Shown here: positions 1 to 48,230 of the stretch, piece by piece
Position numbering within the stretch: position 1 is the first letter of the stretch
How the letters are laid out: each line of letters starts with the position of its first letter
NCBI GenBank assembly: GCA_002747805.1
Contig: PDQP01000052.1
Coordinates: forward strand, 1-48,230
Length of the DNA: 48,230 bases
Origin: Deltaproteobacteria bacterium
Lineage (GTDB): Bacteria; Desulfobacterota; Desulfobulbia; Desulfobulbales; Desulfocapsaceae
Reading direction: 5' to 3'
Notes under the pieces: model-generated
What the model was told of the DNA's origin: nothing
The model's input: only the letters and a program-made list of their open reading frames with translations
Databases searched by the model: none
Position numbers and translations under genes: made by a program

Positions 1-695
1 CCAGAAAGGACGGCACCAAAACCCATCTTAGGGGAATAAGTGATCATGCTGCCAACTGGTATATCGAATGTGATGAGGATGGTAAATGTACACCGTTTAG
101 TGATAAAACTTATCTAAATGACGGTATTGATAATAATGGCGACGGCGTAACTGCTGTTGATGGGGATACGGATGAGAATATAGGCCATGTGGGCTGGTAC
201 TTTATTCTGCCCCGCATGAAGGATGCTTCCTCTGATGGCATCGACAATGATGGTGATGGTGCAACAGACGAAGCTGGCGAGGAAAAATTTGCCGGAGAAA
301 GAGTGGTTAAGGATGTGATTATCAGGGACGGCAAGCTGATTGGTTTAAGTTTTACTCCCAATGATTCGCCATGCAGCGGCGGCGGTTCATCGATCCTGCA
401 TGATATTTGTGCCTGTTCCGGTGCCAGACTGGATAAGGAGGTCTTTGATATTGACGGTGATGGCAAGATTGATGAGAATGATAATGTGGTTGAGGTAGAA
501 GTAGATGGCAAGAAAGTCCTGATACCTGTATCAGGTATTGAATATGACGGTATGGGCAATAAGCCTGCCATTGTTGAAGACCCGGACAGCGATCCCAAAA
601 AGGAGAAGAAGATTATCAGTACCTCCACTGGTGCCATTGAGACCATTTGGGAAGCATCCGGCAGGGCAGGACTTTATTACTGGATTGAGCATTAA
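1..695 (+). CDS. PilY1-like type IV pilus tip/biogenesis protein, C-terminal part (5' truncated by window)
   Basis: Frame is open from the window start. The motif 'GWYFILPR...GERVVKDVIIRDGKLIGLSFTPNDSPCSGGGSSILHDICACSG' resembles the PilY1 C-terminal beta-propeller signature (GWY..L...GERV...F.P..DPCS.GG.S.L). DxDGDG-type loops are present. Confidence 0.75.
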   Translation, partial: RKDGTKTHLRGISDHAANWYIECDEDGKCTPFSDKTYLNDGIDNNGDGVTAVDGDTDENIGHVGWYFILPRMKDASSDGIDNDGDGATDEAGEEKFAGERVVKDVIIRDGKLIGLSFTPNDSPCSGGGSSILHDICACSGARLDKEVFDIDGDGKIDENDNVVEVEVDGKKVLIPVSGIEYDGMGNKPAIVEDPDSDPKKEKKIISTSTGAIETIWEASGRAGLYYWIEH

Positions 696-715
696 TCTTT
701 TAGACAGGAGAATAG

Positions 716-1138
716 ATGATGAGCAAAGGATTTTACTGGATAACCTTTTTGGCAGTGTTGTTGGTCCTGACAGTAAGCGGCTCTGCCCTGGCCCAAAAAG
801 GCCGGGCCAAGGCAAAGGAGATGCCGATAGAACGGGCGGAACCATATGCCAGCCAGGGGATTGTTGACAGCATTGGCGAGGATGGCATGGTTATAAATGA
901 CCATTTTTTCAGGACTGACGGTCATACCAGATATTTTCCCAAGAAGGTCGGCAGGGGATATCTTAAGCAGGGAGATAAAGTTGGCTTTAATGCCCCGGGC
1001 GGCAAGATAACTGACCTTTATTTTTTAGGCCGGGATGGGAAAAAGTCCGCTAAAGACAAGGCTGGCAGAACGGCTGGCAAGGCTTCCCGCCCGAAGAGGC
1101 AGGAGATAAAAAAGGTTGACGGCGTATGGACAAATTAG
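716..1138 (+). CDS. Small secreted basic protein of unknown function, signal peptide, directly downstream of the PilY1-like gene
   Basis: ORF with a clear signal peptide (FYWITFLAVLLVLTVSGSALAQ), an RBS-like 'aggagaatag' upstream, and 20 nt separation from the PilY1-like stop. Confidence 0.75.
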   Translation: MMSKGFYWITFLAVLLVLTVSGSALAQKGRAKAKEMPIERAEPYASQGIVDSIGEDGMVINDHFFRTDGHTRYFPKKVGRGYLKQGDKVGFNAPGGKITDLYFLGRDGKKSAKDKAGRTAGKASRPKRQEIKKVDGVWTN

Positions 1139-1163
1139 TTCTGGTTTTGTAACCTGTTAGATT

Positions 1164-1197
1164 AAAGGCACTTTCAGCTTTGAAAGTGCCTTTTTTT
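1164..1197 (+). terminator. Rho-independent terminator
   Basis: GGCACTTTCA-GCTT-TGAAAGTGCC perfect 10-bp stem followed by T7. Confidence 0.9.
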
Positions 1198-1218
1198 ATT
1201 TATGGCGGAGGCAGAACT

Positions 1219-2691
1219 ATCAAGACCCTAAAGTTTAGAATATATTTTATTTTTTTCATCCTGCTGACGGGCAGTATGGTCTTGTCCTGCTTTGCGGTTT
1301 TTTCCATTCAAAGGGGCTATGAAAACCGTGAACGGGTCAGGATGATTGCAGGTCTGATTGATGAGGCGGCGGCAGATTATCTGCCCCGGATAGAAGTTGG
1401 CAGGCAGGAGATGGCGGAAATAATCAAAAAGCGTCTGGGTGAAAATTACCTTGGCCTTATTTTATTTCGGGGCCGGGAAACCGTTTTTTCGGATTTACCG
1501 GGCGGCCATGATTGGCGGTCAAGATTGGCGGCATCAGAGGGCAGAAAAATTATGCCCGTCCAGATTAAAACAGGGCAGGTGGTCAGCCCGTTTTTGGCTA
1601 GAGAGTTTGTTTATCTAACCGGCGGCGGCAATTTTACTGGTGCGGTCAGGGCGGCGGTATTTTTTAGGGGGAAATCGTCCCTGCCCGGGCCGTGCGAGCT
1701 GGTTCCGGCCCTTTTTTATATTGGCTTCAACGCCTTAATCTTTGCCACCTTGGGCTTTTTCCGCCTGGTCAAGCTGATGATCAGGCCGCTGGACAGGCTG
1801 GTGATGATTTCCAATGATTATCTTGGTAAAAACGAGCTTGATCTGCCCCTGATTAACCAGAGCGGCGAACTGGCACAATTATCCTTTGCCATTAACACCA
1901 TGCTGGGCAAAATTACGGATGATAAGGCGGTGCTGCAAGCAAATATCAGCCGTCTTGAAGAGGTCAATCAGCAGCTTACCGAAAGCAGAAATCAGGTGGT
2001 CAGGGCAGAAAAAATGGCGGCCATCGGCAGACTTTCTGCCGGAATGGCCCATGAAATCGGCAACCCTTTGGGCATAGTGGGCGGCTATCTGGAACTATTG
2101 CAGGATGACCTTGCTGATGCTAAACGGGAGGAATACTGCCGCCGAGCTTTGGATGAACTGGGCAGAATTGATGCCATGATTAGGCAGCTGCTTGATTTTT
2201 CACGGCAAAATAACGGGGGGCAAGAAAGTGATGAAATAATCTCGGTCGGCAAGGTCTGCGAAAAGGTGGTGGATGCGGTAAAAAAAATGGATAAAAGGGT
2301 TGATTATAATCTGAATTTAACTAGTCAGTCTGATCTGGTTAAGATCAACGCCGATAAACTTTATCAGGTACTGTTAAATGCCATCCTGAATTCGGCGGAT
2401 GCGGCCGGGGAAAAACCGAATGGCGAAAGGGGAGCGGTGATGATTAAAACCGCTGTTGATGCAGGCCGGATCAAGATTAAAATCATGGACAATGGCTCCG
2501 GCCTTGCGGGGGAACATCTGCCCAATGTCTTTGACCCCTTTTTCACTACCAAGGAGGTGGGCAAGGGTACCGGCCTTGGCCTGTTTGTCTCCTACGCCAT
2601 CATCGATGAGGCGGCCGGAGAAATATTTTTTGATGAAGAATATAGAAATGGTGCCTGCCTGAATATTATCCTGCCGCTGGTGGATGGGTGA
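1219..2691 (+). CDS. Sensor histidine kinase (N-terminal TM segment, HAMP-like linker, HisKA, HATPase_c)
   Basis: H-box 'MAAIGRLSAGMAHEIGNPLGIVGGYLELL', N box 'LLNAILNSADAA', G boxes 'DNGSGL' and 'GTGLGLFVSY'. The ORF track starts at TTG 1180 inside the terminator stem. The best Shine-Dalgarno (GGAGG 1207-1211) precedes an in-frame ATC at 1219. Confidence 0.85.
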   Translation: MKTLKFRIYFIFFILLTGSMVLSCFAVFSIQRGYENRERVRMIAGLIDEAAADYLPRIEVGRQEMAEIIKKRLGENYLGLILFRGRETVFSDLPGGHDWRSRLAASEGRKIMPVQIKTGQVVSPFLAREFVYLTGGGNFTGAVRAAVFFRGKSSLPGPCELVPALFYIGFNALIFATLGFFRLVKLMIRPLDRLVMISNDYLGKNELDLPLINQSGELAQLSFAINTMLGKITDDKAVLQANISRLEEVNQQLTESRNQVVRAEKMAAIGRLSAGMAHEIGNPLGIVGGYLELLQDDLADAKREEYCRRALDELGRIDAMIRQLLDFSRQNNGGQESDEIISVGKVCEKVVDAVKKMDKRVDYNLNLTSQSDLVKINADKLYQVLLNAILNSADAAGEKPNGERGAVMIKTAVDAGRIKIKIMDNGSGLAGEHLPNVFDPFFTTKEVGKGTGLGLFVSYAIIDEAAGEIFFDEEYRNGACLNIILPLVDG

Positions 2692-2700
2692 GGGATAATG

Positions 2701-2931
2701 CTAGATGTCGACAATAAGTGCAACCTTTTTCCCAGTGAAGACTTCCAGCGGTGTCAAGCCGTTTAAAACTTTTCTAGGTGTGATGTTTAATAAAAAAATA
2801 TTGTCATCTATTTCCTTCTTGGATATTTTTGACATATCAGCCCCCTTCGGCCAAATCTTGCGTAGCCTGCTGTTGGTATTTTCAGCTAGATTGCATTTAA
2901 TATTGCAGGATTTCTGGATATATTTTAACAT
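2701..2931 (-). pseudogene. IS30-family transposase remnant (C-terminal fragment only)
   Basis: 'AENTNSRLRKIWPKGADMSKISKKEIDDNIFLLNITPRKVLNGLTPLEVFTGKKVAL' resembles the IS30 transposase C-terminus (ENTNGLIRQYFPKGTD..., NNRPRK.LGYKTP.EVF). The catalytic DDE region upstream is absent. Confidence 0.8.
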
Positions 2932-3400
2932 AAACTTGCAAATTTGACCATAAAAAAATGAGATTTATCTTTTGTTTTCAAAGTGTTAAAGTTCCTCAGG
3001 GTTGACTATTTATTTTTGTTATCAGAAATATCTAGAGATTCCCTGACAGGCTTCAAAAGCTGAATATATTCTGCAGTGGTGCTGGAGCATCCTCAAGTGT
3101 AAAGTTACCGATTTGGTTTGGCGTTTTCAAGTAGATGTAAGATTAAACTGGAGGCTTTACATTTTAATGATGGCCGCTTGAATTCTTTGGTATTTTTCCC
3201 CATCATTTCTTGGTGTTATAGATTTCCTTTTCGTTTGCTATTGTTGTTTTTCCTGAAGAATTGCTTGAATCTATCTCGATAAAGGTGTTTACTGCACTCT
3301 TACTGCCTTGAAATTTGGGATATTTTCGGAGGCTTTTAATGAGAATATCTTTCTGAAAAATAGGGTAAATTTCAATTTATAACAAGGATATACCAGAAAA

Positions 3401-6043
3401 ATGAAAGGGAATGAGATACGCACAAAATTCATAGAATATTTTAAGAAAAACGGTCATAGCGTGGTGGAAAGCTCCTCATTGGTGCCGCAGGATGACCCGA
3501 CACTGCTGTTTACCAATGCCGGTATGGTGCAGTTCAAGAAGGTTTTTATGGGCGGCGATCAAAGGGATTATGTTCGGGCGGTCAGCTCGCAGAAATGCGT
3601 CCGGGCTGGAGGTAAGCATAACGATCTGGAAAATGTCGGCTACACGGCAAGGCATCACACCTTTTTTGAGATGCTGGGTAATTTTTCCTTTGGCGATTAT
3701 TTCAAGGAAGATGCCATTCGTTATGCTTGGGAATTTTTGACCAAAGAGCTGGGTCTGCCGCCGGAAAAACTTTGGGTTTCGGTGTATGAAGAAGATGACG
3801 AAGCCTATGAGTTATGGGAAAAAATAGAAGATTTACCCAAGGGCAGAATTGTCCGCCTTGGTGAAAAGGATAATTTTTGGGCCATGGGCGACACCGGCCC
3901 CTGTGGCCCCTGCTCTGAAATTCATATCGACCAGGGCGAGGGTTCCAGCCCGTGTGATAACCCAAATTGTGCGGTGGGTTGCGACTGCGACCGCTATCTG
4001 GAGCTATGGAATCTGGTTTTCATGCAGTTTGAACGCTCGACAGACGGCACTATGACTCGGCTACCTAAACCAAGCATCGATACCGGCATGGGGCTGGAGC
4101 GGATGGCGGCGGTTTTGCAGGGTAAATTCAATAATTTTGATTCCGATCTTTTTACCCCGATTATTGCCGTGCTGGAAGAGATGTCTGGCCGGAGCTACAA
4201 TGCCGAAAAACGTGATGATATTGCCATGCGGGTTATTGCCGACCATGCCCGGGCCACTGCCTTTCTGGTGGCGGATGGCGTGCTGCCGTCCAATGAGGGG
4301 CGTGGCTATGTCCTGCGGCGGATTATGCGGCGTGCAGTTCGTTACGGCAAGAATTTAGGTCTTGACCAGCCCTTTATGAGCAGGGTGATCAGGGCGGTAA
4401 TTGATGAAATGGGTGGAGCCTATAAGCAGCTTCCCGATGCGGCAGAACTCCTTGAAAAAGTTGTGGAAAATGAAGAAGAACGCTTCCGTGAAACCCTGGA
4501 ACACGGTCTTGCCCTGCTGGATGAGGAAATAGCAAGGCTGGGGGTTGGGCAGGCCATCTCCGGCCAATTTATTTTCAAATTGTACGATACCTACGGCTTT
4601 CCCTTTGATATTGTGAGAGATATTGCCCTTGAAAAGGGACTTGACTTTGACGAGGCAGGTTTTCAGGCAGCCATGGAAAATCAGCGCAGCACCTCAAGGG
4701 CAAGCCGGAAAGGGGAGGGGGTTAAGCTGTTGGCTGATGGCGTGCAGCAAATCATCGAAAATAATGATAAAAATGACTTTGTTGGCTACGATAAGCTGGC
4801 GGTGGAAACCGTGGTGGTCGCCCTGCTTGACGTGGAAGGTCATTTGGCCGAGGTTTTAGCGGCCGGAGACAAGGGCAAATTGTTTGTGCCGGTAACGCCC
4901 TTTTATGCCGAATCCGGCGGTCAGGGCGGCGATAAAGGTTATGTGGTTTGGGATGGCGGCAGTGGTCTTATCACCGATACCCGGCCGCTGGGCGATGGCT
5001 ATACCTTCCATGATATTATGGTGGAGGCAGGTGAGTTAAAACCTGGCACTGTGGTAGAAATGGAGGTGGCATCCGGCGGGCGGCTCGGCAGTGCCGCCAA
5101 TCACACCGCAACCCATCTGCTGCAGGCCGCTCTGGTCAAGGTGTTGGGTGAGCATGTCAAGCAGGCTGGCTCGCTGGTTGAGCCTAGGCGGCTCCGCTTT
5201 GATTTCACCCATTTTTCACCAGTCTCCCAGGAGGAAATTACCGAGGTGGAGCGTTTGGTAAATGAGCAAATACGAGCCAACACTGTATTGACGGTTCGCT
5301 ATCTCGATAAGGAGGAGGCCATCGAGCAGGGAGCCACTGCCCTTTTTGGCGAAAAATATGATGACCGAGTACGGGTGGTGCAGGCCGGTGATTTCAGCAT
5401 GGAGCTTTGCGGCGGCACCCATGTGAGAGCCACAGGTGATATTGGTGTCTTCAAGGTGCTGTCTGAGGGTGGCGTTGCTTCAGGTGTGCGGCGGATAGAG
5501 GCCCTTGCCGGCCAGGCCGCCTTTGAGATTTTGCAAGAACAATCAGCCAGACAAACCGCTTTGGAAACCATACTGAATGTGAAGGGTGATGAACTGCAAA
5601 CCAAGGTGGAGGGGCTGCTTCGGCATCAAAAAGAACTGGAAAAACAAATCGCCGAGCTTTCCGCCCAGCTTGCCGGAGCAGAGCTTGACAGTCTGCTGAA
5701 AAATTATCAGGAAGCGGCCGGAATAAAGGTGGTGGCCGCAGAAATTCCTCTGGACAGCCCCAAAACCCTACGGGAAGTAGGGGATAAGGTTAGGGATAAC
5801 CTGGATTCCGGCGTGGCGGTGCTGGGCGGTGTAATCAAGGGCAAGGTGGCACTGCTTGCCCTGGTTAGCAAGGATTTGACCGGAAAAATCAAGGCTGGTG
5901 ATGTGGTCAGCCAGGTGGCGGCGGTGGTTGGCGGCAAGGGCGGCGGCCGCCCGGACATGGCTCAGGCCGGCGGCACCATGACCGACAAACTGCCAGAGGC
6001 CATCGGCAAGGTTAAGGAAATTGTGGCGGCTCTGGCCGGTTGA
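3401..6043 (+). CDS. alaS: Alanyl-tRNA synthetase
   Basis: 880 aa; typical N-terminus 'FIEYFKKNGHSVVESSSLVPQDDPTLLFTNAGMVQFK', editing-domain 'NHTATHLLQAAL', 'ELCGGTHV', C-terminal DHHA1 domain 'GGKGGGRPDMAQAGG'. Confidence 0.98.
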   Translation: MKGNEIRTKFIEYFKKNGHSVVESSSLVPQDDPTLLFTNAGMVQFKKVFMGGDQRDYVRAVSSQKCVRAGGKHNDLENVGYTARHHTFFEMLGNFSFGDYFKEDAIRYAWEFLTKELGLPPEKLWVSVYEEDDEAYELWEKIEDLPKGRIVRLGEKDNFWAMGDTGPCGPCSEIHIDQGEGSSPCDNPNCAVGCDCDRYLELWNLVFMQFERSTDGTMTRLPKPSIDTGMGLERMAAVLQGKFNNFDSDLFTPIIAVLEEMSGRSYNAEKRDDIAMRVIADHARATAFLVADGVLPSNEGRGYVLRRIMRRAVRYGKNLGLDQPFMSRVIRAVIDEMGGAYKQLPDAAELLEKVVENEEERFRETLEHGLALLDEEIARLGVGQAISGQFIFKLYDTYGFPFDIVRDIALEKGLDFDEAGFQAAMENQRSTSRASRKGEGVKLLADGVQQIIENNDKNDFVGYDKLAVETVVVALLDVEGHLAEVLAAGDKGKLFVPVTPFYAESGGQGGDKGYVVWDGGSGLITDTRPLGDGYTFHDIMVEAGELKPGTVVEMEVASGGRLGSAANHTATHLLQAALVKVLGEHVKQAGSLVEPRRLRFDFTHFSPVSQEEITEVERLVNEQIRANTVLTVRYLDKEEAIEQGATALFGEKYDDRVRVVQAGDFSMELCGGTHVRATGDIGVFKVLSEGGVASGVRRIEALAGQAAFEILQEQSARQTALETILNVKGDELQTKVEGLLRHQKELEKQIAELSAQLAGAELDSLLKNYQEAAGIKVVAAEIPLDSPKTLREVGDKVRDNLDSGVAVLGGVIKGKVALLALVSKDLTGKIKAGDVVSQVAAVVGGKGGGRPDMAQAGGTMTDKLPEAIGKVKEIVAALAG

Positions 6044-6236
6044 TGGCTGCCGGATAAAAGGTCTTGATTGTTCCGGCTAGCTTAGGCATAATTAAAATTT
6101 CTGGGTCAAATAATTCTTTTTGATATGCTTTGTCCTATGCTTTTGCCATAAATCGGTTGACATCAAAATTGTTTTACAGTAATTCTCCCTTGCCGTTTGA
6201 GAGTTTAGTTTTGGCAGTGTGTTACTATCTGTGGTC

Positions 6237-6267
6237 AACATTCACAGCGGGTGAATGTTATTTTTTT
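6237..6267 (+). terminator. Terminator-like hairpin immediately upstream of the atp operon
   Basis: AACATTCAC-AGCGG-GTGAATGTT perfect 9-bp stem, then A and T7, ending about 30 nt before the atpF' ATG. Confidence 0.7.
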
Positions 6268-6297
6268 GTTTATCCAAACTAATCGGGGGCATGCCAT

Positions 6298-6723
6298 ATG
6301 GTTACGATGGACATTACCTTGGTGATTCAGATCATCAACATTATCGTCCTGATGTTTTTCCTGAACAAGGTTTTATATAAACCTGTGCGGGGGATTCTTA
6401 AGAAAAGGGCGGACAAACTTGCCGGAATGCAGGATGAAATCTCAAAATTTGAGAAAAACACCTTGCTCCGTCAGGAAGAGGTAGATGCAAGGATGGCAAA
6501 GGCATCGGGCAAGGCCAAGGCTGCACTGGATGCTGCCAGGGCCGATGCACAGGCGGCGGGTGCGGCAAAAATTGCTGAAATCAAGGCGGCATCCGATGCG
6601 GAAAAGGAAAAGCAGATGGCGGATGTTAAACAGCAAATAGAAGGTGCCGCCCAGGAGCTTCAGGGCAAACTCGGTAGCTTTGCTGAACAGATGGCCGGTA
6701 AAATTCTGGGGAGGGCCTTGTAA
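6298..6723 (+). CDS. atpF': F-type ATP synthase subunit b'
   Basis: Single N-terminal TM helix plus long charged coiled coil; first gene of the atp cluster, followed by a second b-type subunit. Confidence 0.85.
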   Translation: MVTMDITLVIQIINIIVLMFFLNKVLYKPVRGILKKRADKLAGMQDEISKFEKNTLLRQEEVDARMAKASGKAKAALDAARADAQAAGAAKIAEIKAASDAEKEKQMADVKQQIEGAAQELQGKLGSFAEQMAGKILGRAL

Positions 6724-6724
6724 A

Positions 6725-7366
6725 ATGATCGGGATTAAAAATTCAGTCAGGGTATTACTGCTCCTGTTTTTATGTTTGACGGTGCCGTCCGGTCTGGTTT
6801 GGGCAACAGGCGATGCTGGACATGCCGGTCAAACATCGGCGGTGCATGACAGTGTGCCGGATGATGCTGCCCACCATGATAACGGCAAAAAAATCGTGGA
6901 TCTTTTCTGGCGGGTGTTGAACTTTGCCGTGCTGGTGTTGATTCTGGTCAAGTTTGGAGCCAAGCCGATTGCAGAAGGCTTATCCGGCAGGCAAAAGGCC
7001 ATTGCCGAGGAAGTTAAGGGGCTCGAGGCAAAAAGGGATGCGGCTGAGGCGGCCTATAAGGAGTTTAGTGCCAAGCTGGCCGGCATGGAAAAAGACATTG
7101 ACATCATGGTGGAAAAGGCCGTTGCCCAGGCCGAAATCGAGAAAACCAAGATATTTGAAAAGGCGGAGCAGGCGGCAGACGACATTAAACGTCAGGCAGA
7201 GATGGCTGTTCAAAATGAAGTAACTGAGGCCAGACGCAATCTCAAAAACGAGATGGCAGAAGGGGCGGCCATGATGGCGGAAGAGTTGATAATCAAGAAT
7301 CTGACCGAGGAAGATCAGGTCAGAATCATTGAAGATTACCTGAGCAAAGTAGGAGCCGTACAATGA
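6725..7366 (+). CDS. atpF: F-type ATP synthase subunit b with N-terminal signal-like sequence
   Basis: ATG at 6725; 'VLLLLFLCLTVPSGLVWA' signal-like segment, His/Asp-rich linker, then 'DLFWRVLNFAVLVLILVKFGAKPI' b-subunit TM and coiled coil. Confidence 0.88.
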   Translation: MIGIKNSVRVLLLLFLCLTVPSGLVWATGDAGHAGQTSAVHDSVPDDAAHHDNGKKIVDLFWRVLNFAVLVLILVKFGAKPIAEGLSGRQKAIAEEVKGLEAKRDAAEAAYKEFSAKLAGMEKDIDIMVEKAVAQAEIEKTKIFEKAEQAADDIKRQAEMAVQNEVTEARRNLKNEMAEGAAMMAEELIIKNLTEEDQVRIIEDYLSKVGAVQ

Positions 7367-7908
7367 AACAGACTATCCTCGCAAGACGGTATGCCAAGGC
7401 TCTTTTTGCTGTAGGCAAGGAGCAGGGCAAACTGGAAATTTTTACCGAAACCCTTGAGGGCATAGCTGGCCTTTACAGCTCAAGCCCGCAGGTGGCCGAT
7501 GCCCTTACTAACCCTCTTTATCCCCTGGATGTGAAGGTCAAGGTCATGGCGGATATGGCCGAAAATATGGGGGTTGATCCGGTAATCGGCAAGTTTTTGA
7601 ACCTGCTGGTGGAGAAGAAAAGAGCAGAGATTCTTCCTGAAATAGCGGAAGAATTTCAGATAATGGTGGATGAAGAGAAAAATATCAGCCACGGATCGGT
7701 GGTATCTGCGGTTGAGTTGAGTGATGAATTGCAGGCCAAGGTCAAGGCCACGCTGGAAAAGTTGACTGGTAAAACTGTAGAGCTAAGTACCAGGGTCGAT
7801 CCGTCAATCATCGGCGGTATTATCGCCAAGGTCGGTGATCTGGAGCTGGACGGCTCAATCAGAACCCAGCTTGCAGGTTTGAAAGATTCCATTAAAGGGA
7901 GAGAATAG
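7363..7908 (+). CDS. atpH: F-type ATP synthase subunit delta
   Basis: 'ILARRYAKALFAVGKEQGKL...IVDPSIIGGIIAKVGDLELDGSIRTQLAGLK'-type delta signature; overlaps the atpF stop by 4 nt. Confidence 0.95.
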   Translation: MKQTILARRYAKALFAVGKEQGKLEIFTETLEGIAGLYSSSPQVADALTNPLYPLDVKVKVMADMAENMGVDPVIGKFLNLLVEKKRAEILPEIAEEFQIMVDEEKNISHGSVVSAVELSDELQAKVKATLEKLTGKTVELSTRVDPSIIGGIIAKVGDLELDGSIRTQLAGLKDSIKGRE

Positions 7909-9432
7909 ATGCAGATCAAAGCCGAAGAAATAAGTCAAATTATCAAAGATCAGATTGGTGAGTATGAGACCAGTGTTGACCTGAACGAGACCGGAACTGT
8001 AATCTCGGTTGGAGACGGTATTGCCCGGGTCTATGGCGTGCAGAATTGTATGGCTATGGAACTTCTGGAATTTCCGGGGGGCATTATGGGACTGGCCCTT
8101 AACCTGGAGCAGGACAACGTGGGTTGTGCCATCCTTGGTGATGTTGAGAAGGTTAAGGAAGGCGATGTGGTCAAGCGTACTGGCAAGATTGCCGAGGTGC
8201 CGGTTGGTGAGGAGATGGCCGGACGGGTAGTTGATGGTATCGGCCAGCCCATTGACGGCCAAGGCCCGATCAATGCCAAAAATACGGCCAAGATTGAGGT
8301 TCTTGCCCCGGGTGTTATCGCCCGTAAAGGTGTTCATGAACCTTGCTATACCGGAGCAAAGGCGGTTGATGCCATGACCCCGGTTGGCCGCGGTCAGCGT
8401 GAGCTGGTTATCGGCGACCGTCAGATTGGTAAGACGGCTCTTTGTGTTGATGCTATTATCGCCCAGAAAAATACAGATGTTCATTGTATTTACGTTGCTG
8501 TTGGTCAGAAAAAATCTACCGTGGCCCTGGTGGTTGAGGCACTTCGTAAGCATGGTGCCATGGAATATACCACCGTGGTTGCCGCTTGTGCATCTGATCC
8601 GGCGCCAATGCAGTATATCGCACCTTTTGCCGGATGCTCCATGGGTGAGTATTATCGGGATAACGGCAAACATGCCCTGATTATTTATGATGATCTTTCC
8701 AAGCAGGCGGTTGCCTATCGTGAGCTTTCCCTGCTTCTCCGCCGTCCGCCTGGACGTGAGGCTTATCCTGGTGATATTTTCTTTAACCACTCCCGTCTGC
8801 TGGAGCGGGCGGCCAAGGTTAGCGATGAGCTTGGTGCCGGTTCCCTTACTGCTTTGCCGATTATTGAAACCCAGGCTGGTGATGTTTCCGCCTTTATTCC
8901 CACTAATGTTATTTCAATTACCGATGGGCAGGTTTACCTTGAGCCTAACCTGTTCTTCTCCGGCGTGCGTCCGGCGGTAAACGTTGGTCTTTCTGTTTCC
9001 AGGGTCGGCGGTGCCGCCCAGTGTAAGGCCATGAAACAGGTGGCAGGTACCCTGCGGCTTGACCTTGCCCAGTATCGTGAACTGGCCGCCTTTGCCGCCT
9101 TTGGTTCCGACTTGGATGCGGCCACCCAGGCCCAGCTTACCCGCGGTGAGAGGCTGGTTGAAATTCTTAAGCAACCTCAATATCAGCCGCTGCCGATGGA
9201 GAAGCAGGTTACCATTATTTATGCCGGAACCAACGGCTATCTTGATGATCTGCCGGTTGATACCCTGGCCGATTACGAGCAGGAGCTATATGCCTATATT
9301 GAGTCCAACGATTCATCAATCTTCTCGGATCTTGTTGAAAAACAGGCCTTTGATGACGATATTAGGGGCAAACTGGATAAGGCTCTTGACAGCTTTAGTG
9401 AGAATTTCAAGGCGACTAAAGGGCTTAAATAA
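7909..9432 (+). CDS. atpA: F-type ATP synthase subunit alpha
   Basis: 507 aa; Walker A 'GDRQIGKTA', '[10 protein letters not shown]', '[23 protein letters not shown]'. Confidence 0.99.
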
Positions 9433-9450
9433 TATAGGGAAGGTCAAATT

Positions 9451-10314
9451 ATGCCGACATTAAAAGAAGTAAAAACAAAGATCACCGGGGTTAAGAAGAC
9501 ATCCCAGATCACCAAGGCCATGAATATGGTGGCTGCGGCCAAACTTCGCGGTGCCCAGGAGAAGATGGAGGCTTTCAGACCCTATACTTCCAAGTTTAAT
9601 GAGACCATGTCTAACCTGTCGGGCGGTACTACTGCCGATTTTCCCCTGATGGAAGTACGCGAGGTGAAAAAGGTGGAGCTGATCGTGGTAACTTCCGACC
9701 GCGGTCTTTGCGGATCATATAACGCAAATACGGTTAAACTGGTTGAAAAGGCCATCAAGGAGTATGAGGCAAAGGGTGTGGAGGTAAGCCTGGTTTGTGT
9801 TGGTAAAAAAGGCTACCAAACTCTCAGAAGAACCGGCAAGGTCAGAAAGAGCTATCTTGACATCATGGCAAGTTTTCAGATGTTTAACGCTCGGGAGATT
9901 GCCTCGGATGTGGCCGACCAGTTTCTTAAAGGAGAGATTGATCAGGCCGACATCTTTTATGGCGAATTTAAGTCTGTGGTAAGTCAGGTTCCAACTTCCA
10001 TGCCTTTTTTGCCGGTTAAACCGGTGGAGGCCGAGGAAGATGCCGGGCAGGTATCCGGCGATTATATCAATGAGCCGTCAACGGAAGAGATTATGGACAC
10101 GCTCCAGCCTCTCTACCTGAACGTCATGGTTTACAGTGCCTTGCTTGAGTGCGGAGCCAGTGAACATGCCGCCAGGATGACGGCCATGGATAATGCGACC
10201 AATGCCTGTCGGGATATCGTCTCTAACCTGACCATAGTGTATAATAAGGCTCGCCAGGCCGCCGTAACCAATGAGCTTATAGACATTGTTGGTGGTGCAG
10301 AAGCCCTTAATTAA
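9451..10314 (+). CDS. atpG: F-type ATP synthase subunit gamma
   Basis: 'KKTSQITKAMNMVAAAKLR', 'TSDRGLCGSYN', 'ARMTAMDNATNAC'. Confidence 0.98.
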   Translation: MPTLKEVKTKITGVKKTSQITKAMNMVAAAKLRGAQEKMEAFRPYTSKFNETMSNLSGGTTADFPLMEVREVKKVELIVVTSDRGLCGSYNANTVKLVEKAIKEYEAKGVEVSLVCVGKKGYQTLRRTGKVRKSYLDIMASFQMFNAREIASDVADQFLKGEIDQADIFYGEFKSVVSQVPTSMPFLPVKPVEAEEDAGQVSGDYINEPSTEEIMDTLQPLYLNVMVYSALLECGASEHAARMTAMDNATNACRDIVSNLTIVYNKARQAAVTNELIDIVGGAEALN

Positions 10315-10357
10315 TAAATTGACCATTTTGGAAAATAACTACTTTTAGGAGGGGTAA

Positions 10358-11785
<1,428 letters not shown>

Positions 11786-11802
11786 AAACCGAGGGTGTAA
11801 AC

Positions 11803-12210
11803 ATGGCAAACCAAATACGGTTAGAAGTTGTAACTCCAAGCGGGGCTATCGTTAACGAGGATGTGGACATCGTTAATGCTCCCGGTTATGGAGGTGATTT
11901 TGGTGTTTTGGCCAATCATGCCCCTTTTCTTTCGACAATAAAGATTGGCAGTCTGACCTATGAAAAGGATAAGCAGCGTCATAACCTGATGGTTAGCGGA
12001 GGCTTTTGCGAGGTCTCGAATAACCATATAACCTTTCTTGTGGAAAGTGCCGAGGCTGCCGGTGATATTGATGTTGAACGGGCAGAAAAGGCAAAGGCAC
12101 GTGCGGAAGAACGTCTTGCCCGGTCAAAGGCCGATGAAAGCATCAACGTGGTGCGTGCTGAAGTTGCACTGCAGCGGGCTATTGCCAGACTGAAAACCGC
12201 AAAATTGTAA
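11803..12210 (+). CDS. atpC: F-type ATP synthase subunit epsilon
   Basis: '[44 protein letters not shown]'; last gene of the atp operon. Confidence 0.97.
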
Positions 12211-12227
12211 GTTTTTATTCTCATTAT

Positions 12228-12273
12228 AAAAAAAGGCCGTCTCCCTGCTTTTGGGAGGACGGCCTTTTTTTTT
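12228..12273. terminator. Bidirectional Rho-independent terminator between convergent atpC and amidase genes
   Basis: A7-GGCCGTC-TCCC-TGCTTTT-GGGA-(G)-GACGGCC-T9; T-runs on both strands. Confidence 0.9.
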
Positions 12274-12348
12274 GGGGGCTAATTTAGAAAGCCATCAATT
12301 TTTACGAGTCCGTTTTATTATAAGTTTGTTAGTTTTTTTACGAATCTC

Positions 12349-14193
12349 TTAAATACCGGCAGTGGTATTATTGATATAGTGTTTGATTCCGGCGGCAATC
12401 TCATCAGTTATAATCTCAAGATATTCCTTATTCTGCAGCCTCTCCACTTCTTTTGGATTACTGATAAAGCCCAGCTCAAGCAAGATGGCCGGCATTTCAG
12501 CACCAATCAGGACATAAAATGGGGCCTGTTTAACGTCAAGATTTTTGGTATCGGCAAATTTTTTGCTCTGTTTCAGCCCGTCTATAATGGAGCCATGAAC
12601 CTGTTTTGCCAGCCGTGCAGATTCGTTTATCTTGGAATTTTTCATAATATCCGATAAAATATCCTGCAGGTCGCTCATTTGATGGGTTGAGGTGGCATTT
12701 TCTCTGGCGGCAACCCGCATGGCTTCCGCATTGGTGCTGAGGTTGAGATAATAGGTCTCAATGCCTCTTACCTTGGAAGACGGATGGGCATTGATATGAA
12801 GCGAGATAAAAAGATCGGCATCGCTGGTATTGGCGATGGCCGTCCGCTCCTCAAGCGGAATAAAGGTATCTTTATCTCGGGTAAGCAAGACCTCGGCTCC
12901 GGTCTCACTTTCAAGTTTTGCTGCCAGTTTCCTGGCTATCTGCAAAACAATATCCTTTTCTTTCACACCGAAGGCGGCAGCCCCGGGATCCTTGCCGCCA
13001 TGACCCGGGTCTATAACGATTTTTCTCACCCCTAGTCCAAGTTGCTGGGCCAATGAAAATTCTGCATTACCAGAAATAATCGATGAATTTACTTCCTCTT
13101 CCTGTGATTTTGTCCTATTTTTTTGGGTTGAAGCAGGTTTTATTTTCTTTACACTGCTTCTGGTAATAAGCGGCGGCCTGGTCTGAGCGTATTTTCCCCT
13201 AAGACGTTTTTTATCATCACGCAAGACAATAACATCTGCATCAATATCAGATGATTGCCGGTTATTTATCCTTTCCGCAACGCCTTGCCCTCTGACATCA
13301 ATTACCACCCGAAACGGGTCGGGCAGGCTGAAAATCTTGTAATCAGAAATGGACTCAATATCCAGCACCACCCTGACCGTATCGGTTCGGTACTGGCCGG
13401 TTCTGATTTGTTTTAAGAGACCGTTCTGGATGGGAACCGGAGCCCGGTATTTTGGCTCTATATAGCTGTTTTTGAAATCAATATACAGTCGGCGCGGTTT
13501 ATCGCCTGATTTTTCAAGCAGTTGTTCATGGTAGGCAACCGGCCCAGAGGCCTTGACCACCACCCGGGTATAATTTTTGGATGACCAGTATTTGACCGGC
13601 AGCACATATCTTAAATCCTTCAGCGAGCGGCTGACCATTTCTCTCGGCAGGGGAATATCATGATCCCTGGAAAGAGATTTCAGCATCGATTCAGCCTGGG
13701 AGTACATGTCGCCGCCCTTATATTCGGTAATGATTTTGCTGAAGGCAGCCCCGGCCTTTTGGGGAGATTTACAGTCCATAAGCAGGATATTACCGGCTGC
13801 AAACAAGGCATCATCAGCCAGCTGACTGTCTGGAAACAAGCTGCTGGTATCACGGTAGTATGAGAGAGACTCGGCAAGATCATCGGCCAGGTCAAATTTT
13901 TCATACATGCGGTGATAGACCTTGCCAAGCATATAAAGACAGAAAGGAGCATATTCTGATTTGGGGCTGGCAAGATAAATCCTTCTAAAATTTCTTACAC
14001 TTTTAACCCAGTTTTCACGCTCCTGACCAAGATTGCCCGAGGTTTCTAGCTGGTTATAATAAAATTTTGCCTGCTGGTACCGGTTTTTGATACTGCCCTC
14101 ATCCTGGGGCGACCCAGCAGCAAAGGATAACAGGCTGCATCCGGTCAGGCAAATTAGCAAAATATTTATAAAAAATCGGCAAATAAGGTTCAT
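12349..14193 (-). CDS. N-acetylmuramoyl-L-alanine amidase (amidase_3) lipoprotein with TPR-like N-terminus and AMIN domain
   Basis: Lipobox 'LLICLTGC', tetratricopeptide-like N-terminal repeats, AMIN-like region 'YTRVVVKASGPVAYHEQLL...RLYIDFKNS', amidase_3 motifs 'IVIDPGHGGKDPGA', 'LLTRDKDTFIPLEERTAIAN', 'DLFISLHINAHPSSKVRGIETYYL'. Confidence 0.93.
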   Translation of the reverse strand: MNLICRFFINILLICLTGCSLLSFAAGSPQDEGSIKNRYQQAKFYYNQLETSGNLGQERENWVKSVRNFRRIYLASPKSEYAPFCLYMLGKVYHRMYEKFDLADDLAESLSYYRDTSSLFPDSQLADDALFAAGNILLMDCKSPQKAGAAFSKIITEYKGGDMYSQAESMLKSLSRDHDIPLPREMVSRSLKDLRYVLPVKYWSSKNYTRVVVKASGPVAYHEQLLEKSGDKPRRLYIDFKNSYIEPKYRAPVPIQNGLLKQIRTGQYRTDTVRVVLDIESISDYKIFSLPDPFRVVIDVRGQGVAERINNRQSSDIDADVIVLRDDKKRLRGKYAQTRPPLITRSSVKKIKPASTQKNRTKSQEEEVNSSIISGNAEFSLAQQLGLGVRKIVIDPGHGGKDPGAAAFGVKEKDIVLQIARKLAAKLESETGAEVLLTRDKDTFIPLEERTAIANTSDADLFISLHINAHPSSKVRGIETYYLNLSTNAEAMRVAARENATSTHQMSDLQDILSDIMKNSKINESARLAKQVHGSIIDGLKQSKKFADTKNLDVKQAPFYVLIGAEMPAILLELGFISNPKEVERLQNKEYLEIITDEIAAGIKHYINNTTAGI

Positions 14194-14221
14194 TGTCCAC
14201 CCGTTGGAAGCAGGTTTTGCA

Positions 14222-16894
14222 TCAATATTTATCCTCTACAATTGATTTCAGTTCATAAATAAAATCAAGAGCTTTTTTAGGGGTCAGTTCGCTGGCATCA
14301 ATTTCATTCAACATCTCCACAATGCTTTTTTCGGGAGCTGCAAAGAGGGAAAGCTGATTGGGCTGCTGCTTTTCCCCGGCCTGCCCGCCTGCCTGCATGG
14401 GCGGCATCTCATTATCACCACGTCCAAAATCCCCGCTTTCTATGGCCCGGAGTATATCATGGGCCCGCCTGACCACCTGGCCCGGCACCCCGGCCAGACC
14501 AGCCACCTGAATACCGTAACTGCGGCTGGTGCCGCCCTTTACCAGTTTGTGCAGAAAAATAATGGTATCGTGCCACTCCTTGACGGCAATGGAATAATTT
14601 TTTACCCGCGGCTGGCTCGCCGAAAGAGCCGTCAGTTCGTGATAATGGGTGGCAAACAGGGTTTTTATGCCCTGTCCCTGTTTGCTGACCAGATCCTCGG
14701 CCACCGCCCAGGCGATGGCCAGCCCGTCAAAGGTCGAGGTACCCCGGCCGATTTCATCAAGAATGACCAGACTTTTGGGAGTGGCATTATTTAGAATATT
14801 TGCGGTTTCACTCATTTCGACCATAAAGGTTGACTGGCCGCGGCCAAGGTCGTCCATGGCACCGACCCTGGTAAAAATGCGGTCAACAATGCCGATGGAA
14901 GCCGACTCGGCTGGTACAAAACTTCCTAGCTGAGCCATCAGAACAATCAGGGCAGTCTGCCGTAAAACCGTTGATTTTCCGGCCATATTGGGGCCGGTGA
15001 TCACCAGCAGCTGATTTTGCTCCTGATCTAGATGTACATCGTTTGGCACAAATTTACCGGACGGCAGAGACCGCTCAATAACCGGATGTCTGCCCTCAAC
15101 GATAGAAATCTCATTTCCTTCCGACACCTCAGGCCGTTTATAGCGGTTTTTTACGGCAATCTCGGCCAGTCCGGCCAGGGTATCAAGCCGGGCGGTAAGG
15201 TTTGCGGTTTGCAGCAGGCGCGAACTGTTTTGAGCAACTGTCCGGCGGATTTCGGTGAAAAGCCGATATTCGAGTTCCAGCCGTTTTTCCTCGGCACCCA
15301 GTACCTTGGCCTCAAATTCCTTGAGTTCGGGGGTGATAAACCGCTCGGCATTGACCAGGGTCTGCTTGCGTATATAATGCTCCGGCACCTTATCCAGATT
15401 TACCTTGCTGACCTCGATAAAATAACCGAAAACCTTGTTAAAGCCAATTTTCAGTTTGGCAATTCCGGTGGCCTCTCTTTCCTGATTTTCCAGCCCCAGG
15501 ATAAGTTTTTTGCCATCGCGGAGAATATAAATCAACTCGTCCAGTTCTGCATTATAACCTTCTTTTATCAGTCCGCCGTCCTTGATGGTTATCGGCGGCT
15601 CCTCTGCGATACTCCGCTCCAGCAATTCGTGTATATCCTCAAGGCAGTCAAGCTGCTGGCGGATGCGGATGATACTGGCACAGTCATTACCCGTGATCAG
15701 CTCCTTTATCTCCGGCAGGCGGGCAAGGGATTGTTTTACGGCAATCAGATCCCGGCCATTGCCGGAGCCTAGCACCATCCGTGAATTTAACCGCTCAAGG
15801 TCATAGACGGCCTTGAGCTTTTGCCGGACTTCCTTTCTTAACTCATTATTTTCAAAAAAGAAATTTACCCCATTAAGCCTCTCGTCTATCTCCACACAAT
15901 TGCGGAGCGGAAATAAAATCATCGCCTTGATCATTCTGGAGCCCATCGGGGTACAGCAATCATCCAGCACCGAAAGCAATGAACCTGCCCTTTGCCCGCC
16001 GACTATGGTGGCGGTCAATTCCAGGTTCCTTCTTGAGGCATCATCAATTAGAAGATACTTGTCCGGCTCAATTATTTTCAGGGATTCCACATGATTAAGC
16101 GGGCTTTTCTGGGTCTCAAGGGAATAATCAAGCAAGACCCCGGCGGCAATAATGCCGAGCGGAGAGCAGCGCAGGCCGAAACCGTCCAGCGATACCACCC
16201 CAAAATGCTCAATCAGTAATTCCTCGCAACTCCTTTTATGGAACCGGCCAGCGTCTCTGGTGGTAATGCAGGCATCCGGGATTACGGATTTAGCGGTTTC
16301 CAGCAGGGAAGTATGCAGCTGCCGCTCGTCTTCGCTGATCAGGATTTCCGAAGGCTGAAATCTGGCTAACTGGTCAACCACTTCCTCAAAACGGCTGGCC
16401 TTGCAGGTAAATTCACCGGTCAGAAAAACTCCGGTGGAGACATCGAGCAGGCTCAGGCCGTATATGGTATTTTTACCGGTATCCTTCCTGACCAGGGCGG
16501 CGGCGTAATTATTTGACTTGTCGTCCAATAACTGGCTGTCGGCTACCACGCCGGGCGAAACTATTTTAATCACCTCTCGTTTGACAATGCCCTTGGCTGC
16601 TGCCGGATCTTCGGTCTGCTCGCAGATTGCCACTCTTTTTCCGGCCTTGACCAGCTTGGCCAGATACCCTTGGACGGCGTGGTAGGGGATGCCGCACATC
16701 GGTACCTTGTTTTCGTCATCCTTTTTGTTTCTGGAAGTTAAGGCGATGCCCAGTATTCTGGATGCAATTTCGGCATCGTCAAAAAACATCTCGTAAAAAT
16801 CGCCCATTCGGTAGAAAAGAATGGCATCCTTGTGCTGCTCCTTGATCTCCAGATACTGCTGAATCATGGGGGTTAGTTTGACAACCTTGCTCAT
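14222..16894 (-). CDS. mutS: DNA mismatch repair protein MutS
   Basis: 890 aa; '[34 protein letters not shown]', Walker A '[15 protein letters not shown]', '[19 protein letters not shown]'. Confidence 0.99.
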
Positions 16895-17382
16895 TCTGCT
16901 ACCTCGGTAAAGTAAGGGGCGAGATTATCCCAAGTCTTTTCAATATGTTCGGGAATGGTTCTTATTTCTCCCAGCACGGTCATAAAATTATGATCGCCTT
17001 CCCATCTAGGCACGATATGGACATGGAGATGATCGGCAATACCGGCCCCGGCTGGGGCCCCGATATTAAGGCCGATATTAAGCCCGTCTGGTCTCAGGTG
17101 TTTTTTTAATATTTCCGAAGATTTTTGCACCATGATAAACAGGGCGGAGTTTTCCGCCGGGGTCAATTCGGTAAGGCAGCCCACATGACGCTTTGGGGCA
17201 ACCAGCAGATGCCCGTTTGCATATGGAAACCTGTTTAGCAAAACAATGCTTTTTCCCCGGTAAAGCAGCAGGGTTTCCTTGTCTTGCCGTGCTGCCCCGG
17301 CCGGTTCAAACAGGCAGCCTTGAAAGGCCGGAGCGGTGCTGGTAACATGCTCCATCCGCCACGGCGTCCATAGAGTTTTCAT
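16891..17382 (-). CDS. HIT family nucleotide hydrolase/transferase
   Basis: Histidine triad '[10 protein letters not shown]'; '[16 protein letters not shown]'. Stop overlaps the mutS start by 4 nt. Confidence 0.93.
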
Positions 17383-17404
17383 AAATTTTTCATGGAGTTT
17401 TCAT
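17379..17404 (-). repeat. 11-nt tandem repeat creating two overlapping mini-ORFs (MKTP*, MKNL*) upstream of the HIT start
   Basis: Minus strand reads ATGAAAACTCC-ATGAAAAATTT-ATGAAAACTCT-ATGG; ATGs at 17404, 17393, 17382 and 17371 are phased by 11 nt. Stops of ORF1 and ORF2 overlap the next start as ATGA. Confidence 0.8.
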
Positions 17405-17407
17405 GGC

Positions 17408-17896
17408 TCACAGTTCATGGATCGCGGCGTTCAGGCCGGACTTATCAATGGTGAGGATGGCGTAGGTGCCGCCTGCTCCGTATCTGCCGGTGCTTCTGAA
17501 CTCGCCGGGGTTAATCAGCAGGGTCTTACCGATATAAGTAATCACGGCCTGATGGGTATGCCCAAAGATGATGCAGTCCATATCTGCGAAAAGATTATAC
17601 ATTCTACCTTCAATGTTAATCCGGTTGCCGGCCCCGTGACAGATGCCGATGCCATAGCCGCCCAGCACAATCTTTCGGGTTTCAGGCAGGGCAGAGCGGG
17701 ACGAGCTGCCGCAGCAGTTACCGCAGACCGCATAAACCTCTTTGCCCTCGAAAACCGACAGTATTGGCAGCTCGGTAATATCTCCGGCATGAATTATGAC
17801 CCCGCAGTCCGAAAATGCCCGGCGGACGTTATCCCGAAACTCTTCGGTGATGCTGTATAAATGGGTGTCTGACAAGATTCCTATCTTTATCATGGC
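17408..17896 (-). CDS. YfcE/MJ0936-type metallophosphoesterase
   Basis: 'KIGILSDTHLYS', 'VIIHAGDIT', 'VCGNCCG', 'ICHGAG', 'IIFGHTHQA', 'INPGEF'. The ORF runs to 17971, but an internal Met before 'IKIGILSDTH' is the more likely start. Confidence 0.9.
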   Translation of the reverse strand, partial: AMIKIGILSDTHLYSITEEFRDNVRRAFSDCGVIIHAGDITELPILSVFEGKEVYAVCGNCCGSSSRSALPETRKIVLGGYGIGICHGAGNRINIEGRMYNLFADMDCIIFGHTHQAVITYIGKTLLINPGEFRSTGRYGAGGTYAILTIDKSGLNAAIHEL

Positions 17897-18155
17897 CATT
17901 AAAAATAAAGGATTTGCAAGAAAATTTTTATAACGATTCCGCTGTGCCTGATGGCTCTGCCGAAAACTCATTCGGGCAAGGCCGACTACTTTTTACGAGA
18001 CCATCAAGATTGATTCAAGCAAGAAATACAATTCTTGTCAAAAAAAATTGAGGCAGGCAGGGGCTGGACGGCAGGTTGGCTGATTCCTGGTCTCTTCCTG
18101 ATTGATGTTCTGCCATATTTTTTTTACGGCGTACAAAATTTTTGACCGAAATTGG

Positions 18156-18183
18156 TTGATTAAAAAAAATCTTTAATTATAAT
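18156..18183 (+). promoter_or_regulatory. Putative sigma70-type promoter of the LbtU-like porin gene
   Basis: TTGATT (18156-18161), 16-nt spacer, TATAAT (18178-18183). Confidence 0.55.
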
Positions 18184-18198
18184 CCCGAAAGTTAGCTT

Positions 18199-18219
18199 TG
18201 CCATACCTTGATTATGGCA
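18199..18219 (+). promoter_or_regulatory. Inverted repeat in the porin 5' leader
   Basis: TGCCATA-CCTTGAT-TATGGCA, perfect 7-bp arms, just downstream of the predicted -10. Confidence 0.45.
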
Positions 18220-18272
18220 TACGAAAAGTATTGGTTGTCAAAAATAAACTTAAATTGAGAAGGGAGGAAAAA

Positions 18273-19511
18273 GTGAAGAAAAAATTTGTTGCCGCCTTGG
18301 CGGTCGGGATGTTGACCGGAGCTGGTGCCAATGTTGGTCTGGCAGCCCAGGATGCTGAGATTGATCAGATAAAACAGCGTATCAATCAGCTGGATTATGA
18401 AAATCAGCAGCTTATCAAGCGTCTTTCCGAAATTGACCGAGAGATGCGCAGCGGTGAAAATGAAGCCGCTGAGCCGGAAGCAGAGGAGGAAGAGGGCGTA
18501 TCCCTGGGAGATTATCTGACCATTTCCGGAGCAGTCGAGGTTGAATTTACCGCAGGAGATGACTTTGAGGGGGAATCATCCAACAGTGTCGATCTGGCAA
18601 CTGCCGACTTTGGACTGGAAGCTGCGGTTACAGGCTGGGCATCCGGCACCATGGCCATTACTTGGAACGGCGATGATGATAAGTTTGAACTGGATGAGGC
18701 CTTTATCACCATTGCCAATCCAGACGTATCTCCCTTGTCGTTTCAGGCCGGACGCTTTGTGGTGCCTTTCGGTGCCTTTGAAACCAATACCCTTTCCGAT
18801 CCATTGACCAAAGAAATCTTTGAAACCAAGGAAGATAATGTGATGCTTGGTTTTGAAGCCGGCGGTTTTCAGGCAGGTTTTTATGTCTTTAATGGTGATA
18901 CCAATGAGGGCGGCGGCAGCGAATCAATTGAGCATTTTGGGCTTAATGCAGGTTATGCCTATGAAAGTGATGCCGTATCATTCGGTTTTGGCATTGGCTA
19001 TATCAACAGTGCCATTGACTCGGACGGCCTGACCGAGCTGATGGAAGGTGAGGCAGAAGAGATCGAGGCCGGGGTTTACTCTGCCGATGAAAATTCTTCA
19101 TTGTTAAATGCAGATTACGCGAGCGGCCTGGCGGTCAATGCCAATGCTGCCTTTGGTCCGGTAGTACTGATTGGGGAATATGTTACCCTGCTTGAAGATT
19201 ATGAAATGGATTTTGTGTTTGAGGGTATGCCTGGTCATTATGCGGCAAAATATAGTGCATGGCAGCTGGAAGCGGCTTATATCCTTGAGATTGGCGAACA
19301 TGAGACGGTTTTTGCCCTTAATTATTCCAGTTCGGATGATCTGGGCGGTGCCTTCCCCGAGTCTCGTCTTGCGGCAGCGGTTACGGTCGGCCTGATGGAA
19401 GGTTTAAGCCTTGGCGGTGAATATTGCCATGACGAAGATTATAGTGTTGAAGAAGAGGGAACTGATGAGTCGGCAGATCTTTTTACCTTGCGTCTTGCCT
19501 ATGAGTTCTAG
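18273..19511 (+). CDS. LbtU-like siderophore/outer-membrane porin with N-terminal coiled coil
   Basis: GTG start with SD 'gggagg'; signal peptide 'KKKFVAALAVGMLTGAGANVGLAAQ', coiled coil 'IDQIKQRINQLDYENQQLIKRL', beta-barrel with 'AFITIANPDVSPLSFQAGRFVVPFGAFETN' and C-terminal '...LRLAYEF'. Confidence 0.8.
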   Translation: MKKKFVAALAVGMLTGAGANVGLAAQDAEIDQIKQRINQLDYENQQLIKRLSEIDREMRSGENEAAEPEAEEEEGVSLGDYLTISGAVEVEFTAGDDFEGESSNSVDLATADFGLEAAVTGWASGTMAITWNGDDDKFELDEAFITIANPDVSPLSFQAGRFVVPFGAFETNTLSDPLTKEIFETKEDNVMLGFEAGGFQAGFYVFNGDTNEGGGSESIEHFGLNAGYAYESDAVSFGFGIGYINSAIDSDGLTELMEGEAEEIEAGVYSADENSSLLNADYASGLAVNANAAFGPVVLIGEYVTLLEDYEMDFVFEGMPGHYAAKYSAWQLEAAYILEIGEHETVFALNYSSSDDLGGAFPESRLAAAVTVGLMEGLSLGGEYCHDEDYSVEEEGTDESADLFTLRLAYEF

Positions 19512-19532
19512 CAGTTGTTGAGCATTTTGTCT

Positions 19533-19567
19533 AAGGCATCCTGACTATTTTCAGGATGCCTTTTTTT
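19533..19567 (+). terminator. Rho-independent terminator of the porin gene
   Basis: GGCATCCTGA-CTATTT-TCAGGATGCC, perfect 10-bp stem plus T7; the T-run reaches the stop codon of the convergent GGDEF gene. Confidence 0.92.
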
Positions 19568-22001
19568 ATGATTGCCGTTCCACCCAAAAAGAGTTTTTAT
19601 TGTTATTTTTTACCTTGTATAAGGCCCGGTCGGCCATTTCAAAAAGCTCATCGTATTTTTCCTTTCCGGTAGCGACCGCACAGCCGATGGATACCGAAAT
19701 CTGGGTTTCCGGATTTTCAAAAATTATATCGTTTGCACCCTGATTGAGCCTTTTGCAGATTGCGGCCAGGGAATTTTCGTCTATCCTGCCCGAGATAAAC
19801 AGGGCAAACTCATCGCCGCCGATTCTGCCGGCAATATCTGTCCGCCTGCAGGTACCGGTAATGACCTCTCCGACCCGGATAATGGCATTATCACCGGCAC
19901 TATGACCAAAGGTATCGTTGATAAACTTGAAATCGTCTATATCAACCAGAATCAGCACGCCGCCCCTGCTAATACTCTCCATAACCCGCATTTTGAAATT
20001 TTTCTGATTCAGCAGGCTGGTCATGCCGTCCTTGCTTGCCTCATCAATAAGAGCAGCCCTTTCCTGCATTTCCAGATCAATATTCTGAATCTTGCCTATG
20101 GAATAGAGCGGCCCGCCCTCATCATCCTTAATGATTATGGTTTTGACATTATACCATCTGGATTCATCCTCACCTGAAACGAGTATTTGCTCGTCCATCT
20201 CAACGGCCGGGGCGAGCAGTTGGTAAAGATAATAGCCCCCGCTGTCATCCGGCTGTTCGCTGACATATTGCGAAAAATTTTCAACAATATCCTGATCGAT
20301 GAAAAAATCGTCCGGCCGGTTGGTCATGGTAAACTTGTCATGCCAGTAGGAGTATTCAAAGATATGCTCGCCGCTCATTTTGGCTAGCTGATTATACCTG
20401 TTATTTTCTATCCTTAGCTGCTTGGTCAGTTCAATTTTCCTTCGCACAAAAAAGAAGGTTATCAGCAGAATAATCAGGATGGGAGTCAGAATCACGGCCA
20501 GGAATATCAGGGGATACATTCTGGCAAAATATCCGATGGAAAAGGTCATTTTCTGATTGATGTTCTGACTGACGATGTTCTGCACATGCCCCTTTGATAA
20601 ATTTCTCAGGGATTTTGATATGATTGAGAAAATGAGCGGGTCGGCAGTTTTTGCTACCCCGAAACATAATTTTTGCTGAAAGGCATCGGTGGTATTAAAG
20701 GCAAATTTTTTGTATTCCGGCAGCCTCATATAATACTCTGCCTGATAGGTATTAAGAAAAACGCAGTCGGCCTGCCCGCTTGCCAGGGCCTTGAGGCATT
20801 CTGTAACACTTTGAAAATAAACAGGTTTTAGATGGGGGAAATGTTTTTTTACCTTTTTGGTAATATAATCCATTTCAACCAGGGCCACGGTCTTCAGGTT
20901 ATTATCACCGGCGGCGGAAGCGATGATGATATTACAGGAAGAAAAGGGCTGGGTAATATTGACCCGGTTTTCCTCTGCCCACATGAAATCATGGGAGATG
21001 GAGGTAACATAATTGCCGCTTTTGGTTCTGAGGGTTTTCAGGATTTCGGTGCTGTTCTTGCCGGTTACCCCGACCAGATTCAGGCCGGAACGCTTTTTGA
21101 TACGCTCAATTATTTCAGGGACAATGCCGGTATATCTGCCGGTTTTATCATCCACATACTCCACCGGAAACCAGCCGGGATCGTAGAGGATATAGACTTC
21201 TTTATTGCTTTTGATAAAGGCCTTTTCTTCCTCGGTAAAGTTAATGGTTTCCGATAGATGCCGCACAAAATACTTGCTGTATAGTTCACTGATGAAATTC
21301 GGGTGGTACAGGGAAATCTCCTGCAAGGCCTGGTCAAGCTCTCCCAAAAGTTCGGTATTACCCTTGGTTACCGCATAATAGAAGGGAGATGGACTAAACT
21401 GTGCAATACAGCTATAACCGTCAAGCACATCGGAACTGCTTGACAAGATGGCATCAACCTCGCCTCTTTTCAGGGCAGCTTGTACTTCCTCGACATTGGG
21501 ATAACGGGCCTCTACATAGAAAAAATTATTATCATCAGCGTATTTACGCAGCAGCCGCCCCTGATAGGTGCCTTCTTCTACGCCGATGCTCATACCGTCA
21601 AACTGGTTAAAACTCTGGTAATGAACGGCCTTGTCATCTGCTTTGACATAGAGGTTGCAAAACTCCACCCCCGATGAGGTATAGGCAAAATCAAAGATTT
21701 GCTCACGCTGCGGGGATTTGTTGACAATGCCCAGCAGATCAATCTCCCCGTTTTTAAGCCACTCATAACATTCCGCCCAGGTTCCTTTGACAAATTCGAG
21801 TTCCCAGTTGGTATATTGGGCAAGTGCAATTAAAAATTCGTAGTCATACCCGGAATGTTTGCCGTTTTCATCCGTGTAGTGAAGGGATGAACTTTTGAAC
21901 CAGCCGACCCGCACGACCCTCTTGTCTTCTGCGGCATGTCCAGAGGCGGCCCAAAACTGGCATAGCACCGCCACTATGATCTGGATGATTAGAATCCTCA
22001 T
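19566..22001 (-). CDS. Diguanylate cyclase: tandem periplasmic SBP_bac_3 domains - TM - PAS-like - GGDEF
   Basis: Signal peptide, two PBPb-like modules ('VVRVGWFKSSSLHYTDENGKHSGYDYEFL...' and 'EVYILYDPGWFPVEYVDDKTGRYTGIVPEI...'), TM 'YPLIFLAVILTPILIILLITFFFV', GGDEF 'RIGGDEFALF' with an upstream I-site-like RRTD. Confidence 0.93.
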   Translation of the reverse strand: MRILIIQIIVAVLCQFWAASGHAAEDKRVVRVGWFKSSSLHYTDENGKHSGYDYEFLIALAQYTNWELEFVKGTWAECYEWLKNGEIDLLGIVNKSPQREQIFDFAYTSSGVEFCNLYVKADDKAVHYQSFNQFDGMSIGVEEGTYQGRLLRKYADDNNFFYVEARYPNVEEVQAALKRGEVDAILSSSSDVLDGYSCIAQFSPSPFYYAVTKGNTELLGELDQALQEISLYHPNFISELYSKYFVRHLSETINFTEEEKAFIKSNKEVYILYDPGWFPVEYVDDKTGRYTGIVPEIIERIKKRSGLNLVGVTGKNSTEILKTLRTKSGNYVTSISHDFMWAEENRVNITQPFSSCNIIIASAAGDNNLKTVALVEMDYITKKVKKHFPHLKPVYFQSVTECLKALASGQADCVFLNTYQAEYYMRLPEYKKFAFNTTDAFQQKLCFGVAKTADPLIFSIISKSLRNLSKGHVQNIVSQNINQKMTFSIGYFARMYPLIFLAVILTPILIILLITFFFVRRKIELTKQLRIENNRYNQLAKMSGEHIFEYSYWHDKFTMTNRPDDFFIDQDIVENFSQYVSEQPDDSGGYYLYQLLAPAVEMDEQILVSGEDESRWYNVKTIIIKDDEGGPLYSIGKIQNIDLEMQERAALIDEASKDGMTSLLNQKNFKMRVMESISRGGVLILVDIDDFKFINDTFGHSAGDNAIIRVGEVITGTCRRTDIAGRIGGDEFALFISGRIDENSLAAICKRLNQGANDIIFENPETQISVSIGCAVATGKEKYDELFEMADRALYKVKNNNKNSFWVERQS

Positions 22002-22148
22002 TTTTACTCTTGATTCCGTCTGCTGTCAGGTTAATGCGTTGATTTTCCCCTGCATACCAAATTATCGGACTTATAAATCATATCCTGATATATTTTTCAA
22101 AGAAATAGTTTTTGGCCGACAATAATTTTTATGGCCGGAAAATTTAAT

Positions 22149-22177
22149 TTGACATAATCGCAAGCGATAATTACACT
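22149..22177 (+). promoter_or_regulatory. Putative sigma70-type promoter for the YkgJ-like gene
   Basis: TTGACA (22149-22154), 17-nt spacer, TACACT (22172-22177); the spacer contains ATCGC-AA-GCGAT. Confidence 0.6.
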
Positions 22178-22240
22178 AGCATATTATCACGTAATATCGA
22201 TGGTTTAGATAAAACTAACATAACAAGAAGAGGTGGTGCA

Positions 22241-23176
22241 ATGACGAAGCAAAGCAGTGTTACCAAGGAAAAGGTTTTGTTTGGCAAGGAGCAGAATCCG
22301 TCCAATATTCTGCCCCAAAAATTAACCCTTGATTCCAAGATTAAATTCCGCTGTCATCCCGGGGTTAAATGTTTTACCGCCTGCTGCGGCGGGATTAAAA
22401 TTATTCTTACTCCCTATGATATCCTGATGCTGACCAGGCGTCTGGAGATGCCGGCCCATGAATTTATTGGTAAATATACAACCCCGACCTACCTGGAAAA
22501 TACCGATATGCCCGGAGTGATGATTAAACTGCGTGAAGAGGACGACAGGTGTCCCTTTGTAACCCCGGAAGGCTGCACGGTTTATAGCGATCGGCCCTCG
22601 GCCTGCCGTTATTATCCGGTGGGTATGGCTGATTTTCATGAAGGCGGCACCAGGGATGCCGACGGCAATGAAATTCCGGGCGGAGAAGATAAGTTTTTCT
22701 TTGTGGTCAAGGAAGATCACTGCAAGGGCTTTGAAGAGGACAAGGAATGGACAGTGCGTGAATGGCGCGAGGATCAGGGGGTTGATGTTCGTGATGAAAT
22801 GAACCGTGAATGGTTACGGCTGGTGATGAGACGCAAATCCTTTGGCGCCCAGGCCGAATTATCCAGACCGGCAAAACGCATGTTTTTTATGGCCTCTACC
22901 GACCTTGCCAGCTTTAGGCGTTTTGTCTTTGAGAGTTCCTTTCTGGACACCTATATTGTCGATGATGAAACCATTGAAAAAATTAAAAATGACGATGTGG
23001 AATTGATGATGTTCTCCTATAAATACCTGGCTAGTGCCTTGTTTGGGGTCCAGACCTTGACCATCAGGGAAGATAAGCTGAAGGCCAAAATCAATGAAAT
23101 GAAGGCCAAGCAGCAAAGAAGCGTGATGAAGTCAATTCAGGATTATGAGCAGATGAAGCAGGCAAGTAATGCCTGA
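22241..23176 (+). CDS. YkgJ-family cysteine cluster protein
   Basis: 'FRCHPGVKCFTACCGGIKIILTPYDILMLTRRL...CPFVTPEGCTVYSDRPSACRYYPVG' Cys cluster; SD 'agaagaggtgg'. Confidence 0.9.
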   Translation: MTKQSSVTKEKVLFGKEQNPSNILPQKLTLDSKIKFRCHPGVKCFTACCGGIKIILTPYDILMLTRRLEMPAHEFIGKYTTPTYLENTDMPGVMIKLREEDDRCPFVTPEGCTVYSDRPSACRYYPVGMADFHEGGTRDADGNEIPGGEDKFFFVVKEDHCKGFEEDKEWTVREWREDQGVDVRDEMNREWLRLVMRRKSFGAQAELSRPAKRMFFMASTDLASFRRFVFESSFLDTYIVDDETIEKIKNDDVELMMFSYKYLASALFGVQTLTIREDKLKAKINEMKAKQQRSVMKSIQDYEQMKQASNA

Positions 23177-23478
23177 AATTTTTCTTCCAGGCAGGCCCCA
23201 GGCTGGCGGGCTTGCCTGGCCGCAGTGTAACCCCGCAATTGTAACCTTCGTATAAAATTTTCCCGTCAATAATTGCCCGTCCTTGCCCATAAAAAAGGGG
23301 TTTGCTGCTCAACTACCGGCAAAGCTCTGAAGAGAAAATAATCATTTTTCTTGCAGACTGTCATATTATCATTTATAGAGTGATTTCGATTGTTTGTTTT
23401 AAGAAGACGTCTCTTTTAGCAAGCCATAAACTCCTGGATAACTATCAAGGATACTTATAATTTTTTGGAAGCCTAATA

Positions 23479-24483
23479 ATGAATGATCGATTACATCTGA
23501 TTATTGCTGGAGAAACTGGCGAGGTGAGAACCATCACCTTTTCCAGGAAAAAACTTTATTTTACTTTTCCCTTGATGCTGCTGGTGCTTGCCTTTCTCCT
23601 GGTGAGCAGTTTTTTTACAACCAGGGCCGCCGTTGAAAATCAGGATATGAAGGAGCAGATTATTGCTCTTAAACAGAATAACAGGCAGTTTAGGCTCGAA
23701 AATGAAAAATTGCAGGGCTGCATTGCCGCAATTAACATCGATAGCGAAAATAGATTAAAGGAAATCAAGGCCCGTTATGATTTGGAGACAAGCTCCATAA
23801 AAACGGAAACCGACAGCCTGGTTGCCGGCAAGGTGGAAGAGCTAAAAGCCAGGACGGAGCAGGCCATATCCGAATTGCAGTCAAGGACCAGGTTAATAGA
23901 AAGCGTGATGTCAGAGGTTGGGGTAAATATCAAGGTTGAGCCGAAAAAAAAGCCGGAGAACGGCAATAAGGGGGGAGTTTTTATCCCGTTTGATGAATAT
24001 TCGCAGTATGAGGAATTGCTGGAAAGAACCGATTATTATCTTGATACCATCAAATCTGTTCCCATAGGCAGGCCGGCCGGGGGACGCATTACTTCCGGCT
24101 ATGGAAAAAGGGTTGATCCATTTAATAATCTGGATGCCTTTCATACGGGCATAGATCTAAAAGGCAAGCTCGGAGAAAAGGTGCTGGCAACTGCTGACGG
24201 CACGGTTACCTGGGCCTTTGTTAATGGCGGTTACGGGAAATATCTGGAGATTGATCATGGCAATGGCTATAAAACCAGATTTGCCCATTTACATAAAATT
24301 CTGGTTAAAAAAGGAGACCAGGTTCATCGCGGCCAGGTCATCGGTCAGGTGGGTAATACCGGCAGATCAACGGGCTGTCATCTTCATTATGAAGTGGTGG
24401 TTAATGAAAAGGCCGTCAACCCATTCAAATTTATAAAAATATCAGATAAATCATATACATTAAAAGCAAATCTGGAGAAATAG
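23479..24483 (+). CDS. M23/LytM-family metallopeptidase, bitopic membrane protein with coiled coil
   Basis: Short N-terminal cytosolic segment, TM 'FPLMLLVLAFLLVSSFF', coiled coil, peptidase M23 motifs 'HTGIDLKG...G.KVLATADGTVTWAFVNGGYGKYLEIDHGNGYKTRFAHLHKILVKKGDQVHRGQVIGQVGNTGRSTGCHLHYEV'. Confidence 0.96.
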   Translation: MNDRLHLIIAGETGEVRTITFSRKKLYFTFPLMLLVLAFLLVSSFFTTRAAVENQDMKEQIIALKQNNRQFRLENEKLQGCIAAINIDSENRLKEIKARYDLETSSIKTETDSLVAGKVEELKARTEQAISELQSRTRLIESVMSEVGVNIKVEPKKKPENGNKGGVFIPFDEYSQYEELLERTDYYLDTIKSVPIGRPAGGRITSGYGKRVDPFNNLDAFHTGIDLKGKLGEKVLATADGTVTWAFVNGGYGKYLEIDHGNGYKTRFAHLHKILVKKGDQVHRGQVIGQVGNTGRSTGCHLHYEVVVNEKAVNPFKFIKISDKSYTLKANLEK

Positions 24484-24486
24484 CTA

Positions 24487-24915
24487 ATGGCGGTTTTCGG
24501 AAAGAAGGATGAGCTGATCCCAAATGCTCAAATGGCGGAAAAAGAGGCAATTTCCTCGATTATTGATACTAGCATGATTATTACCGGGGAATTATCATTC
24601 AAGGGCAAGACCAGGGTTGACGGGCAGATTAAGGGCAATGTCTCCGGCGAGCATATAATCTTGAGCAAAAGCGGCAGTATTGAGGGAGATCTTAATGTTA
24701 CCACCTTGGTCTGCCACGGCAAAATGAACGGCAATGTCAAGGCGAGCCTTGTAACCCTCTGCAAGGAATGCACGGTTACCGGCAAGATTGAATCCGGTAA
24801 TCTGGCGGTGGAGCCGGGTGCCTCGGTGGATGGCGAAATCAGATCCTCAGCCAAGGATTTCGGGAGCGTTCAGAATAATAAGGAAGCGGCTGCCGAAGAA
24901 AAAAAGAAACCATAA
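24487..24915 (+). CDS. Bactofilin (polymer-forming cytoskeletal protein)
   Basis: DUF583 beta-helix repeats: 'TSMIITGELSFKGKTRVDGQIKGNVSGEHIILSKSGSIEGDLNVTTLVCHGKMNGNVKA...VTGKIESGNLAVEPGASVDGEIR'. Confidence 0.95.
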   Translation: MAVFGKKDELIPNAQMAEKEAISSIIDTSMIITGELSFKGKTRVDGQIKGNVSGEHIILSKSGSIEGDLNVTTLVCHGKMNGNVKASLVTLCKECTVTGKIESGNLAVEPGASVDGEIRSSAKDFGSVQNNKEAAAEEKKKP

Positions 24916-24963
24916 CCTAACTTACGGCAGGTTTTTACCCAAAAATAAAAGGAGACAAGTACT

Positions 24964-25929
24964 TTGTTTTTATCCATCATTGTTCCGCTGTTAAATGAAG
25001 AGGAAAATATCCCGCTTTTATACGATGAATTAAAGGAATCCCTTGGACAGATGGAGGAGGATTACGAGATAATCTTTATTGATGACGGCAGTACCGATAC
25101 CAGCCTTGCCCTGCTCAAGGAACTTCAGGCACGGGATGAGCGGCTGGTGGTGGTAAGTTTTAGAAAAAATTTTGGACAAACGGCCGCCATGTCCGCAGGC
25201 TTTGACTATGCCAGGGGGGATGTGGTAGTAACCATGGATGCGGATTTGCAAAACGATCCCCATGATATTCCCATACTGATCGAAAAGATCAAGGAAGGCT
25301 ATGATGTGGTAACCGGCTGGCGTTTTGAACGCAAGGACAAGTTTTTAAGCAGAAGGCTGCCGTCAATTATTGCCAATAAGATTATTTCTGTTACCACTGG
25401 CGTAAGTCTCCATGACTATGGCTGCACCCTCAAGGCATTTCGCCGGGAAGTTATAAAAAATGTACATCTTTACGGTGAGATGCACCGATTTATTCCGGCC
25501 ATTGCCAGCGGTATGGGCATCTCCTTTACCGAGGTAAAGGTTAATCACCGTCCGCGGCGGTTCGGCACCTCAAAATATGGAATTTCCCGCACTATAAGGG
25601 TCATTCTGGATTTAATAACCGTTAAGTTCCTGCTTAGTTATTCCACCAGGCCGATCCAGATCTTCGGCCTTATCGGCCTGACTTCGGGTGGTATCGGTTT
25701 TCTGCTGGCCTTGGTAATGACCATTCAGCGGCAGTTTTTTAACGCATCCCTTGCCGACAGACCATTACTATTTCTGGCGGTATTGTTGATGTTTATCGGT
25801 GTTCAGTTTATCACCATGGGACTTTTGGCCGAGCTTCAGGCCAGAACCTACCATGAATCACAGGCTAAACCCATTTATTTTGTCCGTGATGTTTTTGGCC
25901 GGAAACAGGGCGGAAAAGAAAAAGAATGA
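24964..25929 (+). CDS. GT2 glycosyltransferase with two C-terminal TM helices (DPMS/GtrB/ArnC-like)
   Basis: TTG start with SD 'ggagac'; 'LSIIVPLLNEEENIPLLYDEL', 'FIDDGSTD', 'VVTMDADLQNDPHDIP', C-terminal TM pair. Confidence 0.93.
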   Translation: MFLSIIVPLLNEEENIPLLYDELKESLGQMEEDYEIIFIDDGSTDTSLALLKELQARDERLVVVSFRKNFGQTAAMSAGFDYARGDVVVTMDADLQNDPHDIPILIEKIKEGYDVVTGWRFERKDKFLSRRLPSIIANKIISVTTGVSLHDYGCTLKAFRREVIKNVHLYGEMHRFIPAIASGMGISFTEVKVNHRPRRFGTSKYGISRTIRVILDLITVKFLLSYSTRPIQIFGLIGLTSGGIGFLLALVMTIQRQFFNASLADRPLLFLAVLLMFIGVQFITMGLLAELQARTYHESQAKPIYFVRDVFGRKQGGKEKE

Positions 25930-26972
25930 CAAACCGGCCCTTGGTTGAAATTATTATCCCGAACTGGAACGGCAAAAAAATGCTGTCGGCCTGCCTTGAC
26001 TCCCTGTCTGTTCAGACTTGTCAGGATTTTTCGGTTACGGTGGTGGATAATGGCTCTGCCGATGGCTCGCCGCAATTTGTAAAATCAAGGCATCCGCAGG
26101 TAAAACTTATTGTTTTTACGGAAAACAAAGGCTTTAGTGCTGCGGTTAATGAAGGCATTACCCAAGCTGAGAGTCCGTGGATATTTCTGCTGAATAATGA
26201 TATGGAAGTGAGGCCGGACTGTCTGGCTGTCATCACCAACTTTTTGCATAAAAACAATGACTTTGACAGCCTGGCAGTCAAGATGCTGGAGTTCCGCCGC
26301 CGCGATCATATAGACGGAGCCGGAGATGCCGTACTGCGGGGCGGGGCCGGTTATCGGCTTGGTACGATGGAGCTGGACAGTGGGCAATATAATATCAGCC
26401 GTGAAGTTTTTGGGGCCTGTGCCGGAGCGGCGGTCTATAGCAGGGAATTTTTTGCCCGATCCGGTCTGTTTGACTGTGATTTCTTTGCCTATCTTGAAGA
26501 TGTTGACCTAAATTTCAGAGCCAGGCACCGGGGGCTTCGCTGCTGGTATCTGGCAGATGCGGTGGTTTACCATATCGGCAGCGGCACCACCGGCTCAAAA
26601 ATAAATCCTTTTACCATCAAGCAGTCCACCAAAAACAGCCTGCATGTGTTGACCAAGAACTATCCGGCCTTGCTTCTGCTTGGTTTTATGCCGGTGATTC
26701 TGATTTACCAGTTTTTATGGTTTTGTTTTGCCGCCAAGAAAAAGCAGCTTTGGCCGTATTTTTGCGGCCTTGCCCAAGCCATTGCTGAAACCCCTAAAAT
26801 GCTTGGAAAAAGAAGGAAAAATCTGGCCGCTGAGGATCTGGTTCCGGCCCTGGCCTTTGCCAAAATAATCACCGCTGCCGAAGCTGAGGTGGTTGAATCG
26901 ATTATGTCCAGAAGATCAGGTCAGGGGAAAAATAACTGGCTGCTGAAAATATATAAGAGGATTTTTCTGTAG
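25926..26972 (+). CDS. GT2 glycosyltransferase
   Basis: 'VEIIIPNWNGKKMLSACLDSLSVQTCQDFSVTVVDNGSADGS', 'IFLLNNDMEV', 'FAYLEDVDLNFRARHRGLRCWYLADAVVYHIGSGT'. ATGA overlap with the previous gene. Confidence 0.94.
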   Translation: MTNRPLVEIIIPNWNGKKMLSACLDSLSVQTCQDFSVTVVDNGSADGSPQFVKSRHPQVKLIVFTENKGFSAAVNEGITQAESPWIFLLNNDMEVRPDCLAVITNFLHKNNDFDSLAVKMLEFRRRDHIDGAGDAVLRGGAGYRLGTMELDSGQYNISREVFGACAGAAVYSREFFARSGLFDCDFFAYLEDVDLNFRARHRGLRCWYLADAVVYHIGSGTTGSKINPFTIKQSTKNSLHVLTKNYPALLLLGFMPVILIYQFLWFCFAAKKKQLWPYFCGLAQAIAETPKMLGKRRKNLAAEDLVPALAFAKIITAAEAEVVESIMSRRSGQGKNNWLLKIYKRIFL

Positions 26973-26974
26973 AG

Positions 26975-27799
26975 ATGCCGGTTAAACCTTGCTTTGCGGC
27001 CGTGGTGGTCAGCCATAACTCCTGGCTGGTTATTGATAAATGTCTTGATGCCCTGCTGGGCCAGACCATAGCCATAAACCGGATTATTCTGGTGGACAGC
27101 GGCTCTGATCGGGTTGATTATCTGGATAAATACCAGAATAACCCTGCTATAACCCTGATTAAAGAAGCAAATATCGGCTTTGCCAGGGCCAATAATTTAG
27201 GCATTGCGGCCTTAGCTTACCAGTTTGATTATCTTTTGCTGATAAATCCCGATTTATTTGTTCCTGCCGATTTCACCATTTCTTTGCAAAAAAGCATTGA
27301 AAATATTGGTGATTTTGGCCTGCTAACCGGAAAACTTATCGGTTTTGATTTAAGCAATAACTGTGAAACCAAAAAACTTGATTCAACTGGTGTTTTCAGA
27401 AAGTGGTACGGCAGATGGTATGATCGCGGTCAAGGGCAGCCGGATACCGGACAGTATGACCGTATTGAAGAGATTCCGGCTGCCTGCGGGGCCATGATTT
27501 GTCTGCCGAAAAAGGTGGTGGAAAAATGCGGGGGGATGGTGTTTAATCCGGTTTTTTTCATGTACAAGGAAGATATTGAGCTGGGAATCAGGCTTGGAAA
27601 ACAAGGCCGGAAGCTATACTATGATCCTTCTATCACCGCCTGGCATTGCCGGGGCTGGCAGCCGGATCGGAAAAATATACCGCGTAAATTAAAAATTATA
27701 GCTGCGGTCAGTGAAATAAGATTATACCTGCTTCACCCCTCGGTTTATTTGCTATGGGCATGGGCAAAATATCTTCTGGTCAGGTTCTTTAATTGGTAA
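26975..27799 (+). CDS. GT2 glycosyltransferase
   Basis: 'AAVVVSHNSWLVIDKCLDALLGQTIAINRIILVDSGSD', 'LLLINPDLFV', 'FFMYKEDIELGIRLGKQGRKLYYDPSITAWH'. Confidence 0.93.
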   Translation: MPVKPCFAAVVVSHNSWLVIDKCLDALLGQTIAINRIILVDSGSDRVDYLDKYQNNPAITLIKEANIGFARANNLGIAALAYQFDYLLLINPDLFVPADFTISLQKSIENIGDFGLLTGKLIGFDLSNNCETKKLDSTGVFRKWYGRWYDRGQGQPDTGQYDRIEEIPAACGAMICLPKKVVEKCGGMVFNPVFFMYKEDIELGIRLGKQGRKLYYDPSITAWHCRGWQPDRKNIPRKLKIIAAVSEIRLYLLHPSVYLLWAWAKYLLVRFFNW

Positions 27800-27800
27800 G

Positions 27801-28748
27801 ATGGCTTCAGACTATTCCATATCCGTAATTATTCCCACCAGAAACGGCGGTAGTACCCTGCCCGAACTGCTGGCTATGTTAAGGCAGCAAAGTATTTTGC
27901 TGGACGATATTCATGTGGCAGATTCAGCTTCTGCAGATGATACCCTGAAAATTGCCGAATCCTGCCAGGCCAAAATAACCTTGATCGACCCCAAAAAGTT
28001 TGATCACGGCGGCACCAGAAGCCTGATGGCCGAAAAAACAGCCGGGGACATCATTATTTATTTTACTCAGGATGCGGTTCCTGCTTCCAGAGATTGTATT
28101 GAAAAATTGCTGATTCCTTTTCGGGATCATCGGGTTGCGGTATGTTATGGCCGACAACTGCCCGATTTCAAGGCAAATTATAGTGCAGCAGAGCTAAGAA
28201 AATTTAATTACGGAGCAAAATCGGCGGTAAGGAGCTTTGCCGACCGTCATCAATACGGCCTGAAAACCATTTTCGCCTCTAATTCCTTTGCCGCCTATCG
28301 GCGTACCGCCCTTGCCGAGGTAAATTATTTCAAGGATAACCTGATTTTCGGAGAAGATGCCGAAATAGTAGGCAGATTGCTAAAAATTGGCTATAAGTCG
28401 GCCTATGTTGCCGAGGCCAGAGTGTATCATTCCCACAATTACACCTATCTGGAAGAACTAAGGCGCTCCTTTGACCTCGGCGTTTTTCATGCCATGGAAA
28501 GCTGGCTGTTGGAAACCTATGGAACCGCTGAGGGCATCGGCAGGGAATATGTACTGCGGCAGCTTGCCGGACTGATCAAGAACAGGCATCCCATACTGCT
28601 GGCTGACAGTCTTTGGCGTAATGCCTGCAAATATGCGGGATATAAGGTCGGACGCAGGTATAAGCTGCTGCCCGGACAGATAATCAGGCAATTGAGCATG
28701 AACCGTAATTGGTGGGATAAAAAAATATTGAAAAATAACAAGTTATGA
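27801..28748 (+). CDS. GT2 glycosyltransferase (rhamnosyltransferase-like)
   Basis: 'ISVIIPTRNGGSTLPELLAMLRQQS', 'KFDHGGTRSLMAEKTAGDIIIYFTQDAVPAS', 'IFGEDAEIVGRLLKIGYKSAYVAEARVYHSHNY'. Confidence 0.93.
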   Translation: MASDYSISVIIPTRNGGSTLPELLAMLRQQSILLDDIHVADSASADDTLKIAESCQAKITLIDPKKFDHGGTRSLMAEKTAGDIIIYFTQDAVPASRDCIEKLLIPFRDHRVAVCYGRQLPDFKANYSAAELRKFNYGAKSAVRSFADRHQYGLKTIFASNSFAAYRRTALAEVNYFKDNLIFGEDAEIVGRLLKIGYKSAYVAEARVYHSHNYTYLEELRRSFDLGVFHAMESWLLETYGTAEGIGREYVLRQLAGLIKNRHPILLADSLWRNACKYAGYKVGRRYKLLPGQIIRQLSMNRNWWDKKILKNNKL

Positions 28749-30154
28749 CCTTAACCAACCTGCGTGAACAAAGCTCTCTGATGGCCAGGCTTCTGCATAT
28801 TCTGGACTGCCTGTTTGCCACTGCTTTTTTTGCGGCTCTGACCATCTGGTATCAGGTGCCGTGGAGTGAATCTTATACCCGTTTAAGCATGATTATTTTT
28901 GTCCTGTGCCTAATTAGTTTCCAGTCATTCCAGCTATATAGATCGTGGCGGGGCTGGAAGTTTTATCTGGAATTTTTAGTAATTATCAGGGCATGGGTGG
29001 TAATTGTCGGGCTGATCCTCTTTTATTTTTTCATCTTCAAAATATCCCATGCCTATTCACGGGCTGTTTTTATGATCTGGAGTCTTAGCACTCCGGTCAT
29101 CATATTTATTATCCATGCAGCAGCCAGAAAATTACTGCGTTTTTTCAGGTTAAGGGGCAAGAACATGCGCCGCGGCGTGGTGGTGGGAGCTGGAGAGCTA
29201 GGAAGGAAGCTGGTACGGGAAATCGAGCAGATGCCCTGGGCAGGAATTGATGTGGTCGGCTTTTTTGATGATAAAATTAACGATGCCAAAGAGCTGGAGG
29301 CGGCTGGCCGTCCTGTCCTTGGCAATATTGATAAACTAGCTGATTTTCTTGAAAATAATGAAATTGATTATGTCTATATTGCCCTGCCCATGCGGGCCGA
29401 GAAAAAAATCTTCGGCATTCTTAGAAGGTGCCGCTCATTGGGGGCAAGTATCTATCTGGTGCCGGATCTCTACGTTTTCGGCCTGCATCATGCCGAGATG
29501 CAGTCTCTGGGTGATATGCTGATCCTTAATTTTAATCCCCGCACCACCTGTAAAAGGGGTTTTGATCTTGTGTTTTCCGCCTTGGTATTGCTTTTGGTCT
29601 CGCCGCTGCTGGTGCTGATTGCAGCGGCAATCAAGCTTGAGGACGGCGGGCCGGTTTTTTATAAACACCGGCGCATCACCATTGCCGGCAAGGAATTCGG
29701 CTGCCTGAAATTTAGAACCATGAGGGTTGGCGCCGAAGGAGAGCTGGAGCAGCTACTGGCGGAAAATCCTGAGTTAAAACAGGAATGGGAGAAAAATTTC
29801 AAGCTGAAAAACGACCCGCGCATCACTCGGTTAGGCAGGTTTTTACGCAAGACCAGTCTGGATGAATTTCCTCAATTTTTTAATGTATTAAAGGGTGATA
29901 TGAGCGTGGTGGGGGCAAGGCCGATTGTCGGCAAGGAGCTTGAAGAGTTTTATCAGGACAGTGCCGGCAGATATTGTTCCATGAAGCCGGGTATAACCGG
30001 CCCCTGGCAGGTGGGCAAACGCTCTGATACTGAGGATTATGCCGAAAGGGTGAAAATGGATGACTGGTATATCCTCAATCACTCCATGTGGCATGATATT
30101 AAGATCATTGCTAAAACCGTGGCCGCTGTTTTTCGCGGCAAGGGTGCTTATTGA
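28745..30154 (+). CDS. Exopolysaccharide biosynthesis polyprenyl glycosylphosphotransferase (WbaP/WcaJ-type)
   Basis: N-terminal TM block, CoA-binding-like central domain 'GVVVGAGELGRKLVREI', C-terminal bacterial sugar transferase 'KRGFDLVFSALVLLLVSPLLVLIAAAIKLEDGGPVFYKHRRITIAGKEFGCLKFRTMR...KTSLDEFPQFFNVLKGDMSVVGARPI'. Confidence 0.96.
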   Translation: MTLTNLREQSSLMARLLHILDCLFATAFFAALTIWYQVPWSESYTRLSMIIFVLCLISFQSFQLYRSWRGWKFYLEFLVIIRAWVVIVGLILFYFFIFKISHAYSRAVFMIWSLSTPVIIFIIHAAARKLLRFFRLRGKNMRRGVVVGAGELGRKLVREIEQMPWAGIDVVGFFDDKINDAKELEAAGRPVLGNIDKLADFLENNEIDYVYIALPMRAEKKIFGILRRCRSLGASIYLVPDLYVFGLHHAEMQSLGDMLILNFNPRTTCKRGFDLVFSALVLLLVSPLLVLIAAAIKLEDGGPVFYKHRRITIAGKEFGCLKFRTMRVGAEGELEQLLAENPELKQEWEKNFKLKNDPRITRLGRFLRKTSLDEFPQFFNVLKGDMSVVGARPIVGKELEEFYQDSAGRYCSMKPGITGPWQVGKRSDTEDYAERVKMDDWYILNHSMWHDIKIIAKTVAAVFRGKGAY

Positions 30155-30180
30155 CCTAAAATAGTTTACAGGAATATAGA

Positions 30181-31380
30181 ATGACTGCTTCATTAGCCGG
30201 AAAAAATATTGTCATGGGTATCACTGGTTCCATTGCGGCCTTTAAGGCGGCTGGCTGGGTGAGCAATCTGGTCAAGGAAGAGGCACAGGTCAAGGTGGTG
30301 ATGACCGAAAATGCTGCCAGATTTGTTACTCCGCTGACCTTTGCCAGCCTGTCGGGAAATTCCGTCTATACCGATATGTTTCAGGATGGTGAAGAGCCAA
30401 TGGCCCATATCCGGCTGGGTCAGGAGGTTGACTTGTTTATGGCGGCTCCGGCCACGGCCAATACCATCGCCAAACTTGCCCGCGGCATGGCAGATAATCT
30501 GCTTACTGCTTCAATCATGGCGGCAAGGGTGCCGGTGATCATCTGTCCGGCCATGAATTCTGCCATGTACAGCCATCCGGCAACCGTAAAAAATCTTGGT
30601 AAATTGAAAAGATATAATTACGATCTGGTTGAGCCGGATACCGGCACATTGGCCTGCGGACAAAACGGGCCGGGCCGATTGGCGAAATGGCAGGCGGTGC
30701 GGGAGATAATGCTCAAACATTTTTCAGTTCAGGATCTGGCCGGAAAAAAGATCGTGGTTACTGCCGGGCCGACCAGAGAGGCCATTGATCCGGCCCGTTT
30801 TATCAGCAACCTCTCTTCCGGCAAGATGGGATATGCCATTGCTGCCGAGGCCTGGAGGCGGGGCGGGGAGGTGGTGCTGATTAGCGGCAAGTCCTGTCTG
30901 GATATTCCCTATGGGGTCCATGCGGTTCAGGTTGGCAGCACAGAAGAGATGTATCAGGCGGTAATGAAACATGCCTCATCATATGATATCATGGTTAAAA
31001 CTGCGGCGGTAAGCGATTTTAAGCCCGCGGTATGCCGCCAGCATAAGGTCAAAAAGAACGATGCTGAAACCAGTCTCAGCCTTGAAAGAACGCCGGATAT
31101 TCTGCAAGAGCTTGGCAGTATGAAAAAGGCCGGTCAAATTCTGGTGGGATTTGCCGCCGAGAGCAATAACCACCGTCAGGAGGCATTAAAAAAGCTGCAT
31201 AAAAAGAATCTGGATATGATTGCGGTTAATGATATTATCGGTCAGGACACTGGCTTTCAGGCAGACAACAATCAACTGACCCTGCTTTGGCAGGATAGTA
31301 TTCTTGATTTGCCCCATGCCTCAAAAACATATATCGCCGAACTGCTTTGGAACAAAATAGGGGAAGTTTTTCTGAGTTGA
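30181..31380 (+). CDS. coaBC: Bifunctional phosphopantothenoylcysteine decarboxylase / phosphopantothenate-cysteine ligase
   Basis: '[18 protein letters not shown]', '[12 protein letters not shown]', '[30 protein letters not shown]'. Confidence 0.98.
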
Positions 31381-31450
31381 GAAGGTATTTTTCGTCTTAA
31401 AGATAGCTGAAAAAAGAAAAGCAAATTACTTTGCCAGGAGGCTTAAATAA

Positions 31451-31726
31451 ATGAGCGATTTTCAAAAATACAAAAAACAGCGTATTGAGAAAAACCCTGA
31501 ATTCTGGAAAGATTATGAAGATAATCTGGAAACTTTCAAGCTCGGTGCCATGCTGAAACAGGCCCGGAAAAATGCGGGGTTAACACAAGCACAGATTGCA
31601 AGTGAACTTAATACAAGTAAGTCTGCTATTTCCCGAATGGAGAATCATGCAAAAGATATTAGTGTTTCAACACTAAAAAAGTTTGCTAAAGCCATAGGGA
31701 AACACGCTCACATATCTTTTATCTAA
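31451..31726 (+). CDS. XRE-family HTH protein (HigA-like antitoxin/regulator, no adjacent toxin)
   Basis: 'LGAMLKQARKNAGLTQAQIASELNTSKSAISRMENHAKDISVSTLKKFAKAIGKHAHISFI'; SD 'aggagg'. Confidence 0.88.
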   Translation: MSDFQKYKKQRIEKNPEFWKDYEDNLETFKLGAMLKQARKNAGLTQAQIASELNTSKSAISRMENHAKDISVSTLKKFAKAIGKHAHISFI

Positions 31727-31805
31727 AATCAATCGTTTTTTATGGCCTATTAGATTTCAAGGCTGTTCTATTGAAAAAGCTGTCCTTATTCCCAACAGGA
31801 GCAAT

Positions 31806-34800
31806 ATGCAGTCCGCCTTCCCGCCAGTTAGCAATGAAGAAATTAGCAGTAGTCTGATGCAGACCTATCTTGAGCTTGGTGCTTTTGAACAAGGGCTGCT
31901 CCAGTTTTTGTCGGTGGTTTATGAGCCGCCCAATCTTGGTATGATGGTAAATTGTCTGAGGAAGATGGATTATGTCTTTCCTCGGGGCAACCGTCCTACT
32001 TCTGATGGTCTTGAGCATTATCTAAATAAATTACAAAAAGCAGGTCTGCTGAACCAGGAAAAACAGTGCCGTGAGGAAATTGTTGAAATACTTAGTAAAA
32101 AATCTGTTAATAACGGCACTTTCGATATATTTGCCCAAGTGATCATGGAGGAGGCACCGCTGTCATATTATCATGGCAAATGGACAACCAGATGCTGGCG
32201 GGCGGTTCGGGATCTGCGTATTGGCGTTTATACTCAGGATTTTGAACTTATATTCATTAACCGGGAGTTTCTCAGCCGTCAGGGCCAAAAACTAATGCTC
32301 AAACTGCCGCCGACAGTGCAGATTCTCACCTGTCCCTTTGATGCCGACTGGCTCCGCTCCCTGCCCGGCTCTTTTCAGTTTCACCTGCTTGAACAAGTGC
32401 TGGCCTACAGTCAGGCGGAACTGGTATCTTTTAACAAGATTACCGAATTTATGCTGGATGAACGGTCATTTGCCCATTTCTCAGTTGATGAGCGTCTGCC
32501 GTTTCGGCGTATTATTGTCCATCACTTGTTATTGCAAGGGAAAATCGATACGGCAAAATCGGTGATTGCCTCTGCCCCGAAGATGTTCAAGGGTACTGGT
32601 GCGGACGGTGCCGCCTTGTTCCTGGGCGGCGAAACGGAAAAAGCTGTGGCGGCCTTTGACGAAGATGAAGAGTTCCAGCAGCAAATGAACCGGGGGGAAG
32701 CGGCGGCCTTTTCCGGCCCGATTGGGCTTTTTCATATTTTATGCCTGATCAAGCAGGGTGATACCGGCTCATATCCGCTAATTGCCATGAGGATCAATAA
32801 GGCATTGTCGCGTTTCATGGGTAATAGAGAGATCCGGGCATATAACTTTTTGCTGGCTTTAATCAGTGCCTTGATAAGCGGTGAGCCGGGAGAGGCAATA
32901 ACCCTTGCCGATGAAGATAAAACCGATAGTTTAAGCCTCTTATTTGCTGCCCTTTGCGAGTATTGGATCAGCAGCACCATCAGCCCTGATTTAATTGAAC
33001 AAATTAAAGTTCTTCAGCCCAAGGCTATGGCTGGTGAATTTCATCTTTTCTCCCTGGTTTTTGCCCATTTGCTGGAGAAAACCGGCCATGAAAAGGAAAA
33101 AAATGCCCAGCTTGCCAAAAGCATTGCCGAACAGACCGGGCTGGTCTCGCCGGTTCCCATTTTGGAGACGGAGGAACCCTGGAAGCGGAGCCTCGAGGCA
33201 CTTATCCATGCAACCAGCGGCATTGCCCAAGCCGATTCGCCGGATCGGACTGCCAGAATTGCCTGGTTTTTTAAGGATGACGGGCGGAAAATTACCATTA
33301 CGCCGCGGGAGCAAAAGGGCGGGCCGAACGGCTGGAGCAAGGGCCGCCAAATCTCTCTAGCCAGGCTTTATTATGCCGATAAATTAAAGTTTTTAACCGC
33401 ACAGGATAGAAAAATCTGCAGCACCATTCAGAAGCTGCATCATCCTACAACCGGTTCAGTAAGCTATCGTTTTGCCCTTGACCGAACCCTGCCGGCCATG
33501 GTCGGCCACCCTTGCCTTTTTTCACCGGGGCCCCCGTCTGCTCCCATTGAATTTACAGCGGGCGAGCCGAAACTTCTGGTTGAGGAGAAGGGAGATAATC
33601 TGCATATCTGTTTTTCTCCCAAGATTACTGGCGAAGAGGTCTGTCTTTATCAGGAAACCCCGACCAGATTCATGGTGATTCAAATCGATGATAATCATCG
33701 CCGGATAGCCCGGATTACCGGACCGGACGGGCTGACCGTCCCCAAGGAAGCCTCTGGGCAAGTATTGGCTGCCATTGGCGGCATTTCATCCTTTATGACC
33801 GTGCATTCAGCCATTGCCGTTGATTCGGCGGCAAGTCATGGTCAGATTAAATTTATCGAGGCAGATTCAACCATTTATATCCATCTTTTGCCCTATGGTT
33901 CTGGTTTCCGGCTGGAGATGTTTGTTAAACCATTTCCGGACGGCGGCCATTATCTAAAACCGGGGCAGGGGGTTGAAAATATTATGGCCGAGGTCAAGGG
34001 ACAACGCCTGCAAACCAGACGCGACCTTGCCCTGGAAGAGAAAAAGGCCAGAGAGGTTGAGGAATTATGTCCCATTCTTGACCTTGCCATGGATCTGGAG
34101 CAGGAAAACGATCGGGAATGGCATCTGCAGGATCCCGATGACTGCCTGCAAGCCTTGCTGGAGCTGCAGAAAATCAGGGAGCAGGTGGTTATTGAATGGC
34201 CGGAAGGCGAGAAGCTGGCTATCTCGCAGCAGGCAGGTCTTAACCGCCTGAATCTAAGGATACGTACCAACCGCCAAAACTGGTTTGCCATCAGTGGCGG
34301 GCTGGCAATGGAACAGGATAAAATCATCCCGCTTCGGGAGTTGCTGGCCAGGGTCAAAAAATCGTCCAGCCGGTTTATAGAACTTGCTGACGGCCATTTT
34401 ATTGCCTTGACCCGCGAGCTTAGAAACAGGCTTGAGGAGATGAATGCCTTTGCCGATGGTTTTGAAAACGATGACGAGCTGCTGATTCATCCCCTGGCAG
34501 CCATGCCGCTGAAAAAGATCACCGGTGAGGCCAATATAAGTGCCGATCAGGGCTGGCAGGATCGGCTTGAGCGGCTTGACAAACTTGCTGATTACCAGCC
34601 GGAAATTCCCTCTACCCTGCAGGCGGAACTGCGGGATTACCAGAAAGAGGGCTTTTACTGGCTTGCCCGTCTCAGCCGCTGGGGGGCGGGCGGCTGTCTG
34701 GCCGATGATATGGGGCTGGGCAAGACTATTCAATCGCTTTCCGTGATCCTGATGTATGCAGCAGACGGCCCGTCCCTGGTGGTGGCTCCGACCTCGGTTT

Positions 34801-35996
34801 CAACCAACTGGCAGACTGAGGTAGGCCGTTTTTCGCCAACCCTGAAACTAAAAAGCCTGATCGGCGGCAACCGCAAATCGGTGATAGAAAATCTGGGCAG
34901 TTTTGACCTGCTGATCACCACCTATACCCTGCTGCAGCAGGAGCAGGAACTGCTGTCGCAGGTAAGCTGGCAGACCGTTATTCTGGACGAGGCCCAGGCG
35001 ATTAAAAATGCCGCCACCAAAAGGAGCCATGCCGCCATGTCGCTGCAGGCAAATTTTAAGATGATCACCACCGGCACTCCCATAGAAAATCATCTGGGAG
35101 AATTGTGGAACCTATTTAATTTTATCAACCCGGGTCTGCTTGGCAGTCTCCGTCAGTTTAACGAAAAATTTGCCGTCCCCATTGAACGGTTTCAGAATCG
35201 GTCAGCGAAAAAAAAGCTGAAAAAACTTATCCGCCCCTTCATCCTGAGAAGAATAAAGTCCGATGTGCTGGAGGAATTGCCGCCGAAAACAGAGATAACC
35301 CTTGAGGTGCAAATGAATCGGGACGAGCGGTATTTTTACGAGGCACTCAGGCAAAATGCCTTGGCGGTGCTGGAAAATGAAGGCGGCAAAAAGGGTCGGC
35401 ATCTGCAGATCCTGACCGAGATTATGCGGCTGCGTCAGGCCTGCTGTAACCCGCGGCTGATAGATCCTGACACCTCTATCCAGAGTGCCAAGCTGGAGAC
35501 CTTTGCCGCCATTACCGGCGAGCTGCTGAAAGGACGCCATAAGGCCTTGGTATTTAGCCAGTTTATCGAACATCTGCAGATTTTACGTGAATATCTGGAT
35601 GCCCAGGGGATCAGCTATCAGTATCTGGACGGCGGCACCAGCCCAAGGCAGCGTAAAACCAGGGTTGATGCCTTTCAGGCCGGTGAGGGCGATCTGTTTC
35701 TGATCAGCCTGAAGGCCGGGGGACTGGGGCTTAACCTGACGGCGGCAGATTATGTGCTGCATATGGATCCCTGGTGGAATCCGGCCATTGAAGATCAGGC
35801 CTCTGACCGGGCCCACCGGCTGGGGCAAAAGAGGCCGGTAACCATCTATCGGCTGGTATGTAAGGATTCCATTGAGGAAAAGATTGTCAAGTTGCACCAG
35901 GAAAAGCGGGATCTGGCCGGCAACCTGCTGGAAGGAAGCGATATGAGTGCCAGAATGAGTTCGGAAGACCTGCTGGCCTTGCTCGGTGATTCTTGA
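31806..35996 (+). CDS. SNF2-family DEAD/DEAH-box helicase/ATPase with large N-terminal extension
   Basis: Motif I 'ADDMGLGKTIQSL', motif II 'DEAQ', 'TTGTPIENHLGELWNLFNFINPGLLG', helicase C 'SLKAGGLGLNLTAADYVLHMDPWWNPAIEDQASDRAHRLGQ'; N-terminal ~900 aa not assignable by eye. Confidence 0.95.
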   Translation: MQSAFPPVSNEEISSSLMQTYLELGAFEQGLLQFLSVVYEPPNLGMMVNCLRKMDYVFPRGNRPTSDGLEHYLNKLQKAGLLNQEKQCREEIVEILSKKSVNNGTFDIFAQVIMEEAPLSYYHGKWTTRCWRAVRDLRIGVYTQDFELIFINREFLSRQGQKLMLKLPPTVQILTCPFDADWLRSLPGSFQFHLLEQVLAYSQAELVSFNKITEFMLDERSFAHFSVDERLPFRRIIVHHLLLQGKIDTAKSVIASAPKMFKGTGADGAALFLGGETEKAVAAFDEDEEFQQQMNRGEAAAFSGPIGLFHILCLIKQGDTGSYPLIAMRINKALSRFMGNREIRAYNFLLALISALISGEPGEAITLADEDKTDSLSLLFAALCEYWISSTISPDLIEQIKVLQPKAMAGEFHLFSLVFAHLLEKTGHEKEKNAQLAKSIAEQTGLVSPVPILETEEPWKRSLEALIHATSGIAQADSPDRTARIAWFFKDDGRKITITPREQKGGPNGWSKGRQISLARLYYADKLKFLTAQDRKICSTIQKLHHPTTGSVSYRFALDRTLPAMVGHPCLFSPGPPSAPIEFTAGEPKLLVEEKGDNLHICFSPKITGEEVCLYQETPTRFMVIQIDDNHRRIARITGPDGLTVPKEASGQVLAAIGGISSFMTVHSAIAVDSAASHGQIKFIEADSTIYIHLLPYGSGFRLEMFVKPFPDGGHYLKPGQGVENIMAEVKGQRLQTRRDLALEEKKAREVEELCPILDLAMDLEQENDREWHLQDPDDCLQALLELQKIREQVVIEWPEGEKLAISQQAGLNRLNLRIRTNRQNWFAISGGLAMEQDKIIPLRELLARVKKSSSRFIELADGHFIALTRELRNRLEEMNAFADGFENDDELLIHPLAAMPLKKITGEANISADQGWQDRLERLDKLADYQPEIPSTLQAELRDYQKEGFYWLARLSRWGAGGCLADDMGLGKTIQSLSVILMYAADGPSLVVAPTSVSTNWQTEVGRFSPTLKLKSLIGGNRKSVIENLGSFDLLITTYTLLQQEQELLSQVSWQTVILDEAQAIKNAATKRSHAAMSLQANFKMITTGTPIENHLGELWNLFNFINPGLLGSLRQFNEKFAVPIERFQNRSAKKKLKKLIRPFILRRIKSDVLEELPPKTEITLEVQMNRDERYFYEALRQNALAVLENEGGKKGRHLQILTEIMRLRQACCNPRLIDPDTSIQSAKLETFAAITGELLKGRHKALVFSQFIEHLQILREYLDAQGISYQYLDGGTSPRQRKTRVDAFQAGEGDLFLISLKAGGLGLNLTAADYVLHMDPWWNPAIEDQASDRAHRLGQKRPVTIYRLVCKDSIEEKIVKLHQEKRDLAGNLLEGSDMSARMSSEDLLALLGDS

Positions 35997-36049
35997 TTTT
36001 CGTAGATTTCTACGAGGTCATCAAAAAATGTTTAATCATCAATAATGAT

Positions 36050-37576
36050 ATGCTAGCCAGGGTAGAGAGCAATGCAGTAGCGGGGATTGACGGGGTTTGT
36101 ATTGAAATTGAGGTGGATATTTCAAATGGGCTGCCGATTTTCTCCATTGTCGGGCTGCCGGATAGTGCGGTGCGGGAGAGCAGGGATCGGGTAAAAGCTG
36201 CCATCAATAACAGCGGTTACTCCTTTCCCAACCGGAAAATAACCGTCAATATGGCTCCGGCCGACCTGAAAAAGGAGGGGGCTGGTTTTGATTTGCCCAT
36301 TGCAATCGGCATCCTGCAGGCGGCGGAAGTCTTATCTGCCCCGGATTTGGCCGAATTTTCCCTGATTGGGGAATTATCCCTGGACGGCAGCCTGCGGCCG
36401 GTGCCGGGCGTTTTACCCATGGTCATCAAGGCGGCGGCATCCGGTAAGAAAGGGGTGATTGTTCCCCATGATAATCTGGCCGAGGCGGCGGTAGTCTGCG
36501 GCATTGAAGTTTTTGCCATCAAGCATCTTTATCAGGCGGTTGAATTTTTATCGGGTGAAAGCAGGCTTGCTCCGGCGGTTTTTGACCAGCATCAGGCATT
36601 CAAAAAAGAGACCAGTTTTCAGCCTGATTTTCTCGAGGTCAAAGGGCAGAGCCATGCCAAAAGGGCCCTTGAAGTGGCCGCTGCTGGCGGTCATAACCTG
36701 CTGTTTAAGGGGCCGCCCGGTTCGGGCAAGACCATGCTGGCCAAGCGGCTGCCCTCTATTTTGCCCGCTCTGAGCTTTGAGGAGGCGGTGGAGATAACCA
36801 AGATTTATTCCATCAATAAACTGCTTTCAGAAAAGTCATCCCTGATTACAGAGCGTCCGTTCCGCTCGCCGCACCATACCATCTCTGATGCCGGTCTGAT
36901 CGGCGGCGGTTCTAATCCAAAGCCGGGGGAGATTTCGCTTGCCCACCATGGGGTGCTTTTTCTGGATGAGCTGCCTGAATTCAGCAAACATGTTCTGGAG
37001 ACCCTGCGCCAGCCGCTGGAAGAGCATTTTGTTACCATTACCAGAGCCAGTATCTCCCTTACCTTTCCGGCGAATTTTATGCTGGTTGCCAGCCTAAACC
37101 CTTGTCCATGCGGACATTTTGGCGACCGCTCCAACCGCTGTGTCTGCACGCCGGTACAGGTGCAGCGTTATTTGCATAAACTGTCCGGCCCCTTGCTGGA
37201 CCGGATTGATATTTGCGTTGAGGTCCCGGCCCTGCCGTTTCGGGAATTACGGCAGGTGCAGAATACAGAAAGCTCCAGGGAGATTAAATCCCGGGTTGAA
37301 AAATGCCGTGAGAAACAAAAAAATAGATTTTTGTCAGACAATGGTGTAAAGCTCAATTCGGAGATGGGCAGCAGTGAGATTGATGCCTTTTGCAAACTGG
37401 GCAAAAAGGCGGAAGATTTGCTGGAGCAGGGCATGAAAAAACTCGGTCTTTCGGCCAGAGGCTATCATCGGGTTTTGAAAATCGCCAGAACCATTGCCGA
37501 TCTCGACCAAAAGGAAGGTATTGAGCCGCAGCATATCGCCGAGGCCATACAATACAGAAGAATAAACTTTAATTAA
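36050..37576 (+). CDS. comM: YifB/ComM family Mg-chelatase-like AAA ATPase
   Basis: 'GIDGVCIEIEVDISNGLPIFSIVGLPDSAVRESRDRVKAAINNSGYSFPNRKITVNMAPADLKKEGAGFDLPIAIGIL', 'FKGPPGSGKTMLAKRLPSILP', 'FRSPHHTISDAGLIGGGSNPKPGEISLAHHGVLFLDELPEF'. Internal ATG at 36050 is the likely start. Confidence 0.96.
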   Translation: MLARVESNAVAGIDGVCIEIEVDISNGLPIFSIVGLPDSAVRESRDRVKAAINNSGYSFPNRKITVNMAPADLKKEGAGFDLPIAIGILQAAEVLSAPDLAEFSLIGELSLDGSLRPVPGVLPMVIKAAASGKKGVIVPHDNLAEAAVVCGIEVFAIKHLYQAVEFLSGESRLAPAVFDQHQAFKKETSFQPDFLEVKGQSHAKRALEVAAAGGHNLLFKGPPGSGKTMLAKRLPSILPALSFEEAVEITKIYSINKLLSEKSSLITERPFRSPHHTISDAGLIGGGSNPKPGEISLAHHGVLFLDELPEFSKHVLETLRQPLEEHFVTITRASISLTFPANFMLVASLNPCPCGHFGDRSNRCVCTPVQVQRYLHKLSGPLLDRIDICVEVPALPFRELRQVQNTESSREIKSRVEKCREKQKNRFLSDNGVKLNSEMGSSEIDAFCKLGKKAEDLLEQGMKKLGLSARGYHRVLKIARTIADLDQKEGIEPQHIAEAIQYRRINFN

Positions 37577-37587
37577 CAAGGAAGAAC

Positions 37588-39378
37588 ATGAAACAGAAAG
37601 CAGCCATATTAGGCGTAATTTTACTTTTGGTTACCGCCGGTTATTTTATCTTTAGCAAGGATGAGGGCGGCGGGCCGGTGGTATCCCCGGTGAAAAAGAT
37701 TCTTTCCGGCAAAGCTGCCCGCTCCGGTCTTGATCCGGCATCGCTTCTACCCGATAATACGGTGTTTTATTCCCGTTCTACGGATATGTCCAGTCGTCTG
37801 GCATCGCTTAAAGATTCACGGCTTGGCCGGGCCGTTCAGGGCATTGATCTTGCCAGGCTGGCCGAGGCTACTGGAGCTCCCCAAAAGACGGTTGATGAGA
37901 TTAACCGGGGGCTTGGTTATATCAAACAGGGTCTGGAGCATCCTCTTTTTAAGGAAGTTTTCGGCAAGAAATATGCAGTTGCCCTGCTTGCCCCGGCGGA
38001 AGGCGTTAATCTGCAGGAATTAACCCTGGAAACCTTTTTGACCGGGCATCTTATGGTCATCTCCCGTCCTGATGACCCCAAAAAGGTCTTGACCTCGCTT
38101 GAGGAAGTATTTTCCGGCAAGGCGGAAAGAAAGTCATATCAGCATAACGGCAATGAGATAACCTTTTTTGCCGATGAAAATGAGGCTGGTCTATACGTCT
38201 GCCCGCTCAAGGAGCTGGTTTTGTTGACGCTTTCTAAAAAGGTCATGGAAAATAGCCTCGATCTCCATAAATCAGGGCAGAACAACCTGGCCGCCAGGCA
38301 GCATTTTGCCAAGTATCAAAAGGAATTTGCCGGCAGCCATAGCTTTACTTTTTTGCAAATTGATCAGGTAAAGAAAATAGCTGCGGTCTTGGCGGATAAG
38401 TTGTCGCCGGAAGTCGGTGAGCAGTTAAAACCAGAGCTGGATAAACTCGATGGTTATGAATATGTTGCCGCCGGTACCAGCTATGAAAAGGACGGCAAAA
38501 TCGTCTGCCGCTCATCAATGGGCTTGAATAAAGAGAAAATGGCTCCTTACCTAAAGGCCATTTATTTTACCAGCCCTGAGAAAAACCAGACCGTGCATAA
38601 TATGGCTCATGGTTCCCTGCTGTATTACTGGCTTAATAATCTTGATTTGCAGGCCTATTATCAAATGCTCATCGAGGAAGGAGACTTTGAGCAGAAGGAT
38701 ATTGATGAACTTAACCGTGAATTTGAGCAGGAAATTGGCATGAACCTGCCGGATTTACTGGCTATTTTTGGTAAGAAGCTAACCTTTGCAATCAAAAAGT
38801 CCAAAACCCAAATGTTTCTGCCCATTCCTGATTTATACCTTGGTATGAATTTGCAGGATAAAGCAAAATTTGAGCAGCTTATCAAAAAAATTACATCTGA
38901 TAACGGTGTTCAGGTCAGCACCAGGGAGTATAAGGGGCATACCTTAAATTTCTTTGACGAGCTTGCCCAGGCCGGTATGAAGCCAGGTTATGTAATCAAG
39001 GATGATTTGCTGATCATTGCCGATAACCAGCAGGTGATGCAGGAGGTTATCGACAGCCTTGACGGTGCAGGAAATTCTGATATAAGCCCTGATTATAAGC
39101 AGGTCAGCAAGGATTTTGATCAGAAAAACAATTCCATCACCTACTGTAATCTGGCCGGATGTCTTGAATTTACCAAAGGTCTGGTTGATTGGGCGGCGGC
39201 CTTTGCTACGGCTGGCGGTAATGAGGATGCCAAGCGGCTGCAGGTGGTTCTTGATGAATTGGTTTACCCGCTGCTGGACGGTTTTTCCATGTACACTCAT
39301 TTCGGCAGCCGGGCAGTGGTGGAAGGCAGTGAGCTAAAGGGCGAGGCCATTATCCTGACCAGGAAAGAGGAAAAATAA
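37588..39378 (+). CDS. DUF3352-like membrane-anchored protein of unknown function
   Basis: Single N-terminal TM; 'LLPDNTVFYSRSTDMSSRLASLKDSRLGRAVQ' as in DUF3352-like proteins. Confidence 0.7.
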   Translation: MKQKAAILGVILLLVTAGYFIFSKDEGGGPVVSPVKKILSGKAARSGLDPASLLPDNTVFYSRSTDMSSRLASLKDSRLGRAVQGIDLARLAEATGAPQKTVDEINRGLGYIKQGLEHPLFKEVFGKKYAVALLAPAEGVNLQELTLETFLTGHLMVISRPDDPKKVLTSLEEVFSGKAERKSYQHNGNEITFFADENEAGLYVCPLKELVLLTLSKKVMENSLDLHKSGQNNLAARQHFAKYQKEFAGSHSFTFLQIDQVKKIAAVLADKLSPEVGEQLKPELDKLDGYEYVAAGTSYEKDGKIVCRSSMGLNKEKMAPYLKAIYFTSPEKNQTVHNMAHGSLLYYWLNNLDLQAYYQMLIEEGDFEQKDIDELNREFEQEIGMNLPDLLAIFGKKLTFAIKKSKTQMFLPIPDLYLGMNLQDKAKFEQLIKKITSDNGVQVSTREYKGHTLNFFDELAQAGMKPGYVIKDDLLIIADNQQVMQEVIDSLDGAGNSDISPDYKQVSKDFDQKNNSITYCNLAGCLEFTKGLVDWAAAFATAGGNEDAKRLQVVLDELVYPLLDGFSMYTHFGSRAVVEGSELKGEAIILTRKEEK

Positions 39379-39737
39379 TGGAAGATATGATCAGGGGACT
39401 TACACAGATTATTGATTTTAAGGATAATATTGCCCCGGGCGATATTGCGATCGTGCTGCTTGAGGAAGTTCCCGAAAACATTATCTATGCCTCGGTTACC
39501 GGAATCGAAAGGGATGAAAGCCGCCGGGATGAGTGGTGGCATCTCTCCCTGGCCCTTTTATCTGTTCCCATGCAAAGTGTTACCTGGACGCTTAGAACTC
39601 CCCAGATGACCGGTATGGAAATCTTTACCATGGGCGGCAATAAACGTTTTATCAAGGCGGTGGAACTTCCCGTCTTACCTGAGGTTGAGCAGGATAAAAC
39701 AGAAGACCGCCGCAGTCATTTAAGGCTGGTAAAATAG
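39378..39737 (+). CDS. Conserved-looking hypothetical protein (119 aa)
   Basis: ORF with TAATG overlap to the upstream gene, between it and thiL; no family recognised. Confidence 0.7.
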   Translation: MEDMIRGLTQIIDFKDNIAPGDIAIVLLEEVPENIIYASVTGIERDESRRDEWWHLSLALLSVPMQSVTWTLRTPQMTGMEIFTMGGNKRFIKAVELPVLPEVEQDKTEDRRSHLRLVK

Positions 39738-39742
39738 CCTTG

Positions 39743-40711
39743 ATGTCCGAGCGGGAAATAATCGGGGAGATTAGCAGACGTTTCCAAAAAACAACCAGTC
39801 GGAGCCGGCATCTGGTCTGCGGCATTGGCGATGATTGTGCCGTGTTCAGGCAGCAGGCTGGCTCTGATTGGCTGATTTCAACCGATATGCTGGTCGAAAA
39901 TATTCATTTCGACCTTTCCTTTCACCCCCCTTATAAACTTGGCAGAAAGATTGTAGCTGTAAATCTGAGTGATATTGCCGCCATGGGCGGTCTGCCCGAG
40001 TTTATGCTGATTTCCGTATCCCTGCCGAAATATATTGGCAGGAGCTGGCTTGCCGATTTGCTGGCTGGAATCGATGATATGTCCGCCGGATTTGGCTGTC
40101 AGCTAATAGGCGGTGATACGGTTGGTGGCGGCGAGTTGTCCTTTTCTGTAACCGTTATAGGAAAAACGGATGGAATTACGCCGATTTATCGCTATGGTGC
40201 CAAGGCTGGTGATCGGGTTTATATCACCGGAAGCCTTGGTCAAAGCGGAGCCGGTCTTGAGATTTTACGGGGCGGCCTGCAGGCCGATGATCCTGAACTT
40301 GCCGAAAAGCTCATCGAGGCACATCTTAACCCCGAGCCGCAGATTAAAACGGGCCGGATGCTGGCCGAGCGGGCCCTGGCCACGGCCATGCAGGATGTCT
40401 CCGATGGTATAACTACCGATCTTGCTCATATTTGTTCAGCGAGTAAAGTAGGAGCGGTAATCTATGAACACCTGCTGCCGGGCCGTGAGCAGCTAGAAAG
40501 AATTTGTGCTGGCACTAATTTTTCAGCCCTTGATCTGATGATTGCAGCCGGAGAGGATTATCAGCTGGTTTTCACCTCGCCAAGCCGCCGTTTAGCCGAA
40601 AATACGGCAGAAATCACCAGAATCGGTGAGGTAGTCTGCGGCTCCGGCGTAAGGTTAGTCAGATTGAACGGCACAGAAGAAGATATAGCTTGGCGGGGTT
40701 TTGAGCATTAG
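39743..40711 (+). CDS. thiL: Thiamine-monophosphate kinase
   Basis: '[11 protein letters not shown]', '[13 protein letters not shown]', '[25 protein letters not shown]', '[15 protein letters not shown]', '[10 protein letters not shown]'. Confidence 0.96.
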
Positions 40712-41211
40712 ACCTTATTTTCATCCAGGTTCAGGGTAATACTGGTTTTGATTTTAAGCTGCCTGCATGAAATTTTGGCAGCGGCAATCATCTTTTTAGC
40801 GGCCAGTACCTGCTTGCTGTCCTTATATTTATCGGAAAGATAAATAATCTCTGAAATACCCGACTGGATAATAACCTTGGTGCATTCATTGCAGGGGAAC
40901 AGGGCCACATAAATCCTGCATCCCCTTAGATCTCTGGAAATTGAGTTAAGTACTGCATTTAACTCGGCGTGGCAGACGTAGGGGTATTTGGTGTCAAGAA
41001 ATTCTCCTTCCCTTGCCCACGGCAGTTCATCGTCCGAGCAGCCCCAGGGAAAGCCGTTGTAGCCGACCCCGACAATCTTGTTCTGCTCATTTGCAATGCA
41101 GGCACCGACCTGGGTGCTTGGATCCTTGCTCCTTTGGGCGGAAAGCAGGGCGACCGCCATAAAATATTCGTCCCAGCCGAGGGGATTTGGGCGTTTATGG
41201 GTTTTGGACAT
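40708..41211 (-). CDS. dCMP/cytidine deaminase family protein (ComEB-like)
   Basis: '[27 protein letters not shown]', '[11 protein letters not shown]', '[14 protein letters not shown]'. Confidence 0.94.
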
Positions 41212-41221
41212 GGTTTACCTG

Positions 41222-42061
41222 CTATAATTTCTTGAAATCCTTACGTCTTTTTCTCCAGGAATTTTCGCCGGTAACGGTATCTATAAAATTTTTTATGCCC
41301 TGGAAATACTGCTCACCGCCGGTCTCAATCATACTGTTATGCCCTGCCCCGGGGATGATATGAAACTGCTTGTTTCTGGCCCCGCTAAAGGCCTGCAGTC
41401 TTTCTGCCTCGGCGATGGGAATCAGTTCATCCTTCTGACCATGCAGGATAAAGGTCGGCATGGTTATCTGGCCGATTTTATAACGATTATTAAATCCGTC
41501 TGCCTCGGTAAACCCAAGTGCATCGGTATCAATGCCCAGCCGTTTGGCGATTGGAGCAAGGTCGGCAAAGCCGCTTTCAATAATCAGCCCCTTAAAACTA
41601 TCCGGCCGGTTGTAGGCAAGTTCAATGGCACTGGCACAGCCCAGTGAGCGGCCCATAACAAATAACGGGCTGGTAAAGCCGTTTTCCTGCAGCCATTTTT
41701 CTGCAAAATCAAGTAGTTCCCCGGCATCATTCATCAAGGCCGAAACGCTTGGCTTGCCGGTACTCCAGCCGTAACCCCGATAGCTGGTAACCAGGATATT
41801 TACGCCTTGCTCGTTATATAATAAAGCCGTCTTGTTATAATCATTGACCGTTTCTCCGTTACCATGAAAGTACAGGATATTGGGAGCTTCCTTTGATGAG
41901 GAATAAAAACGGCAGCCGATGCTGATATCGTCAATATTCACATCCAGATCACATGCTCCGGGCGGCAGGGGCGTTCTGGCCTGCCGGTGGGGGAAAAAAA
42001 TGGATTTTAGAATAACCGGGTTATCAATCTTGCTGTAATTAGTCATCATGGTCTGCAACAT
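41222..42061 (-). CDS. Alpha/beta hydrolase
   Basis: 'NILYFHGNGETVNDY', 'VMGRSLGCASAIELA' nucleophile elbow, 'ILHGQKDELIPI', 'IPGAGHNSMIE'. Confidence 0.92.
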   Translation of the reverse strand: MLQTMMTNYSKIDNPVILKSIFFPHRQARTPLPPGACDLDVNIDDISIGCRFYSSSKEAPNILYFHGNGETVNDYNKTALLYNEQGVNILVTSYRGYGWSTGKPSVSALMNDAGELLDFAEKWLQENGFTSPLFVMGRSLGCASAIELAYNRPDSFKGLIIESGFADLAPIAKRLGIDTDALGFTEADGFNNRYKIGQITMPTFILHGQKDELIPIAEAERLQAFSGARNKQFHIIPGAGHNSMIETGGEQYFQGIKNFIDTVTGENSWRKRRKDFKKL

Positions 42062-42066
42062 AGCTA

Positions 42067-42211
42067 GGGGAACCTTGAATAATTGTTCTTTCTTCCAAAT
42101 TCTTCGTTACAGTCGAAAATTTATCCTCGGAATATAAACCACATATGCCTGTGGTAAATTTTCTCCTGTGCCTCGAATTTGATTGAAATATCCAATTATT
42201 CAAGGCTCCCT
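42067..42211. repeat. 145-bp long imperfect palindrome (MITE-like or structured RNA candidate)
   Basis: Terminal arms 42067-42085 / 42193-42211 pair at 18/19 positions (perfect 13-bp core CCTTGAATAATTG/CAATTATTCAAGG). Nested internal arms TTTC/GAAA, CAAATTC/GAATTTG, ACAG/CTGT, GAAAATTTA/TAAATTTTC, CCACA/TGTGG. Confidence 0.75.
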
Positions 42212-42245
42212 GGAATATTTATCATCCTGCATTTGCTAGGTATTA

Positions 42246-42275
42246 AAAAAGGGCTACAGAAAACTCCGCAGCCCT
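42246..42275 (-). terminator. Terminator of tRNA-His
   Basis: Minus strand GGGCT-gcgg-AG-TTTT-CT-gt-AGCCC followed by T6. Confidence 0.7.
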
Positions 42276-42294
42276 CAATCCTTTTCCTGGTCAA

Positions 42295-42372
42295 TGGGGT
42301 GGATGACGAGATTTGAACTCGCGGCCTCCTGGGCCACAACCAGGTGCTCTAACCAGCTGAGCTACATCCACC
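42295..42372 (-). tRNA. tRNA-His (GTG anticodon), encoded CCA
   Basis: Minus strand GGTGGATGTAGCTCAGCTGGTTAGAGCACCTGGTTGTGGCCCAGGAGGCCGCGAGTTCAAATCTCGTCATCCACCCCA; cloverleaf, G-1 opposite C73, CCA encoded. Confidence 0.98.
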
Positions 42373-42450
42373 ATAATCGTTACCGCCAGTATTTATAGTA
42401 CAGCCAGCTCTTATAATAATTAGCCGTTTTATTTGCAACCATAAACTGGT

Positions 42451-43104
42451 CTATTCAAAAGATTCCTTACAGTACATACAGATCTTGGCCTGCTGTTTGA
42501 CAATTTCTCCGCAGGCTCGGCACTCCTTCTTGAAATTATTTTTAAGCAGGGCGGCAATCATCAGATTTACCGCATGTTCCAGGGCCTTATCCTTAAACTT
42601 ATGATTTCTGATTGGGTCAATGATGCCTAAATCATTAAGGGGAACAATCAGTTCAATGGCCTTTTTCCTCCCGTCAATATGGGCAGCCTCATCCAGAATC
42701 AGGGTCAGCACCGGCTCGGTATCTTTTTTCTCCAGACAGGTGTCCAGAGCCTCCAGACAGGTCTTTTCCTTCTGATAGCGTTTATTTTGCCTTTCAATGG
42801 TGGCCGGATCAATCACGCTTGCCTTGAAGGCATCCTTGTTGCCCACCATCATAATATTGCTTTCCTTGCTGCCGGGCAGTTCCATATAGCGGTAAGAGGC
42901 GTGATGACCATATCTTTCCTCAATGCTTTGCCAGCCGTCAAGAAATAGCTGGCAGGCGTCATTTAGGCAGATAAACAACACGTCCGAACCCCAGCCCAGG
43001 CCGTCCCCAACGTGAATTTGGGGGGCCTCGACACATGACATTTTCTGTTCACAATGCGGGCAGATATGAACCTCTTTCAGTACTGTACTTTCACTGGTCA
43101 GCAT
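42451..43104 (-). CDS. Uncharacterised protein with N- and C-terminal zinc-ribbon-like Cys pairs
   Basis: 'HICPHCEQKMSC' at N-terminus, 'CRACGEIVKQQAKICMYCKESFE' at C-terminus. Confidence 0.85.
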   Translation of the reverse strand: MLTSESTVLKEVHICPHCEQKMSCVEAPQIHVGDGLGWGSDVLFICLNDACQLFLDGWQSIEERYGHHASYRYMELPGSKESNIMMVGNKDAFKASVIDPATIERQNKRYQKEKTCLEALDTCLEKKDTEPVLTLILDEAAHIDGRKKAIELIVPLNDLGIIDPIRNHKFKDKALEHAVNLMIAALLKNNFKKECRACGEIVKQQAKICMYCKESFE

Positions 43105-43221
43105 ATTTGTAAACTCCTTGGTTTTAGTAATTTGGCTTATTATTATGTTAACCTAACCTAATTTTATACCAATACAAGCATTTTAATCATTATCGGCGAT
43201 ATTTTTTATCACCTGCCGATT

Positions 43222-44925
43222 TTAAGGGTAGGTTTTAGCCAGGCTGTCGCTCAGAATCTCATCCACTGACCTTGCCTGATTCATACTGGTTTCTATAAAT
43301 TCCCTGGACATAAAATCCTTACTGCCGTCCATAATCCGGCAAAGCTGATCAATTTCGCCGTCTTCGGCCAGTTCCATCAGGGAGATTATATTTTTAACAA
43401 AACTTCTGACAATCATCCGGCCCTCCCCCGAAGTTGACATGATTTCAGCATAGGTTCTGGGGTTTTGATTATGCACCCTGACCATCGCCAGAATGCCGTA
43501 TAGTGAGGTGAGGGTGGTATGACTGGCCAGGTCATCGCAGTCAATATTATGCTGGCTGAGGGTTTTGGCCAGGGCGGCGGAAATCATGGTCGGCAGTTTT
43601 TGGCTGATGCCCATCAATAGATCGTGCTTTCTTGGGCTATCATGGTAGATCTCGGCCCCGTGTTTATAGAGGAATGCCTCAAATTCGCTGCAAAATACGC
43701 CGCTTCTGCTGGTTTTGACCACCGAAACATTTTTGTCCTTCATGGTTGCCGCCTGCGGCCCCCATAAATTATGAACCAGCATGATTTCAACCCCCTGGCT
43801 GGTAACCTCCAGGGCGGTATTGATGGTTATTTCAGATTCTCCGGCCAGCAAAATCAGGGCTTGGCCATCCTTTAGCAGCGGGCCGAACTTTTTGATGATC
43901 GCAGTGGTTGCAGAAATGGGAACGCAGATAAGCACCGCCTGAACTTCCGAAATCATTTCCTGCGGAGAAATCCTGCTGTTTCTGCCGGTTAAAATGGTGG
44001 TATAACCTTCATTTTCAAGCCGCTTGGCAAACCAGCGGCTCATGGCACCGGTGCCGATAAAGCCAAATGATTTTATCTGCTTTACCCGCATATCAACCCG
44101 CGGGAAAGAGCCGAGTAATTTGAGGCAGTCATGCTCTTGTACCACTTTTTTTTCAATGGTATCAATGGCTTTTTGTATATTTATATCTTCAATATGTCCT
44201 TCGGCCTCGATATAAACTTGTAGCTTTTGGGTTCTGATGTCGTTTTCAGAACGAAGATCAAGGATGCTTATGCCCCGCCTGGTAAATTCATTTAGAATAT
44301 CCACCAGCAGGCCGACCCTATCGCTTAGCGGTCTGGTGATGATGGCGGTGGAGTCATAGCCGGTTCTGGCCGGTATCTTTTTACCAAGCACCGCAAATCT
44401 GGTTCGGTTATGATCGGCTATTTCACGCTCGATAATCTTTAGGCCATGCTTTTTAAGCATTTTCTCAGAGCCGATAACTGCCGTTTGGGCCTGCCCGCGT
44501 AAGACGGCATCAATGATGGCCTCTTCAATATTGGTAACGGAAACCTTTGTAATATCAGGAAAATTTTGTTCAAGATATTCATCACCCTGCTTGAAGGCGG
44601 AGTCCCTGCCAAGCAAGGTGCGGATTTTGCGGCCGCCGCTATGATGCTTAGCCGTAATCACACCTAAAGACAGATGGATGGGCAGCACGATATTATCCAC
44701 CCAATAAATATTGGTCTGGGCTAGTCCGGCCAGCCGAAAATATTCCTTAACCCCGCCTTCACGGGTATTATAGACCGGAATCAGGGCATAATCGGCCTGA
44801 TTTGAGGCCAGCGATTCAAGTACTTCGGTCAGATGGTTAAAATGCAATAACTCTGCCTCAAGGTCTAATTGTTTGGCTGCCCGGGTACTGCCTGCCTTTT
44901 GGCCTATAATCGCTATCCTAGTCAT
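43222..44925 (-). CDS. Fused prephenate dehydratase-like / ACT / prephenate dehydrogenase (TyrA-like) protein
   Basis: PDT-like N-terminus ending 'HNRTRFAVLGKK', ACT 'RVGLLVDILNEFTRRGISILDLRSEN', NAD-binding 'FGFIGTGAMSRWFAKRLENEGY', 'HNLWGPQ' and 'KHDLLMGISQKLP' of the TyrA fold. Confidence 0.8.
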   Translation of the reverse strand: MTRIAIIGQKAGSTRAAKQLDLEAELLHFNHLTEVLESLASNQADYALIPVYNTREGGVKEYFRLAGLAQTNIYWVDNIVLPIHLSLGVITAKHHSGGRKIRTLLGRDSAFKQGDEYLEQNFPDITKVSVTNIEEAIIDAVLRGQAQTAVIGSEKMLKKHGLKIIEREIADHNRTRFAVLGKKIPARTGYDSTAIITRPLSDRVGLLVDILNEFTRRGISILDLRSENDIRTQKLQVYIEAEGHIEDINIQKAIDTIEKKVVQEHDCLKLLGSFPRVDMRVKQIKSFGFIGTGAMSRWFAKRLENEGYTTILTGRNSRISPQEMISEVQAVLICVPISATTAIIKKFGPLLKDGQALILLAGESEITINTALEVTSQGVEIMLVHNLWGPQAATMKDKNVSVVKTSRSGVFCSEFEAFLYKHGAEIYHDSPRKHDLLMGISQKLPTMISAALAKTLSQHNIDCDDLASHTTLTSLYGILAMVRVHNQNPRTYAEIMSTSGEGRMIVRSFVKNIISLMELAEDGEIDQLCRIMDGSKDFMSREFIETSMNQARSVDEILSDSLAKTYP

Positions 44926-45014
44926 GCTTTGCAAATGGGAAAAGGCAATATAAAAGAAAAACCCGGGAAACTTAAATAATCGGATGGAATCCCGTAATTA
45001 AGATAAGAGAAACG

Positions 45015-45047
45015 CAGGCGGAAAACCGCTGGTCAGAATTCCGCCTG
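45015..45047 (-). terminator. Terminator-like hairpin downstream of the SH3 protein gene
   Basis: CAGGCGGAA / TTCCGCCTG 9-bp perfect stem; weak U-tract on the minus strand. Confidence 0.45.
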
Positions 45048-45073
45048 TTCAAGCCCAAGGTAAGGGTAAGAAA

Positions 45074-45529
45074 CTAAGGCCAAAGCAGCTTGTTATATAC
45101 CCAGCCGACAGTGCCGCCGCTGTGGCGGACCTTGGTCCAGTCGCCTTTTTTGCTTACCTTGGTAAGAACCACCCCCCGTTCCATAGTGGCAACCACCTCT
45201 GCACCAGTACTGGCCTCCGCCCTCATATTGACGGTGTTTTTGGCATTGACAATCGCCGTATCACATTTGCTTAGCAGGGTACTATGAACCCAGCCGGAAT
45301 CATTTTCATAATCGGCTACCTTTACCCACTCGCCGTTAGATGATAATACCTTGAGCGGATAGCCGGGAAAAACTTCCATATATACCGGATCCTTGGTGGA
45401 AGGGCCGGTTCTGACGTTGACCTTGTTTTTGGTTACAGTCTTGTATTCTGCAGCACTGGCAGAAGCAGCGAGCAGTAAGACCGCACCGCCTACGAAAACA
45501 GTATTTCTAAGCAAATTGGTTAGATTCAT
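45074..45529 (-). CDS. Secreted tandem bacterial SH3 (SH3b) domain protein
   Basis: Signal peptide; two SH3_3 repeats 'KVNVRTGPSTKDPVYMEVFPGYPLKVLSSNGEWVKVADYENDSGWVHSTLL' and 'TVNMRAEASTGAEVVATMERGVVLTKVSKKGDWTKVRHSGGTVGWVYNKLLWP'. Confidence 0.93.
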   Translation of the reverse strand: MNLTNLLRNTVFVGGAVLLLAASASAAEYKTVTKNKVNVRTGPSTKDPVYMEVFPGYPLKVLSSNGEWVKVADYENDSGWVHSTLLSKCDTAIVNAKNTVNMRAEASTGAEVVATMERGVVLTKVSKKGDWTKVRHSGGTVGWVYNKLLWP

Positions 45530-45547
45530 ATTATTTACCTGATAATT

Positions 45548-45562
45548 TTATGATAATCATAA
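45548..45562 (-). promoter_or_regulatory. Perfect 7-1-7 palindrome in the SH3 gene leader (possible Fur-like operator)
   Basis: TTATGAT-A-ATCATAA. Confidence 0.4.
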
Positions 45563-45578
45563 CTAACATCCCGATAAC

Positions 45579-45607
45579 TCTATAGCAGTAAATTATTTTG
45601 AAGTCAA
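45579..45607 (-). promoter_or_regulatory. Putative sigma70-type promoter of the SH3 protein gene
   Basis: Minus strand TTGACT - 17 nt - TATAGA. Confidence 0.55.
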
Positions 45608-45628
45608 ACACATCTTCAGGCAGTTGTT

Positions 45629-46549
45629 TTAAGGCAAAAACTCCAGCCGCCCCTGGCTGGTATTTATCTTGGCATAGGCCCCATAGGGCAGGGTCAGGTT
45701 TTCCCGGCCATGTCCCAGCGGAAAACCGGCAATAATCGGGCAGCATCCGCCTGCAAGCTGAAGCATCCGCTGCCAGATATATTCCTGGTAACGCAGTTTT
45801 TCGGCAGTATCGGTAATCTCATCATGGCTGAATTCGCCCAATATCAGACCGGCAAGCTGCTCAAATTTTCCGGCCAGTTTCATTTGGGTCAGCATTCTGT
45901 CCAGTTTATAAGGCGGCTCGTTTACATCTTCCATAAACAAAATGGCACCGCTATAATCAAGATCGTAGTCAGTGCCGATCAAGGTAATCAAGGTGCTGAG
46001 ATTGCCGCCGATGAGTCTCGCAAACTCACCTTGGCCGTCCCTTAAAATTTCATGGCCGGAAAATTCTATCGAGGCAGACCAGTTTCCGGCAAGGCAGGCT
46101 GCCAGCCGCTCAATAGATGGTCTGGAACTATTGGGCAGGGAAGCAACCACCGGCCCGTGCAGGCTGATAAGATTATGTTTTTTCAGTAAATATGCGTTCA
46201 GCAGGGTAATATCGGAAAAGCCGGTCAGCAGCTTGGGCGTGCGGGCCATAAGCTGCTGATCAAGATAGGGCAAAAGCCGCAGGCAGCCGTAGCCGCCGCG
46301 GGCAGCGATAAGGGCCTTGACTGACGGCTCTGCCCACATCCGGTTAAATTCCAGGGCCCGATTTTCATCCGTATCGGCCAAAAAATAATTCCCCGGCCAA
46401 AGCTCTCTTGGGTAAACCGGCTCAAAACCCATTTCCCTTAAAATCTGCAGGCCGTTGATAAAGGGCTTTTCATCCTTTAATCCGGCTGCCGGGGCTATGA
46501 TGCCGATTAAATCGCCTTTTTTAAGCCTTTCCGGCAGTCTTTTTTTCAT
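45629..46549 (-). CDS. LD-carboxypeptidase (peptidase S66 family)
   Basis: 'KGDLIGIIAPAAGLKD', 'ALIAARGGYGCLRLLPYLD', 'LLTGFSDITLLNAYLLKKHNLISLHGPVVASL', 'LFMEDVNEPPYKLDRMLTQM'. Confidence 0.94.
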   Translation of the reverse strand: MKKRLPERLKKGDLIGIIAPAAGLKDEKPFINGLQILREMGFEPVYPRELWPGNYFLADTDENRALEFNRMWAEPSVKALIAARGGYGCLRLLPYLDQQLMARTPKLLTGFSDITLLNAYLLKKHNLISLHGPVVASLPNSSRPSIERLAACLAGNWSASIEFSGHEILRDGQGEFARLIGGNLSTLITLIGTDYDLDYSGAILFMEDVNEPPYKLDRMLTQMKLAGKFEQLAGLILGEFSHDEITDTAEKLRYQEYIWQRMLQLAGGCCPIIAGFPLGHGRENLTLPYGAYAKINTSQGRLEFLP

Positions 46550-47324
46550 GGATTATTTTCAAACCTTCAAGGGTTAGCATTGGTTCAATATGGTCAATCA
46601 TGGCCGAGCAGGGAGCGATTATCTCTGCCATGCCGCCGGTGGCGAGGATGGTAAAGGGATTTCCTTCCCTGGTCATCTCATTTTTCAAATCCCTTGAAAT
46701 GCCGTCAATCATGGCGCCGTAGCCGTGCAAGGCACCAAGAACCATGGAATCAACCGTGTTTTTGCCGATGATTGACTTTGGTTTTTTGCCAATATCAATC
46801 TGCGGCAGTTTGGCGGCCTTGGCAGACAAGGCATCCATAGACAGGGCGATGCCGGGCAAAATCATGCCGCCCAGGTATTTGCAGTCTGCCGAGATGCAGT
46901 CAAAGGTGATGGCAGTGCCGAAATCGATAACAATCGAATCGCCGCTATACTTATGCCAGGCAGCAATGGCGTTGACCAGCCGATCGGCACCGACCTCGGC
47001 CGGTTGTTCAACCTCAATGCCGATCATGGAACCGACTGAAATACTGTCAACAATAAAAGGCTCTTCCTTCAGGCTGTTACTTAAATATCTTCGGCCATAA
47101 TCCAGCCATACCGCCTCAAGTTTGGGGACAACACTTGAAATAATCAGATGATGAATGCCGGTATGCTCAAGATTAGCCAGATTAAACAGGGTTTGGTAAG
47201 TTGCAGCAATTTCATCGCTGGTCTGGTTTTTATGCGAGGAAGTCCGCCAGGTTTCAAGCAGGTTGTTTTTCTTATAAACCCCTGTAACTATGTGTGAATT
47301 TCCTATATCTACCACAAAAAGCAT
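46521..47324 (-). CDS. coaX: Type III pantothenate kinase
   Basis: 'MLFVVDIGNSHIVTGVYKKN', 'GADRLVNAIAAWHKYSGDSIVIDFGTAITFDCI', 'GGMILPGIALSMDALSAKAAKLPQID'. Confidence 0.97.
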   Translation of the reverse strand: MLFVVDIGNSHIVTGVYKKNNLLETWRTSSHKNQTSDEIAATYQTLFNLANLEHTGIHHLIISSVVPKLEAVWLDYGRRYLSNSLKEEPFIVDSISVGSMIGIEVEQPAEVGADRLVNAIAAWHKYSGDSIVIDFGTAITFDCISADCKYLGGMILPGIALSMDALSAKAAKLPQIDIGKKPKSIIGKNTVDSMVLGALHGYGAMIDGISRDLKNEMTREGNPFTILATGGMAEIIAPCSAMIDHIEPMLTLEGLKIIHEKKTAGKA

Positions 47325-47429
47325 TGCCGACCCCGATAATTTTTATTATTTGTATCTTGTATGCACAAGGCATTTACAACATTTATCGGCTGGAAAAAAG
47401 ATATTTTTTGTGAAAAGGAAGGATGAGGG

Positions 47430-47624
47430 GTGGCAAAGAAAAATTACCGGAGAAAAAAACTGGGCGATTATCAATGTCATTGCTGCGGCCAAAAAAGGCC
47501 GTTCTGCTGGTCTTGCCCCTGCGGATTCCAAATTTGCCCTGAATGCTTCGAGGAAAATAAATGGGGCATCAGTAACGGCCCGACCTGGATCTGCCCGGAC
47601 TGCGAGCGGATCAGAATGATGTAA
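47430..47624 (+). CDS. 64-aa Cys-rich zinc-binding-like small protein
   Basis: 'YQCHCCGQKRPFCWSCPCGFQICPECFEENKWGISNGPTWICPDCE'; several CxxC/CxC motifs. Confidence 0.85.
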   Translation: MAKKNYRRKKLGDYQCHCCGQKRPFCWSCPCGFQICPECFEENKWGISNGPTWICPDCERIRMM

Positions 47625-47627
47625 GTG

Positions 47628-47822
47628 TTAACAAGAACGTTCAGATTTATAATTGTAAGTTTCGTCCCATTCTAGCTTCCCTAAAATATCTACAATACTT
47701 TTCTCTTCTCTCCGTGCAATAAATTCCTGTAAGGCTCTGGTAACAGCATCTTTTACTGTACTTTCACCACTTACTTTCAAGACATGTTCTATTAACTTGG
47801 AATCAATGGCAAGGTTGGTCAT
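47628..47822 (-). CDS. VapB-family antitoxin-like protein (no adjacent vapC)
   Basis: 'MTNLAIDSKLIEHVLKVSGESTVKDAVTRALQEFIARREEKSIVDILGKLEWDETYNYKSERSC' has the VapB layout (N-terminal DNA-binding segment plus C-terminal acidic/aromatic tail). Confidence 0.8.
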   Translation of the reverse strand: MTNLAIDSKLIEHVLKVSGESTVKDAVTRALQEFIARREEKSIVDILGKLEWDETYNYKSERSC

Positions 47823-47940
47823 GCTTCTGCCCCCATTCTTATAATCATATTTTTAATTTTGATGGACTAGTAAAAACTCCATCGGTACTGCTGGAATGCC
47901 GAATGCAACACCAGTCCTAGTGAAGTCTTTCCATAGTTTA

Positions 47941-48230
47941 TCATAAATATTTTTGTATTTTTCTATAAAAATATTCTCCCTTTTCCTGCTCTTCTTCCTC
48001 GGTATTTCCTGAAACGGCATGTAAATAATGATAAAAACTTTGCTTTACATTCTTGATAATAAACCTGTAAAAATCATTTTTATCGTTTTCCAGATTACAT
48101 TTTTCCAGAGATTTATAATATTTTTGCCTATCAATATTTTCTCCAGAAATATTTGTGATCGGGAAACCATTTTGTAATAAAATCAAATTCATTACAAGCC
48201 TTGAGGTTCTGCCGTTTCCATCAATAAAAG
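47941..48230 (-). CDS. Fic family protein, C-terminal part (5' truncated by window end)
   Basis: In-frame upstream of the listed ORF: '...[24 protein letters not shown]', i.e. the DGNGRTxR half of the Fic motif. Confidence 0.85.

Follow-up and report, generated by a model that had tools for sequence, protein, structure and literature searches.

Sequence evidence for a Desulfobacterota-wide MITE superfamily with a strand-specific folded core between diverse tips

A whole-length palindrome in a 48,230-nucleotide stretch of a Desulfocapsaceae genome (contig PDQP01000052.1, assembly GCA_002747805.1; the whole stretch is called the window here) is, on strong comparative evidence, one copy of a non-autonomous MITE superfamily that extends across the Desulfobacterota. 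The same comparison strongly suggests that the core of the element, which lies between two terminal repeats (tips), has a fold specific to one strand, in the window the minus strand. The most probable explanation is a MITE superfamily with a transposase supplied in trans, in which the tips change, the fold is kept for propagation, and the copies then decay. It is proposed more tentatively that a single MITE lineage crossed several transposase families throughout the phylum, and that its strand-specific folded core is needed for its own multiplication and not by the host.

The complete element in the window spans positions 42068 to 42210 (143 bp), as judged from the GGG...CCC ends common to all copies and from its folding score, and the minus strand is the core-structured one. 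The sequence-only reading had described a hairpin of 145 bp at 42067-42211; its sequence and pairing arms are as described there, and only the extent changes once the shared boundaries are applied. RNA folding of 42060-42215 gives -51.8 kcal/mol on the plus strand, compared with -26.4 +/- 3.3 kcal/mol for shuffled sequences (z = -7.8), and -61.1 kcal/mol on the minus strand (z = -8.2). None of 200 shuffles equals the native fold on either strand, and folding as single-stranded DNA gives z = -7.9 and -8.7 on the two strands. The tips are of type A: GGGAACCTTGAATAATT at 42068-42084 on the plus strand, which also forms the ends of IS5-family insertion sequences (ISs), and GGGAGCCTTGAATAATT at 42194-42210 on the minus strand, both of them exact matches to the type A pattern. 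In L381, the IS has an end that is identical to GGGAGCCTTGAATAATT over 16 bases. No target-site duplication (TSD) is recognizable around the window copy, whose flanks at the true boundaries are CTAG and TGGA; the GCTAGG hexamer once considered a possible duplication is not a TSD.

Directly downstream of the element on the core strand is a 279-aa ORF (41222-42061, minus strand), for which the alpha/beta hydrolase function is a prediction taken from the sequence-only reading. On the other side lie tRNA-His (42295-42371, minus strand; ARAGORN and Rfam) and, between this gene and the element, its terminator-like hairpin (42249-42276, minus strand), found in a consensus scan that returned 3 terminator-like sites, compared with 0.9 for shuffled sequence. 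The tRNA neighborhood had been taken as a telling feature, and turns out to be incidental. The same scan calls a terminator-like stem within the element on both strands, as would be expected if the palindrome were an isolated hairpin, a terminator, or an assembly artefact near a tRNA gene. That explanation is left with practically no probability, being refuted by the occurrence of homologues at unrelated positions, both in this genome and in many others.

The source genome (1.55 Mb, 71% complete) contains four full copies with 88-92% identity and two partial copies, one a short derivative at C22 and the other a fragment lying where a contig ends. A contig that this genome shares with Desulfofustis PB-SRB1 (G013) likewise points to the Desulfocapsaceae as its probable family. 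The window itself holds a single copy, as had been noticed from its sequence, and the three other full copies lie elsewhere in the genome. The C22 derivative (L011:1589-1666, in the source genome G000) lacks the apex of the core and is flanked by the TSD ATAA/ATAA; the derivative may have been mobile despite its incomplete core, or the loss may have come later. Among relatives, 32 of 58 genomes have BLAST matches. Two single genomes, G006 and G011, hold about 92 and 122 matches, respectively. A survey of the phylum with the covariance model of the core, R1, finds the core in 60 of 297 Desulfobacterota genomes, representing 48 of 199 genera. A core pattern scan over 84,980 species returns at least 120 loci; among the matches listed, each title more specific than phylum places its source within the Desulfobacterota, and a few titles give only Deltaproteobacteria, Proteobacteria, or Pseudomonadota. 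No similar DNA was found in plasmid and phage collections, nor was the core pattern found in viral contigs. A core match at L063 was rejected, as it covers only 39 nt at a gene start and about 0.6 chance matches are expected by our own estimate.

Irrespective of its tips, the element is near 141 bp long and has no transposase gene, and 196 of 199 copies lie outside long ORFs as called by a simple ORF caller. In G001, which belongs to the same genus as the source genome, the neighboring genes are syntenic and the spacer is about 130 bp shorter and lacks the element, although this spacer is too diverged for a base-exact junction. The sequence-only reading had left the choice between a MITE and a structured small RNA, and the MITE option is well supported by the dispersed homologous copies with conserved ends in the same genome and in relatives, and by the tip-specific TSDs and same-ended ISs presented below; the orthologous locus in G001 would agree with it.

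The conserved folded core of the window element occupies 42085-42191 on the minus strand, where model R1 scores 99.4 bits compared with 26.1 bits on the plus strand. Among 50 core sequences, 19 of the 30 predicted pairs have changed on both sides (134 cells), mostly in helices 1 to 3; compensatory change, proposed earlier as the mark of a structured RNA, is present. Paired cells make up 94.9% of the core alignment; shuffled alignments reach 85.0% and slid controls do not exceed 45%, and none of 500 shuffles equals the core alignment on any of five measures. Since related sequences can beat shuffles through kinship alone, the slid control and the asymmetry between G.U and A.C cells weigh most. 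These cells number 105 and 21, respectively, and 39 and 18 after the two richest pairs are removed (p = 0.0075). The apical part of the core, CCACAGGCATATGTGGTTTATATTCCGAGG at 42125-42154 on the minus strand, is the most conserved stretch as read from the sequence and the alignment columns, but the conservation of these columns follows from how the sequences were chosen and is given no weight, because most of the 50 sequences came from an exact-pattern scan. The internal loops of the core also keep conserved unpaired positions. Rfam has no family that matches at gathering score, and its sub-threshold matches are weak and unrelated. The evidence for the fold fits either an RNA or a single strand of DNA, where G.T is likewise better than A.C.

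It is quite improbable that the fold is merely a by-product of palindrome maintenance, with one arm copied from the other via template switching and no selection on either strand. Such an origin would accord with a palindrome that spans the whole length of the element and with the decay of resident copies. However, arm copying would produce perfect palindromes, yet the unpaired loop positions persist; moreover, it accounts neither for the preference for G.U over A.C nor for the gap in model score between the two strands (99 bits versus 26).

The same core is found within at least seven tip sequences, and each copy bears two inverted tips. The tips were sorted into types A to I by eye and by pattern, with few members in types E to I. 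Tip sequences beyond these types, such as AAAGCCTGGTTGAAAGCC, occur at L309 (G189) and L318 (G066). The TSDs of the MITE measure 4 bp for types A, B, and D, and 6 bp for type C. Duplications of at least 4 bp flank 58 of 88 type A copies, while about 4 are expected from shuffled flanks; type B has 15 of 22 with 1 expected, and type C has 20 of 33 with duplications of at least 6 bp and 1.5 expected. Copy C18 of the source genome lies between TTTA/TTTA. For type D, CTAG is duplicated in 8 of 18 copies and CTGG in 1 of 18, little over the 6.5 expected from shuffled flanks; this excess is small because the duplicated site is itself nearly fixed, and shuffling cannot tell a duplication from a fixed CTAG target.

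Full-length ISs with the ends of the MITE were found for tip types A, B, C, and D, and all encode transposases with DUF772/DDE_Tnp_1. According to NCBIfam, the type A IS belongs to IS5 (NF033581, 275 bits, cut-off 140), the type C IS to ISNCY (NF033593, 435 bits, cut-off 325), and the type D IS to IS1182 (NF033551, 384 bits, cut-off 270), while the type B transposase, with DUF772 and DDE_Tnp_1, falls under every cut-off. When read by eye, the flanks are TTTA/TTTA, TTAA/TTAA, and TGAA/TGAA for type A, CTTA/CTTA for type B, and TAACTA/TAACTA for type C; those of type D are CTAG. Several IS copies thus have a TSD equal in length to that of the corresponding MITE tip type. The MITE shares its terminal sequences and TSD length with the IS5, ISNCY, or IS1182 element of matching tip type, over a tip match of only about 17-22 bp, but it has no transposase gene, and the core sequence is absent from the IS ends examined. 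At L192, a type A MITE adjoins a type A IS5-family insertion sequence. At L066:4323-6447 in Desulfosediminicola flagellatus, an IS1182-type IS is followed by two tandem type D elements, with CTAG junctions throughout.

In the mechanism proposed here, a transposase from an IS with the same ends, which for type A would be an IS5-family enzyme, recognizes the tips, then cuts and inserts the element. The lineage would have passed between related transposases, so that the tips came to differ while the core stayed. The strand-specific fold would be kept since its bearers multiply better, with the core acting either in transcript form or, during replication, as a folded single strand of DNA, and copies once inserted would decay. 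The window copy is probably a resident relic, because the incomplete source genome yielded no type A transposase.

The tips may have been re-tuned gradually or exchanged whole. That whole tip modules were swapped by recombination with ISs, instead of mutating gradually as transposases changed, is a credible minority view. In Desulfocapsa-type genomes, cores that are 94-95% identical carry different tips, A or B, and a few copies have unlike ends (for example L159 and L043), both of which point to swapping. Gradual divergence fits better with the constant element length near 141 bp and with a mean identity of 53% between tip consensus sequences, against 34% for shuffles, a figure that is indicative only as the seven consensus sequences were written and aligned by eye. 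On the core tree, which is poorly resolved, the tip label changes 24 times, where the minimum possible is 6.

Within the limited power of the comparison, no constraint on resident copies is detectable in the two genomes used, G006 and G011 (type A). Divergence from the consensus in the 39 copies of G006 is 0.089 at phylum-conserved columns and 0.082 at other columns (p = 0.81), and 0.30 of single changes are still paired, compared with 0.27 by chance. For type A copies of G011 the divergence is 0.049 at conserved and 0.071 at other columns, which leans toward constraint (p = 0.22), and 0.29 of single changes are still paired, again compared with 0.27. Double changes that preserve pairing occupy 16 cells in G006 and 11 in G011, some of them probably inherited by subfamilies. 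The copies were hand-picked from model matches, and the two genomes were selected among several sets once others proved biased by sampling. Three further sets (Meg22, Del10, and D. rhabdoformis) looked constrained but were discarded, since selection by exact core match forces such a result. G011 also has two subfamilies side by side, type D (L263, L268-L271, L277) and type A (L259-L262), with clearly different cores. Because resident copies lack detectable constraint, selection is read as acting on copies that are still multiplying; the copies seem to decay after insertion, with no host task at each locus.

These results bear on whether the core is a small RNA or mRNA leader that serves the host, spread by MITE movement and acting on neighboring genes, which is considered unlikely. 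The strand-specific covariation with its preference for G.U would suit such an RNA, as would the position of the window copy, which on the core strand precedes the predicted start of the hydrolase gene by 6 bp. The core also has a mild orientation bias. Upstream and downstream gene counts inform on orientation only for co-directional gene pairs, because divergent and convergent pairs yield fixed values. In co-directional pairs the core strand is the gene strand in 64 cases versus 41 (64/105, p = 0.03), a weak effect, and in 49 of 82 cases in a smaller set. Against a host function stand the resident copies of G006 and G011, the absence of an Rfam family, and the orthologous site without the element in the same genus; furthermore, promoter-like sites at the element are not commoner than in shuffles in the consensus scan. 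The earlier suggestion of a structured small RNA is thus upheld for the structured core and its strand-specific covariation, but not as a host-serving RNA gene, given the mild orientation bias and the lack of detectable constraint.

Some copies carry small inserts of their own. An insert of 16-27 nt resembling AAGCGAG(NNN)CGAGACTNCG, or a shortened form of it, is found at varying sites within copies from several genera (L259-L262, L265, and L266 in G011; L111; L152; L104; L148). In two assemblies, type C copies (L068, L127, L144) contain a GC-rich hairpin, CCTCCGGCCCGTGGGGCCTACGCCCCGGAGG, in their left arm, and this hairpin seems to have been amplified together with them. Further small hairpin inserts are located at the apex or in the left arm (L274, L278; L073).

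Correia/NEMIS and ERIC-type MITEs are palindromic, intergenic elements of about 100-160 bp that rely on a transposase in trans. Each is known for one characteristic tip type, whereas the Desulfobacterota MITE combines one core with at least seven tip types and TSDs of 4 or 6 bp. Integron attC sites function in folded, single-stranded form, keep conserved unpaired bases, and favor one of the two strands. The MITE core would resemble them in its mode of working, through its strand-specific fold and conserved unpaired bases. Unlike attC sites, which are sites for tyrosine recombinases, the MITE has TSDs and the ends of DDE transposases.

Among published systems, the bcr repeats of Bacillus cereus offer the nearest parallel found, going by the accessible portions of the source. 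In these portions, the intergenic repeats bcr1-bcr3 of the B. cereus group are called MITE-like (PMC3446304, citing Kristoffersen et al. 2011), and bcr10 and bcr18 are given as transcribed in 5' UTRs with conserved secondary structure (PMC3446304). As presented there, bcr repeats are short and intergenic like the Desulfobacterota MITE but differ from it in phylum and sequence, and these portions contain no report of one bcr core with the tips of several IS families (PMC3446304). At about 141 bp, the element falls outside the REP/RAYT repeats, which the available text defines as palindromes of 20-40 bp with a GTAG or CGTC tag (PMC3733652).

A literature search for the core sequence and related repeats, with a coverage that mostly excluded subscription papers, returned no description, and the D. 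autotrophicum genome paper, in its accessible part, mentions many repeats but gives no description of the Desulfobacterota MITE. The conserved folded core is undescribed in the databases and literature searched. With the element, a phylum-wide repeat family is added to sulfate-reducer genomes; some of these hold about a hundred copies, and the family bears on assembly, annotation, and gene-expression work in these organisms. Should propagation depend on the core, the interior of a MITE would be partly under selection, and MITEs would be more than empty tips. The differently tipped copies would constitute a natural record of a non-autonomous element changing its transposase.
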